Shown here: piece by piece, positions 1 through 64,000 of the stretch
How the letters are laid out: each line of letters starts with the position of its first letter
Position numbering within the stretch: the stretch's first letter is position 1
NCBI RefSeq assembly: GCF_001006045.1
Contig: NZ_CP011267.1
Location: 1,674,001 to 1,738,000 of the forward strand
Direction of reading: 5' to 3'
DNA length: 64,000 bases
Source: Geoglobus ahangari
Lineage (GTDB): Archaea; Halobacteriota; Archaeoglobi; Archaeoglobales; Archaeoglobaceae
The notes under the pieces: generated by a model
The model's database searches: none
Told to the model about the DNA's origin: nothing
What the model saw: the letters and a program-made list of their open reading frames with translations, nothing else
Position numbers and translations under genes: made by a program

Positions 1-226
1 GGAACCCCGTCAACCTCCATCATGCACTGTGAGCACTTGCCTATCGCACAGAAGAAGCCCCTCGGCCTGTGGAATCTGAACGACCTGCTGAAAACTCTGA
101 CCCCAGCAGCATACAGGGCGGCTGCTACGGTCTCGCCCTCATAAGCCTTGATCGGTTTGCCGTTGAAGTAGATGGTTACCTCTTTTCCCCTCTCAAAATC
201 AACGATCGGATGTGACTCGAGCCTCA
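1..226 (-). CDS. 2Fe-2S ferredoxin-like subunit of a flavin-linked dehydrogenase (partial)
   Basis: The first 75 residues are visible and the 3' end runs off the window. The start is ATG at 226, preceded by a GAGGTG ribosome site at 232-238 and a TATA-like box near 271-279. The protein opens with a beta-grasp ferredoxin pattern, then FFCAIGKCSQCMM, a CxxxxCxxC iron-binding pattern. This is typical of the small 2Fe-2S subunit, or N-terminal domain, of sarcosine oxidase alpha, HcnA or proline dehydrogenase-like complexes, which pass electrons from an FAD subunit. The catalytic partners would lie outside the window, so the substrate cannot be assigned. Family call fairly sure, complex unknown. 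Confidence 0.75.
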
Positions 227-305
227 TAGTTTCACCTCTCGTTAAAATCACTATTTTCCAAAATCAACCATTATATAACCTTTCCGAAAAAACGCTTTTA
301 TGGCG

Positions 306-393
306 TGACCCAAACTAAACAAAAAATCATTACAATACTTTCTGCAGAGCTCTAAGCGCCCTGCAGGGCTTCCCACACATGACCCAAAATTAA
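306..393. repeat. Direct repeat flanking a palindrome, upstream of the homocysteine operon
   Basis: Two near-identical 15-mers, TGACCCAAACTAAAC (306-320) and TGACCCAAAATTAAC (380-394), lie 74 bp apart in the same orientation (13 of 15 bases match). Between them is a perfect 12-bp palindrome, GCCCTGCAGGGC (358-369). The block sits between two divergent promoters and ends about 35 bp before the TATA box of the operon at 460. A regulator-binding site is the simplest reading, but this is inference. Confidence 0.4.
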
Positions 394-428
394 CGTTGGT
401 AATATTAACACCGTGTATAATTCGATAC

Positions 429-460
429 GTTTATATACTGAACAGGCAGCCCTGAGAGCG
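429..460 (+). promoter_or_regulatory. Promoter of the homocysteine operon, predicted leaderless
   Basis: TTTATATA at 430-437 lies about 26 nt before the GTG start at 460 and there is no Shine-Dalgarno sequence. This is the usual archaeal arrangement for a leaderless mRNA. Confidence 0.55.
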
Positions 461-1941
461 TGAAGACTGTTGAGGAGATCAATAAAAAAATTGCCGAGGG
501 TTCAGCAAACATCGTCACAGCCCTCGAGATGAAGGAGATCGTCAGAGAGCTTGGACCTGAAAAGGCCGCTGAAGAGGTGGATGTGGTAACCACAGGGACT
601 TTTGGTGCCATGTGCTCCTCTGGAGTGTTCTTCAACTTCGGCCACTCCGACCCGCCGATAAAGATGCAGAGGGTCTGGCTGAACGATGTTGAGGCGTATA
701 CGGGCGTGGCTGCTGTGGATGCTTATCTCGGAGTCACGCAGCTCTCCGAGACGCTCGGGATGGAGTACGGCGGAGGACACGTGATAGAGGACCTGCTGAG
801 GGGCAAGGAGGTCGAGCTGAGGGCAACAGCTTACGGAACTGACTGCTACCCGAGGAAGGAGATCGTGACGGAGATAAGTCTGGACGACGTGAATCAGGCA
901 ATAATGGTCAATCCGAGGAACGCTTACCAGAGGTACAGGGCAGCGACCAACTCATCCGACAGGATTCTCAAGACATACATGGGTACGCTTCTTCCAAACT
1001 TCGGAAACGTCACCTATGCGGGAGTTGGAGAGCTATCACCGCTCAACAACGACCCCGAGTACAGGACGATAGGAATAGGGACGCGCATATTCCTTGGTGG
1101 AGCGAAGGGGTACGTCATTGGCGAGGGCACGCAGCACGCACCGCCATTCGGGACGCTCATGGTTCAGGGCAACCTGAAGGAGATGGACGCCGAGTACATG
1201 AGAGCCGCGACGTTTCCGGGATACGGAACAACGCTTTTCGTGGGAATGGGAATCCCGATACCAATCCTTGACGCTGAGATGGCGAAAGCCACAGCCGTTA
1301 CGGACGATCAGATCGACACGGTCATAATTGACTTCGGGGTTCCGAGGAGGGACAGGCCCGTAATCAGGAAGGTCACGTACGCGGAGCTCAAGAGCGGAAA
1401 GGTGGAGATAAACGGAGAGGAGGTCAGGGTGTCTCCGCTCTCCAGCTACTACATGGCCAGAAAGATCGCCGAGGAGCTCAAGAGGCAGATCGAGAGGGGC
1501 GAGTTCTTCCTCTCGATGCCAGCCGAGAGCATCCCCACAAAGCAGGTGTTCAAGCCGATGAGGCAGAAGGAAATAAAGGTCGTCAAGAGCGTTATGAGCT
1601 CCCCCGCAATAACCGTGAAGCCTAATGAGACGATAGAGAGCGCCTCGAGGATACTCATAGAGAACGGGATAAACCACCTGCCCGTGGTTGATGAGCAGGG
1701 CAGGCTCGTTGGAATAGTGACGAGCTGGGACATAGCCAAGGCAGTCGCTGTAGGAAAGGCCAGAACGGTGGAGGAGATAATGACGAGGAAGGTCATCACC
1801 GCCTCACCCGACGACCCGATAGAGATTGCCGCGAGGAAGATGGATGCCAACAAGATCTCAGCGCTGCCCGTTGTCGATGCCAAGGGGAAGGTTCTGGGAG
1901 TTGTTAGCAGCGAGGATCTGAGCAAGCTGCTTGCGAGGTGA
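460..1941 (+). CDS. L-aspartate semialdehyde sulfurtransferase (HcyBio/COG1900 + CBS pair)
   Basis: This 493-residue protein has an N-terminal HcyBio (DUF39, COG1900) domain of about 360 residues and a C-terminal pair of CBS domains from about residue 372 (VMSSPAITVKP, then IMTRKVITASPDDP). In Methanosarcina the homologue MA1821 is needed to make homocysteine from aspartate semialdehyde and sulfide without O-acetyl- or O-succinylhomoserine. The CBS pair probably senses adenosyl compounds such as SAM or AMP (inference). It starts with GTG at 460 in a predicted leaderless transcript, and its stop overlaps the start of the ferredoxin gene that follows. CBS domains also occur in IMP dehydrogenase, but the HcyBio domain excludes that reading. 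Confidence 0.88.
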   Translation: MKTVEEINKKIAEGSANIVTALEMKEIVRELGPEKAAEEVDVVTTGTFGAMCSSGVFFNFGHSDPPIKMQRVWLNDVEAYTGVAAVDAYLGVTQLSETLGMEYGGGHVIEDLLRGKEVELRATAYGTDCYPRKEIVTEISLDDVNQAIMVNPRNAYQRYRAATNSSDRILKTYMGTLLPNFGNVTYAGVGELSPLNNDPEYRTIGIGTRIFLGGAKGYVIGEGTQHAPPFGTLMVQGNLKEMDAEYMRAATFPGYGTTLFVGMGIPIPILDAEMAKATAVTDDQIDTVIIDFGVPRRDRPVIRKVTYAELKSGKVEINGEEVRVSPLSSYYMARKIAEELKRQIERGEFFLSMPAESIPTKQVFKPMRQKEIKVVKSVMSSPAITVKPNETIESASRILIENGINHLPVVDEQGRLVGIVTSWDIAKAVAVGKARTVEEIMTRKVITASPDDPIEIAARKMDANKISALPVVDAKGKVLGVVSSEDLSKLLAR

Positions 1942-2330
1942 TGAAGATGATGGTTGAGCTTGTTTACGACTCCAAGGTCGTCAGAGAGCCAATACTCACG
2001 AGGGTCGCGATAGATGAGGGAGTTACGATGAACATCATCGAGGCGAGCGTGGGGCCGAGAGAGGGAAGGATAGTAGTGGAGATCGCGGATGACGTGGCGG
2101 AGAGGATCGTCGAGAGGTTAAAGGAGCACGGGGTTGGAGTGAGGATCCTCGACAGGGGGATTGAGAAGAGCGAGAGCTGCGTTCACTGCGGCGCGTGTCT
2201 GAGCGTATGCCCCGTTGGAGTGTTCTACAAGGATGAGGATGAGAAGGTTCAGGCCGACTCGTCGAAGTGCGTGAGGTGCAGAATCTGCATAGGAGTATGT
2301 CCGGTAAACGCTCTGAGCCTTCCAGAGTGA
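1941..2330 (+). CDS. NIL-domain ferredoxin partner for homocysteine biosynthesis
   Basis: This protein of about 129 residues has an N-terminal NIL domain (ligand-binding, ferredoxin-like fold, about residues 1-75). Two 4Fe-4S motifs follow, CVHCGACLSVCPVG and CVRCRICIGVCPVN. It corresponds to MA1822, which works with the HcyBio protein, probably handling reduced sulfur or electrons for sulfur transfer. ATG at 1941 overlaps the upstream TGA as ATGA; a GTG at 1938 is an in-frame alternative. The tight coupling supports a protein complex. Confidence 0.87.
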   Translation: MKMMVELVYDSKVVREPILTRVAIDEGVTMNIIEASVGPREGRIVVEIADDVAERIVERLKEHGVGVRILDRGIEKSESCVHCGACLSVCPVGVFYKDEDEKVQADSSKCVRCRICIGVCPVNALSLPE

Positions 2331-3040
2331 GCTACAGAAGGTTCAGGTTCCAGTACAAGCAGACGATAACCACAGTCCTTGCGAGAAGCGAAGAGGACTA
2401 CAGGAGAGCGGTTAAGGGAATGCTCTACGCGAGGGAGAGGATTGAAGAGTACATAGCCCTGAACCCCCTTTTTTTAACCGCCCTCGAGCCGATAGAGTGT
2501 GACGACAGGGATGTGATCTCAAGAATGTGCAGAGCGGCACGAGTAGCCAACGTCGGGCCGATGGCTGCCGTCGCGGCCACGGTTGCATGGTACGGCGTTG
2601 AGTTCTCCGAGTCAGAGTTCATGGTGATAGACAACGGTGGGGACATAGTGATGAGGGTGGACGAGCCGCTCACCGTCGGAGTGTATGCCGGAAAAAAGCG
2701 AACCATAGGGTTCGAGGTCGAGGGAGACGGGAAGCTGAAGGCAATATGCACGTCCAGCGGGAAGATAGGCCCATCGATAAGCTTCGGCTTCGCTGATGCT
2801 GCCACAGTCTTCTCGGACGACCCCGCCATAGCCGATGCGTGCGCAACCGCACTCGGGAACGAGATAAAGGAGGACTTCGGAAGGAGAGAGGTTGAAGAGG
2901 TGGTCGAGGAGTTCTGGAGGGAGAAGAGGAGTTACGTGGACGGAATCCTCGTCGTGAAGGACGACATAATGGTGATGGCAGGAGATGTGCCGGAACTGAA
3001 GGTTGTCGAGATAGATCCCGAGATAATAACGAAGGGTTAG
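2327..3040 (+). CDS. UPF0280/COG2122 protein of the homocysteine pathway
   Basis: I place the start at GTG 2327 because it overlaps the ferredoxin stop as GTGA and the protein then begins SYRRFRFQYKQT, as expected for the family. The open frame extends further upstream, but that part lies inside the ferredoxin gene. The 237-residue product is a UPF0280 (ApbE-like fold, COG2122) protein. The Methanosarcina homologue MA1715 was linked genetically to homocysteine synthesis together with MA1821/MA1822, but its chemistry is not established. Here all three genes form one overlapping operon. No cofactor motif is obvious. Confidence 0.8.
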   Translation: MSYRRFRFQYKQTITTVLARSEEDYRRAVKGMLYARERIEEYIALNPLFLTALEPIECDDRDVISRMCRAARVANVGPMAAVAATVAWYGVEFSESEFMVIDNGGDIVMRVDEPLTVGVYAGKKRTIGFEVEGDGKLKAICTSSGKIGPSISFGFADAATVFSDDPAIADACATALGNEIKEDFGRREVEEVVEEFWREKRSYVDGILVVKDDIMVMAGDVPELKVVEIDPEIITKG

Positions 3041-3041
3041 C

Positions 3042-3389
3042 TCACAGGTGCTTCTGAATCGCCCCAACGAGGTCTTTTCTCCTGAAGGGCTTGCTTATAA
3101 CCTCCACAACCCCGGCCTCCCTGAGCTCTGCCTCCTTCTTTTCGGCGTAGGCTGTCAGGGCGATTATCTTCACGTCCGGGTTTATCGACTTCATTATCCT
3201 TATCGCCTCGATCCCGTTCATGACGGGCATCATCACGTCCATTATGACGAAATCCGGCTTGAAAATCTTGAACTTCTCCACAGCTTCTCTTCCATCCTTG
3301 GCGGTTATAATCTTGTACCTTCCAGACAGCATGAGGTTGACAATCTCCCTGATTGCCGTCTCATCATCAACAACGAGTATTTTCTTCAA
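3042..3389 (-). CDS. Stand-alone response regulator receiver domain (CheY-like)
   Basis: This 115-residue single receiver domain has every expected landmark: the acidic pair D8-D9, phospho-acceptor D51 in IMDVMMP, T79 in ALTAY, and K100 in SKPF. There is no output domain, so it acts through protein contacts, as CheY or Spo0F do. No histidine kinase, cheA or other chemotaxis gene lies nearby. The archaellum operon is 28 kb away, so a motility role is possible but unsupported. It ends 1 nt past the UPF0280 stop, tail to tail. Confidence 0.9.
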   Translation of the reverse strand: MKKILVVDDETAIREIVNLMLSGRYKIITAKDGREAVEKFKIFKPDFVIMDVMMPVMNGIEAIRIMKSINPDVKIIALTAYAEKKEAELREAGVVEVISKPFRRKDLVGAIQKHL

Positions 3390-3502
3390 TCAAACCACCT
3401 TTGAGAGCAGACAGTTGGAATGAATTAAAAGTTTTTCATTGGTTCAAGCCTGACCCATTCAGAGGGGACAAAATTTTAAAAACCCCCTGTCGATGGGATT
3501 GC

Positions 3503-4411
3503 ATGGCAAAACCTCTCGAAAAGAAGTCAGCGAAGATTCTCGCGTTCATTCTCGCACTGATCATGCTCGGCTCCGTTCTTGTGTATGCGCTGAAGGGAAC
3601 TTACACGACTCCAACGAGAGAGGTTGCGTATGACACCGGCGGGTTTAAGGAGACCCTGAAGCTTCTGACGGGTGCCCTTCAGGTTTACTACCTGAACTTC
3701 AACACCACCGACCAGAACATGGTGAACCTGATAGACGCCTACTGGAGGAGTCTTGCCACGGATCCGCTATTCGCTTACCTGAGGTTTACAAGCCTCAGCT
3801 CGATGTATTACGTCCTCTATCCCCAGACGGCCCTCGGGTACAGCCCTTACATGTACCTGTTCGATGTGGGCAGCTCAAAGGTCTTCTTCAGCTACGACAC
3901 CAAGCAGGAGTACAACGGAGTGACGATAAAGGTGAAGAGGGGGTACGGGTTCACGGAGAACACGAACCCCGTTGCCGTTGGAACCCTCGATGCTGTGATG
4001 AACTACATCGACCTCATCTCCGGAGAAAGGAAGGAGAACAGCAGCTACGCCCAGTACATTGACAGGCTGCCGGACATGCAGTACGACTTCGCGATAGTGC
4101 TTTTCGGAGAGGCTGCCAACCAGAGCATAAGGATGAACGGAACCGGAGGGATGGTGGCCGACTTCTACTTTGAGGGAATAGTGGTGAACAGCAGTGGGGG
4201 ATATGACAAGGTCGTGGCCATAAACTTCCTCCAGAACGTGTTCTTCGTAGAAGCTGAGAACGTGACCCAGTACTACAACGTCACGAGGTATGACACGCTC
4301 AACATCGCCTTCATGCATGACACCAACTTCACCAAGATCCTCACGGCGAAGCCCGAGATGAGGGCTGTGATAATCCAGCCGGTCGAGACCGGAAATGAGA
4401 GTCGAGGGTAA
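3503..4411 (+). CDS. Uncharacterised membrane-anchored extracytoplasmic protein
   Basis: I use ATG 3503 because the AAATTTTAAA TATA element at 3470-3479 lies about 26 nt before it and the frame upstream does not look coding. The 302-residue product begins MAKPLEKKSAK, followed by one hydrophobic segment at about residues 12-30, so it is a single-pass anchor or uncleaved signal with the body outside. The rest is soluble, rich in Tyr, Asn and Thr, with several NxS/T sequons (NTT, NSS, NQS, NGT, NVT). No enzymatic motif is visible. It overlaps the polynucleotide kinase gene by 17 nt, which may only reflect compaction. Function unknown. Confidence 0.7.
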   Translation: MAKPLEKKSAKILAFILALIMLGSVLVYALKGTYTTPTREVAYDTGGFKETLKLLTGALQVYYLNFNTTDQNMVNLIDAYWRSLATDPLFAYLRFTSLSSMYYVLYPQTALGYSPYMYLFDVGSSKVFFSYDTKQEYNGVTIKVKRGYGFTENTNPVAVGTLDAVMNYIDLISGERKENSSYAQYIDRLPDMQYDFAIVLFGEAANQSIRMNGTGGMVADFYFEGIVVNSSGGYDKVVAINFLQNVFFVEAENVTQYYNVTRYDTLNIAFMHDTNFTKILTAKPEMRAVIIQPVETGNESRG

Positions 4412-5549
4412 CACGACCCTCCTCCTCATAGGCCCGGGAAAACTCAGGAGCAGCGAGCCTGCTAAAGTGTTCGGGGCCAGTGTGAGAGAGGCCGAGGTGC
4501 CTGAGGGAAAGGTCTACCCCTTCTTTTTTCAGAACGATGCTGAAGTTCAGGTCGAGGGGACATACATACTCGTGAACGGAGACACAACTCCGGAGAGCTG
4601 GAAGAGGTTCGCCGAGAGAGGATATGAGAGGGTGTTCACGTTCGGAGACACCGACAGCGGTAAGAGCAGCTTCTGTGTCTACCTGCTGAACTCCACGGAA
4701 ATCGGGCGGGCGATAGATGCGGATGTCGGGCAGAGCGATGTCGCACATCCCGGGGCAATGGGTCTTGGAGAGGCAAGAGGCAATGTTTTCTCCCTCTCAC
4801 AGCTCAAAATCGTTGATGTGGCTTTTGTGGGAGTGATCTCACCATCCGGCTTCGAGTCCCGGTGCCTCAGGGGGTTCAGCCACCTCGCTAAGCTCGCTGT
4901 AGACAGGGCTGTGGTGGACACGACCGGGTGGATTAGGGGCAGGAGGGCGAGGGAGTACAAGCTCGCGAAGATCGAGATATTCGAGCCGGACGTGATTGCG
5001 TGCTTTGGAGACGTGCCTGACTATCTCTCAGACTACGAAACCGCGAGGCTTGACAGCTTTGTGGTCAAGAAGAGGGACAGGGAGATGAGGGTGGCCATCA
5101 GGGGGAGGAGGTACGAGGAGTGGTTCAGGGGTCTGGAGGAGGTGGAGGTGGATGTGGATAGAGTAAGGCTCAGGAACACGACCATGTTCTCCGGCACTCC
5201 TGTGAGCGACGATGTTCTGGAGAGCTTCGGGGAGGTGCTCTACGCGGAGAGGGGGTTCGACTTCCTGACGATCTACTCGAGAAGCTTTGATGCCGGGGTG
5301 GAGGCGATCAGGTTCCTCAGGGAGTATTTCGGGGTGGCTGAGGTCAACGTTGTAAATCCCGACGAGCTTACCGGCCTCATACTGGGGCTGAGGAGGGGAG
5401 GGAAATACCTCTCCCCGGGCAAGCTTCTGGATGTTGACCTCGAGGGCAGAAAGATTAAAATCCTTGGAAGGAGAGATGCGGAGATAATCGAGTTCGGCAA
5501 CTTCAGGCTTGATGAGGAGAGGAGAGAGGTTCTGGTCAGGGTGCCGTAG
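4395..5549 (+). CDS. Polynucleotide 5'-hydroxyl kinase, Clp1/Grc3 family
   Basis: This 384-residue protein has a Walker A motif, GDTDSGKS (residues 84-91), and the family-typical DADVGQSD segment shortly after it. Small beta domains flank the P-loop core, as in Clp1/Grc3/Nol9. Archaeal members phosphorylate 5'-OH ends of RNA and DNA and probably act in RNA repair or tRNA processing. ATG 4395 lies inside the end of the preceding gene. The next two genes also concern RNA (RlmE) or are conserved (YjbQ), so an RNA-processing operon is plausible. Confidence 0.85.
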   Translation: MRVEGNTTLLLIGPGKLRSSEPAKVFGASVREAEVPEGKVYPFFFQNDAEVQVEGTYILVNGDTTPESWKRFAERGYERVFTFGDTDSGKSSFCVYLLNSTEIGRAIDADVGQSDVAHPGAMGLGEARGNVFSLSQLKIVDVAFVGVISPSGFESRCLRGFSHLAKLAVDRAVVDTTGWIRGRRAREYKLAKIEIFEPDVIACFGDVPDYLSDYETARLDSFVVKKRDREMRVAIRGRRYEEWFRGLEEVEVDVDRVRLRNTTMFSGTPVSDDVLESFGEVLYAERGFDFLTIYSRSFDAGVEAIRFLREYFGVAEVNVVNPDELTGLILGLRRGGKYLSPGKLLDVDLEGRKIKILGRRDAEIIEFGNFRLDEERREVLVRVP

Positions 5550-5551
5550 CC

Positions 5552-5950
5552 ATGGTCGTGATAGAGGTAGAGACGAGGAAGAGGGAGGAGGTTGTTGACA
5601 TAACCGAGAGGATCAGGGAGGCTGTTAGGGGGAAGAGCGGAATTGCGGTGGTTTACTCCACCCACACCACAACAGGCCTGATAATAAACGAGGCCGAGGC
5701 TGGGCTGATGGAGGACATCATCGCCCACCTCTCAAACCTCGTGCCCTACAGGGCGGGGTACAGGCATGACATGATTGACAGCAACGCGGATGCACACATC
5801 AAGGCGAGCCTGCTTGGGAATTCGGTCATCATACCTGTAGAGGACGGAAGGCTGCTTCTCGGGACGTGGCAGAGGATACTGTTCGTCGAGCTTGACGGCC
5901 CGAGGAGAAGGAAGGTGCACGTGATTGTCTATGAAGCCGAGAAGGGTTGA
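5552..5950 (+). CDS. YjbQ/UPF0047 family protein
   Basis: This 132-residue protein matches the YjbQ (UPF0047) family from end to end. It shows STHTTTGLIINE, then GYRHDMIDSNADAHIKASLLG, and LLGTWQRILFVELDGPR near the C-terminus. The His and Asp/Glu residues of these blocks form a metal-binding pocket in solved family members. E. coli YjbQ has weak thiamine phosphate synthase activity, but the physiological role is unclear. It begins 2 nt after the kinase stop and overlaps rlmE by 20 nt, so it is surely co-transcribed. Confidence 0.88.
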   Translation: MVVIEVETRKREEVVDITERIREAVRGKSGIAVVYSTHTTTGLIINEAEAGLMEDIIAHLSNLVPYRAGYRHDMIDSNADAHIKASLLGNSVIIPVEDGRLLLGTWQRILFVELDGPRRRKVHVIVYEAEKG

Positions 5951-6548
5951 GGACAGGCAGGATCACTACTACTGGAAGGCAAAGAAGGAGGGCTACAGGA
6001 GCAGGGCGGCCTACAAGCTGCTGCAGATGGACAGGAAGTTCGGGATAATCAGGAAGGGCTACTGGGTTCTCGATCTTGGCGCGTCGCCCGGAGGGTGGAG
6101 TCAGGTTGCAGTAGAGCTTGGGGCAAGCGTTGTTGCTGTGGACTTAGCTCCAATGAAGCCTATAGACGGCGTGGTGTTCATTCAGGGTGACATAACCTCG
6201 AAGGAGACGAGGGAGATGATCAGAGGTGTCAGGGAGAAGTTCGACGTCGTTATATGCGATGCATCGCCAAAGATCACGGGTCACTGGGACATAGACCACT
6301 ACCGCTCCGTCGAGCTTGTGGAGGCCGCGTTCAGCATGGCGAGGGAGTTCCTGAAGCCCGGAGGGAGCTTCGTCGTTAAGATGTTTCAGGGGCAGGAGAC
6401 ACCCAGACTTTACTCTGAGTTCAAAAAGCACTTCAGGTTCAAGAAGCTTCACTCTCCCCCCGCTTCGAGAAAGAGGAGCTCCGAGATCTACTTCATAGGC
6501 AAGGGGTTCGGTGGGAAGTTCAGGCCAAAGAGAGACGATACCGACTAA
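5931..6548 (+). CDS. rlmE: 23S rRNA 2'-O-ribose methyltransferase RlmE (FtsJ/RrmJ)
   Basis: The product of about 205 residues is an FtsJ-type SAM methyltransferase. The SAM motif is VLDLGASPGGWSQVA, and the K-D-K-E catalytic set can be placed in SRAAYKL, VICDASPKITG, SFVVKMFQG and SEIYFIGKGF. It methylates a uridine in the A-loop of 23S rRNA. I prefer ATG 5931; a TTG two codons upstream is possible. The first 20 nt overlap the YjbQ gene. The last residues are basic and acidic (PKRDDTD). Confidence 0.9.
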   Translation: MKPRRVEDRQDHYYWKAKKEGYRSRAAYKLLQMDRKFGIIRKGYWVLDLGASPGGWSQVAVELGASVVAVDLAPMKPIDGVVFIQGDITSKETREMIRGVREKFDVVICDASPKITGHWDIDHYRSVELVEAAFSMAREFLKPGGSFVVKMFQGQETPRLYSEFKKHFRFKKLHSPPASRKRSSEIYFIGKGFGGKFRPKRDDTD

Positions 6549-6702
6549 TTTCCTCAAATTTGCATCCGTTCTGGGGAAACGTTGGATTTAAAGACAGATA
6601 AACCTTTTTAAAGAATCGTAAACGATCTCGGCCGTTTTTCACGTGCGGTGTTGAAAGAATCGATATATTTTCCGGGGTCGAGGATTCGAGTGGTGATGTG
6701 AG

Positions 6703-7692
6703 ATGAAGTGGTATGTGGTATTCGGGGTTGTGTTGCTGCTGGCAATAACTCCAGCACTGACAGCGGCTTTCGAGGAGAGGGAGCGCGGACACTCACCGGT
6801 GATGATGGGCAATGAGAGCATGAACAACACGTCCATGATGATGTACGCCCACGGCAAGGAGTTCGCTGAGAAGAGAAAGGAGCTGCAGGAGAGGTGGAAG
6901 GAGAGGCTTGAGGAGATAAAGGAGTACAGAGAGAGGATAAAGGAGAGGAACGAGCACATCAGGGAGATGAAGGAGAGGTACAAGGAGAAGTACATGGAGG
7001 AGAGGGAGAAGTACGAGCAGCTCAAGCACAGGGGGCTCGACGATCCTGAGGTCTTCAACTACGCCAGGGGCTTCGTTGTGAACGGAATCGGGTTCGCCAT
7101 AGCCCACCTCGACTCTCTGGAGAACAGGGTTATCGCGATGAACCTCAGCGACGACAGGACTGCGGAGATTCTCGGGGACATCGACGCGCTGAAGGTGACG
7201 CTGGAGGAGTGGAAGGCGGTTATAAACAACTCCACAACTCCGGAGGAGCTCAGGGAGAACGTGAAGGAGTTCAGAGAGGAGTGGCAGCTGATAAGGATCA
7301 AGATAAACGCTGTGACGTCCAAGGTGGTCGCACTTAAGTTCGAGGAGGTCATCGAGAAGGCAGAGAACAGGACGTGGATGATCGAGGACAAAATAGCGGC
7401 GCTCAAGGAGCTCGGCGTGGACACGAGCGAGATAGAGGAGGCATACCACGAGTACCTGAGCGGTCTGGCCGAGGCGAAGGGGAAGATAACCGAGGCCCTT
7501 CAGCACTTTGAGAACGCGATAAACGCCAACACCTACAGCGTTGCGAAGGAGGAGTATGAGGAGGGCAAGGATGCATATCACGAGGCCATTGACAAGTTCA
7601 AGGACACCATGGACGAGCTCAGGGACGTCTTCAAGGAGTACGCCGAGAGGATGAGGTACCTGAGCGAGAACAGCACGGCCAGCGAGTCGTGA
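6703..7692 (+). CDS. Secreted, highly charged coiled-coil protein
   Basis: This 329-residue protein has a classic signal peptide (MKWYVVFGVVLLLAITPALTAA, cleavage likely after TAA). Residues 50-105 are almost entirely Lys, Glu and Arg with heptad-like spacing, and longer helical stretches follow to the end. A Met/Asn-rich patch, NESMNNTSMMMY, lies just after the signal. GGTGATG at 6692-6698 serves as ribosome site, and a TATA-like CGATATATTTT lies at 6659-6669. The lipoprotein gene starts 14 nt downstream. It resembles anonymous helical envelope proteins of Archaeoglobales. Function unknown; a structural or metal/cytochrome-associated surface role is only a guess. Confidence 0.75.
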   Translation: MKWYVVFGVVLLLAITPALTAAFEERERGHSPVMMGNESMNNTSMMMYAHGKEFAEKRKELQERWKERLEEIKEYRERIKERNEHIREMKERYKEKYMEEREKYEQLKHRGLDDPEVFNYARGFVVNGIGFAIAHLDSLENRVIAMNLSDDRTAEILGDIDALKVTLEEWKAVINNSTTPEELRENVKEFREEWQLIRIKINAVTSKVVALKFEEVIEKAENRTWMIEDKIAALKELGVDTSEIEEAYHEYLSGLAEAKGKITEALQHFENAINANTYSVAKEEYEEGKDAYHEAIDKFKDTMDELRDVFKEYAERMRYLSENSTASES

Positions 7693-7706
7693 TGGGGGTG
7701 GTGTGA

Positions 7707-7964
7707 ATGAGGAAGATTGCGATCGTGATGCTGGTTCTGGCTGCGGTGGCGCTGTTCGGGTGCACTCAGAAGGAGGCGGTGAAGGTTACGACAGAGACTA
7801 CTCCCGAAACCACCCCCACCCACACGACCGGAACGCAGAGCGGAACTGAGAGCGCGAGCACAGGGATAAACGACACGTTCAAGGACCTCATCTCGGAGAT
7901 AAACCAGATTCAGGAGCTCGAGAAGATAACTCAGGAACTTAACACCCTGAACTTCGAGATTTAA
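7707..7964 (+). CDS. Small Thr-rich lipoprotein
   Basis: The 85-residue product has a signal peptide ending in the lipobox LFGC (Cys19), followed by a Thr/Pro/Glu-rich linker of about 30 residues and a short amphipathic helix, LISEINQIQELEKITQELN. The GGGGGTGGTGTGA stretch just upstream serves as ribosome site. It is almost certainly in one operon with the secreted coiled-coil protein 14 nt upstream, and its C-terminal helix could pair with that protein's coiled coil (inference). The last 4 nt overlap the convergent gene. Confidence 0.72.
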   Translation: MRKIAIVMLVLAAVALFGCTQKEAVKVTTETTPETTPTHTTGTQSGTESASTGINDTFKDLISEINQIQELEKITQELNTLNFEI

Positions 7965-8509
7965 TCCACATTTTTTGGCACCACTATTGCTCCGTCAGTG
8001 CCATCAACAACAGTCCCGTGACCGCTCCTGTAGAGCAGGACGGTCAGGGCGGATATCGCAGCATCCACCTCATCGTGATCCCTTAGCAGCATAGCATCAA
8101 CATACCTTTCCAGTTCTCTTTTTATTTCCTCCAAACCCTCTCTCCTCCTTTTGTTTGCGTGAGGGGCTAAGTTCAGTATGACCCTCGTGGCGTACGGGTA
8201 CACCTCGTAGACCTCCACACCCGCGCTCTCAAAGGCTTTTGCAAGCTCCATGCCTTTCAGAGCAACCTTCCTGAAGAACCCTGCACCAGACGGGAAGAGC
8301 CTGATGCCCATCTCAATCAGCTTCCTCTCGCACTCCCTGAAGGGGCCATTCTCGGGAAAAGAGAGGGGAGAGTCGATTCCCACCGCCTCAACACCCTCAT
8401 CTATCAGCCGGTAAGGGTCGTGAAAAACCCTCACACTCCTGCCGGAAATCAGGGCTGAGACCGATCGCTTCAGCCCCACATCTATCCCGCCAACCTTCAC
8501 ACCCACCAT
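7961..8509 (-). CDS. DUF429 family protein, predicted RNase H-fold nuclease
   Basis: This 182-residue protein has the DUF429 layout: GGIDVGLKRSVSALI as first strand with its Asp, VGIDSPLSFP as second acidic strand, and a C-terminal RDHDEVDAAISALTV helix carrying further acidic residues. Together they form the acidic triad expected for an RNase H-like fold. Family members are called predicted nucleases but have no confirmed substrate. It is transcribed alone, probably leaderless from ATG 8509, and overlaps the lipoprotein gene tail to tail by 4 nt. Confidence 0.78.
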   Translation of the reverse strand: MVGVKVGGIDVGLKRSVSALISGRSVRVFHDPYRLIDEGVEAVGIDSPLSFPENGPFRECERKLIEMGIRLFPSGAGFFRKVALKGMELAKAFESAGVEVYEVYPYATRVILNLAPHANKRRREGLEEIKRELERYVDAMLLRDHDEVDAAISALTVLLYRSGHGTVVDGTDGAIVVPKNVD

Positions 8510-8603
8510 TTCTCAGCCAAACTTAAAAATGCTGCTAAAGGGCTGCAAAATCCGAAATTCTGTGGGATAATGATTTTAAACCCATTCGACATTAGATGTA
8601 AAC

Positions 8604-9611
8604 ATGTTCCTGATACTGGATCCGATATACATGGTGCTGGCCGTGGCGGGATACATGGTAATGTTCCTGCTCGCAGGCTTCATAGCGCCGAAGGTAGCGG
8701 GCAGGGTCGCAGGGAGGTTTTCCCTGTACACCTCGATGCTCCTGCTCGCCCTGCTGATACTCAGCATAAGCGCGACAATACTCTACGTGATTCTGGTTTA
8801 CGCTGGCATCTCTGCAGGCTTTACAGGACTCATCGCGTTCCTCGTGATCATAAACTTCCTGATGTACCTCGCCTCCCCGTACATCATCAACATGATGTAC
8901 GGTGCAAAGCACAGTCCGGAGCTTCAGGCCATCGTCGATGAGGCGGCAATGAGGCTTGGTGAGAGGAGAAGGTTCAAGGCCATGCTCGTCCACTCACCGC
9001 CCAACGCCTTTGCCTACGGAAACTTCCTGACCGGAAAATTCGTCGCGGTCTCGGACTCTCTCGTGAGCATGCTGTCGAGGGACGAGCTTCTTGCAGTCGT
9101 TGGCCACGAGATCGGCCACCACAGACACAGAGACTCTGCGGTGATGCTCCTCCTCGGTTTGCTGCCGTCGGTGATTTTCTACCTTGGCTACGCGATGGTT
9201 CACTCCGCCCTCAGGGATGACAGGAACGGAAAGCAGCTGGCCATAATCGGGATCGCAGCAGTGATAGCAAGCTTCGTCGTTCAGATACTCGTGCTCGCGT
9301 TCAGCAGGCTGAGGGAGTACTACGCGGACACAGAAGGCGTGAGGGTTGCAGGAAAGCTCCCGATGCAGAGCTCACTCGCCAAGATCCACGCGTTCTACTT
9401 CAGGGCTCCGAGGGCGTATGCGGACATACAGGACAGCAGCTTCAAGACCCTCTTCATCTACGCGTTCGTTAATGCGGTGGCGAACCCGTACGTTTCGATG
9501 AGGGACATCGAGGCGCTCAAGAGGATGGAGGTATCCCCGCTGCAGGAGTTCATGTCCACACACCCGCCAATCCCGAAGAGGCTGAGGTTCATAGACTCCC
9601 TGCCGTACTGA
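8604..9611 (+). CDS. htpX: HtpX-like membrane zinc metalloprotease (M48)
   Basis: The 335-residue product has three or four hydrophobic segments before residue 100, the zinc-binding HEIGHH at residues 168-173, further membrane segments at about 180-200 and 215-235, and a downstream RLREYYADTEG stretch supplying the third ligand. HtpX proteases degrade misfolded membrane proteins with the active site facing the cytoplasm. It ends with the family-typical STHPPIPKRL. A TATA-like TTTTAAA at 8574-8580 lies about 26 nt upstream, so the mRNA is probably leaderless. Confidence 0.9.
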   Translation: MFLILDPIYMVLAVAGYMVMFLLAGFIAPKVAGRVAGRFSLYTSMLLLALLILSISATILYVILVYAGISAGFTGLIAFLVIINFLMYLASPYIINMMYGAKHSPELQAIVDEAAMRLGERRRFKAMLVHSPPNAFAYGNFLTGKFVAVSDSLVSMLSRDELLAVVGHEIGHHRHRDSAVMLLLGLLPSVIFYLGYAMVHSALRDDRNGKQLAIIGIAAVIASFVVQILVLAFSRLREYYADTEGVRVAGKLPMQSSLAKIHAFYFRAPRAYADIQDSSFKTLFIYAFVNAVANPYVSMRDIEALKRMEVSPLQEFMSTHPPIPKRLRFIDSLPY

Positions 9612-9647
9612 GGCACCATTTTTATACCTCCTTTCCCTTTTATTCTC

Positions 9648-10154
9648 ATGAACCCCGAGGCCCTGTACAGGATAAGCTACGGCCTCTACGTTGTTTCAAG
9701 CCACCTCGATGGCAGGCCGAACGGCCAGATCGCCAACACGGTCTTTCAGGTAACCTCAGACCCGGTCATGGTTGCAGCCTGTCTTAACAAGCAGAACCTC
9801 ACGCACGAGTATGTCTCAAAATCGGGAGTGTTCTCAGTCTCGGTTCTCGAGAAGCAGACGCCCATGGCGTTCATAGGCAGGTTCGGGTTCAGGAGCGGGA
9901 GGGACCTCGACAAGTTCGATGGAGTGGACTTCTTCTGGGGAAAGAGCGGTGCTCCGGTTGTGAGGGAGCATGCGATAGCTTACATCGAGGCGAGGGTTGT
10001 GGACAGGATGGATGTCAGAAGCCACACGCTGTTCGTCGGAGAGGTTGTCGAGGCGGAGGTGCTTGGCGGGGGAGAGCCTCTTACGTACGCGGACTACCAC
10101 TATCTGAAGAAGGGTAAAACTCCCCAAACCGCTACGGTTTACTTCAGGGACTGA
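9648..10154 (+). CDS. Flavin reductase-like (flavoredoxin) FMN-binding protein
   Basis: This 168-residue protein fits the flavin reductase domain family: an N-terminal GLYVVSSHLDGRPNGQIANTVFQVT, the NKQNLTHEYV region and a C-terminal TYADYHYLKKGKTP. Such proteins bind FMN and carry electrons or donate them to partner enzymes, as in flavoredoxin and the flavin domain of high-molecular-weight rubredoxin. No rubredoxin domain is attached. A TATA-like TTTTTATACC lies at 9618-9627, about 26 nt before the ATG. The last 16 nt overlap the convergent gene. Physiological partner unknown. Confidence 0.82.
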   Translation: MNPEALYRISYGLYVVSSHLDGRPNGQIANTVFQVTSDPVMVAACLNKQNLTHEYVSKSGVFSVSVLEKQTPMAFIGRFGFRSGRDLDKFDGVDFFWGKSGAPVVREHAIAYIEARVVDRMDVRSHTLFVGEVVEAEVLGGGEPLTYADYHYLKKGKTPQTATVYFRD

Positions 10155-10618
10155 TTTTTCAGTTGCTCGAGAATTTTCTGGATCTTTTCCCTATCCTTTG
10201 GTCTGTCGAGCAGCCTGTATGACTCAAGATGGTCATCGAGCCTTGAGAGTGGGACTGTAAGGTCACCGATTTTGACGTAAACTGGCCTGTCAAGCCTTTC
10301 CGTGAGATCCACAGCCCTGCCCTTCGCATGCACTCTCAGGCCACCCATCACCTCGACCCTCACACCCTCAACCTCGAAAATACTGTAGTGGGAGGAAAAC
10401 GCTCCGATCGAGCTATATCTCACAGGTTTGACCAGAAAATCGCTCAGGATCTCCTGAATTCTGTACGCGCCCTCTTCGTCGGTTATCAGATCAATGTCTT
10501 CCGGCTGGACATCAACACCCTGCAGGGCGAGGCTCAGGCTACCGCCAACGACCCACCTGATCCCTTTACCTCCTAACCTCTCACAAAGCACCTCGAGGGC
10601 CCTCAAAAATTTCTCCAC
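10139..10618 (-). CDS. Predicted nucleotidyltransferase-fold protein
   Basis: The 159-residue product has the nucleotidyltransferase signature WVVGGSLSLALQG followed by PEDIDLITD, the GGS...DxD pattern. The later YSIFEVEGVRVEVMGG segment could carry the third acidic residue. It resembles small stand-alone nucleotidyltransferases of the AbiEii/COG1708-like kind. It starts 1 nt after the end of the frameshifted radical-SAM gene and is probably co-transcribed with it. No antitoxin-like partner is visible, so a toxin role is not supported. Confidence 0.65.
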   Translation of the reverse strand: MEKFLRALEVLCERLGGKGIRWVVGGSLSLALQGVDVQPEDIDLITDEEGAYRIQEILSDFLVKPVRYSSIGAFSSHYSIFEVEGVRVEVMGGLRVHAKGRAVDLTERLDRPVYVKIGDLTVPLSRLDDHLESYRLLDRPKDREKIQKILEQLKNQSLK

Positions 10619-10619
10619 C

Positions 10620-11548
10620 CTACCACCCCAGAAGGTGCCTGTTGCCCAGGTGAACGTTCTTCAGGTGCCTTTTCGCAGCCCTCAGGCACTCGAGGACCTG
10701 CTCCCTCAGCGTCACAGGAAGGTCTGAGAGCCTGTAGTCAGGATGGAAGACGAGTAGCGAGTAGGGGATCTCGTCGTTTATGCTGGCGATGAGTTTCGCT
10801 ATGCCCTCCACCTCCTCCGCATCAACGTAGTAGGGTACGAGGAGGGTGGTTGCCGAGATCACCTCAGGGTACCTTTCGGCCAGAGCCTCGAAGTTCTTCA
10901 GAACGTTCCTGTTGCTCCATCCTGTGAGAATGAGGTGCAGGTCTTCGCTCCACGCCTTCAGGTCGAACTTCACTGTGCCTTTGCTCAGGCTGCTGATCTC
11001 TCCCGCCCTCATGGCCAGCCTCCTGCTGCCGTCTCCGTTCCACTCCCAGCAGATCATTGTGTCGGGCTTCCTCTCCAGAACCTCCTCGCTGAACCTCAGC
11101 GCGAAGGGCATCTGGGGCTCAGGAGACCCGCCAAAGTGGCATATACACCTGACTCTCGGGTCCAGCGCCGCCTTAACCGCGTCCTCAAGTTTCACGGCTG
11201 GAGCTCTCTCAACGTGCTTGTGCTCCCAGTTCTGGCAGTACAGGCAGTCGAAGTTGCAGCCGTAGTAGAAGACCGCGAGGTTGTAGCCCTCAAGCCTCGA
11301 GCCGTTGCAGAACCAGGAGTTGCAGCAGTTTGTTGGCAGCGGGCAGTTTCTGGGCTCACCCTTCCCCTAACACCGCACAGCCCCTCATCCGTCCCGCACC
11401 TGTTGGAGCAGAGGCTGCACTTGTTTCCTCCAATCGCGTCAAGGCCCTCGTGGATCTCTTTCGCCACCCAGCCGCTCGTCTTGGCACACCTCTGGCAGAC
11501 TGGAATTGTCCTTGAGGGCCTCGGGCCGGAGCAGATGATGCACTCCAC
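10620..11548 (-). pseudogene. Radical SAM protein (PFL-activase-like) split by a single-base frameshift
   Basis: The gene starts at GTG 11548 with a cysteine-rich N-terminus (CIICSGP, VCQRC, CSLCSNRCG). The reading frame then shifts near 11361-11370. The downstream frame gives NCPLPTNCCNSWFCNG, then GCNFDCLYCQN, the CxxxCxxC 4Fe-4S motif of radical SAM enzymes, and runs to 10620. Restoring one G to the G4 run (TTAGGGG to TTAGGGGG) joins the two parts into one product of about 309 residues. Read separately, the N-terminal part runs out of frame to 11192 and the C-terminal part could start only at GTG 11195, without the radical SAM cluster. It may be a true mutation, a sequencing error in a homopolymer, or a -1 slippery site. 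Confidence 0.8.
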
Positions 11549-11584
11549 AAAAATGCTGTGGCTTGAAAATAGAAAAAGGTTGGG

Positions 11585-12046
11585 CTACCTCTGTATGGGG
11601 CCAACGTCCTCGTAACCCTGCCTCTGCCCGGTTCCCGCCTGCTTCACGAGCCTCTCAGGATTCCTGATCAGGTCTACAGCGTTTCTCACGTGCTCTCTGA
11701 CCCTGTTCTCGGCGACCATGAGTAACGTCTTCTCATCCTCCGCCTCATCCTCGTGGATGGTGACGTCGATTATGTGTTTGTTCGTCATCAGCTCGGCGAT
11801 TATCTTCCCAACCGAGAGGGCGATGTAGCTCAGCGCGTCCTTCTCAGCCTTCCCGACCCATCCGAGGGTTATGACTATGTCGCACTCCTCCTCCTCTATG
11901 AGCCTCTTCGCCTCCACCGGCAAGTCCTTTATTCCCGGGACTGTTCTCCTTACATACTTCACTCCCGCGTAGTTCCTGAGTTCGTCTATGGCTATCGCAC
12001 CCATGTTTATCCTCGAGAAGGTTGTGTCCACGATGCCGATCTTCAT
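11585..12046 (-). CDS. ribC: Riboflavin synthase, archaeal type
   Basis: This 153-residue protein begins MKIGIVDTTFSRINMGAIA, characteristic of archaeal riboflavin synthase. That enzyme is homologous to lumazine synthase rather than to bacterial RibE, and it dismutates 6,7-dimethyl-8-ribityllumazine to riboflavin. ITLGWVGKAEKDALSY and VTIHEDEAEDEK are also family segments. The start overlaps the stop of the aminotransferase gene by 4 nt (ATGA), so the two are translationally coupled, although no metabolic link is obvious. Confidence 0.9.
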   Translation of the reverse strand: MKIGIVDTTFSRINMGAIAIDELRNYAGVKYVRRTVPGIKDLPVEAKRLIEEEECDIVITLGWVGKAEKDALSYIALSVGKIIAELMTNKHIIDVTIHEDEAEDEKTLLMVAENRVREHVRNAVDLIRNPERLVKQAGTGQRQGYEDVGPIQR

Positions 12047-13164
12047 CTCAGAGCCTCCATGGCCGCGTGAATTGCGGGTTTTACGGCACCTTTCCTGAGG
12101 AGGATCTCCTCAACCGCGGCGAGGGTTGCGAGGAGATCTCTCTTGTTGACGTTGCCCATGTGCCCTATCCTGAAGATCTTGCCCTTAAGGTGCTCCTGAC
12201 CTCCGGAGATCGTTATCCCGTACTCCTCCCTGAGCGTACCCCTGAGCTCCTTGTCACTCACCCCTTCAGGCATCCTTATGGCCGTGACGGTGTTGGAGTA
12301 CCGCGAGTGCTCATTCAGCTTCGGGAACAGCTCCAATCCAGCCTCTTCTGCCCACTTCCTCGTGGCGTTTGCGAGCTTTCTGTGCCTCGCGATCCTGTTC
12401 TCAAGCCCCTCCTCCTCGATTATCCTGAGAGCCTCTGCCAAGGCGAGGAAGAGCGGGACGGCTGGAGTGTACGGGGTCTGGTTGTCCTTCGCCTTCTTCA
12501 CGTAGGCCTTCAGGTCGAGATAGAACGGCACGTTCTCGTTGTAGAAGTCCCACGCCCTGTCGTTAACCGCTACAGCCGCGAGTCCGGGAGGAGCTCCGAG
12601 GCATTTCTGCGACCCCACCACGGCCACATCCACGCCCCAGTCGTCCATCCTAACCTCATCTCCACCAACGCTTGTGATTCCGTCCATTATGACGAGTGCG
12701 TCGTACTTCTTCGCTATTCTCGAGATCTCCTCAGCTGGATTGAGTATGCCCGTGGAGGTCTCGTTGTGGACGAATGCAACCGCCTCGCTCCCATTGGCGA
12801 GGGACTGCTCGACCCTCTCCAGATCTACGCTCTCCCCCCACTCGAACCTCAGGTGATCTACCTCAGTGTACCTCCTTGCTATCTTTGCAAACCTCTCGCC
12901 GAACTTCCCGTTGTCTATGCAGGTGATCCTCCTCACTTTGGAGAATGAAGCTATGGCGGCCTCCATCCCGGCTGTACCGCTGCCAGAGATGATCGCGACA
13001 TCTCCGTGAGTGCCGAAGAGTGGCTTTATTGCGTTTATGCAGTACTCAAAAACCTCCTCGAAGTCCTTGCTCCTGTGGCCTATCATCTGCTTGGCCATCG
13101 CGTTTATTATCCTCTCGTGCAGCTTTACCGGGCCCGGAATCATAAGCAAGCCATCAGGCTTCAT
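12043..13164 (-). CDS. Class V aminotransferase (alanine-glyoxylate/serine-pyruvate type)
   Basis: This 373-residue PLP enzyme opens with LLMIPGPVKLHERI, the family hallmark, and has the PLP-binding lysine in VVGSQKCLGAPPGLA. HNETSTGILNP and DGITSVGGDEV are further conserved blocks. Relatives use alanine, serine or phosphoserine-like donors with glyoxylate or pyruvate, and in some archaea also serve in cofactor or amino acid synthesis, so the substrate is open. The promoter (AGTATTTTAAC near 13187-13197) predicts a leaderless start at 13164. It is the first gene of an operon with ribC. Confidence 0.85.
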   Translation of the reverse strand: MKPDGLLMIPGPVKLHERIINAMAKQMIGHRSKDFEEVFEYCINAIKPLFGTHGDVAIISGSGTAGMEAAIASFSKVRRITCIDNGKFGERFAKIARRYTEVDHLRFEWGESVDLERVEQSLANGSEAVAFVHNETSTGILNPAEEISRIAKKYDALVIMDGITSVGGDEVRMDDWGVDVAVVGSQKCLGAPPGLAAVAVNDRAWDFYNENVPFYLDLKAYVKKAKDNQTPYTPAVPLFLALAEALRIIEEEGLENRIARHRKLANATRKWAEEAGLELFPKLNEHSRYSNTVTAIRMPEGVSDKELRGTLREEYGITISGGQEHLKGKIFRIGHMGNVNKRDLLATLAAVEEILLRKGAVKPAIHAAMEALR

Positions 13165-13236
13165 GCTTGGTGGTTAAAATGCCGCGTTAAAATACTTTTT
13201 GGCGAAAAATAGCATGTAAAATGGTATAGAAAATTT

Positions 13237-15102
13237 CTAATTATTCCTCATCCTCACTGCAGCGGAAACAAAGCCTCCGACGATCATCATCGCAGATCCG
13301 ATCCACACAAGGAAGATCAGCGGAATGAGGTGCACCTCGAGGAATATCTGGTTCTGCGAGAACCCGCTCATGGCAACGTAGTAGTCCTTAAAGGGCGTGC
13401 TGAGTATGTCAACACCGTTCACTACCCTGTCCTCACGCATCAGGTTGTAGAACTTCGTCGTCGGGGTTACCGTGCCCTTGTAAACCCCGTTCTCGTAGAT
13501 GTCTATCCTGGCAACGATGTCCACGCTCTCCGGTGTTGACACCTGGTCGAGTGAGACGAGCTCGAGCCTTATGTCTCCAAAGTGCTTTGAGTGTATGACG
13601 GCGCTCTCGTCGTGTATGCCGAGATGGACGTTCTGGTACACCTCGTCGTACATCCACGAGCCTGCAACACCAACAGAGATCAGGAGCACCCCGATGTGCA
13701 CGAGGTAGCCTCCAAGCTTTCTCGGATTTCTTGCGTCTGCAGGCTTGAACGTCATCAGGTGGCTGGTTATGGAGAACGCGGCAATTCCAGCGGCGAGTGC
13801 GACGAGAGGCATTCCGAGGACAAGATACGTTGCGGCAAGAGATGCAAGGCCAACAGGAGTTGCGACGATCAGAATCCTCTTTGTCCTCTCCGGACTGTAG
13901 ACCCAGCCCAGCGATATGCAGATGCCGAGAAGAAGCGTGAGAATTGCCGCGAGCGGCGTTTCCACCCTGTCATAGTACGCCCTGTCAATCGACACTCCCT
14001 CGAACACCGATGGGGTGAGCGTCCCAATGAGGACGGTCACGGTTGAGAGGATCAGCAGGAGGATGTTCAGGAAGACCGCGAAGTCCCTGCTCAGCAGCTC
14101 GTAACCCTCCTCGCTGAAGAAGTCCTTGCGCTTCGAGTACACGTAGAGAGCGAGCAGCCCGGCAGCGGCGATCAGGATCAGGTACAGCCACCCCTCCGGG
14201 TTCTCACCGAACGCGTGGACGCTCTCTATCACGCCGCTCCTCGTTATGAAAGTTGCGAGGACGACGAGCGCAAACGAGACGTAGGCGAGCCAGTAGTTCC
14301 ACCTCGAGAACTGGCGCTGCCTCATTATGCCGTGGAGCAGCCCAGTGACCGTGAGCCACGGGAGAAGCGAGGCGTTCTCCACGGGATCCCACGCCCAGAA
14401 CCCACCCCACCCGAGGGTTTTGTATGCCCACCACGCCCCGAGGAAGATTCCGATCGTCAGGAAAAGCCATGAAATCAGCGCCCAGAGCCTCGCCCTCAGG
14501 TGCCACCCCTCAGACTTCAGGTACGCGGAGGCGATGGCGAGGGCGAATGGAAGAGTTGCTCCAGCATAACCGAGAAAGACCGTGGGCGGGTGCAGGGCCA
14601 TCTCAGGAGTTCTCAGCAGCGGGTTGAGCCCGTAACCCTCATGCGGGAAGTACTCCCACCTGTAAAAGGGGTTTGAAAACGTCAGGAGAACAAGGAGGAA
14701 AAACGAGGCGACTCCGCTTGAGATCGCGAGCGTCATGGCGGAGAGCCTGTCCTTTTTTTCGACCTTCAGAAAGAGGACGTTGAGTATCGAGAGGAAGAGG
14801 ATCCAGAGGAGGAGGGAACCTTCCCTGCCGGCCCAGACGGCGCTTATCGTATAGGCGAGGTTCAGGTGTGTGTCTGAGTAGCTGTAGACGTACTTGACGT
14901 TGAAGTCCCTGACGATGAAGTAGTAGGTGAGGAGGAGGTAGGCCAGCGCGACGAGGACTGTGTACGCGTAAACCGTCCTCTCACCGTTCAGCGCGAGCCT
15001 TCTCGCTCGCTTTCCCTTCGAGGTGATGGAACCGTAAAAGCTGTAGGCAGAGTACACGCTGGCAACGAAGGCGAGAACTGCGAGCAGGTAGCCGATGTCC
15101 AT
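13237..15102 (-). CDS. ccmF: Cytochrome c heme lyase subunit CcmF
   Basis: This 621-residue polytopic membrane protein has about 14-15 hydrophobic segments and the tryptophan-rich heme-handling WWD motif GGFWAWDPVENASLLPW. YYFPHEGYGLNP-like and MALHPPTVFLGYAG segments precede it, both typical of CcmF/CcsA proteins. The C-terminal extracytoplasmic domain (about 450-590) and a last helix match CcmF. It receives heme from CcmE and attaches it to CxxCH motifs of c-type cytochromes. It overlaps the upstream ccmE by 1 nt. No ccmABC or thioredoxin-like partner lies in this window. Confidence 0.9.
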   Translation of the reverse strand: MDIGYLLAVLAFVASVYSAYSFYGSITSKGKRARRLALNGERTVYAYTVLVALAYLLLTYYFIVRDFNVKYVYSYSDTHLNLAYTISAVWAGREGSLLLWILFLSILNVLFLKVEKKDRLSAMTLAISSGVASFFLLVLLTFSNPFYRWEYFPHEGYGLNPLLRTPEMALHPPTVFLGYAGATLPFALAIASAYLKSEGWHLRARLWALISWLFLTIGIFLGAWWAYKTLGWGGFWAWDPVENASLLPWLTVTGLLHGIMRQRQFSRWNYWLAYVSFALVVLATFITRSGVIESVHAFGENPEGWLYLILIAAAGLLALYVYSKRKDFFSEEGYELLSRDFAVFLNILLLILSTVTVLIGTLTPSVFEGVSIDRAYYDRVETPLAAILTLLLGICISLGWVYSPERTKRILIVATPVGLASLAATYLVLGMPLVALAAGIAAFSITSHLMTFKPADARNPRKLGGYLVHIGVLLISVGVAGSWMYDEVYQNVHLGIHDESAVIHSKHFGDIRLELVSLDQVSTPESVDIVARIDIYENGVYKGTVTPTTKFYNLMREDRVVNGVDILSTPFKDYYVAMSGFSQNQIFLEVHLIPLIFLVWIGSAMMIVGGFVSAAVRMRNN

Positions 15103-15491
15103 CAGCTCACCTCTTTGTTCTCACCCACCTGGTACTTGCTCGGACACTTGAGCAAAAGCTCTTCGGCGTAAAACACACCGTCCCTGTAATCGCCCTTAAC
15201 AACAGCAGGAATCCCCTCCTGATAGTTTGAGACCGCGCCCGTGTACTTGACGACGATCGTGTTTTTACCGTCGGTGAGCTTGAACACCCTCGTGTTGTTC
15301 TCAAAGAAATACACGGTCGAGTTGGGAACTATCGTGCCGTTGACCTGAACGTTTTCAGCGTATCCCTTTTCCATCACCTGGGTTACCGTGAGATAGGGGC
15401 TTATGCCTTGGTTGAAAGACACTATAACGAGTATGGAAAACGCAATCAGCGATACGCCGATAAGGAGCTTTATTTTGCCGCTTTTGTCCAT
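15102..15491 (-). CDS. ccmE: Heme chaperone CcmE, CxxxY type
   Basis: I choose ATG 15491 (MDKSGKIKLL) because TTTATATTGA at 15511-15520 is placed for a leaderless start there. The open frame runs further upstream but would enter the sRNA gene. The 129-residue product has one N-terminal membrane helix (about 8-27), an OB-fold body and the C-terminal heme-binding motif CPSKY. The heme-binding residue is therefore Cys (CxxxY), not the HxxxY of E. coli CcmE; this variant is known in archaea and some deltaproteobacteria. It carries heme to the CcmF encoded next. Confidence 0.87.
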   Translation of the reverse strand: MDKSGKIKLLIGVSLIAFSILVIVSFNQGISPYLTVTQVMEKGYAENVQVNGTIVPNSTVYFFENNTRVFKLTDGKNTIVVKYTGAVSNYQEGIPAVVKGDYRDGVFYAEELLLKCPSKYQVGENKEVS

Positions 15492-15545
15492 GGTATTTAC
15501 TGTGTTACTGTCAATATAAAGCTTTTTCATAACTATTAAGCATTT

Positions 15546-15612
15546 AAGATGGCTCAGCACTCAAGACCCTCATCATCGCTTTCAGCGGGGCCCTTTCATC
15601 ATCGCCACCAGA
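15546..15612 (-). ncRNA. C/D box sRNA, predicted guide for 2'-O-methylation of tRNA-Leu(CAA) C34
   Basis: Reading the minus strand, all elements are present in order. They are C box ATGATGA (15602-15596), a 10-nt guide AAGGGCCCCG, D' box CTGA (15585-15582), a 5-nt spacer, C' box ATGATGA (15576-15570), a 12-nt guide GGGTCTTGAGTG, and D box CTGA (15557-15554). GGTGGC before C pairs with GCCATC after D, giving a terminal stem. A TATA-like TTTTAAATAG at 15629-15638 predicts transcription from about 15608. The D guide is complementary to ACUCAAGAUCC, as expected in the anticodon loop of archaeal tRNA-Leu(CAA); the nucleotide opposite position N+5 is wobble C34. I could not place the D' target. It lies directly upstream of ccmE on the same strand. 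Confidence 0.85.
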
Positions 15613-15663
15613 ATCTTCTGAGCATGGCTATTTAAAAGATGCCGTCAAAAGCCAGAAAAATTT

Positions 15664-15681
15664 ATAACATTTAATTGTTAT
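15664..15681. promoter_or_regulatory. Perfect inverted repeat between TATA box and start of the DUF22 gene
   Basis: ATAACA-TTTAAT-TGTTAT has 6-bp perfect arms. It follows the TATA-like AAATTTATAA (15658-15667) and ends 10 nt before ATG 15691. A protein bound there would block transcription, so this looks like an operator. The regulator is unknown. Confidence 0.45.
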
Positions 15682-15690
15682 GAATACATC

Positions 15691-16959
15691 ATGCGATGCG
15701 GAATTGCCTACTTCAGAGACATTGACAAAAAGATTCCGGAAAGAGGGGAGCTGTCATTCAAGAACGCGATTTTCAAGAGCGCCGGTCAGGCTTACTGGAA
15801 AGTGCTCATAGCCGATGAAAGTGTGGAGGTCAGGAAAAACACTCTGGAAATCATAAGGGTCAGAAAGCTGCACCTCCCTCCGAAAAGCACAATCGCCCCG
15901 CTCTCAATCATGAGGCACGCTCTCGGAACGACCCTCGACATAGTTCCCTCGGAGATCAAGAAAGTTGAGGAGACGAGAGAGGTGACGCACGTCCTCTTCT
16001 ACTCGATTGACGACGGATTCGTGGAGAGGGGGGACATAATCGGCGTGATAAAGGTCTACCCGATAAACGTCGGAAGTCCGGATGAGCAGGAGTTCATAAG
16101 GGCTCCTGACGTGAAGCCGAGGCTTGAGGATGTTGAGGGTAACGTCGTTTTCAGGGAGGGGGATGAGATAGTCAGGGAGAAAGTGAGGGTTAAGGAGACG
16201 TGGTACTCCCGCTGGAACCTCGGAGAGTGGAGGATGATGGTTGCCGACGAGGACGTGAAGCTCATCCCCGGAGATGCGAGGCTTGTCAAGATAAGGGCCA
16301 TAGAGCTTCCGCCAAACACTATTCCTGTCCCCCTCTACGGATACCGCACTCCATTTGGAACGGTCCTCGACATATACGCCCCGGGAAGGCCGAGGAAGAT
16401 TGAGGAGAAGAAGCTCGTCACCCACGCCCTGCTGATGCCAACGGAGGAGGGAGAGGTCAGGAAGGGAGATGTCATAGGTGTGCTGAACATCTACGCTGTT
16501 GGAGTTGGGGAGATGGTCGCGAGGCTAACGCCGTTCCTGACCGAGAGGAGCAGGGGCAATGTTGTCCTGAGGAGCGGAGAGGGAATAAGGAGGGTCGAGT
16601 TCGAGCACAGGCCCTTCGTCTTCAGGAGGAGCTCCGTTGGATACCTGAAGCCCATAATCGCGGCGGAGACGAAGAGGGTTCAGACCAACAAGCCCGAGAA
16701 AATAGAGATAGAGAAGATAGACGTTCCCGCTGGCTCAATAATCCAGCCAATGAGCGGGAAGGGACATGCCTACGGGATAACAATAGACGTCGAGTTCGAG
16801 AGGCAGGGCTTCGTCGAGGAGGACAGGGTGATTGACTCGGCAGTAATCCTCTCCCCCTTCGACGGAGAAATACTCAGAGGGGACATGATAGGCGTGCTGA
16901 TGCAGTACCACATAACCCCGCTTGCGTATCCGGAGATATTCGTCAGAAAGTACGTGTAG
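15691..16959 (+). CDS. Triple-repeat DUF22-type protein, unknown function
   Basis: The 422-residue soluble protein is three copies of one domain of about 140 residues, starting near residues 1, 140 and 285. Each copy contains an LGTTLDIVP/FGTVLDIYA/YGITIDVEF strand and ends with RGDIIGVIKVYPINVG/KGDVIGVLNIYAVGVG/RGDMIGVLMQYHITPL. This matches the archaeal DUF22 family, which occurs in one to three copies. No catalytic residues are obvious; the RGDxIGV element recalls biotinyl/lipoyl-like or beta-barrel folds (inference). The mRNA is probably leaderless, with a palindrome over the promoter. It is divergent from the sRNA and ccmE. Confidence 0.75.
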   Translation: MRCGIAYFRDIDKKIPERGELSFKNAIFKSAGQAYWKVLIADESVEVRKNTLEIIRVRKLHLPPKSTIAPLSIMRHALGTTLDIVPSEIKKVEETREVTHVLFYSIDDGFVERGDIIGVIKVYPINVGSPDEQEFIRAPDVKPRLEDVEGNVVFREGDEIVREKVRVKETWYSRWNLGEWRMMVADEDVKLIPGDARLVKIRAIELPPNTIPVPLYGYRTPFGTVLDIYAPGRPRKIEEKKLVTHALLMPTEEGEVRKGDVIGVLNIYAVGVGEMVARLTPFLTERSRGNVVLRSGEGIRRVEFEHRPFVFRRSSVGYLKPIIAAETKRVQTNKPEKIEIEKIDVPAGSIIQPMSGKGHAYGITIDVEFERQGFVEEDRVIDSAVILSPFDGEILRGDMIGVLMQYHITPLAYPEIFVRKYV

Positions 16960-17012
16960 GGCATAAACTATTTAAATAGACTGGACTCTCCAGACTAACA
17001 GGAGGTGTCACT

Positions 17013-17393
17013 GTGATCTGGCAGGGAAGGAGTAAGAGGAAGTACACCGGAAAGCTCTACAGGAGATTCAGGAAGAAGAGGAAGTATGAGCTCGGCAGGG
17101 AGTACATCGAGACGCTCATCGGAGAGAGGAAGATAAAGAAGATCAGGGTCAGGGGCGGAAACTACAAGATAAGGCTCTTCAGGGATCAGTACGCCAACGT
17201 GTACATACCCTCACAGAAGAAGGTCGTCAGGGCTGAGATAAAGACGGTCGTTGAGAACAAGGCTCACATCCACTTCGCCAGAAGGAACGTGATAACCAAG
17301 GGCGCTGTCATCGAGACCTCTCTTGGGAAGGCGATCGTTACCAACCGCCCCGGGCAGGAGGGCATAATTAACGCCGTTCTTGTCGAGGAGTGA
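17013..17393 (+). CDS. rps8e: 30S ribosomal protein S8e
   Basis: This 126-residue basic protein begins MIWQGRSKRKYTGKLYRRFRKK and contains ARRNVITKGAVIET, as archaeal S8e does. It is a small-subunit protein shared by archaea and eukaryotes. It starts at GTG 17013 after a strong AGGAGGTG ribosome site (17001-17008), with a TATA-like CTATTTAAAT near 16968-16977. A T-rich tract follows the stop at 17393. It is transcribed singly. Confidence 0.95.
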   Translation: MIWQGRSKRKYTGKLYRRFRKKRKYELGREYIETLIGERKIKKIRVRGGNYKIRLFRDQYANVYIPSQKKVVRAEIKTVVENKAHIHFARRNVITKGAVIETSLGKAIVTNRPGQEGIINAVLVEE

Positions 17394-17470
17394 TTTTTTA
17401 TTAAAAATCCTTACAAATTTCTCCGTTTTTAAAAAATTTCCCTTTTCCGGGCTTTTTGGCCAATTTAAAG
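17394..17470 (+). terminator. T-rich termination region after rps8e
   Basis: Just past the S8e stop there are several T-runs (TTTTTTATT, TTTTTAAAA, CTTTTTGG) without a strong hairpin, the usual form of archaeal terminators. A second AT-rich stretch to 17520 contains the promoter of the next gene. Confidence 0.45.
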
Positions 17471-17544
17471 AGAAAATTATTAATATTTGTTGAATCACCT
17501 TTCAGTAAATTTCCGGTTTAGTCAATTTGCTGGAGGTGATTGCT

Positions 17545-19524
17545 TTGGCGACTCCAACGAGGGAATTGCTGTGGGGAATTGGGAAATCACTGCCTTACTA
17601 CCTCCATTACGGACTGTTCCTGATAGCGACGATAATCTTCCTGATAGGGGCGTACAGGTGGTACAGGATACTGAAGACGGGCAGAAACGACGAGGACAGG
17701 TTCGACAACTTCGGAAAAAGGATGTGGTACCTGATCAGGGACGGAATACTCTTCGTGAGGCTCTACCTGAGAGAGGCGCAGATGGGAGTAATGCACGTGC
17801 TCATTCTTTGGGGCTTCATAGTCCTCACAATAGGTACGCTCATTCTGACGATTGCCGCAGACATAAACTCCTCGTTCTTCAGGGGCACGTTCTACCTGAT
17901 CCACGAGGCGCTGATGGATCTCGCCGGTCTGGCACTGCTCATCGGTCTGATAATGGCGGTTCTCAACAGGTATGTCGCGAAGCCGAGCAGGTTCTCGAAG
18001 CCGTGGCCGTATGCCAAGGATGATGGTGGAGTTCTCGCGCTACTGCTGACCATCACCGTGCTCGGATTTCTGGTTGAGGGTTTCAGGCTCGCAAGCGGCA
18101 TGCCCGCCTACACCGCCATAATAGGCGAGGCAATATCCAAGCTGCTCCCCTTTGACCTCGCAGCCTACAGAACGCTCTGGAGCCTGCACTCGCTGCTCGC
18201 GCTCATGTTCATTGCCCTGATACCCTACACGAAGCTCGCGCACGTTATTGCAGCGCCGCTCAACATACTCACGAGGAGCGAGAGAGGGGCTGCTGCGAGG
18301 AGCGTTGAGGATGAGGAGTACATGGGGGTGATTGAGCCAAAGGATCTGCAGTGGAGGGACATGCTCTCGAGCCTCGCGTGCATGAGGTGCGGAAGGTGCC
18401 AAGACATGTGTCCAGCAGCAAACTCGGGCACAACCCTTTCGCCAATGTACCTCATGCAGAACATCAGGAAGACCTTGGACGAGAATTTCGACATGCTCGG
18501 AAGGCCAAAGAGCGAGGACGTGCTGCTCCTCGACACAGTTCTCGACATGGAGGCTGTCTGGGCGTGCACAACCTGCAGGGCGTGCATGGAGATGTGCCCT
18601 GTTTACGTTGAGCAGATGGAGATAATCGGAGAGATGAGGAGGGGCATAGTCGAGAGCGGAGAAGCGCCGCCGGACATCAGGGACTTTCTGACCAACGTGC
18701 AGAAGCAGAAGAACCCGTGGGGCGAGGCGAAGTACAAGAGGGATGCGTGGGCCAAGGACGTTGATGTGCCGAGGGCGAAGGATTCGGAGTTCGAGTGGCT
18801 CTGGTGGGTTGGCTGTGGCCACGCGTTCGACAACAGGAACAAGGAGGTCGCGAAGAAGCTCGTCAGGATCCTCAACGAGATCGGCGTGAGCTACGCGATA
18901 CTCGGCAGGGAGGAGGGCTGCTGCGGAAACGATGTCAGGAGGGTCGGAGAAGAGGGCCTGTTCCAGGTTCTCAAGGAGGAGAACGTTGCAACATTCGAAA
19001 AGTACGGGGTTGAGAAAGTCTTCGCCACCTCGCCGCACTGCTACAACACGTTCAAGAACGAGTACAAGGAGATAGAGGCGAAGTTCATCCTCGAGATAAT
19101 CTACGAAGCAATTAAGGACGGGAGGCTCAAGCTGAAGAACCCCGTGAACAGGAAGGTCACGTTTCATGACCCGTGCTACCTCGGGAGGTACAACGGCATG
19201 TACGAGCTACCGAGGGAGATACTCAGGGCAATTCCGGGACTTGAGCTCGTGGAGATGCCGAGGAACAGGGAGAGGGCCTTCTGCTGCGGTGGCGGTGGAG
19301 GAAATCTGGTCAGGGAGTACCCCGGAGAGGACAGGCCAAACAACATCAGGGCGAGAGAGGCTGGGGAGACTGGAGCAGATGTTCTGGCTGTTGCATGCCC
19401 GTTCTGCATGATTATGCTCGAGGACGGAGTGAAGATGGAGAAGCTGGACGACAGGATGTCAGTGATGGACGTGATAGAGCTCGTTTACGAGTCGGCCTTC
19501 GGTTCAGAAGAGGTCGAGGCATAA
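17545..19524 (+). CDS. HdrD-like membrane Fe-S oxidoreductase (NarI-like + 2x4Fe-4S + 2xCCG)
   Basis: I take TTG 17545 as start because GGAGGTGAT (17532-17540) precedes it by 4 nt; an in-frame TTG at 17527 lies before that site. The product of about 659 residues has five or six membrane helices in the first 250 residues with His residues suited to heme b (nitrate reductase gamma-like). Two 4Fe-4S motifs follow (CMRCGRCQDMCPA, CTTCRACMEMCPV), then two CCG domains (EEGCCGND, FCCGGGGGN). This is the DUF224 architecture proposed to carry electrons from electron-transfer flavoprotein to menaquinone (EMO) in fatty-acid oxidisers. No etf genes are adjacent, so the donor is inferred. Confidence 0.82.
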   Translation: MATPTRELLWGIGKSLPYYLHYGLFLIATIIFLIGAYRWYRILKTGRNDEDRFDNFGKRMWYLIRDGILFVRLYLREAQMGVMHVLILWGFIVLTIGTLILTIAADINSSFFRGTFYLIHEALMDLAGLALLIGLIMAVLNRYVAKPSRFSKPWPYAKDDGGVLALLLTITVLGFLVEGFRLASGMPAYTAIIGEAISKLLPFDLAAYRTLWSLHSLLALMFIALIPYTKLAHVIAAPLNILTRSERGAAARSVEDEEYMGVIEPKDLQWRDMLSSLACMRCGRCQDMCPAANSGTTLSPMYLMQNIRKTLDENFDMLGRPKSEDVLLLDTVLDMEAVWACTTCRACMEMCPVYVEQMEIIGEMRRGIVESGEAPPDIRDFLTNVQKQKNPWGEAKYKRDAWAKDVDVPRAKDSEFEWLWWVGCGHAFDNRNKEVAKKLVRILNEIGVSYAILGREEGCCGNDVRRVGEEGLFQVLKEENVATFEKYGVEKVFATSPHCYNTFKNEYKEIEAKFILEIIYEAIKDGRLKLKNPVNRKVTFHDPCYLGRYNGMYELPREILRAIPGLELVEMPRNRERAFCCGGGGGNLVREYPGEDRPNNIRAREAGETGADVLAVACPFCMIMLEDGVKMEKLDDRMSVMDVIELVYESAFGSEEVEA

Positions 19525-19544
19525 ACCCTTCTTTCAATTTCTTT

Positions 19545-21824
19545 TTACGGGTAGTAGACGAAGTCCCTCGTTTCCTCGAAGGCTGACAGCTCCGCCTTCC
19601 TGACCCTTCTCGAAAGAGTCTTTCTCGCAACGTCAATCGCGCCAGTCCTGTTCAGAGGCTGGTTGTTGTTGCCGCACTGGTAGCTGTACGTGCACTTGGG
19701 GCACCCGTCCTCCCTACCACACTCGCAGTTCTCCATGACGTCGAGGGCAATCTCCACGGCCCTCTCTATCCTGCCGAAGAGGAGTCTGCTCAACCCGTTT
19801 CCTCCCTCTGTTGAGTCGTAGACGAATATGTAGCCGTCGGGCGTGGATATGCCCCCCATGTGCATGCTCCCCCCGCCTGTTATGCCATCGCTCGCCTCGA
19901 TTATGACGTGCTCGAGGGCGTGAAACGAGCCCGCGTAGTATTCCTCCCCATCACCCTCGTCCGGAAACGGGCTGGCGAGCACGAAGCCCTTCGTCCTGAA
20001 GGTGTAGCTTACCGGCCTGTCGAGATAGTTCACCTTCCTGAACTTCTCGTCAAACGGATTTCTCACCACATAACCCGTCACGAAGATCGTTATGTCCATG
20101 TCGCAGTACGCCATCTCCACCGGGCTGCTTTTCCGCTCGATCACCCTCCTGATTGATGGAATGGCCGTGTAGAGGGGGGTCGTGAACTCCTCCCCACCCA
20201 CCTCCTCGAGGTGAGCCACCATCTCATCAAGGTCGAGGTTCTTGACCCTGTACTTCCTGCGGTTGTGGATGACGATGGCACCGGGGTGAAGCTCTTTCAC
20301 TGCAACAGGCAGGCTGCGCTCCCCGATAACCCTGTCCTGATGGATCATCCTGACCCTCCCACCTATGCCCCTCATGCTGAACCTCGTCTGAATATCGCCG
20401 GCTATGTAGAAGTCCCCCGCGTCAATGAGGCTCCCCTCCTCCGCAAGCCTCTCGACCTCCTCATCCTCAATCTCGCCCTTGACTATCGGCATCTCCCTTG
20501 CCATCGAAAGTATGTGGTGCCTCTTAACAACCTCATTGTCCCTCTCCACGTAGCAGTAGAGCCTCTCGCTGAAGTACTCCTCGGGGTGCCTCCTGTAGTA
20601 GTTCGCTATCGAGTCCTCATCCCTCATCACCACAACGCCGACGCTCTTCCCCTTCCTCCTTCCAGATCTCCCCATCCTCTGGACGAAGTATGGGTAGGGG
20701 ACGAGCTCGCTTATCACGACGTCCACATCACCTATGTCTATCCCGAGCTCGAGGGTTGACGTGGATACGAGGACCCTCAGCCTCCCCTCCCTGAAGTCCC
20801 TCTCAACCCTCTCCCTCACACTCCTCGGCAGGCCGGCTTTGTGCACCCCTACCCTCACACCCTCTCTCTCAAGAATCCACGCGAGCGTTTCGACAGTCCT
20901 GTAGCTGTTCCCGAACACAAGCACCTTCCTGTCCTTAAGCCTCATCACGAGGTCTCTAATCGCAGAGTAGAGGTTTCCGTAAACCATGACCACGTTCCTC
21001 TCTCCCAAGGATTCGCCGTAGCTGACGACCCTAAACTCTCTCTCGAATAGCTGCCCGGCAAACTCGCCGGGGTTTGCTATTGTGGCAGAGCACGCGACTA
21101 TTTGTGGGCTGGAGAACCTTTCAATCCTTCTCATGAGCCAGTAGATGTTGGTGCCGAGCAGTCCCGAGTAGCTGTGGAGCTCGTCAAAAACCATGACCCT
21201 GAGATGCTCAACGAACTCTCTGAACTCCGGCGTGTTTCGCAGGTGGTAGTCGAGCATGTCGGGGTTGGTGAGGATCAGGTCTGCCCTTCCGGAGAGCACC
21301 TCCCTCCTTTCCCTGAAGTCCGAGTCCCCGTCAAACTTCGCAACCCTGATTCCGGCTCTGCTCGCGTAGAACCTGATCTTTTCCAGCTGATCCCTCGCGA
21401 GGGCCTTTGTCGGGTACACTATCGCCCCCTTTCCACCATTCTGAAGGATCTGGATGGCTGGAATCAGAAAGGCCTCTGTTTTCCCCGCACCCGTCGGAGC
21501 GACGATGACCACATCCTTCCCGCTCAATATCTGGAGAATGGCCTCCCTCTGAAAGCCGTACAGCCTCTCGATGCCCCTCTCAGCCAAAGCCCTCTTGAGG
21601 GGCTCAGGGATTTCGGATGGAATTTCGGCTAAATCTCCCCCACCATACCTGTTCCTCAGGAAGAAGACGACCTCGTGGTCTATCTCGAACAGAGGTCTGA
21701 GCTCCTCATCCCTGCACCTCTCCTCAAAAAGCTCAAGGTTCCTCTGCCTTACGCTCTTCCTCGAGCAGATGCACCTGCTCTTCAGCCTCCTGCACTTGGA
21801 GCAGAAAAAGTGATCAGCTTCCAT
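19545..21824 (-). CDS. Superfamily 2 helicase with DUF1998 domain (MrfA/Hrq1-like)
   Basis: The product of about 759 residues begins with a zinc-type cluster (CSKCRRLKSRCICSR). It carries SF2 motifs: Walker A VAPTGAGKTEAF, DEAH-like VFDELHSYSG, SATIANPGEFA, and helicase-C motifs STSTLELGIDIGDVDVV and QRMGRSGRRKG. The C-terminal DUF1998 region has the four-cysteine cluster CECGREDGCPKCTYSYQCG. This architecture matches Bacillus MrfA and Hrq1-like 3'-5' DNA helicases involved in crosslink or mitomycin repair. I prefer ATG 21824 over TTG 21830. The start overlaps the end of the ArsR gene, implying translational coupling. Confidence 0.88.
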   Translation of the reverse strand: MEADHFFCSKCRRLKSRCICSRKSVRQRNLELFEERCRDEELRPLFEIDHEVVFFLRNRYGGGDLAEIPSEIPEPLKRALAERGIERLYGFQREAILQILSGKDVVIVAPTGAGKTEAFLIPAIQILQNGGKGAIVYPTKALARDQLEKIRFYASRAGIRVAKFDGDSDFRERREVLSGRADLILTNPDMLDYHLRNTPEFREFVEHLRVMVFDELHSYSGLLGTNIYWLMRRIERFSSPQIVACSATIANPGEFAGQLFEREFRVVSYGESLGERNVVMVYGNLYSAIRDLVMRLKDRKVLVFGNSYRTVETLAWILEREGVRVGVHKAGLPRSVRERVERDFREGRLRVLVSTSTLELGIDIGDVDVVISELVPYPYFVQRMGRSGRRKGKSVGVVVMRDEDSIANYYRRHPEEYFSERLYCYVERDNEVVKRHHILSMAREMPIVKGEIEDEEVERLAEEGSLIDAGDFYIAGDIQTRFSMRGIGGRVRMIHQDRVIGERSLPVAVKELHPGAIVIHNRRKYRVKNLDLDEMVAHLEEVGGEEFTTPLYTAIPSIRRVIERKSSPVEMAYCDMDITIFVTGYVVRNPFDEKFRKVNYLDRPVSYTFRTKGFVLASPFPDEGDGEEYYAGSFHALEHVIIEASDGITGGGSMHMGGISTPDGYIFVYDSTEGGNGLSRLLFGRIERAVEIALDVMENCECGREDGCPKCTYSYQCGNNNQPLNRTGAIDVARKTLSRRVRKAELSAFEETRDFVYYP

Positions 21825-22203
21825 CAACAAGAGTTGCGAGAATCTGTTTTACTCTTTTGTCCCTGATCGAGTATATCCTGTACTTCCCCTCCTGCCTCTC
21901 CTCAACTATTCCTGCAGACTTGAGCTTGCTGAGGTGGTGGCTTACGAGGGTCTGCTGCTGCCCGAGGATCTCGGAAATCGCACAGACGCAGAACTCGGCA
22001 TGGGAGAGTATCTTCAGAATCTGAAGCCTGAGCGGGTTGCCGAGAATTTTCAGAAAGTGTGAGTGATCCTTCAGCTCGCCTTCGGTATACAGCTCCATCT
22101 CTCCCTCAAAATCGCACTTGCAGTAGTAGTCGTAGGCCTCGTCCCTCTCCTCGAGCTTTTTTTTCTTGAACTCTGTGAAATTGAACCTGTAAGGCATGTT
22201 CAT
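21814..22203 (-). CDS. ArsR/SmtB-family metal-responsive repressor (second copy)
   Basis: I use ATG 22203 because the TATA-like TTTATAAAGT (near 22221-22230) sits about 26 nt upstream. The product of about 129 residues has an N-terminal CKC pair and His-rich stretch (KDHSHF), then a winged helix with FCVCAISEILGQQQTLVSHHLSKL. The CVC pair in the alpha-3 position is the classic ArsR/CadC metal site, and QTLVSHHLSKLK is the recognition helix. An 8-bp palindrome, ACAGCTGT, lies just before the start. It overlaps the helicase gene by 11 nt and follows the zinc ATPase by 58 nt. Confidence 0.83.
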   Translation of the reverse strand: MNMPYRFNFTEFKKKKLEERDEAYDYYCKCDFEGEMELYTEGELKDHSHFLKILGNPLRLQILKILSHAEFCVCAISEILGQQQTLVSHHLSKLKSAGIVEERQEGKYRIYSIRDKRVKQILATLVDGS

Positions 22204-22261
22204 TACAACAGCTGTCACTTTATAAAATTAACGTGGTTAACTGTGGAGAAGTAGAAAGCGT

Positions 22262-24313
22262 TCACCTCAGAAGCCTCATGGCGTTGAGAACGGCGATGAG
22301 AGTAACCCCAACATCCGCGATGACCGCCTCCCACATCGTCGCAATTCCGACAGACCCGAGGGCTATGAAGAACCCCTTGACTGCGAGTGCAAACCCTATG
22401 TTCTGCCAGACGATCCTCTGGGTTCTTCTGGCGAACGCTATCGAGCGCGGAACCTTCGAGGGCATGTCGTCCATTATCACCACATCGGCAACGTCTATGC
22501 TCGCGTCGCTGCCAAGTCCGCCCATAGCAATTCCAACGTCTGCTGCCGCTATTACAGGAGCGTCGTTTATCCCATCTCCGGCAAATGCGACTTTGCCATT
22601 CTTCTTCAGCCCCTCGACGACCGAAACCTTCCCCTCGGGTAGGAGTTCCGCGTGATACTCGTCAATCCCGAGCCTCTCCGCAACCCTTCTCGCCACCTCC
22701 TCGCTGTCTCCGGTAACCATGACGACCCTGCAGCCGAGCTCCTTCAGCTCCCTCACAGCCCTCTCCGCATCCTCCTTGACCTCGTCCTCAACGACTATGT
22801 AGCCCGCATATCTCCCATCCACGCCCACGTGGACAGCAGTACCACCAACGTCGCACGAGTCGTGCTCTATTCCGAGCTCGTGCATGAGCGCGTCGTTGCC
22901 CACCACAATCTCCTTCCCGTCAACCTTGGCGATGACACCCCTCCCCGAGATCTCCCTGTAGCTCTCCGGTTCCATGGCCTCCATTCTCTCCCCAAGCGCC
23001 TCCACAATTGACCTCGCGATCGGGTGGTTGGAGTTAACCTCAGCAACAGCGGCAAGCATCAGAACCTCGTCCTCGCTGAACCCGTTCTTTGGCACGATCT
23101 TTGAGACGCTGAACTTTCCCTTTGTCAGGGTTCCTGTCTTGTCGAACGCCACGATCTCCGTTGAGTTCAAGACGTCAACGAAGTTTGCACCCTTGATCAG
23201 CACCTCCTCCCTCGCGGAACGCCCGATTGAGGCGAAGTAGCTCAGGGGGACTGAGAGGACGAGCGCACACGGGCACGAGATGACAAGCAGAACAAGGGCA
23301 CGGTAGATCCAGGGCTCGAACGGCGAGCCCGTGAGAACCGGCGGCAGTACTGCCACCATACCGGCGAGAGCGATTACAGCAGGAGTGTAGTAGCGGGCGA
23401 ACCTCGTGATGAACCTCTCAGCCTTGGCCTTCCTGCCGGATGCCTCCTCCACGAGCTGGAGAATCTTCGAGACCGCTGAGTCCCTGAAGGGCCTCGTCAC
23501 CCTGACCTCTATCAGCCCGCTTAAGTTCACCATTCCCGACAGAACCTCGCTGCCCTCCTCAACGCTCCTTGGCACGGACTCTCCCGTTAAAGCCGAGGCG
23601 TCAACGACCGTCGAGCCCTTGACGATCACACCGTCCAGAGGGATCCTCTCACCGGGCTTCACGACTATGACGTCTCCAACGCTTACATCCTCCGGTCTGA
23701 CCCTCACAACCTCCCCGTTCACCTTGAGGTTCGCGTAGGTGGGCTTTATCTCCAGCAGAGCCTTGATGGATCTCCTCGACCTTCCGACGGCCAGATCCTG
23801 AAAGAACTCTCCGACCCTGAAGAAGAGCATAACACCCACAGCTTCGGGCATCTCGTGTATCGCTATCGCACCTAAGGTCGCGATGGTCATCAGGAAGTTC
23901 TCGTCGAACACCTTCCCCCTTGCCAGATTGCCGGCAGCCTTCCTGAGCACCCTCCACCCGGCCACGAGGTATGCGGTCAGGAAGAGCCCATACTCAAGGA
24001 CGGGAGTTGAGTGGAGGGACTCTCCAAGGAGCAGGCCAGCGACAAAGAGCAAACCGGATATCAGGATCGGCACGATCTCTCTCGCATTCGCACCCTCATG
24101 ATCGTGATCGTCCCATACCTCCTCCACATCCACATCCGGCTCAACCCTCTTAACTGCCTCAACCACCTTCTCCTTGTTCTCTGCGTCGACAATCAGCTCT
24201 GATGTGGCGAAGTTCACCATCGCAAACCTCACGCCGTCCTGCTTCTTCAGCTCCTCCTCTATCTTCACAGCACAGCTCGCACAGTCGAGGTTCTTGAGGC
24301 GGTACTTCCTCAT
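22262..24313 (-). CDS. zntA: P1B-type heavy-metal ATPase, Zn2+/Cd2+/Pb2+ exporter type
   Basis: This 683-residue pump has an N-terminal HMA domain with LDCASC (Cys11, Cys14), a short His/Asp-rich linker (DDHDHEGA), TGES at 243-246, the transmembrane metal site SCPCAL (CPC 347-349), phosphorylation motif DKTGT (391-395) and hinge GDGINDAP. The last helix has the DVGVTLIAVLNAMRLLR signature of P1B-2 pumps, so Zn/Cd/Pb export is more likely than copper. It overlaps the upstream ArsR gene by 4 nt (ATGA), so repressor and pump form one unit. Confidence 0.92.
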   Translation of the reverse strand: MRKYRLKNLDCASCAVKIEEELKKQDGVRFAMVNFATSELIVDAENKEKVVEAVKRVEPDVDVEEVWDDHDHEGANAREIVPILISGLLFVAGLLLGESLHSTPVLEYGLFLTAYLVAGWRVLRKAAGNLARGKVFDENFLMTIATLGAIAIHEMPEAVGVMLFFRVGEFFQDLAVGRSRRSIKALLEIKPTYANLKVNGEVVRVRPEDVSVGDVIVVKPGERIPLDGVIVKGSTVVDASALTGESVPRSVEEGSEVLSGMVNLSGLIEVRVTRPFRDSAVSKILQLVEEASGRKAKAERFITRFARYYTPAVIALAGMVAVLPPVLTGSPFEPWIYRALVLLVISCPCALVLSVPLSYFASIGRSAREEVLIKGANFVDVLNSTEIVAFDKTGTLTKGKFSVSKIVPKNGFSEDEVLMLAAVAEVNSNHPIARSIVEALGERMEAMEPESYREISGRGVIAKVDGKEIVVGNDALMHELGIEHDSCDVGGTAVHVGVDGRYAGYIVVEDEVKEDAERAVRELKELGCRVVMVTGDSEEVARRVAERLGIDEYHAELLPEGKVSVVEGLKKNGKVAFAGDGINDAPVIAAADVGIAMGGLGSDASIDVADVVIMDDMPSKVPRSIAFARRTQRIVWQNIGFALAVKGFFIALGSVGIATMWEAVIADVGVTLIAVLNAMRLLR

Positions 24314-24672
24314 TTCCTCACCTCGCTCACATGCTCGATCGCTGTCCTGAGGATGTCCGCCACGTGCTCATCGTCGAGGCTGTAGTACACGTTCCTGCCC
24401 TCCCTCCTGTACTTCACCAGCTTCTTGTCCCTGAGAACCCTGAGCTGGTGAGAGACTGCCGAGACGGAGATGCCAGTTATTGCTGAAAGATCACACGTGC
24501 AGAGCTCGTGCCTTGACAGGGCAAGCAGGATCTTGATTCTCGTGGAATCGGCAAAGGCCTCGAGGAACTCGGCGAGCTCAACGATGCTCTCGTCTGACGG
24601 GAGGGATGAGATGACGTCCTCTATGTACTCTCCCGTCTTCCCGCCCTCGCAGACCGGTGCCTTTTTTACCAT
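24310..24672 (-). CDS. ArsR/SmtB-family repressor of the metal pump (CadC-like)
   Basis: I choose ATG 24672 (MVKKAPVCEGG) because promoter and operator elements lie immediately upstream; longer starts would run through them. The 120-residue winged-helix protein has an N-terminal Cys and HELCTCDLSAITGISVSAVSHQL, a CxC metal site next to the recognition helix, as in CadC/ArsR proteins. It probably represses the operon with the ATPase and releases DNA on binding Zn, Cd or Pb. It overlaps the ATPase gene by 4 nt. Confidence 0.86.
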   Translation of the reverse strand: MVKKAPVCEGGKTGEYIEDVISSLPSDESIVELAEFLEAFADSTRIKILLALSRHELCTCDLSAITGISVSAVSHQLRVLRDKKLVKYRREGRNVYYSLDDEHVADILRTAIEHVSEVRK

Positions 24673-24673
24673 A

Positions 24674-24691
24674 TTTGAACAATTGCTCAAA
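24674..24691. promoter_or_regulatory. ArsR-type operator at the start of the metal-efflux operon
   Basis: TTTGA-ACAATTGC-TCAAA is an inverted repeat ending 2 nt before ATG 24672. A TATA-like AGTATTTATTATG (minus strand, about 24694-24706) is placed so that transcription begins within or just past it. The shape resembles known SmtB/CadC operators (TGAA...TTCA-type dyads). Occupancy would block initiation; release by metal would switch on the pump. Confidence 0.6.
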
Positions 24692-24754
24692 CATAATAAA
24701 TACTTTTCGTCGAGCACAAACCCTTATAATGCCCTAAGAGAAAGGAATGCCTGA

Positions 24755-26233
24755 ATGCTGTGGGTCGAGAAGTACAGGCCGAAGACGATCAAGGATGTTG
24801 TGGCCGACAAGACGATAATACAGAACGTTCTGACGTGGGCGGAGGGCTGGAAGAAGGGGGTGAGGCAGAAGCCGTTGCTGCTCGCAGGCCCTCCAGGAGT
24901 GGGCAAAACGTCCCTCGCGATAGCTCTGGCAAACACGATGGGCTGGGAGGTTGTGGAGCTGAATGCAAGCGACCAGAGGAGCTGGAACATCATCTACAGA
25001 ATCGTCGGCGAAGGGGCCTTCAACGAGACGATAAGCGACGAGGGGGAGTTCCTCACGTCGCGTGAGGGGAAGCTGAAGCTCATAATCCTCGATGAGGTGG
25101 ACAACATCCACAAAAAGGAGGATGTGGGCGGAGAGTCTGCGCTTCTGAAGATAATCAAGAAAAAGCCTCCCCAGCCCATGATCCTGATAGCCAACGAGCC
25201 GTACAACCTGTCATCGGAGCTCAGGAAGAACACAATCATGATCACCTTCAAGAGGCTGAACAAGAACCAGATAGTGAAGGTTCTGGAGAGGATCTGCCAG
25301 AGTGAGGGCATAAGGTGCGACAGAGAGGTGCTAAAGCTGATAGCCGAGAACGCTGGAGGAGATCTGAGGGCGGCGATAAACGACCTGCAGGCAATCGCTG
25401 AGGGCAAGGATGTCATAAGGCCGGAGGACGTGGTTGTGGGCAAGAGGACTCAGGAGACGGACGTCTTCAAGGTCATGCAGAAGATCTTCAAGACCAAGAT
25501 TCCCGCTCACGGCGACGCGATGCTCCTCGACGAGAGCCCGGACGACCTGATAATGTGGGTGGACGAGAACCTGCCCCTCGAGTACAGGGACGAGACGCTC
25601 TATGCAGCCTACAGAGTTCTGTCCGACGCGGACGTTTTCCTCGGGAGAGTCAGGAGGAGGCAGTTCTACAGGCTCTGGAAGTACGCCACGTACCTCATGA
25701 CCACCGGGGTGCAGCAGGTCAAGTCCGAGCCCGTCAGGGGGTTCACCAGATACCGACCCCCATCGCTCTGGCAGAAGCTCGCGTATGCAAGGAGCAGGAG
25801 GGAGATCTACAGGAGGGTGCTGAAGAAGGTGGGCAAGTACTCCCACATGTCCTCGAGGAAGGCCATAGAGTTTCTCCCCTATCTGAAGAACCTGCTCTCC
25901 TCTCTCGAGGTAGAGAAGGCAGCTGAGATAGCCGCGTTCTACACCCTCTCCCAAGAGGAGCTCGAGTTTCTGGTTGGAAAGGAGAGGGCCAAGGAGCTGC
26001 ACGACTTCATAGAGAAGCACAGGCTCCACAGAATTGAGGATGAGAGCTTCCTCTCTGGGTTTGAAGAGGCGGAAGAGCCGAGGACTGAAGAGGAGAAAGA
26101 AGGGGAAGCGGTAAAGGAGACTGAAGAGGAAGAGCCCGAAAAGAGGGAGGATAAGGAGGACAGGCAGAGGAAGGGTAAGCATGCAAGAAAGGGTAAAGAT
26201 CTCACGCTTGACGCCTTCTTTGGCGGAGATTGA
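24755..26233 (+). CDS. rfcL: Replication factor C large subunit (clamp loader)
   Basis: This 492-residue AAA+ protein has Walker A GPPGVGKT (45-52) and Walker B ILDEVD (111-116), and starts with MLWVEKYRPKTIKDVV, the RfcL signature. After the collar domain a Glu/Lys-rich tail (about 430-480) ends in LTLDAFFGGD, a PCNA-interacting PIP box. With small RFC subunits it loads the sliding clamp. Many archaeal RFC genes carry inteins; none interrupts this one. It overlaps truD by 53 nt. Confidence 0.95.
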   Translation: MLWVEKYRPKTIKDVVADKTIIQNVLTWAEGWKKGVRQKPLLLAGPPGVGKTSLAIALANTMGWEVVELNASDQRSWNIIYRIVGEGAFNETISDEGEFLTSREGKLKLIILDEVDNIHKKEDVGGESALLKIIKKKPPQPMILIANEPYNLSSELRKNTIMITFKRLNKNQIVKVLERICQSEGIRCDREVLKLIAENAGGDLRAAINDLQAIAEGKDVIRPEDVVVGKRTQETDVFKVMQKIFKTKIPAHGDAMLLDESPDDLIMWVDENLPLEYRDETLYAAYRVLSDADVFLGRVRRRQFYRLWKYATYLMTTGVQQVKSEPVRGFTRYRPPSLWQKLAYARSRREIYRRVLKKVGKYSHMSSRKAIEFLPYLKNLLSSLEVEKAAEIAAFYTLSQEELEFLVGKERAKELHDFIEKHRLHRIEDESFLSGFEEAEEPRTEEEKEGEAVKETEEEEPEKREDKEDRQRKGKHARKGKDLTLDAFFGGD

Positions 26234-27512
26234 GAGAAAGGTCGGCATAGGGAGGTACATAACCTCAACCCCCGGGATTGGTGGAAGGATAAAGGAGAGG
26301 GACGAGGACTTCAGGGTAGAGGAGGTACTGGACATCAGGCTTTCTGATTCTGGCAGAAACCTCGTCATAAGGGTCAGGAAGAGGAACTGGGACACCCTCA
26401 ATTTCGCGAGGGTGCTGTCCAACCTGCTGGAGATAAGCAGGAAGAGGATCGGCTTTGCGGGAACCAAGGACAAGAGAGCCGTGACGATCCAGCACTTCAC
26501 CATCTCGAACGCTGATGAGAAGATTCTGAAGAGGCTTGAGGAGGTCAGGCTGAAGGACGCTGAGATCGAGGTTCTCGGGTGGACAAACAGGAGGATCGAC
26601 CTCGGAGACCTGATCGGGAACAGGTTTACCGTGGTGGTGGAGGATGCGGAGCACCCGGATAGGATTGAGGGAATCGCGGACGAGCTCAGGGAGAAGGGCA
26701 TTCCAAACTTCTTCGGCCTCCAGAGGTTCGGGACGCTCAGGCTGATAACTCACGAGGTGGGGAAGCTGATAGTCCTGAAGGACTACAGCGAAGCTTTCTG
26801 GACGTACGTGGCAAAGCCCTCAGAGCTCGAGGACGAGGAGGTCTCGAAGATCAGGGAAGAGCTGTGGAGCGAGAGAGACCCAGTCCTCGGACTAAGAGAG
26901 CTTCCAAAGCACCTCATATACGAGAGGACACTCCTGCAGAAGCTGAGGGAGGGGAAAACCGAGCTTCAGGCATTGCTATCGCTTCCAAAAACTCTCAAGC
27001 TCATGTTCATCCACGCCTACCAGTCCTACCTCTTCAACCTCCTGCTGTCCAGAAGAATCGAGGAGTTCGGGACTCTGAGGGAGATAGACGTAAACGACCA
27101 CTCCGACTTCAGGGCTGTGAAGGGCAAGCATGTTGTGAGCTCCGAGGAGTTCTCAAAGGTGAGCGAGTTCAACATCAGGCGAATCAGATTTCTGGCAGGG
27201 AAGGGCTATGCGTACCTCGCACTGCCTCTCCCCGGATACGAGACCGAACTCTCAGGGTGGAGCGGAAAAGTGCTGAAGGAGATTCTCGATCAGGAGGGCG
27301 TGGAGCTTCAGATGTTCAAGGGCGATTATCCTGAGTTCTCCTCAAGGGGCAGCTACAGAACCGCTGAGATACCGTTCAGCTTTGAAGAGTTCAGGCACGA
27401 TGTTGTGGAGAGCAGAGTTGTCTTCGAGTTCTTCCTACCCAAGGGGTGCTTCGCCACGTCATTCCTGCGGGAGTTCATGAAGTCAGAGCACCCCTACTTC
27501 CTCCAGAAATGA
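26181..27512 (+). CDS. truD: tRNA pseudouridine synthase TruD
   Basis: This 443-residue TruD-family enzyme has catalytic Asp97 in GFAGTKDKRAVT, IGNRFTVVV and PNFFGLQRFG, all conserved blocks. It converts uridine 13 of tRNA to pseudouridine. The first 50 nt lie within the coding end of rfcL. An in-frame TTG at 26220 would shorten the N-terminus by 13 residues and I cannot exclude it. The 3' end overlaps the convergent cbiO gene by 30 nt. Confidence 0.92.
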   Translation: MQERVKISRLTPSLAEIERKVGIGRYITSTPGIGGRIKERDEDFRVEEVLDIRLSDSGRNLVIRVRKRNWDTLNFARVLSNLLEISRKRIGFAGTKDKRAVTIQHFTISNADEKILKRLEEVRLKDAEIEVLGWTNRRIDLGDLIGNRFTVVVEDAEHPDRIEGIADELREKGIPNFFGLQRFGTLRLITHEVGKLIVLKDYSEAFWTYVAKPSELEDEEVSKIREELWSERDPVLGLRELPKHLIYERTLLQKLREGKTELQALLSLPKTLKLMFIHAYQSYLFNLLLSRRIEEFGTLREIDVNDHSDFRAVKGKHVVSSEEFSKVSEFNIRRIRFLAGKGYAYLALPLPGYETELSGWSGKVLKEILDQEGVELQMFKGDYPEFSSRGSYRTAEIPFSFEEFRHDVVESRVVFEFFLPKGCFATSFLREFMKSEHPYFLQK

Positions 27513-28193
27513 CCTGTCCTCGAGAACCTCCTTGCCCCCGTCATAGACGATTTTCTTCTCGAGGCTCATTACCACAACCCTGTCGGCGAGCTTTTCGGCG
27601 ATGTCCATCTCGTGTGTTGAGAGCACCATCGTCCCCTCATACTCCCTCAGAATCTCTATCACCTTCCTCCTCGTCTTCCCATCCACGTTGGCTGTTGGCT
27701 CGTCGAGAAAGAGGATCTCGGGCTCGTAGATCAGGACGCTCGCGATCTCCACCCTCTTCTTCTCCCCTCCGCTGAGCCTGAAGGGGGGCTTCTTCAGCAC
27801 GCTCTCAAGCCCAAACTCTCTCGCATACCTGCTGACCCTCTCCTCGATCCCCCTCTGACTATACCCGAGCTGCAGGAGAGCGTATTTCAGCTCATCCTCA
27901 ACCGTGGGGTTGAACAGGAATATGTCCGGATCCTGAAAGACGAACCCCACCCTCCTGCGGATCGTGTCTATTACGTCCTCAACTCTCTGCCCATCAATCA
28001 GAACAGTCCCAGTTGTTGGCTTCAGCAGCCCGGAGAGGACGAGCATGAGCGTTGATTTACCGCAGCCATTGGGGCCGAGGAGGGCCACCTTCTCTCCCCT
28101 GCTGATTTCCAAGCTGAGCGTGCTGAACCCGAGGGTTCCGTCTGGATAGGTGTAGGAGATGTTCTTCCCGGAGATCAAAGCATCACCCACCAT
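27483..28193 (-). CDS. cbiO: Cobalt/nickel ECF transporter ATPase CbiO
   Basis: This 236-residue ABC ATPase has Walker A GPNGCGKST (40-48), signature RLSGGEKKRVEIASVL, Walker B EILFLDEPTAN and the family opening NISYTYPDG. It drives metal uptake with CbiQ and CbiM. It is the last gene of the cbiM-cbiQ-cbiO operon and overlaps cbiQ by 19 nt. Specificity for Co versus Ni cannot be told from the ATPase. Confidence 0.9.
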   Translation of the reverse strand: MVGDALISGKNISYTYPDGTLGFSTLSLEISRGEKVALLGPNGCGKSTLMLVLSGLLKPTTGTVLIDGQRVEDVIDTIRRRVGFVFQDPDIFLFNPTVEDELKYALLQLGYSQRGIEERVSRYAREFGLESVLKKPPFRLSGGEKKRVEIASVLIYEPEILFLDEPTANVDGKTRRKVIEILREYEGTMVLSTHEMDIAEKLADRVVVMSLEKKIVYDGGKEVLEDRSFLEEVGVL

Positions 28194-28906
28194 CCGGTTA
28201 TTGCCAGAACGTAGACAAGATAAAAGTAACCCCTGTCATAGCTACCCGAATACACGACCTCCCTTCCCCTCGACGCCATGGCCAGCTCTATCATTTCTGC
28301 CTTCTCAAAGCTCCTCAGGAAGAAGAGGCCCAGCGACTTCCCACCAACCCTGAACATCTCGAGGTGGCTGCCCTTCCTCATCCTCCTCGCCTCTCTCGCG
28401 AGCATTATGTCCAGCAGGTCTCTGAACATCACCACTGTGTACCTGTAGGTCAGCCATACGATGTCCAGCATTATCTTCGGCACCCTCAGTCTCTTCAGCG
28501 CGTACATCGCCTCGTTGAACTTGGTGGTCAGTATGAAGAGCTGAAGCGCGGATATGGACGAGAAAACCCTGAGCGGGAATATGAGCGCGTACTCCAGATT
28601 TCTCTCGTATATGGAGACGGGGAGCACGATTATGAACGAGAATATGGTAAAAAGGGAGCTCCTCTTCACGAGCAGCCTGAGGCTGATCCCCACGTTGAAA
28701 GCGAGGAAGTAGACTGCAAGAACGGTGAGCAGAACCCTCTCCGGATTGAAGGTCGTTATCGAGAGGAGTATGAACACGAGCGTGCCGATGAGCTTCACCG
28801 CAGGATCGACGGAGTGCAGGTAGGTGTTCTTTGTGTACTCGTGAATGAAAAAATTGTGAAAGTACTCGGTAGCCTCTTTGATGGTCTTCTCAATTAGTAG
28901 GTGCAT
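28175..28906 (-). CDS. cbiQ: Cobalt/nickel ECF transporter transmembrane protein CbiQ
   Basis: This 243-residue protein has five or six membrane helices and the EcfT coupling segment with Ala-Arg motifs, MLAREARRMRKG and MASRGR, that contact the ATPase. SVDPAVKLIGTLVFILLS near the start is the usual CbiQ opening. It overlaps both neighbours (17 nt with cbiM, 19 nt with cbiO), showing one transcript. Confidence 0.88.
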   Translation of the reverse strand: MHLLIEKTIKEATEYFHNFFIHEYTKNTYLHSVDPAVKLIGTLVFILLSITTFNPERVLLTVLAVYFLAFNVGISLRLLVKRSSLFTIFSFIIVLPVSIYERNLEYALIFPLRVFSSISALQLFILTTKFNEAMYALKRLRVPKIMLDIVWLTYRYTVVMFRDLLDIMLAREARRMRKGSHLEMFRVGGKSLGLFFLRSFEKAEMIELAMASRGREVVYSGSYDRGYFYLVYVLAITGWWVML

Positions 28907-29771
28907 GTCTTCTCATCATCGCTACGGACAAAAAGATTGCCACCCCTATCGCCCCGGAGATCAGGGTGCCGAGGTAGTCGTTGAGGCCCGGAATCGTGTA
29001 GTCTGGAAATATGCCCGTGTACGTCTGGGTGTCGTGCAGCCCCATCTCCTCAGCCACGTTCTCGAGAGGTTCTGCGTAGTGAACAAGCTCCGCAAGATAT
29101 GCGAAGACCGGCGAGAGGAGGATCATCAGCGCTATCGCAACAAGGGGCTTCTTGCTGACCTCGCTGACCTCAAGCTCAGGTCTGTGGGAGTAGACGTAGC
29201 TGACAACTCCGGCAGTGATGAGTCCCTCAATCAGCCCGAGGATTCCGTGCCAGAAGCCCATCGCTGAGACTGCAACTACTGCGTTGTACTTGAACGCCGT
29301 TGAGAGTCCAATCTCAAGACCTGCAAACATTGCTGCAAGCGTTATGCCGAGCCATCCTGCTACAAACGCGGCCGCGAACCTGTTGACCCTCTCAAGAGCC
29401 TTGTAGGCATACCAGCCCACAAACACGTTAACGACAGCCATATTCCATAGGTTCGCACCAAGTGCAATGAGTCCTCCGTCTCCATATATCAGGGCCTGAA
29501 CCACAAGAACTGACGCCATCGCTACGCTTCCAGCATACGGGCCGAGAAGGATTCCGGCAAGCGCACCGCCTACGAAGTGAGCCGATGTGCCTCCGGGAAT
29601 GGGCCAGTTCAGCATCTGAGCGGCGAATATGGCTGCGGCAACAACACCGAGCATTGCGGTGTTTACCTTCTCCTGGGACAGCCTTTCCAGGGAGTAGCCG
29701 AGAACGGCGGCAGTTAGAACCCACATCAGCACAGCGATGCTCATGTCAAGGTACCCGTCTGGAATGTGCAT
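28890..29771 (-). CDS. cbiM: Cobalt/nickel ECF substrate-binding protein CbiM with C-terminal PDGLE-like part
   Basis: I choose ATG 29771 because CbiM needs a free N-terminal Met-His to bind metal, which gives MHIPDGYLD. A strong GGAGGTG site sits 9 nt upstream; the longer GTG start at 29783 would overlap that site. The 293-residue product has the CbiM core (about seven helices) to residue 200. A soluble loop follows, then a last helix after IPGLNDYLGTLISGAIG, resembling the PDGLE/CbiN-like subunit fused in cis. It captures Co2+ or Ni2+ at the outer membrane face. It is the first gene of its operon. Confidence 0.88.
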   Translation of the reverse strand: MHIPDGYLDMSIAVLMWVLTAAVLGYSLERLSQEKVNTAMLGVVAAAIFAAQMLNWPIPGGTSAHFVGGALAGILLGPYAGSVAMASVLVVQALIYGDGGLIALGANLWNMAVVNVFVGWYAYKALERVNRFAAAFVAGWLGITLAAMFAGLEIGLSTAFKYNAVVAVSAMGFWHGILGLIEGLITAGVVSYVYSHRPELEVSEVSKKPLVAIALMILLSPVFAYLAELVHYAEPLENVAEEMGLHDTQTYTGIFPDYTIPGLNDYLGTLISGAIGVAIFLSVAMMRRHAPTN

Positions 29772-29779
29772 GTGTTTCC

Positions 29780-29805
29780 ACACCTCCTTGTTATTTTTTA
29801 ATAAC
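29780..29805 (-). promoter_or_regulatory. Strong ribosome site and inverted repeat before cbiM
   Basis: On the minus strand, GTTATT-AAAA-AATAAC (29790-29805, 6-bp perfect arms) is followed directly by AAGGAGGTG (29781-29789) and ATG 29771. A TATA-like GATATATCG lies further upstream at about 29842-29850, so the repeat is in the 5' leader or overlaps the transcription start. It could be a metal-regulator site or a hairpin affecting ribosome access. Confidence 0.45.
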
Positions 29806-29938
29806 GATTAGGCACATCAGTAACACGCTTTAAAAAAGTTGCGATATATCTTTTTTCAAAAACAGAATGACAACATGTACAGCCAGATTGATTCAAAACT
29901 GATTGGGCCTTCAGAAGAGAAGAGAGAAAATAATTGGA

Positions 29939-30214
29939 TTACTCCTTAACGAGCTCAATCTCAATTGTGGAGACGTTTACGATCCTTCCCTGCTCGCTCT
30001 CGAGCTCCTCAGTGTCGATCTTTATGCTCTCAACCTTGACGTTCGGCATGAACCTGTTCCTGACGATCTCTGCCACGTCGACAGCCCTGCTGATCGCCTT
30101 GCCCCTCGCCTTGATGACGACCTTGCTCGCACCCTCGTTCAGCTGGGTCAGAGTCGCGAGCACGTAGTTCATAACCGGCTTTGAACCCACAAACACTACT
30201 GCCTCCTCTGCCAT
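29939..30214 (-). CDS. alba: Chromatin protein Alba
   Basis: I use ATG 30214 ([20 protein letters not shown]), with a GGTGAT site about 5 nt upstream and a TATA-like AGTTTAAATAC at 30250-30260. The 91-residue protein is a typical Alba: the KPVMNYVLA motif (the region holding the acetylatable lysine in Sulfolobus), [21 protein letters not shown], and a final beta strand. It binds DNA and RNA as a dimer. It is transcribed singly. Confidence 0.94.
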
Positions 30215-30271
30215 AGCTATCACCTGAAAACGCATGATGGAGGGCGGTATTTAAACTTTTTTAAAGAACGG

Positions 30272-31159
30272 TCACTCCCCAACCTCGATGACCATCACGT
30301 GGTTCCCGTACCCTTTGACGGTGTACAGGACACCGAGCCTGTCGAGTTCCAGCGTGATCTCCCCGACGCTCAGGAAGCCCCTGAAGTTCGGTATCAGGGA
30401 GTAGTAGAGGTCGAAGAGCCTCACCCTCTCTGGCTGTAGGTCTGTGAACAGCTCAGAGAACACCACAATCCGCCCCGACGACCCGACTGCGTTGATGGCG
30501 TTCCTGAGGACGGACTTCGGGTCGCTGTACTCCAGAATGCTCGAAAGGATCACGACGTCATACTTCCTGCTGAAGTCCATCTTCGAGTCGGCATAACCCT
30601 GATTGAGCCTCACCCTGTCCTTCAGCCCCCTCTCCTCGCAGTTTTTCTCCGCAATTTTCAGCAGTGGCTTTGAGTAGTCTACTCCCACGTAGTACCCGGA
30701 GCTTCCCACGGCCTCGGAGTAAAAAGCCGGGGATGCGCTGCCACACCCGAGGTCGACCACCTTGTCACCGGCACCTATGTCCGCCACCTCGAGAATGAGC
30801 TCCCTTGCGTACCTGTATATCCCGTACTCGAGCCAGAGGTTCCACAGATCTGCGTCCTTGACGAATCCAAGGGTTATGTTTGGGTGCTGGGGGTGGATCA
30901 GGGCGTAGTAGGAGGCTCTCTCCATAGCGTCGGCTATGTCAAGTATCCTGCCGTCCACCTCCTCCTTCATGTAGCTGCATGCGTTCTCAAGGAGGGTGCC
31001 AAAATCGACATCGGAGAGGTATGACTCCCACTTCTCGAGGTAATCCCTGTTGGGATACTCCTCGAGAAGCCTGAGCTTGAATATGTACGATTTTAATATT
31101 AAGTAACCATAAAAGAAGTCCATGAACTTGTCCAGCGTGTTCTTCTGGATCTGTATCAT
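30272..31159 (-). CDS. SAM-dependent methyltransferase next to the archaellum operon
   Basis: This 295-residue protein has a Rossmann-type SAM core from about residue 130: VVDLGCGSASPAF (motif I), YYVGVDYSKPLL (post I) and YDVVILSSILEYS (motif II). The first 120 residues are an all-helical domain I do not recognise. The ATG follows the stop of the winged-helix gene directly (TGAATG), so they form one operon. Methyltransferase-like genes also accompany archaellum loci in Thermococcales, so a role in archaellum modification or regulation is possible but not shown. Substrate unknown. Confidence 0.75.
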   Translation of the reverse strand: MIQIQKNTLDKFMDFFYGYLILKSYIFKLRLLEEYPNRDYLEKWESYLSDVDFGTLLENACSYMKEEVDGRILDIADAMERASYYALIHPQHPNITLGFVKDADLWNLWLEYGIYRYARELILEVADIGAGDKVVDLGCGSASPAFYSEAVGSSGYYVGVDYSKPLLKIAEKNCEERGLKDRVRLNQGYADSKMDFSRKYDVVILSSILEYSDPKSVLRNAINAVGSSGRIVVFSELFTDLQPERVRLFDLYYSLIPNFRGFLSVGEITLELDRLGVLYTVKGYGNHVMVIEVGE

Positions 31160-31489
31160 TCAGACCTCTCCGTAAACCTTCTTGACGTACTCCACGACCT
31201 TCCTTCCTAAATCAGTAATTCGATAGTATTTAAAACCTTCCTTCTCGACCACCTCCACGAGTCCGAGCTCTATTAACGAACTCGATCCGTTGTACCTGTT
31301 CCCCATCCCCCTTATGCAGCCCAGAACGTTGGACGGGTCGCTTCGAATCATGCGGGAAATGTTCGCGAGGTAATCGTAGTTGGGATATATGTTGTAGAGG
31401 TAAAAGAGGACCTTCCGTCTCAGTACGCTCTTGTTTATGCTTCTGAGAATGTGAGGATCTATTGTCAGAATGTGCGGCGACGAGATCAT
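31160..31489 (-). CDS. Winged-helix transcription regulator, possibly EarA-like
   Basis: I choose ATG 31489 because GGAGGGGTG lies 4 nt upstream. The product of about 109 residues is an archaeal winged-helix protein: RSINKSVLRRKVLFYLYNIYP, then RMIRSDPSNVLGCIRGM as recognition region, and a wing with GFKYYRITDLGRKVVE. Proteins of this type are widespread in Euryarchaeota, and one lineage, EarA of Methanococcus, activates the archaellum operon. Its place directly after the archaellum genes makes that role plausible, but this is inference. A short palindrome, ACTATTATAGT, lies at 31505-31515 just before the ribosome site and could be autoregulatory. Confidence 0.72.
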   Translation of the reverse strand: MISSPHILTIDPHILRSINKSVLRRKVLFYLYNIYPNYDYLANISRMIRSDPSNVLGCIRGMGNRYNGSSSLIELGLVEVVEKEGFKYYRITDLGRKVVEYVKKVYGEV

Positions 31490-31613
31490 TTTCACCCCTC
31501 CATCATCACTATAATAGTCACAATACAAAAATCTTATCCTAATTATTATGACAAATAACAGGAAAGAAAAAATAATATCTTTTACGAAATATAGAACATA
31601 TACTACATGTAAC

Positions 31614-33293
31614 TCAAATTCCGCCGATGTTCAGCAGCGACGTGATGGCAAGCTGGCTGATGTACCCGCTTATTGCCGCAACCCACATCATTCCGACCGT
31701 GTGGACGAGACCGGCCATGAACCTGCCGCCATCCATTATCTTGATCGCAAAGGTTGAGAGGATCGCGTGGAGGAGCATCAGAAGTGTGATAAGGTTGGAG
31801 ACGAAGTGGAGATCCTCCTGAGGAACTATGTGAAGGATGTTGCCTATCATCTCGGTCGGGATGTCAAGAGAGGAGTACAGAGAGTTCATGGACTGTACAA
31901 CACCGAATGATATGTAGAGGGCAAAGGATATCCCGATTATGACTCCGTAGGCAATTCCGATGAATGAGCCGGTCGTCTGGGCCCTCCTCTTCCTCAGGTT
32001 GTTGATCGTTATGAAATTCTCGGCGACTATCTCAGCCACATCTATTGGCTCCGCACCGAGGGAGATCGCCTCGACGAACATGTCAGTGAAGCGGTATATC
32101 AGGTTGCTGTTGGTTGAGATCGCAAACTTCTCCCATGCCCTCCGCTTGTTTATCCTCGAGTTCAGTCTCCTGTAGAGTGCCCTGATGTCCTCGGTAAGCG
32201 CCCCGAAGTCGTGAGTAGTGAGGTACTTCAGGCTCTCGAGTATGTTGCCACCTCTCGCAGATGCTGACGCGCCGAGGCTCATTATGAAGGACGGCGCGTT
32301 TCTGTCCTTCTCCATTATCAGCTTCTCCTCCTTCTTGGCCGCGTATCCGGGAATGAGCAGCGGAAGTATGGAGATGGCGACTATGAACATGAATGGCAGG
32401 TTTATCAGGCCGTAAACGTAGTTGGCGAAGAGCAGGGCGGTGAAGACAATCAGGAACAGAACCATGGATACGGCAAACAGTCTGTAAAGCCTCCTGTCGA
32501 CGATCGTGTACTCTCCAGAGGTCTGCCAGAGCGGGTCTTCGGGCACCACCGCTTTCAGATAGATCATGACTCCTATCTCGGCGATGAAGAAGAATATCAT
32601 GATGAGGTATAGGGTGAACTTTATGCTTATCCCCGTGAGGAAAGGCATTATTATCGCAAATGCCGCAAAGAAGCTCAGAGAGAGAATTATCGAGACGTAT
32701 ATCTCCTTGAAGATGTCTATGCTGTACATCTTGCCGTTGTAGAGGGTTACGAAATCCTCCATGACAACCTTCTGCTCCCTCTTGATGAACTCCTTGAAGT
32801 CCTCACCGCTGTCAAGCTCGTGAGCCATCCTGTCGAGGAAGTCCGAGAATATCTTGCTCGGGGTTCTCTTGGCTATGAACCTACACGCCTGAGCGAGATT
32901 TCTCCTCCACTTATCCATCAGCAGGAATATTTTTCTCGTTTCCTCGGCCAGAGCCTTGTACTCCTTCCTCTCAGAGAGAATCTTCATGAGCTCCTTCCTG
33001 TCGATTTCTGAAGTGGAGAGGGCGCCCATGTGGGTTATGTAGAAGTGTATGTTGCTGTCGATCTCGTTCTTCATCCTCACCTCGACCATCTTGATGTAGA
33101 GCAGGGCTGGGAGCAGGAGGAAGAGCGGAACGAACAGCACGAGAAGCCTGAACATTCCAAGAAACTCGAGGGATGAGTAGAGGACGAAGTAGATGAGGAA
33201 GAACAGGACGAGAGCACCGAGTAGGGATGGAAGCAGAATGAACTTCAGGTACCTCTCCACGTTTATGCCAAGGTGTCTGACGTTCATGCCCAT
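31614..33293 (-). CDS. flaJ: Archaellum membrane platform protein FlaJ/ArlJ
   Basis: This membrane protein of about 559 residues has two GspF/TadC-like halves, each with paired helices and a cytoplasmic region, and clustered helices at the C-terminus, as in FlaJ. It anchors the motor ATPase FlaI in the membrane. I place the start at ATG 33293, which overlaps the flaI stop (TGATG); a GTG one codon earlier is possible. It is the last gene of the operon; an AT-rich stretch follows. Confidence 0.92.
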   Translation of the reverse strand: MGMNVRHLGINVERYLKFILLPSLLGALVLFFLIYFVLYSSLEFLGMFRLLVLFVPLFLLLPALLYIKMVEVRMKNEIDSNIHFYITHMGALSTSEIDRKELMKILSERKEYKALAEETRKIFLLMDKWRRNLAQACRFIAKRTPSKIFSDFLDRMAHELDSGEDFKEFIKREQKVVMEDFVTLYNGKMYSIDIFKEIYVSIILSLSFFAAFAIIMPFLTGISIKFTLYLIMIFFFIAEIGVMIYLKAVVPEDPLWQTSGEYTIVDRRLYRLFAVSMVLFLIVFTALLFANYVYGLINLPFMFIVAISILPLLIPGYAAKKEEKLIMEKDRNAPSFIMSLGASASARGGNILESLKYLTTHDFGALTEDIRALYRRLNSRINKRRAWEKFAISTNSNLIYRFTDMFVEAISLGAEPIDVAEIVAENFITINNLRKRRAQTTGSFIGIAYGVIIGISFALYISFGVVQSMNSLYSSLDIPTEMIGNILHIVPQEDLHFVSNLITLLMLLHAILSTFAIKIMDGGRFMAGLVHTVGMMWVAAISGYISQLAITSLLNIGGI

Positions 33294-34936
33294 CACAGCC
33301 TGAAAGGCAACCCCTCTATTCCCTTCTTGTAGAAGTTCCAGATTATCCTAACAACCTCGTAGTAATCGAATATCTTCTCCTCAACCATCCTGCTCAGTAT
33401 CCTCGCCCTCAGCTCGAGCTCGTTGTAGATCTCCCTTGGATCCTCATAGCCGGCAGTCTGGGCGATCTTGTTCTCCAGAATGTAGCTGTTGTAAAGCCCC
33501 CTGAAGATATGCTCGTCATTCACGCTGTCCCATTCAAAGACCGACCTCGTCACAACCCCTCCGATCTCCTCATAGTACCCCTCAATCTCCTCAACGACGA
33601 GGCACCTTCTCAGGAACTGCCCCTTCCTGTACACTGCCTGCTGGATGAGTGCGACGTTGAGGTTGTCGATGAAGGTTATCGGCACGTTGATCGGGTCTCC
33701 CGTCAGCCTCTGTATGAGCTTCTTGACACTCCCAGCGTGGAATGTTGCGAGGACAGGGTGACCGGTCTGCATGGCCTGAAACGCGATGGAACCCTCCTTT
33801 CCTCTGATCTCTCCGACTATGATGTAGTTGGGCCTGCTTCTCAGCGCAGCCCTCAGCAGGTCGAACAGATCCACCTTTCCTGCCTCGCCCCTCTCCCTCG
33901 TGTTGAGCTGCTGCCAGACCGCGTGGGGTACCTGAACCTCCGGAGTGTCCTCGGCAGTGTAAATCTTCGAGTCGGGCTTGATGAAGGGGATCATGGCGTT
34001 GAGTGTGGTTGTTTTTCCGCTCGCAGTCTCACCGCTGACCCATATGCTCATCCCGTACTCCAGGCAGAGCCAGAGGTAGGCTGCAACCTCGGCGCTCAGG
34101 GTTCCCCAGTTGATGAGCTGGGTGATGCTTATCGGCACTGCTGTGAACTTCCTGATTGTGAATGACGGACCCTTGAGGCTGACGTCTGTGGAGTAGATTA
34201 TGTTGATTCTGCTCCCGTCTGGCAGGGAGCCATCGACAATCGGCTCCTTCTCGCTGACCGGCCTGCCCATCCTCTCTCCGAGGTTCTTCAGGAACTCCGC
34301 CATCTTCAGATCGTCGCCGAAGTCTATGTTCGTTGGCATCATGTCGAAGATCTTGTGGACGATGTGGGTGTTTTTCGGGCCAATTACGTGAATGTCCTCG
34401 ATGTACGGATCCCTGATTAGTGGCTCCAAAGGCCCGGTTCCAACGACCTCCCTCTTTATCAGGTAGCGAAAGTTGTAGGCCTCCTCCCTCGTGAGAGGGA
34501 TTTTTGAGAAAGACAGCGAGAAGCGGCTCCTCTTCTTGTAGTCCTTCCGCACGCTGGTAACCTCCACCACCTGATCGAAGAGCTTGTCTATCAGCCTCTC
34601 CATCTCCTCGTCGCTCTCAGGTGGTGGCTCATATGGCGCGAGCTCGAGCATCGCGTCGAGAACCGCATTGAACTTGTCTTCCTCTTCCCTCCTCAGCCTC
34701 GGCTCTATTGCTATGTAGTGCTTCTTCCCCTCTCTGTCGGTGTAGATGTGAATGAAAACGGGATCGCCTACAGGGTAGATTATGTTCGGCCTCGGGAGGG
34801 ACTTCATCTCCCTCGAGAGCTGGACGACGAAGTTGGGAATCGTGCCCTCCCTCTTTCTGAAACTGTCCAGATACCTCTTCAGGTGAGGGTTCCTCTTCAG
34901 GGCAACGTCCAGCCTGTCGCTGACTATTGCCTTCAT
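33293..34936 (-). CDS. flaI: Archaellum motor/assembly ATPase FlaI/ArlI
   Basis: This 547-residue type II/IV secretion-type ATPase has Walker A SGETASGKTTTLNAM, the Asp box AEDTPEVQVPH, Walker B PNYIIVGEIRGKEG and the His box MQTGHPVLATFHAG. It powers archaellin assembly and rotation. It begins 1 nt after flaH ends and overlaps flaJ. Confidence 0.94.
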   Translation of the reverse strand: MKAIVSDRLDVALKRNPHLKRYLDSFRKREGTIPNFVVQLSREMKSLPRPNIIYPVGDPVFIHIYTDREGKKHYIAIEPRLRREEEDKFNAVLDAMLELAPYEPPPESDEEMERLIDKLFDQVVEVTSVRKDYKKRSRFSLSFSKIPLTREEAYNFRYLIKREVVGTGPLEPLIRDPYIEDIHVIGPKNTHIVHKIFDMMPTNIDFGDDLKMAEFLKNLGERMGRPVSEKEPIVDGSLPDGSRINIIYSTDVSLKGPSFTIRKFTAVPISITQLINWGTLSAEVAAYLWLCLEYGMSIWVSGETASGKTTTLNAMIPFIKPDSKIYTAEDTPEVQVPHAVWQQLNTRERGEAGKVDLFDLLRAALRSRPNYIIVGEIRGKEGSIAFQAMQTGHPVLATFHAGSVKKLIQRLTGDPINVPITFIDNLNVALIQQAVYRKGQFLRRCLVVEEIEGYYEEIGGVVTRSVFEWDSVNDEHIFRGLYNSYILENKIAQTAGYEDPREIYNELELRARILSRMVEEKIFDYYEVVRIIWNFYKKGIEGLPFRL

Positions 34937-34937
34937 A

Positions 34938-35633
34938 TCACGCCACCGCTGCTATCTCGACCACAAGCCCTATCTTCGGCTCCACCCTGAAGGCTATCTG
35001 CTTCTGGTACTGCCCCGGAGCGAGGTTGTACTTCTTGATGGTCATCATGTTCTTCACGTCCGAGCCAAACTTCTTCAGGGAGCACTCGGCAAGGAATGTT
35101 GAAGCGGTTTCGAGCTCCAACATGGCGCTTTCGTCGATCTCCCCAGGAACTGCGGTGGCTATAACCGACCTTCCGGTGGCGGAAATCCTCTTGAGAAATG
35201 CGACAAGATCTATGGCCGATTCGGGGTTGATGTCGAATTTTACAAGGGATGAGAGTGAATCGATGATTATTACCTCCGCATCAAAAACGTGTTTTGCGGA
35301 GATCAGCCTGTTAACGTAATCCTGCCTCTTTCTGGGCAGGCTTATCAGCGGATAAACGGGAAAAAACTTCAGCTTTCCAGCTATAATTTCCTTCTCCACA
35401 GAATAACCAACACTGGACATCTGCTTCACAAAATCGACGGTCGTGAACTGGGTGGAGAGGTACGTTACGGTAACATCGTTCTTGAGCAGGCCGTAGACCA
35501 TCCTCTGACACACTATGCTCTTTCCGCTCCCGCTCTCTCCGATTATGACTCCAAGGGTTCCCTTCGGGATCCCCCCTCCGATTTTCTTGTGGAACTCATC
35601 GTTCTGGATCTGGACTGAGTAGAAGGATACCAC
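34938..35633 (-). CDS. flaH: Archaellum KaiC-like ATPase FlaH/ArlH
   Basis: The 231-residue RecA/KaiC-fold protein has an intact Walker A (GESGSGKS, about residue 32), Walker B AEVIIIDSLSSLV and the family start VQIQNDEFHKKIGGGIP. FlaH binds ATP and regulates FlaI in the motor complex. The start is GTG 35633, 6 nt after flaG. It lies between flaG and flaI, its canonical place. Confidence 0.92.
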   Translation of the reverse strand: MVSFYSVQIQNDEFHKKIGGGIPKGTLGVIIGESGSGKSIVCQRMVYGLLKNDVTVTYLSTQFTTVDFVKQMSSVGYSVEKEIIAGKLKFFPVYPLISLPRKRQDYVNRLISAKHVFDAEVIIIDSLSSLVKFDINPESAIDLVAFLKRISATGRSVIATAVPGEIDESAMLELETASTFLAECSLKKFGSDVKNMMTIKKYNLAPGQYQKQIAFRVEPKIGLVVEIAAVA

Positions 35634-35639
35634 TGCCGA

Positions 35640-36077
35640 TCACCCCTGGAACTCGAACGTCTTCTTCACACCAACATCCGATATCACACTGAGCCTCACA
35701 TCTCCGCTGAGCTGGGGGGTGTAGACGTACAGCGTCGCGGTCTCTCCGGGCTTTATCGAGACCTTGTCCGAGGTGAAGTCCACAACTGTTCCGTTCAGCA
35801 TGACTGTGAGGGTCTTGTTGGTTGTGTAAAGCTCCTCAGTCCCCGTGTTTTTCAGGTAGATTATGTACGCTCCAAGCGTTGAGTTGTACACAACATTAAC
35901 AGGGTCGTTTATTATCTCGAAGTCGGTGCCCACGAGCTTCTTGAGGTTCTCCCCCTGCTCGTTCGCCTCTATTGCGATCTTCTGGACTGTGATGAACATC
36001 ACCGCTGATGCTGATGAGGCGATGATCACCGCTGTTATGAAGATGATCAGGTGTGTGGCAACCTCACCGAATCCCAT
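35640..36077 (-). CDS. flaG: Archaellum stator protein FlaG/ArlG
   Basis: This 145-residue protein starts MGFGEVATHLIIFITAVIIASS, an N-terminal membrane helix with an archaellin-like start but no prepilin cleavage motif. A beta-sandwich domain outside the membrane follows (YIIYLKNTGTEELYTTNKTLTV). FlaG forms filaments with FlaF that anchor the motor to the S-layer. It overlaps neither neighbour but spacing is only 1 nt to flaF, so translation is coupled. Confidence 0.88.
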   Translation of the reverse strand: MGFGEVATHLIIFITAVIIASSASAVMFITVQKIAIEANEQGENLKKLVGTDFEIINDPVNVVYNSTLGAYIIYLKNTGTEELYTTNKTLTVMLNGTVVDFTSDKVSIKPGETATLYVYTPQLSGDVRLSVISDVGVKKTFEFQG

Positions 36078-36078
36078 C

Positions 36079-36516
36079 TCAGGTCACCACGTAGGTTGTA
36101 TACAGCGCGTATCCATTGTCCGCCACAACCTTCAGCCTGTGAGATGTCCCATTTCCACCGGGAAGGAAGTAAGCGTTTATCTCGACCGCAGTCTCGGGGT
36201 ACAGCTTGCTCCTGTTGTAGTCAAAGCCGTACTTTATCCCGTCAACTATCAGGTCGAAGTTCTCGAGGTTCAGGGTTGTTGTGCCCGTGTTCTTCAGAAC
36301 CACGGTGAGGTTGTGGCTCGTCGCTGTCGCATTTGTCGCACTCACGCTCAGAAACTCCATGCGGGTGTTGGAGGATGCTTCGATCCTGTCCTTCTTCTCC
36401 CTGAGCTCGCTCACGTAGGTTTTCGCCGTGTCGCTCGCTATGCTGTACACGAGGCCGAACACCGCCAGACTGAACACAAAAATTATTGTGAATGCAGCGG
36501 TGGTGCTAAAGCCCAT
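36079..36516 (-). CDS. flaF: Archaellum stator protein FlaF/ArlF
   Basis: This 145-residue protein opens MGFSTTAAFTIIFVFSLAVF, the usual FlaF N-terminus, a short helix embedded in the membrane. It continues into an extracytoplasmic beta-sandwich (LTVVLKNTGTTTLNLENFDLIVDG) that binds the S-layer in Sulfolobus. Several NxT/S sequons (NAT, NLT, NGT) could be glycosylated. It overlaps flaD by 11 nt. Confidence 0.88.
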   Translation of the reverse strand: MGFSTTAAFTIIFVFSLAVFGLVYSIASDTAKTYVSELREKKDRIEASSNTRMEFLSVSATNATATSHNLTVVLKNTGTTTLNLENFDLIVDGIKYGFDYNRSKLYPETAVEINAYFLPGGNGTSHRLKVVADNGYALYTTYVVT

Positions 36517-37477
36517 TTATCTCACTTACCCCCTTCTTTATCCTGTATATCTGCCTCTCGACCTCGTGCAGTATCTCCTTGTTCATCCTGCCCGTCTTCA
36601 GCGCCTCTATGAAGAGCAGGGACATTATGTGATCCTGAACGTTCATGTACCCCACAGGCCTCCAGTCCGAACTCTCGTGGTAGAGCCTTATGCCCTTCGC
36701 ATACCTCAGAATGTCGAACATCATGCTCTCGGAAATCCACCCTATGTCCACGTAGTAGTCCAGCACATCCTCAAGCCCGCTGTAGCCGACCCTCTCAATC
36801 ATGTACTCGATCCACTTCAGCAGAAACATCATCGACCTCGTGTTGGACGGAATTCTGTCGAGATAAACCTGATCTGCCTGAGCCCGCTCCCTCGACAGCG
36901 AGAGAGCCTGAGCCGGTGGTCTTATGTCAGGCACTCCAAACCCGAAACCCCTACCTCTCTCTTCCTGCTCCACACTTTCGCCTCCACCAGATCTTACAAG
37001 GTCTTCAAACCCCCTCTCCTCAGCCTCAACCTTGGCAACATCAGCGCTCTGAACCTCTCCGCCAACCTCCTCGACCTCAGGCGCTGGTGACACGTCCGGA
37101 ACCTGAGCTTCCTGGTGTGACGGCACAGGCCCAGATTTGGACAACTTTTCCAGAAGCTTCTCCAGCCGGTCTATCTTGCTGTACAGGTCTGCCACATCAA
37201 TGTCGATCCTGTCGCGTAGCTTCTTTTCGACGTTCTGCACGATCTTCTCGACCTGCTCCTCCGTGACCCTCCTGCCCTTCAGAAGCTCGTAGAGATCCCT
37301 GATAACGACTGCGGGTATCCTCCCCTTGTAGCTTTCGAGCTTGTTCTTGAGCTCTGACTCGCTGAGGTACTTGCTCTTTTCCTCCTTCCTCTGCTCCTGC
37401 TGGTCGCTCTCCTCTTCGCCTCCACCTCCACCCTGGATCTCGTCAAGATAGATGACCTTCCTGATGTCATCACTCAA
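36506..37477 (-). CDS. flaD: Archaellum cytosolic protein FlaD/E (ArlD)
   Basis: This 323-residue protein has an acidic, low-complexity N-terminus (GGGGGEEESDQQEQ), a coiled coil near residues 110-135, a Pro/Val-rich linker and a C-terminal FlaD/E domain. That domain shows MFLLKWIEYMIERVGYSGLE, then ALDYYVDIGWIS-type text and a final YMNVQDHIMSLLFIEALKTG. In Euryarchaeota FlaC/D/E link the motor to the chemotaxis adaptor CheF. It overlaps both neighbours. Confidence 0.9.
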   Translation of the reverse strand: MSDDIRKVIYLDEIQGGGGGEEESDQQEQRKEEKSKYLSESELKNKLESYKGRIPAVVIRDLYELLKGRRVTEEQVEKIVQNVEKKLRDRIDIDVADLYSKIDRLEKLLEKLSKSGPVPSHQEAQVPDVSPAPEVEEVGGEVQSADVAKVEAEERGFEDLVRSGGGESVEQEERGRGFGFGVPDIRPPAQALSLSRERAQADQVYLDRIPSNTRSMMFLLKWIEYMIERVGYSGLEDVLDYYVDIGWISESMMFDILRYAKGIRLYHESSDWRPVGYMNVQDHIMSLLFIEALKTGRMNKEILHEVERQIYRIKKGVSEINGL

Positions 37478-37970
37478 AGCTGATCACCCCCTCATACAGG
37501 ACCTCATTCACAACCTCCTTCAGGTTCACAGCGCTCCTGTAGATCATCCTGATGTCCATCTGGAGGTCGAGGATCAGCTCCTCGAACTCCTCGATCTTTT
37601 TCTCGAGCTCATCTATCCTCTCAAAGCTGAGCTTTGTCGCTTTTGAGCTTCCAACGAACGGATTGATCTGGGCTGAGACGACCTCGTACAGAGCCATCAT
37701 ATCCTTCATTGACTCCTCGATCTTCTTCATCTCATCTCTCAGCCCATCTATCTCCTTCTTCAGGTTGCTCATCGAGATGTCCATTCTCGGCAGTCTGTTC
37801 TCGATGTCGCTCAGCCTCTCGTTGATCTTCATTATCATGTCGTCGTCCTGCGATTCCTGAGCCTGAGGTTCGCTAACCTCTTCTTCAACAACCTCTTCCT
37901 CTTCCACCTGCTCTTCGACCACCTCCTCCTCTTTCTCCTTTTTTAGCTTTTTTAATAAATTAAACCCCAT
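37470..37970 (-). CDS. flaC: Archaellum cytosolic protein FlaC (ArlC)
   Basis: I use ATG 37970 (MGFNLLKKLKKEKEEE), preceded by GAGGTGAT with 5-nt spacing. The 166-residue product has a very acidic N-terminal stretch of Glu/Val repeats, a coiled coil, and the FlaC signature MALYEVVSAQINPFVG. It takes part in the cytoplasmic platform that receives chemotactic signals. The start lies 40 nt after flaB, and it overlaps flaD by 8 nt. Confidence 0.88.
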   Translation of the reverse strand: MGFNLLKKLKKEKEEEVVEEQVEEEEVVEEEVSEPQAQESQDDDMIMKINERLSDIENRLPRMDISMSNLKKEIDGLRDEMKKIEESMKDMMALYEVVSAQINPFVGSSKATKLSFERIDELEKKIEEFEELILDLQMDIRMIYRSAVNLKEVVNEVLYEGVISFE

Positions 37971-38010
37971 AAAAATCACCTCAAAAAATATTGGAGAAAG
38001 GGCGCTGCGA

Positions 38011-38688
38011 TTACTGGAGCTCAACGACCGACTCAGTGTATGCTGCAGGTGTGGTGAACTCGATTATACCCGGAGCACCGAACTCAGGCCTGACCTCTCC
38101 AGAGACGGAGGTTCTCGGAGCCCATCCACCGAAGGCAGAGCTGACGTTGATCGTGAGTATCACCTTGTCTCCCGCGTTGATCACCGGGTAGCTACCAGAG
38201 GTGATCGAGCCGTCCTCGTCCTGCAGCACGATTATACCGAAGTCTGTGGATGCGGAAAGGTTGGCCCATGCAGCCTGAGTCGTGTCAAACGTGTCTGAGA
38301 TTCCAGAGGTTCCATCTGTGAACGCCGCGGTGTTCTGCTTGAACGTAACGGTCTTGCTACCGTCGTAGAGTGTAATCTTGGTGGCGTTGAGGTCTATCTC
38401 CTGCCCACCAGTGTTGACCTCCACATATATCGCGAGAAGGTCGACAGTACCGCTAGCGCTTCTCGGACTGTCCACATGTCCGAGCACCTTCACAACCTTA
38501 ATACCGCTCGCAACCTCTTGGGTCGTCTGCCTTCCGGTGGCCATGGCCTTCTGCTGCAGGAAGCCGACTGTCTGTATCAGCACTGCAGCGCTCACTGCCG
38601 CCACCAGCACGATGGCGATGAAGACTATCAGTATTTCAATTCCTATCGCACCCTTCTCGTCCTTTTTAAACCCCTTCTTCCGTACCAC
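38011..38688 (-). CDS. flaB: Archaellin FlaB/ArlB (single copy)
   Basis: I choose GTG 38688 (VVRKKGFKKDEKG), preceded by AGGAGGTG (38697-38704). The 225-residue preprotein has a charged class III signal cut after KDEKG, leaving AIGIEILIVFIAIVLVAAV as the filament-core helix. The outer domain is Thr/Ser/Asp-rich with sequons NAT, NLS and NVS that may carry N-glycans. It is the only archaellin here, where related species often have two or more. A TATA-like TGGTTTTATTTG lies at about 38730-38741. As first gene it sets the operon's promoter. Confidence 0.93.
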   Translation of the reverse strand: MVRKKGFKKDEKGAIGIEILIVFIAIVLVAAVSAAVLIQTVGFLQQKAMATGRQTTQEVASGIKVVKVLGHVDSPRSASGTVDLLAIYVEVNTGGQEIDLNATKITLYDGSKTVTFKQNTAAFTDGTSGISDTFDTTQAAWANLSASTDFGIIVLQDEDGSITSGSYPVINAGDKVILTINVSSAFGGWAPRTSVSGEVRPEFGAPGIIEFTTPAAYTESVVELQ

Positions 38689-38715
38689 CGCACAACACCT
38701 CCTTTGGCACTCCAT

Positions 38716-39098
38716 TGTTTATCGGGAACAAATAAAACCATTTTTTGCAAGTCGGTTGGTATTTGATATAACACGTACAAATCTACCTACATATGCACCT
38801 GCATAGGCTGGGAATGGAGTTCGAAAAACGAGAAAAAGAGGATCCAACGCAGAGAAAGACGGCAGAAACAAACCATAAGAGCTGTTCAATTCGCTAACAA
38901 ATTTTTAGTGGGGGGTGCCAACAAAACTATCGGTGGCGGCGGGATCGATGCAAAACGCACTAAATGAGGCACCCCCGTGTTTTTATATGGCGTTCGATGT
39001 AAATAAATGTTTTGGTGTCAGATTGTTCGAAAATCCTTACACAAAATCAGGATTAACAGCGAATAAAATTTATAATAGCATAAACCCACTGATTAAAC
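38716..39098. other. Intergenic region between archaellin and divergent gene
   Basis: This 383-nt gap, the longest in the window, holds the archaellin promoter on its left side and, on its right, the TATA-like AATTTATAATAG (39067-39078) for the gene at 39099. A 66-nt hairpin lies in the middle. A TACATA hexamer at about 38790, the site type bound by Methanococcus EarA, occurs once, but in the orientation opposite to the operon. I see no convincing protein gene. Confidence 0.5.
38911..38976. repeat. 66-nt hairpin with perfect 9-bp terminal stem
   Basis: GGGGGTGCC (38911-38919) pairs perfectly with GGCACCCCC (38968-38976). Inside, GTGGCG and CGCAC can form a smaller stem with one bulge. The size suits a small structured RNA, but I find no ACA box, C/D boxes or strong T-run on either strand. 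It could be an RNA, a terminator-like insulator or a remnant of a miniature element. Confidence 0.45.
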
Positions 39099-39740
39099 AT
39101 GGCCAACCTCGTAGTGTCTCAGATGATCAGGGACATTGAGAAGTACGGCTGCAGAACCGTGATATTCTACGAGAACATATATCCAGCCATCGCATTCTTC
39201 AAAAAGATTATGGAGGGCAGGGAGAACGTTAACCTCCTCCTGTTCTCAAACAACTCGTACAGACAGCTGAAGCTCCTGTCGAAGCTCTCAGACATTGACC
39301 TGTCAGCAGCAAAGACCATCCTCATAAACAGGGACGGACGGGGAGATGCCGACGTAATCTTCAGATACGATCAGGTCGAGGATCTCTACAGCCACGTCAG
39401 CGAGCTCAGCGGGACGCTCGTCGTACTCGGAAGATCACACCTAAAGATCGTGTCGGACGAGTACATAGCCATCCTGTTCGACATACTCGAGAGCCTCAAC
39501 AACGGAACGCAGGTCTACGCCTTCACGAATTACAGAAGCTACACTGAAAGGGAGGTTGCCATGATATCCAGCCTCTTCGACGTGGCTATAGTGCTGAAAA
39601 AGCAGGAGGAGTACTTCGGGTTTGGAGAGGAGATCTACGAGTTCCACATAATCCAGAGCATAATTCCGGAGATAAAGCCGGGAATGGACTACTTCAAGGT
39701 CAGTGAGGAGATGAAGGTCATAGGGAGGCACAACGGATAA
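39099..39740 (+). CDS. Unknown protein, possibly a degenerate RecA/KaiC-like fold
   Basis: The 213-residue soluble protein shows alternating hydrophobic strands and helices (CRTVIFYENI, VNLLLFSNN, GTLVVLGRS, TQVYAFTNY, VAIVLKKQEEY), the order expected of a RecA/KaiC core. It has no Walker A and no clear Walker B, so ATP hydrolysis is unlikely. It may belong with DUF257-like archaeal proteins. A TATA box about 26 nt before ATG 39099 suggests a leaderless mRNA. It is divergent from the archaellum operon, whose FlaH has a related fold; a link is only suggestive. Confidence 0.6.
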   Translation: MANLVVSQMIRDIEKYGCRTVIFYENIYPAIAFFKKIMEGRENVNLLLFSNNSYRQLKLLSKLSDIDLSAAKTILINRDGRGDADVIFRYDQVEDLYSHVSELSGTLVVLGRSHLKIVSDEYIAILFDILESLNNGTQVYAFTNYRSYTEREVAMISSLFDVAIVLKKQEEYFGFGEEIYEFHIIQSIIPEIKPGMDYFKVSEEMKVIGRHNG

Positions 39741-39771
39741 CCTAATAAAGCCACCATGCATCCTACGCCCC

Positions 39772-40584
39772 ATGAAGCTCAGGGTGGCTCACACACCGGA
39801 TGCAGACGATGCCTTCATGTTCTACGCGATGGTGGAGGGTAAAATCAAGTTGGGCTTTGAGGTTGAGCACATAATTGAGGACATAGAGAACCTGAACAGG
39901 CGCGCTTTTCAGGGCGATCTCGAGGTCACCGCTCTCTCCGTTCACGCTTACGCCTACCTCAGCGACAGGTACAGAATTCTGTCCGCAGGGGCGAGCGTTG
40001 GGGATGGATACGGGCCGATAGTCGTTGCGAGGGAAGAGATCGATCTTGAGGGAAAGAGGATCGCGATACCGGGAAGGTACACTTCTGCTGCGCTCTACCT
40101 GAAGCTCGCCCTCGACAGTTTTGAGCTCGTTGAGATGAGGTTCGACAGGATAATGCAGGCGGTTAAGGACGGAGATGTGGACGCGGGTCTGCTGATACAC
40201 GAGGGGCAGCTCACATACAGGGAGCACGGGCTTGAGAAGGTTCTCGACCTCTGGGAGTGGTGGCACGAGAGAACTGGCCTTCCAATGCCTCTCGGCGTGA
40301 ACGTGATCTCGAGGAGCGTGCCGGAGGACGTGCAGGTTGAGTTTCTGAGGGCCATGAGGGAGAGCATAGATTACGCCATCAGAAACCCAGATGAGGCAAC
40401 GAGGTATGCGATGAGGTATGCGAGGGGCATGGACTTCGAAACCACCAAGAGGTTTGCGATGATGTACGTGAACGAGTACACATACAGGATGCCGGAGAGT
40501 GTTGTGGAGGCCATGAACAGGCTCTTCGAGATGGCAGAGGAGAGAGGGATCCTGAAAAAGCCACCCCTCGACATCCTCTTCTGA
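39772..40584 (+). CDS. mqnD: 1,4-dihydroxy-6-naphthoate synthase MqnD (menaquinone synthesis)
   Basis: The 270-residue protein opens MKLRVAHTPDADDAFMFYAM, the MqnD signature, and continues with ALSVHAYAYLSDRY and a periplasmic-binding-protein-like fold ending PPLDILF. MqnD converts cyclic dehypoxanthine futalosine to 1,4-dihydroxy-6-naphthoate in the futalosine pathway. This implies a menaquinone-type electron carrier, in line with the HdrD-like protein and cytochromes. No other mqn gene is in the window. MqnA is the closest alternative, but the DADDAF opening favours MqnD. Confidence 0.9.
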   Translation: MKLRVAHTPDADDAFMFYAMVEGKIKLGFEVEHIIEDIENLNRRAFQGDLEVTALSVHAYAYLSDRYRILSAGASVGDGYGPIVVAREEIDLEGKRIAIPGRYTSAALYLKLALDSFELVEMRFDRIMQAVKDGDVDAGLLIHEGQLTYREHGLEKVLDLWEWWHERTGLPMPLGVNVISRSVPEDVQVEFLRAMRESIDYAIRNPDEATRYAMRYARGMDFETTKRFAMMYVNEYTYRMPESVVEAMNRLFEMAEERGILKKPPLDILF

Positions 40585-40587
40585 TTT

Positions 40588-41286
40588 TTACACGAGCTGT
40601 TTTCCAGAAAACACTGGCCCGTCAGCACACACTCTCAGCCCGTTCTCGATCACGCATGACCCGCAAACACCAATCCCGCACCTCATGTACCGCTCGAGAG
40701 AGAGCTCTGCCCTTTCAACCGCACCTCTCTCTTTCAAAAATCCGAGAAGGGCTCTGACCATCCCTTCAGGTCCGCAGGCGTAAATTTTGTCGTATTCGTT
40801 TAATTCCATGTCCTCCAGCAGATCCAAGACCGTGCCCCTGACACCGGCGCTCCCATCTTCGGTTGCGATCTGCACGTTATCGAACCTCTCAACGAGAGCG
40901 AGCTCGTCCGAGTTTTTCACCCCGTAAACCACCCTGATCTCTGCACCGCACCTCTTAAGAAAGTCGTGCAGAAAGGCAAGCGGGGCTACGCCAATTCCAC
41001 CCGCAATTATGAGCGCCCTTCCAGAAGTTGGGGAGAACGGGTTGCCGAACGGCCCCCTGACACCAACGACCTCTCCACCCTCGAAGCTGACGATCTTTTC
41101 GGTGGTCTCTCCAACTGCCTTTACAGTCACGGACCTCGGAGAGGAGAGGCTCAGCGGAATCTCCTCGTAGCCGAACACGTTCAGCATGATGAACTGACCG
41201 GGGTATGCGAGGATCGGCTTTGAGAAGTACAAGGTCGAGATTCTCTCGCTGTGGCGGACGACTCTCTCAACCCTGAGTGTGAACAT
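40588..41286 (-). CDS. pyrK: Dihydroorotate dehydrogenase electron-transfer subunit PyrK
   Basis: The 232-residue protein is a ferredoxin reductase-type flavoprotein: an FAD-binding barrel, GGIGVAPLAFLHDFL as nucleotide-binding loop, ACGPEGMVRALL, and a C-terminal 2Fe-2S cluster with CGIGVCGSCVIENGLRVC. It passes electrons from the PyrD subunit to NAD+. No pyrD is adjacent. It is transcribed alone and ends 3 nt from the convergent mqnD. Confidence 0.9.
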   Translation of the reverse strand: MFTLRVERVVRHSERISTLYFSKPILAYPGQFIMLNVFGYEEIPLSLSSPRSVTVKAVGETTEKIVSFEGGEVVGVRGPFGNPFSPTSGRALIIAGGIGVAPLAFLHDFLKRCGAEIRVVYGVKNSDELALVERFDNVQIATEDGSAGVRGTVLDLLEDMELNEYDKIYACGPEGMVRALLGFLKERGAVERAELSLERYMRCGIGVCGSCVIENGLRVCADGPVFSGKQLV

Positions 41287-41357
41287 GTTCCAGAGTTTCC
41301 GGCGTTATTTATAAAGCCATCGTAACTGTTATTTTCCACAGAGCCGAGGTTTGTGCA

Positions 41358-41816
41358 ATGCTGAAGGAAACCATAGCGTCTGCGTTCAGGGCGAAGGGCA
41401 AGAAGACGATGGACAGGAAGGAGATAACCTACACCCTATCCTTCGACCTGAAGTACTTCTCCCACGAGACCAGCAAGAAGGTGGTCGAGCTCGCGGAGAA
41501 GAGGGGTCTGCTCAGGGAGAGGAACGGGGAGCTAGAGCCGGCATTCGACATTGGTGAGGTCACGATCCCACCAGACTTCAAGCCCGACGTTAACAGAATC
41601 TTTCATGACGAGACGATTTTCGACAGGATCGTTGACGAGATTTCCGAGACCACGGGGAAGGAGAAGGCCGAGATCATAAGAGAGGTGAACCGAAAGCAGA
41701 TGGAGCTCGGAAACGTGCTGGATGTGGAGGTTGTGGCTCTTCTGTACGGCCTCGAGATGGGTGTGGACCTGAAGGAGTACATTCCAGAGGTCGAGAGGGA
41801 AATTCTGGGAAGATGA
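41358..41816 (+). CDS. DUF2240 family archaeal protein
   Basis: This 152-residue protein fits DUF2240: LKETIASAFRAKGKKTMDRKE, then a winged-helix-like part (YTLSFDLKYFSHETSKKVVELAEKRGLL) and a C-terminal helical part, KAEIIREVNRKQMELGNVLD, with hydrophobic VEVVALLYGLEMGVD. Family function is unknown; the N-terminal half may bind nucleic acid. Its stop overlaps the phosphoesterase start (ATGA), and this pairing suggests a joint role. Confidence 0.78.
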   Translation: MLKETIASAFRAKGKKTMDRKEITYTLSFDLKYFSHETSKKVVELAEKRGLLRERNGELEPAFDIGEVTIPPDFKPDVNRIFHDETIFDRIVDEISETTGKEKAEIIREVNRKQMELGNVLDVEVVALLYGLEMGVDLKEYIPEVEREILGR

Positions 41817-42424
41817 GGTTCTCCGAGACTGGGGCTCTAAAAATTGGCAGGACGCTCATAATCTCGGACATCCACCTCGGAATACTGGGATTCCCGGACT
41901 TCTCGCTGCTCGACAGGATACTCGACGCGTACTTCAAAAGCGGTGCGGAGAGGCTTGTTATAAACGGAGACCTGAAGCACAGGCTCGGGAGGAGCGAGCT
42001 GAAGTCTGTCGAGAGGTTTATTGAGGAGATCGAGGATCAGGTTTCCGAGCTTGTGCTTGTGAGGGGGAATCACGATGGTCTTCTGGATGAGGTTCACGAG
42101 GTCATGGACTGCTTTTCTGAGGGGAAGGTTACAATTCTCCACGGCCACAGGGAGTACTGCGACGTGTGGGGTAGTAAAGTGCTCGTTGTCGCGCACGCGC
42201 ATCCAGCAGTCCTGATCCCGGACGTTGTCGGAGGGATCAAGGAGAGGGCGTGGATGGTGCACGAGGGTGAGGGGTTCAGGTGCATAGTGATGCCAGCCTT
42301 CAATGAGATGTGCTCCTCCACAGCTGTGAACCTCGAAAAGCCTCCGGGCTTCGTCTTCGACAGGCTTTGGGAGTTCGAGGTGTTCACGGTCACTGGCTAC
42401 TACTACGGGAGGGTGAGGTTTTAG
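41813..42424 (+). CDS. Calcineurin-like metallophosphoesterase (ICC-like, COG1407 type)
   Basis: The 203-residue enzyme has the metallophosphoesterase motifs in order: ISDIHLG, VINGDLKH, VRGNHDG and ILHGHREY, plus VVAHAHPAV. These provide a two-metal centre. The size and sequence suit the COG1407 predicted phosphoesterases, sometimes found near DNA repair genes. It is translationally coupled to DUF2240 upstream. Its 3' end overlaps the convergent DUF763 gene by 35 nt. Substrate unknown. Confidence 0.83.
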   Translation: MRFSETGALKIGRTLIISDIHLGILGFPDFSLLDRILDAYFKSGAERLVINGDLKHRLGRSELKSVERFIEEIEDQVSELVLVRGNHDGLLDEVHEVMDCFSEGKVTILHGHREYCDVWGSKVLVVAHAHPAVLIPDVVGGIKERAWMVHEGEGFRCIVMPAFNEMCSSTAVNLEKPPGFVFDRLWEFEVFTVTGYYYGRVRF

Positions 42425-43445
42425 CGAGCCTCTCGAGCATTGCCTTCCTTTCGAAGTCGCTAAGCTCGGCCTGCCTTATAGCAGCCTCCATGAACTCTAT
42501 GACCTGCTCGTAAACCCTCGGGTTCACGGGGAACGGCACGCCGTCCTTTCCCCCGAGAGCGAACGAGAACTTCGCAGGGTCCTTCTTGCTGTACTCCGCA
42601 TCGTAAATCAGCTCGGCAATCAGAGCCAGCGCCCTCACCGCAGCCCTGCCGAGCCCCCTGACCAGCAGCAAGTCCTCGAAGCTGGACGGCTGGAGGTTGT
42701 AGGCCTTCTCGAGGGCCTTCCAGTCAACCCTCTTGGGCACGACGCTCTCTCGGTGTGGAACCATGGACAGCAGCCTTGAGTAGTCGAACCTGTACGTGCC
42801 GTCGTTGACCACATCAAGCATCGCCCTCCTCGCCTCCCTGCTGTGCCTCGACGTCAGGTCCATAACGCTGCTCTCAAACCTCTGGGTGATTATTCCGGAG
42901 TGTGGCTCCTCCACCCTGAGCTCTCCGAGGTGGTGGTACCTCCTTGCGAGCCTCAGACTCTCGTTCATTCCCTGCTGGACCACCACCCAGCCCCTTTTGC
43001 TGAAGATCACCGCGTGGTGGTAGAGCGAGTATCCGTCCTGAAGTGCCACGTTGTCGATCTTAGCCGAGAGCCTGCTGACCCTTATCAGCTCCTCTTTCCT
43101 CCTCTCACCAATCCCAAGCTCATCGCAGAACCGCTCTATGTCCTCCACGGTTTTTATCGCGTTCTCCCCCTTCCCACCTGCAACCCTTATGTCGAACTCC
43201 TCCGTGTTGAGAACGCTCTTGAGAACCCCGGTCAGGACTGTTGTTGATCCAGAGGAGTTCCAGTCGAATCCGAGGACGTTGGAAAAGCTCTGAAAGAAGA
43301 TGGGATCTGCCATCCTCCGCAGAAACTCCCTCTCTCCAAACTCCTGAATGATAATGTGAACTATGGGCCTTGCAAGCCTCTTCATCTTGTTCAGAAGCCA
43401 GTAGGGAGCCTTGCCGTGGTGAAGGGGGAGGTATATCGAGTCCAC
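42390..43445 (-). CDS. DUF763 family protein
   Basis: This 351-residue protein matches DUF763: an opening DSIYLPLHHGKAPYWLLNKM, then SSGSTTVLTGVLKSVL, a long helical part with RFESSVMDLTSRHSREAR, and a late LLLVRGLGRAAVRALALIAEL resembling a helix-hairpin-helix, which hints at DNA binding. The start is GTG 43445, probably leaderless. The family occurs in archaea and thermophilic bacteria with no known function. It shares a 35-nt tail overlap with the phosphoesterase. Confidence 0.8.
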   Translation of the reverse strand: MDSIYLPLHHGKAPYWLLNKMKRLARPIVHIIIQEFGEREFLRRMADPIFFQSFSNVLGFDWNSSGSTTVLTGVLKSVLNTEEFDIRVAGGKGENAIKTVEDIERFCDELGIGERRKEELIRVSRLSAKIDNVALQDGYSLYHHAVIFSKRGWVVVQQGMNESLRLARRYHHLGELRVEEPHSGIITQRFESSVMDLTSRHSREARRAMLDVVNDGTYRFDYSRLLSMVPHRESVVPKRVDWKALEKAYNLQPSSFEDLLLVRGLGRAAVRALALIAELIYDAEYSKKDPAKFSFALGGKDGVPFPVNPRVYEQVIEFMEAAIRQAELSDFERKAMLERLAKTSPSRSSSQ

Positions 43446-43474
43446 AAAAAAAGTTAAATGAGATGGTTAAAAAT

Positions 43475-43903
43475 CTATTCCTTGAAATACCTGTCCAGCA
43501 GCCCCTTGAGGGCCATAGCGTGTCTGTACTCGTCTCTCGAAGCCTCGTCCCAGATGTCGTGGACCTCGTCGAGCCCCTTCTCCTTCGCCTCCACAGCAAC
43601 CTTCCTCTTGTGGACGTTCGCCTTCATCTCTCCCTCAAGCATGTACTGGAGGCTCTCCTTGAGGGTCTCCTTGATCTTCCCGTTCAGCTCGGCAAACCTT
43701 GAGGCGTGATAGGCCTCGTCCATAGCAATTCTGACGAGGACGTTGGCTATCTCCGGATACCCCTCCCTCTCGGCCTGTCTGGCCATGGCGAGGTAAAGGC
43801 CGACCTCCATGCACTCGCCCATGAACTCCCTCTCGTTGTACTCCTCAAACTCGGTTCCCTTTGCGACTCCAATCCTGTTCTGGTTGTCACCAAACTCCAC
43901 CAT
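43475..43903 (-). CDS. Rubrerythrin-like diiron protein without rubredoxin domain
   Basis: The 142-residue four-helix protein has the ferritin-like diiron ligands: NEREFMGECMEVGLYLAMARQAE (Glu and following ExxE-type residues), MDEAYHASRF, EGEMKAN and DEASRDEYRHAMAL. The rubredoxin-like C-terminal Cys4 domain is missing. It is likely a peroxide-reducing or iron-handling protein of anaerobes. The promoter GTTTAAATAT (43928-43937) suggests a leaderless start at 43903. Confidence 0.85.
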   Translation of the reverse strand: MVEFGDNQNRIGVAKGTEFEEYNEREFMGECMEVGLYLAMARQAEREGYPEIANVLVRIAMDEAYHASRFAELNGKIKETLKESLQYMLEGEMKANVHKRKVAVEAKEKGLDEVHDIWDEASRDEYRHAMALKGLLDRYFKE

Positions 43904-44001
43904 GTTTCTAACTTATTCAGTTCGATATTTAAACATTTCGGTGGAATATTCGTAGCATGCAAATGCAAAAAGATAAATAGAGACCACGCGAATTTTCAGC
44001 G

Positions 44002-45405
44002 ATGAGGGAGCCGATAACGTCCAGAGAAATGGGTGCGCTGGATCTCAACTGCGAGTACTTCGGCCTCTCAAGGCTCCAGCTGATGGAGAACGCTGGAAAA
44101 GCTGTTGCTGACGAGATTCTGAAGAGGTTCTCCGGTGGAAAGGTCGTCCTGTTCGCAGGCTCGGGAAACAACGCTGGAGACGGTTTCGTCGCTGTGAGGT
44201 TCCTCAAGGGATTTGACGTGGATGTGGTGCTCGCCAGAGACGTGAAAAGCGAGCTTGCAAGGAGGAACCTCGACATTCTCGTAAAAGCGGGCTTCAGCGT
44301 GTTCCCGTGGCAAGACTACGATTTCGATTATGCTGACATAGTAATAGACGGCCTCCTCGGAACAGGCTTTCGTGGAGAGCTGAGGAGACCCTACAGCGAC
44401 ATAGTCAGGGCAATCAACGAATCCGAATCGTTTGTGGTTTCCATAGATGTGCCCAGTGGGATGAACGCGGACAGCGGGGAGTACAGGGAGGCCGTTAAGG
44501 CAGATCTGACTGTGACATTCCACCGCCCCAAGCCGGGCCTCAGCAGAAGCCCGGAAATTGCTGGAGAGGTTGTTGTTGCGGACATAGGCATCCCGGAGGA
44601 GTTCGAGAAACTTGCAGGCCCCGGGGACTTCAGGCTCGCCTACAGAAGGTTCGAGGACGGTCACAAGGGGAGCCACGGGAAAGTGCTGGTTGTTGGGGGG
44701 TACCCGTACGTTGGCGCACCATTCCTGGCAGCCTACTCGACATACAAGGCAGGGGCAGACATTGTCACGCTGGCGGTTCCTGAGAGCGTTTATCCGCAGG
44801 TTAGCTCCTTCTCACCAGAGATCATCCCGAGAAAGCTCAGAGGGGATGAGATCACCGAGAAGAACGTTGAAGAGATTACAGAGCTCGCCAGAAAGCACGA
44901 CGTTGTTGTATTCGGCATGGGAACGGTTGATAAGGGCGATGTGGCGGAGGAGATCTCAAAGGGTGTTGAGAAGATCGTTCTTGATGCGGGTGGTCTGACA
45001 GCCACCCCACACTGCAGATCGATCCTGACACCGCACAGGCAGGAGTTCGAAAGGGTGTTTGGCTATGAGGCGAGCGAGGAGAGCGTGCTTGTGGCTGCGA
45101 ATAGCATTGATGGTGCCGTGCTGCTGAAGGGCAAGAGAGACATCGTGAGCGACGGCAGGAGGGTGAAGTACAACGACACGGGCAATGCAGGAATGACGGT
45201 TGGAGGGACGGGAGACGTGCTCGCAGGGGTTGCCGGAGCGCTCTTCGCCATATGCGACGATCCGTTCCATGCGGCATGCGCAGCGGCGTTCATAACAGGA
45301 CTCGCAGGGGACATGTGCTTGGAGGAGAAGGGGTACAACTTTACAGCACTTGACGTCGCGGAAAAGATACCCTACGCGGTAAAAAAGGTTATGGAGCTAA
45401 AATAG
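44002..45405 (+). CDS. nnr: Bifunctional NAD(P)HX epimerase/dehydratase (metabolite repair)
   Basis: This 467-residue fusion has an N-terminal epimerase domain (about 1-210; AGSGNNAGDGFVAVRFL, VIDGLLGTGFRG, SIDVPSGMNAD). The C-terminal ADP-dependent dehydratase domain carries GSHGKVLVVGG, VLDAGGLTATPHC, LTPHRQEFERVFG and GTGDVLAGVAGAL. It repairs hydrated NADH and NADPH, which form readily at high temperature. ATG 44002 is probably leaderless from the TATA-like AGATAAAT at 43970-43977. Its 3' end overlaps cetZ by 9 nt, tail to tail. Confidence 0.93.
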   Translation: MREPITSREMGALDLNCEYFGLSRLQLMENAGKAVADEILKRFSGGKVVLFAGSGNNAGDGFVAVRFLKGFDVDVVLARDVKSELARRNLDILVKAGFSVFPWQDYDFDYADIVIDGLLGTGFRGELRRPYSDIVRAINESESFVVSIDVPSGMNADSGEYREAVKADLTVTFHRPKPGLSRSPEIAGEVVVADIGIPEEFEKLAGPGDFRLAYRRFEDGHKGSHGKVLVVGGYPYVGAPFLAAYSTYKAGADIVTLAVPESVYPQVSSFSPEIIPRKLRGDEITEKNVEEITELARKHDVVVFGMGTVDKGDVAEEISKGVEKIVLDAGGLTATPHCRSILTPHRQEFERVFGYEASEESVLVAANSIDGAVLLKGKRDIVSDGRRVKYNDTGNAGMTVGGTGDVLAGVAGALFAICDDPFHAACAAAFITGLAGDMCLEEKGYNFTALDVAEKIPYAVKKVMELK

Positions 45406-46569
45406 CGGCTCCAGATCCTCCTCCTCGAAGAGAGAGATCGTCTTTTCTATCCTCTCTTTTTCGGCAATCTCGACCTCCTCCTTCGCCTCGGCGGCAAGCT
45501 TCTGCAGCTGCTTGACCCTCGGAATGTCGGTGACGTTGGCGAGAACCACAAGCGCCGCTATGTGCTTCGTCCTCCTCGTCGGGTAGTCTCCGGCCCTCAC
45601 CTCGACTCCGGCTATCTGCTCCTCAAGCCACAGCTTGGCCTTCTCAAGGCCCTTCCTGTCCAGATACTCCGGCGGCCCGGCGACGAGAACGAGGGCCCTC
45701 TCCGCACTCCCAATGTTGCAGGGGATCGTCAGCCTTCCAAGCGCGGCCTTTCTGACGAGGCTTGAGATCCTCGTCGACCTGTCCTCCTCTGCGGTGACAA
45801 CCTGCTCCTCCTTCTTCTTCAGGAACCCGAACAGACCTCCACCCTTCTTCTTTTCCTGAATTGGCAGAGTGGCGTAGCCGATAGACGAGATCCCCCCTCC
45901 CCTGAGGGTGTTTATAACCTCAGAGCTGTCGACCACCATCTCTCCTACCAGCCCCTCCTCAACGGGCTCGCCAGCCCTCGCAAGAATTGCCAGCCTCCTC
46001 ACGATCTCCTCGTTTATCTTCGCGTAGCTCTCCCTCAGGCTCATGCCCTCAAACTTCCAGGCTCCGTTGTCCACCAGTATGAGGTTGTCTACGTACTTGA
46101 GGAGGGTGATCATGCTCCTTGCAGCATTCAGAGAGTAAAGCTTGCCCTCCTCCGGTGCGGGGAGGACGCCAACAGCGTAAACGGGCTCGGAATACATCTC
46201 AGAGAGATACTTGGCGAGAACAGGAGAGCCACCACTTCCGGTTCCGCCACCGAGCCCAGCAATGATGAGGAACGCATCTATCTCGTGAGTTCCCATCTCA
46301 TCTATGGCGTTCAGCACCGTCTCTATCTCCTCCTGAGCGATCTTTGCTCCGAGCTTGTTGTCCGTCCCGACTCCATGCCCCTTGACGATCGTCTGGCCTA
46401 TCAGTATCCTGTTCTTGGGCGGTATGTGCTTCAGCCCCATCAGATCTGTCCTCGCCGTGTTTACGGCAAGAGCCTTCAGGGTGTTTGACCCTCTGAGCTT
46501 CTCGTTCTCCATGAACAGATCGAGTATCTTTCCTCCCGCCTGACCGAAACCTATTGCGAAGAACCTCAT
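45397..46569 (-). CDS. cetZ: Tubulin/FtsZ-superfamily GTPase, CetZ type
   Basis: I use ATG 46569 (MRFFAIGFGQAGGK), preceded by an AGGTGTG site; an upstream extension is Lys-rich and lacks the fold. The 390-residue protein has the FtsZ/tubulin P-loop GLGGGTGSGGSP (106-116) and the VDNGAWKF and SLRESYAKINEEI helices. An inserted loop, KKKGGGLFGFLKKKEE, lies near residues 232-247. CetZs control cell shape and motility in haloarchaea; this one is related but from a thermophile. TATA-like TATTATATTG lies at 46626-46635, with a small hairpin (CCTCATTGTGAGG, 46644-46656) upstream. Confidence 0.85.
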   Translation of the reverse strand: MRFFAIGFGQAGGKILDLFMENEKLRGSNTLKALAVNTARTDLMGLKHIPPKNRILIGQTIVKGHGVGTDNKLGAKIAQEEIETVLNAIDEMGTHEIDAFLIIAGLGGGTGSGGSPVLAKYLSEMYSEPVYAVGVLPAPEEGKLYSLNAARSMITLLKYVDNLILVDNGAWKFEGMSLRESYAKINEEIVRRLAILARAGEPVEEGLVGEMVVDSSEVINTLRGGGISSIGYATLPIQEKKKGGGLFGFLKKKEEQVVTAEEDRSTRISSLVRKAALGRLTIPCNIGSAERALVLVAGPPEYLDRKGLEKAKLWLEEQIAGVEVRAGDYPTRRTKHIAALVVLANVTDIPRVKQLQKLAAEAKEEVEIAEKERIEKTISLFEEEDLEPLF

Positions 46570-46789
46570 GGTGAGCACACCTTTCCTCTTTTTATTCTTC
46601 CTCTTGAAAAAATGAGCGCGGGCAATATAATACTTTTCTGTTGCCTCATTGTGAGGTTGTGTATTGTTCTTCATGCATTTTATAAAAAATACGTTAAAAA
46701 TTGTATAGCACGTGGTATTTATTTAAGCATGAATAAAATAAATTTGTGGCAAAATATTTATAATAGAAAAAACAGAGATAATATTGGGG

Positions 46790-46942
46790 ATGAATATGAT
46801 AGCGGAAATCCTGTTTGCGGGTGGGTTGATCTCTGCGATCATACTGGCAGTGGTCTCCATCGGCGGCATCATCAAAGCAGTATCAAACCTTTTCAGAACC
46901 AGAAAAGATAAGAGCCCCATGGTCAGCGAGAGCGGGGCCTAA
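46790..46942 (+). CDS. 50-residue single-pass membrane protein divergent from cetZ
   Basis: ATG 46790 opens a 50-codon gene: MNMIAEILFAGGLISAII, continuing hydrophobic to about residue 32, then NLFRTRKDKSPM and a short polar tail. It is a small membrane protein with positive charges probably inside. The TATA-like AATATTTATAATAG (46753-46766) sits about 26-30 nt upstream, so the mRNA is leaderless or nearly so. An in-frame ATG at 46796 is an alternative start. It lies between cetZ and the oxidoreductase genes with its own promoter. I recognise no family. Confidence 0.6.
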   Translation: MNMIAEILFAGGLISAIILAVVSIGGIIKAVSNLFRTRKDKSPMVSESGA

Positions 46943-46956
46943 GTGCTTCAGAAATT

Positions 46957-47718
46957 TTACACCCTATTTTTGTGGAGAATTTCCTCAAACGTTTCCTTTT
47001 CTGTCTTAAAGAGCACGCCTGTTGCGAACCTATCCATCACCAGTCTGAGGGCGTCATCAAAGCTCTCAGCCGGAGAGACTTCGTGAACGTTTTCCCTCAG
47101 CAGATCCCATGTGTTGTTGAAGCTCACGCAGGGCTGCAGTATCTCGAGGAATGAAAACCCTCTGTGGAGGATTGCCCGATACATGAGCTCCTCGAGCTGC
47201 TTGATGTTTCCCGCGTATCCTCTCGCGACGAAGGTTGCTCCGGAAATTAAGGCCAGAAGGCAGGGATTCACCGGGTCTTCAGGGTTTCCGAACGGAGTCG
47301 TTCTCGTCCTCCTTCCTTTAGGCGTTGTGGCGGTGAACTGGCCCGTTGTCAGGCCGAATACCTCGTTGTTGTGTAGGAAGAGAGCGACGTCAGTGTTCCT
47401 CTTCGCGGCGTGGATGAAGTGCTCCATGCCCTCGTTGAGTGCATCCCCATCCCCGGAGAAACCAACGGGGAGAAGGTCTGGATTTGCGAGCTTTATGCCC
47501 GTCAGCATCGGAAGAACTCTGCCGTGAATCGTGTGGAAGCTCGGCTGGTCAATGTAGTCCGGAAGCTTGCCGTGGCATCCGATGCCTGCAACGACCACGA
47601 TTCTCCCCTTCTCTATCCCATCCTTCCCAAGCCTTTTCACTGCGTTTCTGAAGGCCTTAAATATCCCGAAGTTCCCGCACCCCGGGCACCACTCAATCTC
47701 CTTCAAAATCGAGCTCAT
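46957..47718 (-). CDS. 2-oxoacid:ferredoxin oxidoreductase beta subunit (KorB type)
   Basis: I use ATG 47718 (MSSILKEIEWCPGCGNFGIF), which overlaps the alpha/gamma stop as ATGA. The 253-residue subunit has WCPGCG, GIGCHGKL and the TPP/Mg site SGDGDALNEGMEHFIHAAKRN. This resembles KorB of two-subunit KorAB enzymes, which use 2-oxoglutarate or other 2-oxoacids. It pairs with the fused alpha-gamma subunit upstream; no separate ferredoxin subunit is present. Substrate not assignable by eye. Confidence 0.87.
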   Translation of the reverse strand: MSSILKEIEWCPGCGNFGIFKAFRNAVKRLGKDGIEKGRIVVVAGIGCHGKLPDYIDQPSFHTIHGRVLPMLTGIKLANPDLLPVGFSGDGDALNEGMEHFIHAAKRNTDVALFLHNNEVFGLTTGQFTATTPKGRRTRTTPFGNPEDPVNPCLLALISGATFVARGYAGNIKQLEELMYRAILHRGFSFLEILQPCVSFNNTWDLLRENVHEVSPAESFDDALRLVMDRFATGVLFKTEKETFEEILHKNRV

Positions 47719-49304
47719 CCGAGCACCTCCCTCAGCTCCTCGGGGGTGAATGGCCTGCCATCCCACTTCAGGACCCTCTCAACCCTCACACCCCTGCTCT
47801 CAAGCAGTCCGGCGAGCTGTCCGGTGCGGTTGCACTCGACAACCTTGGCCTTCTCGAGCTCGGGAAGCACGAGCGGTCTGAGGTACCTGATGACGATGAG
47901 CCTGTAGCCGAGCTCCTCCACCACTTCATAAAGCGCGCCGAAAGTGGAGCCCCACGTCACCACAGCCTCCTTCCCCTTGAAGTACTCGACATAGCCCTTC
48001 CCTCTGACATCTTCGAGGATGAGCTTTTCTTTCCTGACCCTCTTGTCGTGCATGGCTTTCCTGACCTCAGCGCTGTCGGTGGTTATCCCGTACTCGGTGT
48101 GCTCGTTCGAGTTGAACTTCGCTATCGCAGGCGGAACCGCATACCTTGATACTCCACTCTCAGTGAGCTCGTACCTCTTCATAACTCCGTCGCTGCTACG
48201 GACAATCTCCGTCTCCTCGATTTCTGCACCATGAAGCTCCGCTGTTTGCAGACTCTCCACGAGGTGCTTGTCGGTGAGGAGAATGGCAGGGGTTTGGTAC
48301 TTCCACGCAAGGTTCATCAGCTCAGCCGAGAGCTTGTAGGCGTCCTCGATCGTGTAGGGGCTCGCGACGACAAGCGGGAACTCCCCGTGAGATGGGTAGA
48401 GAACGAAGTTCAGGTCGTCCTGAGCGTGGTAGGTCGCCATTCCGGTTGACGGGCCAACCCTCTGAGCCTCGATGATGAGCAGCGGAACCTCTGCCATCCC
48501 TGCCATGCCAATGGACTCGCTCATCAGCGCGAACCCTCCACCGCTCGTCCCGGTTGCACTCCTCTTCCCGGCAAACGCGCTTCCTATGGCCATGTTTACG
48601 GCGGCAATCTCGCTCTCTGGCTGGTACGCGATTATGTCCCTCCTCTTCTTGATGATGTAGTGCAGGATTGGAGACGCGGGGGTCATGGGATAGGCATAGT
48701 AGTACTCGAGACCTGCAGCGATCAGCCCCTCAGCAATTGCTTTGCTACCAGCAACAACCTCCCTCCTCTCTCCCACCCTTTCAACGGACATCTTGGCCTG
48801 ATGGTGCTCGAGGAAGTGGTCGTAGGCTGCTTTAGAGATGACAACATCGTCCTTCGCCTTCTCTCCGAAGGTTCTGACGAAGACGTCCTCAAGGACTCCG
48901 AAGTCTATGGAGTAGTAGGCCGCTATTGCGCCGAGAGATGCTGCGTTCCTGAAGATCATCGGCTCATTTGCCTCCTTGACTATCTCCGTCATCGGGATGC
49001 CGATTCCACCCTTCTCGCAGGAGAACTTGGTATCGTAGATAATGTCGCCCCTCACGTACGGCTCGTGAATCCTGTAGACGTAATCCTCAAGGCAGACGAG
49101 GAGGTCGTAATACTTCCTATGGGAGTGAACGGGCTTGTCAGAGACCCTGACGATGCTCGCGTTGTGCCCACCCCGTATGCGAGACTGGTACTCCTGATAG
49201 ACGAAAGCGTAATAGCCGAGCTCGGAAAACAGCTTCGCGCACAGCTCTCCTGCCTCCTTGACACCGTCGCCGGCGGCACCGGTTATGCAGATGTTAATGT
49301 CCAT
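47715..49304 (-). CDS. 2-oxoacid:ferredoxin oxidoreductase fused gamma-alpha subunit (KorA type)
   Basis: The product of about 529 residues begins with a gamma domain (NICITGAAGDGVKEAGELCAKL, YQEYQSRIRGGHNAS; about 1-180) fused to an alpha subunit starting at GSKAIAEGLIAAGLEYYYAYPMTP. ALMSESIGMAGMAEVPLLI and YHAQDDLNFVLYPSHGEFP are typical of this KorA branch. It forms the enzyme with the beta subunit downstream, linking 2-oxoacid oxidation (or reductive carboxylation) to ferredoxin. I choose ATG 49304; a GTG one codon upstream is possible. Confidence 0.88.
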   Translation of the reverse strand: MDINICITGAAGDGVKEAGELCAKLFSELGYYAFVYQEYQSRIRGGHNASIVRVSDKPVHSHRKYYDLLVCLEDYVYRIHEPYVRGDIIYDTKFSCEKGGIGIPMTEIVKEANEPMIFRNAASLGAIAAYYSIDFGVLEDVFVRTFGEKAKDDVVISKAAYDHFLEHHQAKMSVERVGERREVVAGSKAIAEGLIAAGLEYYYAYPMTPASPILHYIIKKRRDIIAYQPESEIAAVNMAIGSAFAGKRSATGTSGGGFALMSESIGMAGMAEVPLLIIEAQRVGPSTGMATYHAQDDLNFVLYPSHGEFPLVVASPYTIEDAYKLSAELMNLAWKYQTPAILLTDKHLVESLQTAELHGAEIEETEIVRSSDGVMKRYELTESGVSRYAVPPAIAKFNSNEHTEYGITTDSAEVRKAMHDKRVRKEKLILEDVRGKGYVEYFKGKEAVVTWGSTFGALYEVVEELGYRLIVIRYLRPLVLPELEKAKVVECNRTGQLAGLLESRGVRVERVLKWDGRPFTPEELREVLG

Positions 49305-49368
49305 CACTCGGTCAGTAAAAATTCTAAAATATATGGTTTTCCATTCTGAACCTGAATGATTGAAAAAG

Positions 49369-49668
49369 TCACCTGTCCTGCTCCGTGAGCACGTTCTCCA
49401 CTATCCTCTTTCCAGCAACGACCTCATCAACGCTGTGGATTACACCTCCAAGGCTCTCGATCGTCCTCTTTATCTCCTCGAAGTCCATCTCATCCCCAAC
49501 AATCGTTATCTTCACGTTCTCCGTGTTCTGGTCTATCTCGTACAGGCTCAGGTTAACACCGTCCACGAACTCCAGCTCGCTGAGTATCTTCGCCAGCAGC
49601 AGATTGCTCGGCTCGTGGGGCTTCAGAACATCCAGAACCAGCCTTCTGATTCCCGCCACAAAAAACAT
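49369..49668 (-). CDS. DUF211 family protein
   Basis: This 99-residue protein is a DUF211 member: [43 protein letters not shown] and the closing [17 protein letters not shown]. The fold is ferredoxin-like and assembles into rings in solved members; function is unknown, though metal or ligand binding has been suggested. It is transcribed alone, divergent from the PHP gene. Confidence 0.85.
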
Positions 49669-49696
49669 TAATACCCACCTTATTTAACTCTTTTGT

Positions 49697-50335
49697 ATGA
49701 TTGACCTGCACATTCACTCTGTCTTCAGCGACGGAGAGCTCATACCATCAGAAATTGCGAGAAGGCTTGCAAGCATTAACTATACGGCGTTTGCGATTAC
49801 CGATCACGTCGATTTCACAAACATGGAGCATGTGGTAGGCTCGCTCATGAAAATGAGGGACGTGATGGATGATTACGAGCTTAAGATGCTCGTGGGCGTG
49901 GAGATCACTCATGTCCCCCCGAAGCTGATCGGAAAGGCTGTGAGATTCGCAAGGAAGCTTGGCGCGGAAATTGTGGTCGTTCACGGGGAGACGATAGTCG
50001 AGCCCGTCAGGGAGGGGACGAACCTCAGCGCCGTGAATGAGGAGATAGATATCCTCGCCCATCCCGGCCTTGTGGACGAGGTGACTGCCCAGCTTGCCGC
50101 AGACAATGGAGTATACTTCGAGATAACATCCCGAAAGGGGCACTCGCTCACCAACGGCCATGTGGCAAGGATTGCTGAGAAGTTCGGAGTCGAGCTGGTG
50201 GTAAACACGGACTCGCACTCGCCGTCAGACTTCATAACAAGGGAGGATGCGGAGAAAGTGCTCAGAGGGGCTGGAGTAGGGGATGTGGAAAGAGTGTTCA
50301 AAAACTCATCAAGGATAGTGCGCCTCAAGGATTGA
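49697..50335 (+). CDS. PHP-domain phosphoesterase
   Basis: The 212-residue PHP protein has the metal-binding motifs LHIHSVFSDGE, ITDHVDF, VVVHGETI, ILAHPG and NTDSHSP in the proper order. This suits histidinol-phosphatase-like or other PHP hydrolases with three metals. Substrate cannot be given. The 3' end overlaps the convergent prenyl synthase gene by 27 nt. It is probably expressed from its own promoter next to the DUF211 gene. Confidence 0.83.
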   Translation: MIDLHIHSVFSDGELIPSEIARRLASINYTAFAITDHVDFTNMEHVVGSLMKMRDVMDDYELKMLVGVEITHVPPKLIGKAVRFARKLGAEIVVVHGETIVEPVREGTNLSAVNEEIDILAHPGLVDEVTAQLAADNGVYFEITSRKGHSLTNGHVARIAEKFGVELVVNTDSHSPSDFITREDAEKVLRGAGVGDVERVFKNSSRIVRLKD

Positions 50336-51238
50336 TATCACTTCCCTGTTCTTGCTCACGTAGTTCTTTATCATGTTCACGGTCATGTAGTCAACAAGGT
50401 AGAGGAGCTTCTCCTTGGCCTCCGAGCTCGGGAACGACTCAAGAGCCCTCTTGCTCTTCTCAGTGAACTTCTTTATAAGCTCGAGAACCCTGTGGACGGA
50501 CTCCTTGAACCCGAACGTCCTCTCCAGCAGGAGAGGTAGCGTGAGGGACTCGAACTCGCTCTTCTTGTCCTCGAATATCTCGAGGTACTCGAGAAGGTCG
50601 TCGACGAGCTGGTATGCGATTCCCAGATTGAACCCGTACTGGTACATCTTCTCGGACTTCGAGTTGTCTCCGGATATGAACTTGTACGCGTTTCTTGCAG
50701 AATACGCGAAGAGCGAGGCTGTCTTGAGCTCTATGCACCTGAAGTACTCCTCCTCGCCAAAGTCGTCGGTTATGCTGTAAACGTCCAGAATCTCCCCCTC
50801 ACTCATCATCATTCCTGTTCTCGCGAAGTTTCTCACCACTTCCGGCCCGTACTTGGACGTGAGCTCAACAGACTTCGAGATGAGCCAGTCTCCAACGAGC
50901 ATGGCCAGAGAGGGGTCATACTTCACGTTGAGCGTCTCAACATTCCTCCTGACCACACCCCTATCGATGATGTCATCATGAGCGAGACTCGCGGTGTGGA
51001 TGAGCTCAACGGCCATTGCCATGTCGAGCACAGTTTCGTAATCTCCACCGGCAAGTTTTCCGCTCAGAAGAACGATTATGGGGCGGGTTCTCTTTCCCCC
51101 GGCCTTAATCAGGTGCTGAAGAGCCTTCTTCACCTTGGGAAGAGTATCAGCATTACTCACAAGCCTCTGGAGAGAGTCGTTAACAATCCTGTATTCCTCC
51201 CAGTTCTCAATCATCTCTCCATACCTCTCTAACTTCAT
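50309..51238 (-). CDS. idsA: Geranylgeranyl diphosphate synthase (trans-prenyl synthase)
   Basis: I use ATG 51238 (MKLERYGEMIENWEEY) since the upstream extension overlaps the previous gene's tail. The 309-residue synthase has the first Asp-rich motif LAHDDIID and second motif QLVDDLLE, plus GGKRTRP for substrate binding. It makes the C20 (or C15) isoprenoid for archaeal ether lipids. It lies 14 nt after the deoxyhypusine synthase gene, in the same operon. Confidence 0.9.
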   Translation of the reverse strand: MKLERYGEMIENWEEYRIVNDSLQRLVSNADTLPKVKKALQHLIKAGGKRTRPIIVLLSGKLAGGDYETVLDMAMAVELIHTASLAHDDIIDRGVVRRNVETLNVKYDPSLAMLVGDWLISKSVELTSKYGPEVVRNFARTGMMMSEGEILDVYSITDDFGEEEYFRCIELKTASLFAYSARNAYKFISGDNSKSEKMYQYGFNLGIAYQLVDDLLEYLEIFEDKKSEFESLTLPLLLERTFGFKESVHRVLELIKKFTEKSKRALESFPSSEAKEKLLYLVDYMTVNMIKNYVSKNREVISILEAHYP

Positions 51239-51252
51239 TTTAAATAAATTTC

Positions 51253-52146
51253 TCAACCGGAGGTGTCGAGCAGGTATGCATAGATCAAGGGCAGTGCGAT
51301 GGTCGCGTCGCTGTAAACCGTCACGGCTTTTGCTCCCTCCTTGAGCTTGCACCAGCTTTTTGCCTCGTCAAGGGTTGCCCCGCTCAGCCCACCCCACTGC
51401 GGTGAGTCCGTGGTTATCTGAATCGCGTAATCGAATCCGTTTGCGAGCAACATGGACTGGAGGGTGAAGTTCTTGGGAACTCCACCCCCAACGATCACGA
51501 CGCCCATGCTTTTATCCTGAAAGCAGAGGTCCACCATCCTCTCCACGTCCTTTATGGGGTTGTACCTGATCTTTCTTCCGTAGATGTAGAGGTGCAGCCC
51601 AAGAATCGAGTCGTGCAGGGTCGGGCAGAAAACCGGGATCTCCTTCTCATATGCGACCCTGAGAAACGAGCTCTCGGGAAGGTGGCTGCCTATCTCCCAC
51701 AGGATCTCGTAGCTCGTGAACTCGCCGTCCATTGACTGGAAGATCTCCGAGACGAACTCCTCAACACCCTCGAATGCGGAGTTCTCGATGAAGACGTCGT
51801 AGATCCTGTTCACGTTCTGCCTGCTCAGCTCCACGTCATCCACCTCTTCACTGCCACGCTTGTGGTGGAAGCCGAGAGCCTCGGCGATCTCGTGGGTGAC
51901 GTTGGCCCCGGTAGTAACAAGAACGTTCGCGAAGCCGTTATCGAGGATCCCCCTGACGATCCCCCTCATCCCGGCAGGAACCATCGCCCCGGCAAATGTA
52001 AAGAAAATGAAGGCACCGCTGTCAACCATCTCCCTGTAGATCTCAGCGGCCTCTCCGAGCCTCCTCGCGTTGAACGCTGAGTCTTTGAGCTGGGACACGA
52101 GATCCGAGGCTTTGATTCCTCTGAATATATCAACTTCCCTTATCAT
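51253..52146 (-). CDS. dys: Deoxyhypusine synthase
   Basis: This 297-residue enzyme has NAD-binding [36 protein letters not shown] and the catalytic lysine in [21 protein letters not shown]. It transfers the aminobutyl group of spermidine to a lysine of aIF5A, the first step to (deoxy)hypusine. Its start overlaps the rtcB stop by 4 nt (ATGA), placing tRNA splicing and translation-factor modification in one operon. Confidence 0.93.
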
Positions 52147-53585
52147 CCCTTGGCAACTCCTAAGGGCCTGAGCCTCGCAACTATTCTGGAAATTCCGGCC
52201 TTGTCCACAACATCAACGACATCGTCACTTCTCTTGTACGCCTGAGGAGCCTCTTCGGCAAGCAGCGCGCCATGTGTTGCCCTGACGTATATTCCGTCCC
52301 TCATGAGCTCTGCCTTGACCCTGTCTCCCCTGAGCCTTCTCTTTGCCGCTGCTCTGCTCATCACCCTTCCGCTTCCGTGGCACGTGGAGCCGAAGGTCTC
52401 CTCCATCGCCTTTTCCGTGCCAACAAGCACGTAGCTCGGAGTCCCCATGCTCCCCGGGATTATGACCGGCTGTCCGACATCCCTGTACCTCTGAGGTATC
52501 TCCCTGCTCCCCGGCCCGAATGCCCTTGTCGCTCCCTTTCTGTGGACGACCACCCTGATCTTCTCTCCGTCAACCTCGTGAGTCTCAAACTTTGCGATGT
52601 TGTGGGCGACGTCGTAAACCAGATTCATCTCCAGATCCTCTTCACTCATCCCAAAGACCTTCTGGAACGTTTCCCTCACCCAGTGGGTGATGATCTGCCT
52701 GTTTGTCCATGCGAAGTTGGCCGATGCGGCCATTCCGCCGAAGTAGTCCTGACCCTCCTTGCTGTTAATCGGCGCACAGGCGAGCTGCCTGTCCGGGAGC
52801 TTTATCCTGTACTTCCTGACAGCCTTGTCAAGAACGCTCAGGAAGTCGGTGCAGACCTGATGGCCGAGCCCCCTGCTTCCTGTGTGGATCATCACGGTCA
52901 CCATTCCCTCCTCAAGCCCGAAGACCTTCGCAGTCTCCTCGTCGTAGATCTTGTCCACGTACTGAACCTCGAGGAAGTGGTTGCCGCTGCCGAGCGTTCC
53001 GAGCTGACCCCTTCCCCTGTCCCTCGCCTTCCTGCTCACGACCTCTGGCTTAGCCCCCTCAAGCGCTCCGTTCTCCTCGCACCTGTCCGCATCTTCTTCG
53101 TATCCATAGCCGTTCTCTATCGCCCACCTCACTCCGTTCACGAATATCTCGTCCAGCTCCCTGTCGGAAACCCTCAGCCTCCCCTCGCTCCCAACTCCCG
53201 ATGGAACAGCAACGAAAAGGGAGTCTATGAGCTGCTTTATCTTTGGCTTGACATCATCAACCCTGAGGCTTGTTGTGAGGAGCCTGACGCCGCAGTTTAT
53301 GTCGAACCCCACACCACCCGGGCTGACGACACCTTCCTCAGCATCAAAACCTGCAACTCCTCCAATCGGAAAACCGTAGCCAACGTGAACGTCTGGCATG
53401 ACGAGCGAGGCCTTCTGAATCCCCGGCATGGTTGCAACGTTGGCCGCCTGCTCGACCGCGTCCCTCTCGAGTATTCCCATCAGCTTCCTGTTGATGTAGA
53501 AGTACGCCGGCACCCTCATGCCAGCCTTGTAAGACTTAGGCAGTTCCCACTTGTAGTCCGTAATCTTCCTGAGAACATTCTCCAT
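52143..53585 (-). CDS. rtcB: RNA-splicing ligase RtcB
   Basis: The 480-residue ligase has [26 protein letters not shown] (Mn-binding Asp/Cys), [13 protein letters not shown] and the guanylated His region [12 protein letters not shown]. It joins tRNA exons with 2',3'-cyclic phosphate and 5'-OH ends using GTP. Many archaeal rtcB genes carry an intein; this one does not. It is the first gene of the rtcB-dys-idsA operon. Confidence 0.95.
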
Positions 53586-53725
53586 GGACTGAATAGCCAG
53601 CAGGCTGTATTAATTTCTTATGCTGCAGACTTCGGAGTTCGCTGAGATGACAGGCTGCACGAACTTCAGAATAAATGGCAGTGCTAAATCAAAAACGGCC
53701 AAACTGAGATAAAATAACTTGAAAA

Positions 53726-54052
53726 TCAGGGCTCAGCCTTCTCCTTGGGTATGGCCTTCCTTATCTCCTCGAGCAGCTCGTCGTCGCTCTTGCCCTCAGG
53801 GTCTATGTTGAGGGCTCTCGCCATCTCCTCGAGCTTCTTCCTCTTCTCCTCCTCCCTGTTCTCGTACTTGCCCTCCTTCAGGTTCTTCTCGAACTCCCTG
53901 AGCTCAAGCTCCGCCTCCCTCTGAGCCTTCCTGAACTCTCCCGTGGCTCTGCCCATGCTCCTCGCAAGTTCTGGCAGCTTGTTGGCTCCAAACAGCAGTA
54001 CGGCAATCAGAAGGATGAGCAACAGCTCGTTCGGTCCCAAACTCCCTATCAT
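53726..54052 (-). CDS. tatA: Twin-arginine translocation protein TatA
   Basis: The 108-residue protein has one N-terminal membrane helix (LGPNELLLILLIAVLLFGANKLPELARSMG read across residues 5-34), the FG hinge and an amphipathic helix followed by a long charged tail, as in TatA. It forms the pore for folded Tat substrates. It overlaps the upstream TatA/B-like gene by 4 nt. No tatC is in the window. Confidence 0.88.
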   Translation of the reverse strand: MIGSLGPNELLLILLIAVLLFGANKLPELARSMGRATGEFRKAQREAELELREFEKNLKEGKYENREEEKRKKLEEMARALNIDPEGKSDDELLEEIRKAIPKEKAEP

Positions 54053-54357
54053 CCTTCCACCTCTCTGTTTTTAACAATGTTGTTGGCCTGATTATTTATA
54101 CCTTTAGGCTCCTCCAACCCAACGCCCTTTTTAGCAGATTCAATAATGGACTTTTCCCTGATCTCCTCAACCCTCTTCAGAATGTCCTCGTCGGGGGGGT
54201 TTATACCGTACATTATCTCGAGCTCAAGCCTCCTCTTCGCCACCTTGTACTCTCCATAGAGCCTACCGAGCTTCCTCGCCATATCCACCATGTTGTCCGG
54301 GCCCAGCAGTATCAGGGCGAGCAGCAGCACGAGCCCGAACTCCCCCCAGCCAAACAT
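54049..54357 (-). CDS. TatA/TatB-like translocase protein
   Basis: I use ATG 54357 (MFGWGEFGLVLLLALILLG) because a TATA-like TTTATATTT at about 54378-54386 predicts a leaderless start there. The 102-residue product has the TatA/B helix, with Gly-Pro hinge LLGPDNMVDMARKLGRLYGEYK in two steps, and a longer polar tail. It is more divergent than its neighbour and may act as TatB. The two genes are coupled by a 4-nt overlap. Confidence 0.8.
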   Translation of the reverse strand: MFGWGEFGLVLLLALILLGPDNMVDMARKLGRLYGEYKVAKRRLELEIMYGINPPDEDILKRVEEIREKSIIESAKKGVGLEEPKGINNQANNIVKNREVEG

Positions 54358-54399
54358 TCGCTGAAGGTTGGGGGAGAGGAAATATAAACCTTTCACCGA

Positions 54400-55245
54400 T
54401 CAGCGCAGAACAGTTTCGAGGCTTTGGAGAAGCTTCCAGTTCTCGAGAACTTCCCTTTCAAGCCTCTCGATCATTGCATCATCGACCCCGCTGAACCTTC
54501 CCTGCACGAGCAGGTACTCCCTCAGGCTCCTCCTGCTGACCGAGCTTCTCCTGCTTATGTCCGATATCCTCAGCACCCCATCGTACTCCCACAGAACCCA
54601 CGCAAGGCTCTCAACGGCCATTCTTGCAACATCGACTGTAAGGCTGCTGTCGAACCTCCAGCCCGGCGGGCATGGAGAGTGGACGTGAATGAACCTGAAG
54701 CCCTCAATCCCGCTCGCCCTCCTGAACTTCCTCCTGAGGTCTCTGATGTATCCAACGCTCGCCGTGGCAACGTAAGGAGCGTGGTGCATCAGCATCAACA
54801 GAGCCAGATCTCTCCTCCCAGTGTCCTTTCCGGCAGGGGTTGTTGTCGTGTACGCTCCAGCAGGAGTTGAGAGGCTCGACTGGGTTCCGGTGTTCATGTA
54901 CGCCTCATTATCCACCACAACAACCATGATGTCGTCGTTCCTCGCAGCTGACGCGCTGAGGGTCGAGAAGCCTATGTCGGCCGCACCATCCCCCATCCAC
55001 GCGACCACGTTGCCCCTGATCCCTCTCCTCCTGTACGACTCGCTCAGTCCGCATGCGACTGCGGTGGTGGATGCGAACGGAACGTGAACCACCGGACACC
55101 TGAGTGCGTGGTTTGGATGCATTCCCGCTATCACCGTGGAGCAGCCTGCCGGGATCACGAGGACGGGGTTCTCGATCTCCTCAACCGCCCTGAAAGCGAG
55201 GGAGATTGGACAGCCATGACATGCCGCATTGCCGGGAAGGATCAT
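54400..55245 (-). CDS. 2-oxoacid:ferredoxin oxidoreductase beta subunit (PorB type)
   Basis: I use ATG 55245, which overlaps the alpha stop as ATGA. The 281-residue subunit has NAACHGCPISLAFR, VIPAGCSTVIAG, the TPP/Mg motif WMGDGAADIGFSTLSAS, and NEAYMNTGTQSSLSTP, a PorB-like sequence. It forms the active site with the alpha subunit for pyruvate or a branched 2-oxoacid. Last gene of the gamma-delta-alpha-beta operon. Confidence 0.87.
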   Translation of the reverse strand: MILPGNAACHGCPISLAFRAVEEIENPVLVIPAGCSTVIAGMHPNHALRCPVVHVPFASTTAVACGLSESYRRRGIRGNVVAWMGDGAADIGFSTLSASAARNDDIMVVVVDNEAYMNTGTQSSLSTPAGAYTTTTPAGKDTGRRDLALLMLMHHAPYVATASVGYIRDLRRKFRRASGIEGFRFIHVHSPCPPGWRFDSSLTVDVARMAVESLAWVLWEYDGVLRISDISRRSSVSRRSLREYLLVQGRFSGVDDAMIERLEREVLENWKLLQSLETVLR

Positions 55246-56318
55246 GGATACCACACCACCCCTGATAGCCTGCCTTCAGCAAACCTCTTTATGAGCCCGT
55301 AGAAGTCGTCCTGCGTCAGCTCTATCCCCCCAAGCCCGGCGATGACGTTTGCCGCAACATCCCTCACGCTCGACACCTCGATTCCCAGAATTCCCCTGTT
55401 TCCGCTCGACGCCCTGTCGATCACCATGAACTCTCCATCCATCTTCCTGAGATCCTCGTACGGGAAGGGGCGGATGTACCTAAGCTTCACGAGCCCCACC
55501 CTAACTCCCTCGCTCCTGAGCTGATCCACTGCCTCCTTCGCATCCCCTGCCCAAGCGCCCGTGAGTACAACCACGTAGTCGGCCCCGTCAGTCCGGTACT
55601 CCTCGTAGAACCCGTACTCCTCCGGATACTCCCTGCCCACCCTCTCTATCACCTTCCTCGAGTTCTCCAGATCCACCATCAGATCCTTCCTCGCGTAATG
55701 CCTCGCCGTTGTCGTGACAGCGTTCAGGCCGATCACGGTGTCGGGAGTCACGGAGTATGCCTGCCTCCTCTCCGGGATCTCAACGTCCCTGACAACAACC
55801 GGCTCGACCGCGTGGCTGACCTGAAACGCGTCATATCCGATCGCGTAGGGGATGTTAACCTCCTCGCTAACCATGAACCCCTGCAGGGTGAGGTCGAATG
55901 CCTCCTGCGCGTTCTCGGCCATCGCGATTATCCAGCCCGCATCTCTCAGAAGCATGACGTCTGAGTGGTCTGCGTGAATGTTCCACGGCGCGCCTATGGA
56001 TCTCGTCGGAACCGCCATGACGAGGGGCAGCCTTGATCCCGCTACCCACCAGCACATCTCGTACATGTAGGCAAGACCGTGGCTTGATGTTGCCGTGAAA
56101 GCCCTCGAACCGCCCGCTATTGCCCCGAAGACGACTGCCATCGCCGAGTGCTCCGACTCGACGTTGATCATTTTTGCATTCAGCTCCCCTCGCTCTATCA
56201 TCTCTGACAGCTTCTCCACCACAGGGGTCTGGGGGGTTATGGGATAGGCTGCGATTATTTCGGGCTTCGCGATCTTCACAGCCTCGGCAACCGCGTAGTT
56301 GCCAGTTAGGAGCTTCAC
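55242..56318 (-). CDS. 2-oxoacid:ferredoxin oxidoreductase alpha subunit (PorA type)
   Basis: I use GTG 56318 (VKLLTGNYAVAEAV), since its GTGA overlaps the delta stop. The 358-residue subunit has AAYPITPQTPVVE, VESEHSAMAVVFGA, TATSSHGLAYMYE and RSIGAPWNIHADHSD, all PorA-like. The set resembles pyruvate:ferredoxin oxidoreductase, but 2-oxoisovalerate-type enzymes have the same layout. Confidence 0.88.
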   Translation of the reverse strand: MKLLTGNYAVAEAVKIAKPEIIAAYPITPQTPVVEKLSEMIERGELNAKMINVESEHSAMAVVFGAIAGGSRAFTATSSHGLAYMYEMCWWVAGSRLPLVMAVPTRSIGAPWNIHADHSDVMLLRDAGWIIAMAENAQEAFDLTLQGFMVSEEVNIPYAIGYDAFQVSHAVEPVVVRDVEIPERRQAYSVTPDTVIGLNAVTTTARHYARKDLMVDLENSRKVIERVGREYPEEYGFYEEYRTDGADYVVVLTGAWAGDAKEAVDQLRSEGVRVGLVKLRYIRPFPYEDLRKMDGEFMVIDRASSGNRGILGIEVSSVRDVAANVIAGLGGIELTQDDFYGLIKRFAEGRLSGVVWYP

Positions 56319-56563
56319 CTCTCCCTCTCCATCCTTATTGCCCCTGTCACGCACACTCTGCTGCATATTCCACAACCCTTGCAGTAATCATAATCGATTA
56401 CAACCTCATCTCCAACCTCAACAACGTTCTCCGGGCAGTAGTCGTAACAGCTCATGCACAGCACGCAGAGGGACTGATCAACCACAGGCCTGAACACCCT
56501 CCACTCTCCCGTCTTTCCGGCAGATCCCTTGGTTGGATTTGAGAACAGAACATCGAGCCTCAT
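56315..56563 (-). CDS. 2-oxoacid:ferredoxin oxidoreductase delta (ferredoxin) subunit
   Basis: This 82-residue subunit has two 4Fe-4S motifs, CVLCMSCYDYCPEN and CKGCGICSRVCVTG, after an N-terminal GEWRVFRPVVDQ typical of PorD. It takes electrons from the TPP centre to ferredoxin. It overlaps both the gamma and alpha genes by 4 nt. Confidence 0.9.
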   Translation of the reverse strand: MRLDVLFSNPTKGSAGKTGEWRVFRPVVDQSLCVLCMSCYDYCPENVVEVGDEVVIDYDYCKGCGICSRVCVTGAIRMERER

Positions 56564-57054
56564 CTTACCATCCTGTACGCGATTCTTGCAGCTTCAATGT
56601 TCTCCTCAACCTTCACGCCGACCTCCTGAGATATGGCGTCCTCCAGGCTTGAGAGGGATATGCCAAGGTGCCTTGCCATCGCCCCGCTCATGGCCGTGTT
56701 GACCACAGGCCACCCTGAGACTATGAGTCCGAGCCTCACGGCTATGGCGCTTGCATCAACCGCGATTGAGTTTGGCTCGCCGTTTTCAGAGTTGATTATC
56801 TTGAACGCATCTGACTCAACCCTCAGGCTCCTGTCGAATATCGCGATTGTGTCCGGAGAGGTTATCCTCGACCTCTTTCTGATTGGAGTCTCTGAGATCC
56901 TGAGGTACGCCTGAACGCTCGCCCCTCTCCTCTCCGCCCCGAACTGGGGCATGGCCTGCGAGTAGTACCCCTCGGCCAAGGCCGCTCTGGCGAGAATCCT
57001 CGCCGAGGTTATCCCGCCCTGACCGCCCCTGCAGTATATGACTACCTCCCTCAT
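56560..57054 (-). CDS. 2-oxoacid:ferredoxin oxidoreductase gamma subunit
   Basis: This 164-residue subunit opens MREVVIYCRGGQGGITSARILARAA in two parts, with the gamma-family GGQG loop, and has MPQFGAERRGASVQAYLRIS. It is the first gene of the gamma-delta-alpha-beta operon, in the order usual for PorCDAB. The upstream gap to 57173 carries the divergent promoters. Confidence 0.88.
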   Translation of the reverse strand: MREVVIYCRGGQGGITSARILARAALAEGYYSQAMPQFGAERRGASVQAYLRISETPIRKRSRITSPDTIAIFDRSLRVESDAFKIINSENGEPNSIAVDASAIAVRLGLIVSGWPVVNTAMSGAMARHLGISLSSLEDAISQEVGVKVEENIEAARIAYRMVR

Positions 57055-57172
57055 TCATCCGCAAGTTCGGCAATGGGTATATAAAATATGCTAATTAACC
57101 ACACACTGTCAAGGCCTGATTAATTGGATCAAAATTATTTTAAACCTGCACAATATACTTTCACACGGAATA

Positions 57173-58252
57173 ATGAAGCTGATCGTTGTTATCGACAGAG
57201 ATGACGACCTCGGGAGGAAGGCTGGCGTTCAGTCCCCTGTTATAGGTAGGGAGGAGTGTCTGAAAGCTGCAAACAGGCTTGGAATCGCAGATCCGGAGGA
57301 CAGCGACCTGAACACGATATTCGGGGCCATCAGGATATACGACGAGCTCAGGGAGAAGGGAGAGGATGTTGAGATCGTCATAGTTGCTGGAGACGAGAAC
57401 GTTGGCGTTATCTCCGACTCCAAGATCGCGGAGCAGATGGACTTTCTGAAAAGGACGACAAATGCTGAGAGCGTAGTTCTCGTCACTGACGGGAGTGAGG
57501 ACGAGTTCGTCATCCCGATCATCTCGTCAAGGTTCAGGATAGACGGAATAAACAGGATAATAGTCAAGCAGAGCAAGACAATCGAGAGCACCTACTACTT
57601 ATTCAAGAAGATGTTCGAGGATCCGAAGATAGCCAAGTCCACTCTCGTGCCTGCTGGCACAATACTCCTGATATTCTCCATATTCATGCTCCTCGGGCTT
57701 ACTGAGGTCGGATACGGAACGGTAATCCTGTTCGCCGGAGTCTACCTCCTCCTGAAGGCCTATGGCATGGACGATGCGATTGAGGAGTACTTCTCAAGCA
57801 TAAAGAAGTCGCTCCTCGAGGGCAGGTTCTCGTTCATAACCTACATAATCTCCCTCATACTCGTCATAGTCGGGATAATTCAGGGGATAAACAGCTTCTG
57901 GAAGCTCCTGAACCAGCCAGTGGCGGTTGGAGCCATCTTCCTCATCACGTCCTTCGTTTACGGGAGCCTGTGGTGGTTCATCTCTGGCGGGATCAGCATA
58001 ATAATAGGGAAGATACTCGACGCGTTCATAGAGCGGAAGCCGATGGCAAGATATGTTTCAATGATCTTCCTGCTCATAGCCGCGGGCCTGATAATATGGG
58101 GTGGCTCGGTCTACATAATCTCCTCAACAGAGGTCTACTCCCACCTGAGGGAGGACGCGATGTACTACTTCCTGATGGCCATGTTCGGAGGCTTCCTTTC
58201 AGGCCTGATCGGTGTCGTTCCCCTCAGATACCTCAGGCCCAAGGAGGCCTAA
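57173..58252 (+). CDS. DUF373 family membrane protein
   Basis: This 359-residue protein begins MKLIVVIDRDDDLGRKAGV with a Rossmann-like cytosolic domain of about 150 residues, then has about six membrane helices to residue 350. This is the archaeal DUF373 family. The acidic DRDDD cluster and GDENVGV suggest metal or nucleotide binding, but no function is known. The 3' end overlaps the convergent tRNA-thiolation gene by 54 nt. Confidence 0.83.
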   Translation: MKLIVVIDRDDDLGRKAGVQSPVIGREECLKAANRLGIADPEDSDLNTIFGAIRIYDELREKGEDVEIVIVAGDENVGVISDSKIAEQMDFLKRTTNAESVVLVTDGSEDEFVIPIISSRFRIDGINRIIVKQSKTIESTYYLFKKMFEDPKIAKSTLVPAGTILLIFSIFMLLGLTEVGYGTVILFAGVYLLLKAYGMDDAIEEYFSSIKKSLLEGRFSFITYIISLILVIVGIIQGINSFWKLLNQPVAVGAIFLITSFVYGSLWWFISGGISIIIGKILDAFIERKPMARYVSMIFLLIAAGLIIWGGSVYIISSTEVYSHLREDAMYYFLMAMFGGFLSGLIGVVPLRYLRPKEA

Positions 58253-59146
58253 CTCGGCCTTCAGCTCGCACGCCTGACACACCCGCTTTGGGGTTGGCTC
58301 ACCGCACACCTCACACCTTCTGAGGTCTATCTGCGGATACATCTCCCTCAGACAGGGGATCAGGGTCTCGAAGCTCCTGAGAACAGAGAACTTTCTTCCC
58401 GGGTACCTGTTCTCGAAGTCGTAGAGGAAGTCCCTGACAACAGCCCTGACAGGTGTTCTGCTGTAAGGGCACTCGTCGAGGGAGACCGGGAGGTTGTGGA
58501 GGAGGGCGTAAAGAACCACCTCCTTCTCGTAGATCTCCCTGAGGGGTTTTATCCTCAGCACAAGCCCCTCCTGAACCCTCGATGGTATGAGCCTCGCAAG
58601 CCGCTCTACGTCCGACTGCAGAAAGTTCAGGAGGATCGTCTGGGTCTCATCGTCGAGGTTGTGGCCGGTGGCGAGCTTGTTGGCCCCGAGCTCCCTCGCA
58701 GTCCTGTTCAGCAGGTACTTCCTGAACACCCCGCAGTAAGCGCAGGCGTTTCTTTCTCCCTTTTCAACCATCTCGTCCAGCTCGAGCCCGATCTCGTCCC
58801 TGAAAGAGACGATGTGATGCTCTATGTCAAGCTCCCTGCAGACCTCCTTAGCGGTCTCAACCGTCGGAGGACGGTAGTTGGCTATCCCCTCGTCCACTGT
58901 TATTGCCACAAGCTCGATGTCCCTCCTGTCGCCGTAAAGGCTCTTCAGAACGTGGGCGAGAACAACGCTGTCCTTGCCTCCGCTCATGGCTATGGCTATC
59001 CTCTCATTCCTCGTTATCATCCTGTACTTCCTGATGTTCCTCTTAACCCTCCTGATGAAGTCCTCTACGAAGTGTTTCCTGCAAAGGTGTCTTCCGGAGT
59101 GCCGCTGGAAATACACGGCCTCTCTGCTGCAGCGGGAGCACTTCAC
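58199..59146 (-). CDS. tRNA 2-thiolation protein, Ncs6/TtuA family
   Basis: The 315-residue protein is a PP-loop ATPase: SGGKDSVVLAHVL binds ATP, with an N-terminal zinc pair (CSRC, LCRKH), a CAYCG motif and a C-terminal CEVCGEPTPKRVCQACEL cluster. Such enzymes adenylate and thiolate tRNA uridines (position 34 for Ncs6, 54 for TtuA) and several bind 4Fe-4S. The start is GTG 59146, with the TATA-like TATATAAAC at 59170-59178 suggesting a leaderless mRNA. Confidence 0.85.
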   Translation of the reverse strand: MKCSRCSREAVYFQRHSGRHLCRKHFVEDFIRRVKRNIRKYRMITRNERIAIAMSGGKDSVVLAHVLKSLYGDRRDIELVAITVDEGIANYRPPTVETAKEVCRELDIEHHIVSFRDEIGLELDEMVEKGERNACAYCGVFRKYLLNRTARELGANKLATGHNLDDETQTILLNFLQSDVERLARLIPSRVQEGLVLRIKPLREIYEKEVVLYALLHNLPVSLDECPYSRTPVRAVVRDFLYDFENRYPGRKFSVLRSFETLIPCLREMYPQIDLRRCEVCGEPTPKRVCQACELKAELGLLGPEVSEGNDTDQA

Positions 59147-59150
59147 GAAA

Positions 59151-59178
59151 CCTGTTTAAACAGGTGCTTGTTTATATA
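59151..59178. promoter_or_regulatory. Interlocked divergent promoters with a 14-bp palindrome
   Basis: Only 36 nt separate the starts of the tRNA-thiolation gene (59146, minus) and rio2 (59183, plus). The perfect palindrome CCTGTTTAAACAGG lies at 59151-59164, its central TTTAAA about 26 nt before the rio2 start. The minus-strand TATATAAAC at 59170-59178 is about 26 nt before the other start. Each gene's TATA box therefore lies in the other's initiation zone. Confidence 0.55.
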
Positions 59179-59182
59179 GTAT

Positions 59183-60040
59183 GTGCAGGACATCGTCGAG
59201 GTTTACAGCGCACTCAGCAGGAAGGATGAGTGCATAATGAACGCGATTTTCGAGAACATGTGGGACTTCGAGTACGTGCCGGTGCACGTGTTCATAAGGG
59301 AGTGTGGGATGTCTGAGGAGAAGGTCGAGGGACTGCTCAGGAGGCTTGCAGGGCTGAGGCTCGTGGAGAACAAGTACACCGAGTATCTGGGTGCGAGCTT
59401 CACGTTCAAGGGGCTCTCGGTTTTCTCGCTGAAGAGGCTCGTGAGAAGGAACGTAATAGACATGCTGGGAAAGATCATGGGCGAGGGGAAGGAGAGTGTG
59501 GTGTTCAACGCCCTCTCGGAAAGGCATGGGGAGGTCGTTGTGAAGTTCCACAGAGTGGGCTACCCGAGCTTCAAGAAGGTCAAGGAGAAGAGGGACTACG
59601 GGACGTTGCACTACACAGTCCTGACCATCAGATCCGCCAAGAGGGAGTTCCAGGCCCTGAAGAGGCTGTATGGATATGCGAGCGTTCCGAGGCCAATTGC
59701 GTGGGAGGGCAACGCTGTTGTGACGGAGCTTGTTGATGCGAGGGAGCTGAACAAGGTGAGACTCGAGGAGCCGGAGCATGTGCTCGAGCTGATAATCGAG
59801 GAGATCAGGAAGATGTATGAGAGGGGGGTTGTGCACGGAGACCTGAGCCAGTTCAACATACTCGTCAGCGAGGAGGGGCTGTGGATCATAGACTTCCCCC
59901 AGTCTGTGGATGTCGGGGACGAGGTGGCGGAGGAGTATCTTGAGAGGGACGTCTCCAATGTCATAACCTACTTCGAGAGAGCTTACGGGGTGAAAAAAGA
60001 TTTAAATGAGGTTCTGAGATACGTAAAAGGAGAGGCATGA
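59183..60040 (+). CDS. rio2: Serine/threonine kinase RIO2
   Basis: This 285-residue kinase has the Rio2-specific winged helix (1-85), the ATP loop IMGEGKESVVF, LTIRSAKREFQAL, the catalytic HGDLSQFN (218-225) and metal-binding IIDFPQ (D237). RIO2 takes part in maturation of the small ribosomal subunit. The start is GTG 59183, apparently leaderless. The stop overlaps the next gene as ATGA. Confidence 0.93.
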   Translation: MQDIVEVYSALSRKDECIMNAIFENMWDFEYVPVHVFIRECGMSEEKVEGLLRRLAGLRLVENKYTEYLGASFTFKGLSVFSLKRLVRRNVIDMLGKIMGEGKESVVFNALSERHGEVVVKFHRVGYPSFKKVKEKRDYGTLHYTVLTIRSAKREFQALKRLYGYASVPRPIAWEGNAVVTELVDARELNKVRLEEPEHVLELIIEEIRKMYERGVVHGDLSQFNILVSEEGLWIIDFPQSVDVGDEVAEEYLERDVSNVITYFERAYGVKKDLNEVLRYVKGEA

Positions 60041-61923
60041 GGATATTCGGGGTTGATATACTCAGGGGCTCCTCCCGCTCAAAATCCATTCCGAGATATG
60101 CTCTCTACGTGATAGACGGAGAGGAGGAGTGGAGCAGGGAGGTGTCCAGAAGCAGGTTTTTCAGGTACATCCGTGACTACAGGCCGGACTTCGTTGCCAC
60201 GGACAACATATTCGAGCTCTTCAGGGACAAGAGGGAGCTGATTTCCTTTCTGAAGAGTATCCCACCTGAGACGAGGTTCGTTCAGACCGCAGGTCACACT
60301 TCACTGCCAAAGCTCGCGAGGAGGTACGGCATCCACGTCGACCCGAAGAACCCCTTTGACGAGGCGAGGGCCTCTGCGCTGCTCGTGAAGTATGGGGTCG
60401 GAGAGGTAGTCTCGGTTTTTGCAGACAGGACGATCATAAAGGTCAGCAGGAACAGGAGCCTCGGGAAGGGCGGATGGAGGCAGAACAAGTACAGGAGGAA
60501 GGTTCACAACTCTGTCAGGGCAGTTTACAGGGAGATAAAGAGCATACTTGACGAGCATGGTCTGGAATACGTGGAGGATGTCAGAGAGGGGTACGGGGGA
60601 ATAAGCAGGGGTGTGCTGCTTGTCAACGAGCCGAGGGAGAGAGTTCCGATAAACTCCTTCAGGATGAGGGACGTTCAGGTCACGGTTGAGGCCGTGGAGA
60701 AGGAGAAGATAGAGCTAATACCCATGAAGAGGCAGACGACCTACACGATCGTCGGGATCGATCCCGGAGCGACCGTGGGTGTGGCGATCCTCGACCTGAA
60801 CGGAAACGTTCTCGCAGTGAGGAGCAAGAAGGGATGGAGCTACTCAGAGGTCGTGGAGTTCATACTCTCCCACGGAAAGCCCGTGGTTATTGCAACCGAC
60901 AAGAAGTCTGCTCCCGAGTACATATCCAAGATGCGGGCCTCCTTCAACTGCATTCTCCACTGCCCGAAGGAGGATATTCCTGTGGAAAGGAAGAAGGCTC
61001 TCACGGCTGGAAAGAGTATAGCCAACGACCACGAAAGGGACGCGCTCGCCTCAGCCCTTGACGCGTACAACACCTACAGGAACAAGCTGAGGAACGTGGA
61101 GAAGAGGATCCCGGAGGGTTACGACTTCGACGAGATCAAGGCCGGAATAATAAGGGGGCTGTCCCTGAAGTCGATGCTCGAGAGGAAGACATCGGAGAGC
61201 AGAGAGGGAGAGGAGAGGGAGAAGGAGGCCGTTGCCGTCGAGGAGGTGCGAAAGAGGGACAGGATAATCGCTGAGCTCAGAGAGGAGAACAGGAGGCTGG
61301 AGGAAGAGGTCAGAAGGCTGAAGAAAGAAATAGAGAGGCTCAAGGAGAGGATATACACCATATCCAGCGAGGAGCACAGGAAGATAAGGGAGAAGAACGT
61401 CGTCAAGTCACTTCAGTCCGAGATCAGGGATCTCAGGAGGGCCATCTCCGAGAAGGACAAGAAGATAGAGGAGCTCGAGTCGAAGCTTGACGAGCTCAGG
61501 AAGGTCAAGTACCTCGAGTTCAGGGGCTGGAAGGCCATCAAGGTTTTGAGGAAGTTCACGAAGGACGAGATAGAGAGGGTTCTGAACACGGTCGGGATAG
61601 AGGAGGGGGATGTTGTTTACATCTCAGAGGTTGCTGGTGGTGGGAAGAGCAGCGCGGAAACGCTGGTGAGCAGGGGCGTGAGGGCGATAGTTGCAAGCGG
61701 GGAGATGTCTCACTACGCGAAAGAGGTCTTCGAGAGCAGCAGGATTCCGGTGATACCCGCGGAGGAGGTTAAGGCTAAGCTGTACGACGAGTTCGCGCTC
61801 GTAGAGTCAGACGTGCTCGAGGAGTGCATAGAGAGGTACAGGAAGGAGATGGAGAAGAGGAGCCTCGAGAAGATTGAGGAGCTTATCTTCGAGTACAGGA
61901 GCAGGAGGATGGGAGAGTTCTGA
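60037..61923 (+). CDS. DUF460 (COG2433) RNase H-fold protein with long coiled coil
   Basis: The 628-residue protein has an N-terminal DUF460 part and an RNase H/RuvC-like core, VGIDPGATVGVAILD (about 240), followed by acidic residues in NDHERDALASALDA. A Lys/Glu-rich coiled coil (about 390-490) and a C-terminal alpha/beta domain complete it. The fold suggests a nuclease or resolvase-like enzyme, but the substrate is unknown. It overlaps rio2 by 4 nt, so a role with ribosome or RNA maturation is possible. Confidence 0.83.
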   Translation: MRIFGVDILRGSSRSKSIPRYALYVIDGEEEWSREVSRSRFFRYIRDYRPDFVATDNIFELFRDKRELISFLKSIPPETRFVQTAGHTSLPKLARRYGIHVDPKNPFDEARASALLVKYGVGEVVSVFADRTIIKVSRNRSLGKGGWRQNKYRRKVHNSVRAVYREIKSILDEHGLEYVEDVREGYGGISRGVLLVNEPRERVPINSFRMRDVQVTVEAVEKEKIELIPMKRQTTYTIVGIDPGATVGVAILDLNGNVLAVRSKKGWSYSEVVEFILSHGKPVVIATDKKSAPEYISKMRASFNCILHCPKEDIPVERKKALTAGKSIANDHERDALASALDAYNTYRNKLRNVEKRIPEGYDFDEIKAGIIRGLSLKSMLERKTSESREGEEREKEAVAVEEVRKRDRIIAELREENRRLEEEVRRLKKEIERLKERIYTISSEEHRKIREKNVVKSLQSEIRDLRRAISEKDKKIEELESKLDELRKVKYLEFRGWKAIKVLRKFTKDEIERVLNTVGIEEGDVVYISEVAGGGKSSAETLVSRGVRAIVASGEMSHYAKEVFESSRIPVIPAEEVKAKLYDEFALVESDVLEECIERYRKEMEKRSLEKIEELIFEYRSRRMGEF

Positions 61924-61961
61924 CGGAATTGTTAAATACTCCCTCCCACGCCCATGAGCTG

Positions 61962-62597
61962 ATGATAGAGTACCTGATCCTCGCCTATGCACCAGCGCTC
62001 TTCATAATGTGGTACGTCTACCACAAGGACAGGATAGAGCCGGAGCCGAAGAGGTATGTGGTTGCGACGTTTCTGATAGCTTCTACAGTTTCACCCCTGA
62101 TCGCCATGATCTTCGAGGCCCCATTCCCGCAGGAACTTGCTGCATTCGTTGCACCCTTTATCGAGGAACCCGCCAAGCTCCTTGCGGTCTACTTCCCCTA
62201 CAGAAGGAGACAGATGGACGGGATAATGGACGGCGTTGTGTATGGCGTGGCAGCAGGCCTCGGCTTCGCGGCATTCGAGAACCTGATGTACGGGATCAGC
62301 TACGGGTCTGAGGTCGCGATGATCAGGGCATTTCTGACCCCCATAGCCCACTCCACGTTCACCGCACTCTCTGGAGTCGGTCTTGGGCTTAAAGCCGAGG
62401 GGAAGACCCTGTCCGTGAAGCCCTACCTCGCGATGGCCATGATGTTCCACCTCTGGTGGAACGTGTCCGCTGTGATGAGCTTCATGACGCTCGCCATGTT
62501 CGCGGCGAATCTGGCCGTGCTTTACTCGCTCATAAGGCTTGGAATGAGGGAGGACGTGCAGAAAATAGAGTACTACATAATGAGACGAAAGATTTAA
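61962..62597 (+). CDS. PrsW-family intramembrane protease
   Basis: I choose ATG 61962 because TTGTTAAATACT (61929-61940) fits a TATA box for a leaderless mRNA there; a TTG at 61929 would be needed for the longer form. The 211-residue protein has seven or so membrane helices and the PrsW motifs: FIEEPAKLL (Glu68-Glu69), GFAAFENLMY, IAHSTFTAL and MMFHLWWN. PrsW cuts anti-sigma factors in Bacillus; archaeal members have unknown targets. Confidence 0.82.
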   Translation: MIEYLILAYAPALFIMWYVYHKDRIEPEPKRYVVATFLIASTVSPLIAMIFEAPFPQELAAFVAPFIEEPAKLLAVYFPYRRRQMDGIMDGVVYGVAAGLGFAAFENLMYGISYGSEVAMIRAFLTPIAHSTFTALSGVGLGLKAEGKTLSVKPYLAMAMMFHLWWNVSAVMSFMTLAMFAANLAVLYSLIRLGMREDVQKIEYYIMRRKI

Positions 62598-62622
62598 TAC
62601 GTTTGGAGGCTATCTGTGAACG

Positions 62623-62856
62623 ATGGCGCTCGGATTCGTCCTCATAAAGGTGATGCCACGCAAGGAGAGGGAAGTGTACGAGAAGCTTCTCAAGCTTGAC
62701 GAGGTGGAGGAACTCTACCCGCTTTTCGGTGAGTACGACCTGATAGCCAAGATAAGTGTTAAGGACTTCGAAGAGCTGAGCGAGGTCGTTGTGAAGAAGA
62801 TAAGGTCGATAGATGGAGTTATAGAGACGAAAACCCTGACCGGGGCGAAGTTCTGA
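62623..62856 (+). CDS. Stand-alone Lrp/AsnC ligand-binding (RAM) domain protein
   Basis: This 77-residue protein is only the effector-binding domain of Lrp/AsnC regulators (GFVLIKVMPRKEREVYEKLL, FGEYDLIAKISVKDFEELSE, IRSIDGVIETKTL), with no DNA-binding helix-turn-helix. It may sense amino acids and oligomerise, or modulate a full-length Lrp. It lies 1 nt before the ACT-domain gene, so they form one operon. Confidence 0.85.
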   Translation: MALGFVLIKVMPRKEREVYEKLLKLDEVEELYPLFGEYDLIAKISVKDFEELSEVVVKKIRSIDGVIETKTLTGAKF

Positions 62857-62857
62857 G

Positions 62858-63517
62858 ATGATAAGGGGCCTGCAGATAATCGCGAGGAATCAGGTCGGAG
62901 TTCTGAGGGACATAACCTCCAAGATAGCGGAGCATGGCGGAAATATCACGTACGCCCAGAGCTTCATCATAGAGCATGGGGAGAACAAGGGAAACGCGCT
63001 GATCTACATGGAGATCGAGGGCGGAGACTTCGAGAAAATGCTGGAGGAAATAAGGGAGTTCCCCACAGTCCTCGAGGTGTGCGAGGAGAAGCCGTTCGAA
63101 AGGGTCTTTGGCAAGCGGATCCTGATTTTTGGAGGAGGGGCACTGGTCTCACAGGTTGCGCTCGGTGCAATAACCGAGGCCGACAGGCACAACCTGAGAG
63201 GTGAGCGGATAAGCGTGGACACAATGCCCCTCGTCGGAGAGGACGAGCTGGCAGACGCTGTCAGGGCAGTTGCGAGGCTGCACAGGGCGGAGGTGCTGAT
63301 ACTGGCAGGCGGGCTGATGGGAGGCAAGGTGACGGAGGAGGTGAAGAAGCTGAGGAGAGCCGGGATCCCGGTGATAAGCCTGAACATGTTTGGCTCCGTG
63401 CCCAAGGTCAGCGACCTTGTCGTCAGCGACCCCGTTATGGCCGGAACCCTCGCAGTGATGCACGCCTCGGAAAAGGCGAAGTTCGAGATAGAGAAGGTGA
63501 AGGGGAGGAGGATTTAA
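62858..63517 (+). CDS. ACT-domain protein with DUF5612 C-terminal domain
   Basis: This 219-residue protein has an N-terminal ACT domain (GLQIIARNQVGVLRDITSKIAEHG, about 1-75) and a C-terminal DUF5612-like domain, ILIFGGGALVSQVALGAITEADRHN and ILAGGLMGGKVTEEVKKLRRAG. It is archaeal, probably binding an amino acid. Operon with the RAM-domain protein supports an amino-acid-sensing role (inference). It overlaps the convergent partial gene by 4 nt. Confidence 0.78.
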   Translation: MIRGLQIIARNQVGVLRDITSKIAEHGGNITYAQSFIIEHGENKGNALIYMEIEGGDFEKMLEEIREFPTVLEVCEEKPFERVFGKRILIFGGGALVSQVALGAITEADRHNLRGERISVDTMPLVGEDELADAVRAVARLHRAEVLILAGGLMGGKVTEEVKKLRRAGIPVISLNMFGSVPKVSDLVVSDPVMAGTLAVMHASEKAKFEIEKVKGRRI

Positions 63518-64000
63518 CTCCACCTGCTGAACGGCTCGATCTCGCTGAATGGTTTCGAGTTCCACCAGTCCACCTCATCAATTCCAACTTTTTTCCATCC
63601 GGGGTACTTCAGGTAGTTGACGAAGCTTATCATCTGCCCGGGGTTCTCGTAGAGTCTCGGAGGCCTGTAGTAGTAGGAGTAGTTCGCGATGAACTTCTCG
63701 TAGCTGATCTCCGGATTCTCCTCAGCGTATATCCTCAGCGTTGACGAGTAGTTCCTGTAAGCACCGTCCGGCCGGTCTATTATGCCGGGCGGGATGTAGC
63801 TACCCTTGCACAGCATCTCCGGCTCTACCGCAACCCTGTCTCCGCTGTCGAGCTCGACAATCAGCCACATCCGGTTCAGAACCTCAGACCTCGCGATGTA
63901 TGTGTCGAACCCTGCTCCCTCAAGGTACCACTCGAGATATGCAGCAACCTCACCGCCATTCAACCCGTCCTCCCCGCAGCTAACGCTGACGTTGCTCAGA
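63514..64000 (-). CDS. Unknown protein with Tyr/Trp-rich C-terminus (5' end outside window)
   Basis: The reading frame stays open to the window edge, so the true start lies beyond 64000; an internal TTG at 63963 should not be taken as start. The visible 161 residues begin LSNVSVSCGEDGLNGG and contain GAGFDTYIARSEVLNRMWLIVEL, suggestive of a transglutaminase- or peptidase-like beta core. A Pro/Tyr-rich part (IPPGIIDRPDGAYRNY, YYYRPPRLYENPG) ends SRWS. Sequons and composition suggest an extracytoplasmic protein. Function unknown. Confidence 0.6.
   Translation of the reverse strand, partial: LSNVSVSCGEDGLNGGEVAAYLEWYLEGAGFDTYIARSEVLNRMWLIVELDSGDRVAVEPEMLCKGSYIPPGIIDRPDGAYRNYSSTLRIYAEENPEISYEKFIANYSYYYRPPRLYENPGQMISFVNYLKYPGWKKVGIDEVDWWNSKPFSEIEPFSRWS

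Follow-up and report, generated by a model that had tools for sequence, protein, structure and literature searches.

A small RNA (sRNA) gene of the box C/D type lies on the minus strand of the window, which is the whole 64,000-nucleotide stretch of Geoglobus ahangari DNA that was analysed. On that strand it immediately precedes ccmE and ccmF, and a DUF22 gene is divergent from it. The longest CcmE-like open reading frame (15102-15560, minus strand) has a GTG start at 15560-15558 that overlaps the end of the D guide, and the true start of this gene is probably a downstream ATG. The features of the sRNA are as follows, with the basis of each in brackets.

15629..15636, minus strand: TATA-box-like TTTAAATA (start 34 nt upstream of box C)
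15604..15609, minus strand: 5' strand of the terminal stem, GGUGGC (sequence, predicted fold; GGC/GCC-like ends in most homologues)
15596..15602, minus strand: box C, AUGAUGA (sequence, Rfam alignment, homologues)
15586..15595, minus strand: D' guide, AAGGGCCCCG; probable target the variable arm GGGGU[CU]C of tRNA-Leu(UAA) and further Leu tRNAs
15582..15585, minus strand: box D', CUGA (sequence, homologues)
between D' and C', minus strand: spacer AAGCG, 5 nt (sequence)
15570..15576, minus strand: box C', AUGAUGA (sequence, homologues)
15558..15569, minus strand: D guide, GGGUCUUGAGUG; predicted target the anticodon loop of tRNA-Leu(CAA) and tRNA-Leu(UAA) (pairing with the tRNAs of the genome, conserved guide block across Archaea)
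15554..15557, minus strand: box D, CUGA (sequence, homologues)
15548..15553, minus strand: 3' strand of the terminal stem, GCCAUC (sequence, predicted fold)

Read 5' to 3' on the minus strand from 15609 to 15548, the RNA is GGUGGC-G-AUGAUGA-AAGGGCCCCG-CUGA-AAGCG-AUGAUGA-GGGUCUUGAGUG-CUGA-GCCAUC. The C, D', C' and D boxes, the 5-nt spacer, the terminal stem and the upstream TATA-like box, which had been noticed in a preliminary description of this DNA, were all located on this strand. The order of the boxes (RUGAUGA, CUGA, UGAUGA, CUGA), the guides of 8-12 nt and the short spacing are those of archaeal box C/D guide RNAs, and the stem GGUGGC/GCCAUC closes the C/D kink-turn. The same class is also recognised by complementarity to a stable RNA with the target nucleotide at N+5, which was found for the D guide with the Leu tRNAs of this genome, and by maintenance of boxes and guide in relatives, which was found over 34 genomes.

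A search for the pattern C-N8-13-D'-N2-9-C' gave seven matches in the 1.77 Mb genome and none for the reversed control. Five other canonical C-D'-C' matches (G000:C1 214218-, 347065-, 378601+, 391834+ and 1047859+) are probable C/D box sRNAs with different guides. A C-D'-C'-like match at window positions 35990-36017 on the plus strand (TGATGAACATCACCGCTGATGCTGATGA) has no CUGA box D at the right distance and is probably due to chance.

Scanning with Rfam at the gathering score gave no match for the sRNA. With the threshold relaxed, the whole snoPyro_CD model could be aligned (E=2.1e-7); its 41.1 bits fall short of the gathering score of 45. The boxes and layout of the sRNA align along the full models of both snoPyro_CD (RF00095) and sR1 (RF01152), but the guides differ from those of the two families and the scores are below the gathering thresholds, and for these two reasons the sRNA was not filed under either of them. 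Upstream of box C, an all-A/T hexamer starting at 31-34 nt was present in 26 of 30 homologues, and the A/T fraction was 0.96 at -30. A score below the Rfam cut-off would agree with a chance match or a decayed pseudogene, but the boxes, guide, spacing and promoter element are kept over 34 genomes and the guide block is conserved across Archaea, which makes this explanation extremely improbable. The feature is a genuine archaeal C/D box guide RNA of an already known type, and it is ancient.

The DNA search found the sRNA in 32 of 35 Archaeoglobaceae genomes and in one of two genomes of the sister family; homologues were present in 34 of the 60 genomes searched, G. ahangari included. Genes adjoining the sRNA vary between genera, and ccmF follows it in nine genomes, among them G. 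ahangari. In four relatives (G032:C18, G023:C4, G008:C10 and G019:C17) the sRNA is about 0.8-5 kb from the tRNA-Leu(CAA) gene, and in G. ahangari the two are far apart.

All 45 tRNA genes of G. ahangari were located and read. The tRNA-Leu(CAA) gene (G000:C1:1030076-1030160) has the anticodon arm GUGGA-CUCAAGA-UCCAC, and the D guide pairs with it from A31 to C41 over 11 bp with one G-U (G10 with U39), C34 facing guide nucleotide 5. This agrees with the preliminary description, which had predicted the loop, the single G-U and the fifth nucleotide facing C34 before the tRNA gene was read: the gene has the loop A31-CUCAAGA-UCC just as foreseen, and the loop mismatch that had been set in advance as counting against the assignment is absent. 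With tRNA-Leu(UAA) (arm CAGGG-CUUAAGA-CCCUG), the same 11 positions pair with two G-U, and nucleotide 34 again faces guide nucleotide 5. The N+5 nucleotide is thus opposite position 34 of tRNA-Leu(CAA)/(UAA), as expected of a Pyrococcus-type tRNA-Leu wobble guide. In the paired region the two tRNAs differ at positions 31 (A/G), 34 (C/U) and 39 (U/C); the guide bases facing them are U, G and G, and these pair with both Leu tRNAs in every Archaeoglobaceae genome from which both tRNAs were recovered. Because U or G sits wherever the two differ, one guide can serve both. The earlier naming of tRNA-Leu(CAA) as the target is supported but was incomplete, as tRNA-Leu(UAA) fits about equally.

Taken singly, the match of the D guide is only moderately unusual: 5 of 400 shuffled guides did as well against all tRNAs of the genome, and 7 of 100 against its tRNAs and rRNAs together. 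The strength of the case is conservation, and with it the predicted assignment to the two Leu tRNAs is well supported. An rRNA target for this guide was rejected, since pairing of positions 2-11 with any one LSU site was confined to fewer than 10% of genomes.

The guide might serve tRNA-Leu(CAA) only, its pairing with tRNA-Leu(UAA) being a by-product of two loops with few differences. C34 and A31 of tRNA-Leu(CAA) are paired by G-C and U-A while in tRNA-Leu(UAA) the target nucleotide itself can be paired only by G-U, and Pyrococcus has been reported with separate sRNAs for the two tRNAs (PMC7994747). But a guide for tRNA-Leu(CAA) alone would be expected to carry A opposite U39, as in most other archaea, and the G seen in all Archaeoglobaceae checked suits C39 of tRNA-Leu(UAA). 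A pattern search of the G. ahangari genome for box D guides (TTAAG or TTGAG in register) gave no separate tRNA-Leu(UAA) guide, as it returned only the present locus and one TTTGAG site, which is unfit for tRNA-Leu(UAA). So we consider service to tRNA-Leu(CAA) alone unlikely and keep both Leu tRNAs as predicted targets. Equally improbable is that C34 of tRNA-Ser(CGA) is an additional biological target. The anticodon arm of this tRNA in G. ahangari is the same as that of tRNA-Leu(CAA) over 27-43 except G35, which allows 11 bp with two G-U, but guide U6 is already required for A35 of Leu and there was no sign of adaptation to Ser, the Ser tRNA having been retrieved and compared in nine genomes only.

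Positions 2-7 and 9-12 of the D guide are invariant or nearly so over the 34 homologues. Position 8, which faces G37, varies among C (13 homologues), T (11) and A (10), so in ten genomes the guide is mismatched to G37, and G37 itself is invariant in the Leu tRNAs facing this position. Methanothrix guides likewise carry A here. The m1G base is unable to form a normal Watson-Crick pair, and a substrate tRNA already bearing m1G37 would put little constraint on guide position 8. We infer that the freedom of this position reflects such a substrate. In H. volcanii, Leu tRNAs 1-5 all carry m1G37 (PMC2584109).

Position 10 of the guide faces nucleotide 39. In other Archaea whose two tRNAs both have U39, an A occupies this guide position in most cases and forms a Watson-Crick pair with either tRNA. 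The guide of G036, a genome of the sister family, also carries A there, and U39 is found in both Leu tRNAs of G037, another member of that family. In Archaeoglobaceae, C39 in tRNA-Leu(UAA) goes together with G at guide position 10, a matching change. One Pyrodictiaceae genome has G at position 10 although both tRNAs have U39; therefore the change is not strictly compensatory.

Some Archaeoglobaceae tRNA-Leu(CAA) or tRNA-Leu(UAA) genes (L137, L138, L158-L162, L170 and L171) contain a short intron that follows position 37. The tRNA-Leu(CAA) introns in five Archaeoglobaceae genomes begin with ACCY, therefore the guide pairs with precursor and spliced tRNA-Leu(CAA) alike; with introns in tRNA-Leu(UAA), the end of the duplex is sometimes broken. 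Nitrosopumilales introns after position 37 mostly start with AUC or AUCC, with a similar effect on pairing.

The block TGATGAGGNTNTTGAGTNCTGA, which runs from box C' through the guide to box D with 19 fixed bases, was scanned over about 85,000 prokaryote genomes. It was found in at least 119 stretches, and by our own estimate about two matches would be expected by chance in a collection of that size. Among the stretches listed, 79 of 80 were labelled archaeal. These 80 included 33 from Nitrososphaeria, 19 from Archaeoglobi, 7 from Micrarchaeota and 6 from Methanotrichales or Methanosarcinales, together with single or few stretches from Thermoplasmata, Methanomassiliicoccales, Thermococcaceae, Pyrodictiaceae, Fervidicoccus, Heimdallarchaeum, Methanofastidiosia and others; Nitrosopumilales and Methanothrix are also among the listed archaeal taxa. 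One stretch labelled Proteobacteria (L256, SXOM01000476.1) is nearly identical to the Nitrosopumilales-type copy and is probably misbinned archaeal DNA. The tRNA-Leu genes recovered from genomes bearing the block pair with it. Likeness between phyla rests in this box C'-guide-box D block, and the D' half of the sRNA differs between them.

The D' guide has the core CCCC-R-GG at positions 2-8, followed by two positions (9 and 10) that drift. Of the 34 homologues, 21 carry G and 13 carry A at position 6, and several genera contain both states. When matches in the G. ahangari genome were ordered by score, several 8-bp sites came first, LSU positions 1684 and 1256 among them; with 7 pairs, the variable arm of tRNA-Leu(UAA) stood lower. 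Among the tRNAs and the 16S and 23S rRNA of this genome, sites fitting both types of D' guide were present in four Leu tRNAs and also in five other tRNAs, there within the T arm, and in neither rRNA; in relatives, the rRNA compared was the LSU.

Each of the 31 tRNA-Leu(UAA) variable arms that were read has AGGGGUCCG. Pairing of D' positions 2-8 with this arm is present in 32 of 32 genomes (position 6 being G in 19 and A in 13), and 23 of these also pair at position 1; this set is G. ahangari with 31 family members, G015 and G036, which lack the pairing, being set aside. The last G of GGGG in the arm is opposite the fifth guide nucleotide. The variable arm was taken as the most likely D' target because position 6 is A in 13 of the 34 homologues and G in the others, bases that can both be paired by U and by no other target nucleotide. 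On the same grounds CGGGGCCCUU is the less likely target, as those 13 homologues carry GGACCCC and not GGGCCCC. The T-arm GGGGUUC of the five other tRNAs is compatible, yet weaker, and was not adopted. With a duplex of just 7-8 bp, the G. ahangari D' guide by itself does not outscore its shuffles, 90 of 400 of which were as good against the Leu tRNAs; for the A-type guide of relatives, 9 of 400 were. The preliminary description had not placed the D' target; the Leu variable arm GGGGU[CU]C is now a likely site. Taken by itself, the chance is somewhat better than even that the D' guide brings a methyl group to the final G of GGGG in the variable arm of the same Leu tRNAs, a prediction with moderate support where that for the D target is good.

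If instead the D' guide were aimed at 23S rRNA, at position 1684 (UGGGGCCCGU) or 1256 (CGGGGCUCAA), the sRNA would be a mixed tRNA/rRNA guide. These are the best-scoring rRNA sites of G. ahangari, slightly above the tRNA-Leu arm, and they are themselves conserved (1256 identical in 15 of 15 genomes, 1684 in 12 of 15). But A at guide position 6, present in 13 of 32 genomes, faces C in both and breaks the pairing, so that full pairing is seen in 19 of 32 genomes against 32 of 32 for tRNA-Leu; no rRNA site of G. ahangari pairs with both D' guide types. Both sites were rejected as a common D' target for the break with A-type guides, and we regard a 23S target as improbable.

The predicted fold of the RNA joins AGGGCCC with GGGUCUU. 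So the D' core might be kept through intramolecular pairing with the D guide, in a regulatory or protective fold, without a target of its own. This would leave the invariant C2 unexplained. Over seven pairs, self-pairing has 7% mismatches and 27% G-U, against 0% and 8.5% for the tRNA-Leu arm, and the set of seven is complete in 21 of 32 genomes, compared with 32 of 32 for the arm. That the core is conserved for self-pairing is therefore quite doubtful, and the variable arm is kept as the favoured D' target in Archaeoglobaceae.

In other lineages the second guide may take other partners. The D' guides of L219 (Thermococcaceae), L289 (Pyrodictiaceae) and L296 (another Thermoproteota) have CUCGGC- or CUCGGG-like stretches, which are complementary to the tRNA-Leu D arm (GCCGAGC / GCCCGAGC), and from this complementarity the D arm is a possible second tRNA-Leu site in these lineages. 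A rule that both guides always hit tRNA-Leu lacks support, as Nitrosopumilales D' guides have no convincing match to their own tRNA-Leu and those of Methanothrix and Thermoplasmata match over 5-7 bp only. We can only tentatively speculate that a single C/D sRNA for tRNA-Leu(UUR) dates from early Archaea, with a wobble guide that stayed nearly constant from Nitrosopumilales and Micrarchaeota to Archaeoglobi, free only opposite m1G37, and with a second guide that drifted among sites of one tRNA. In Archaeoglobaceae this site would be the variable arm, whereas in Thermococcaceae, Pyrodictiaceae and another Thermoproteota genome it may be the D arm.

Guides for the Leu wobble position were already predicted in Pyrococcus (PMC7994747), as the preliminary description had said of other archaea in general. 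The Pyrococcus guides and the present sRNA have in common the C/D architecture, the N+5 rule and position 34 of Leu tRNAs; the Leu targets there are listed under separate sRNAs, whereas here one guide fits both, a comparison drawn from published descriptions of the Pyrococcus guides. The single Thermococcaceae locus seen (L219) has a D' guide unlike that of the present sRNA. Among the snoRNAdb predictions for P. furiosus, as cited in PMC7668247, are C34 of tRNA-Leu(CAA) and G47 of tRNA-Leu(UAA). As cited there, these concern the same tRNA pair, and the second site, also a G near the variable arm, may correspond to the site proposed here. Mass spectrometry of P. furiosus tRNA, with incomplete coverage, did not detect the predicted methylations at C34 of tRNA-Leu(CAA) and G47 of tRNA-Leu(UAA) (PMC7668247), and for H. 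volcanii Cm34 is listed for Met and Trp only (PMC2584109); both results count against the proposed methylations. The guide in the pre-tRNA-Trp intron (sR50; Cm34, Um39) is like the present sRNA in that one C/D RNA is assigned two methylation sites within a single tRNA, one of them the wobble base, but sR50 sits in a tRNA intron and the present sRNA is a free-standing gene that would act in trans. In Pyrococcus, then, a wobble target and a second tRNA-Leu site were both predicted before. Added here are the Archaeoglobaceae family, the fit to two tRNAs with matching changes, the lack of constraint opposite G37, the wide occurrence of the guide block in Archaea and, for D', a target that conservation favours; a literature search without most subscription journals turned up no publication on these points.

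The anatomy of the sRNA, its pairing with the tRNAs of the genome, its conservation and the promoter-like element are read directly from the DNA. From them we propose, with a probability of about 0.8, that the locus encodes a C/D guide of about 60 nt which would be transcribed from its own promoter and assembled into an L7Ae-Nop5-fibrillarin RNP. The D guide would steer this RNP to 2'-O-methylate C34 of tRNA-Leu(CAA) and U34 of tRNA-Leu(UAA), the UUR-decoding Leu tRNAs, and the free variation opposite G37 is in keeping with m1G37 being present on the substrate beforehand. Under the D' guide, the final G of GGGG in the variable arm of these tRNAs would likely receive a second methylation.

Many archaeal C/D guides are aimed at rRNA, and many are without a known target. 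In bacteria a protein enzyme, TrmL, methylates this position in the two corresponding tRNAs. With wobble-capable bases at each site where the two isoacceptors differ, the present sRNA clearly illustrates how a single guide can be suited to two tRNAs. Since the position opposite G37 varies, the order in which m1G37 and Nm34 are formed can be put to the test. The guide block is recognisable over much of the archaeal domain, which points to strong and old selection on wobble 2'-O-methylation in the reading of the Leu codons UUA and UUG.
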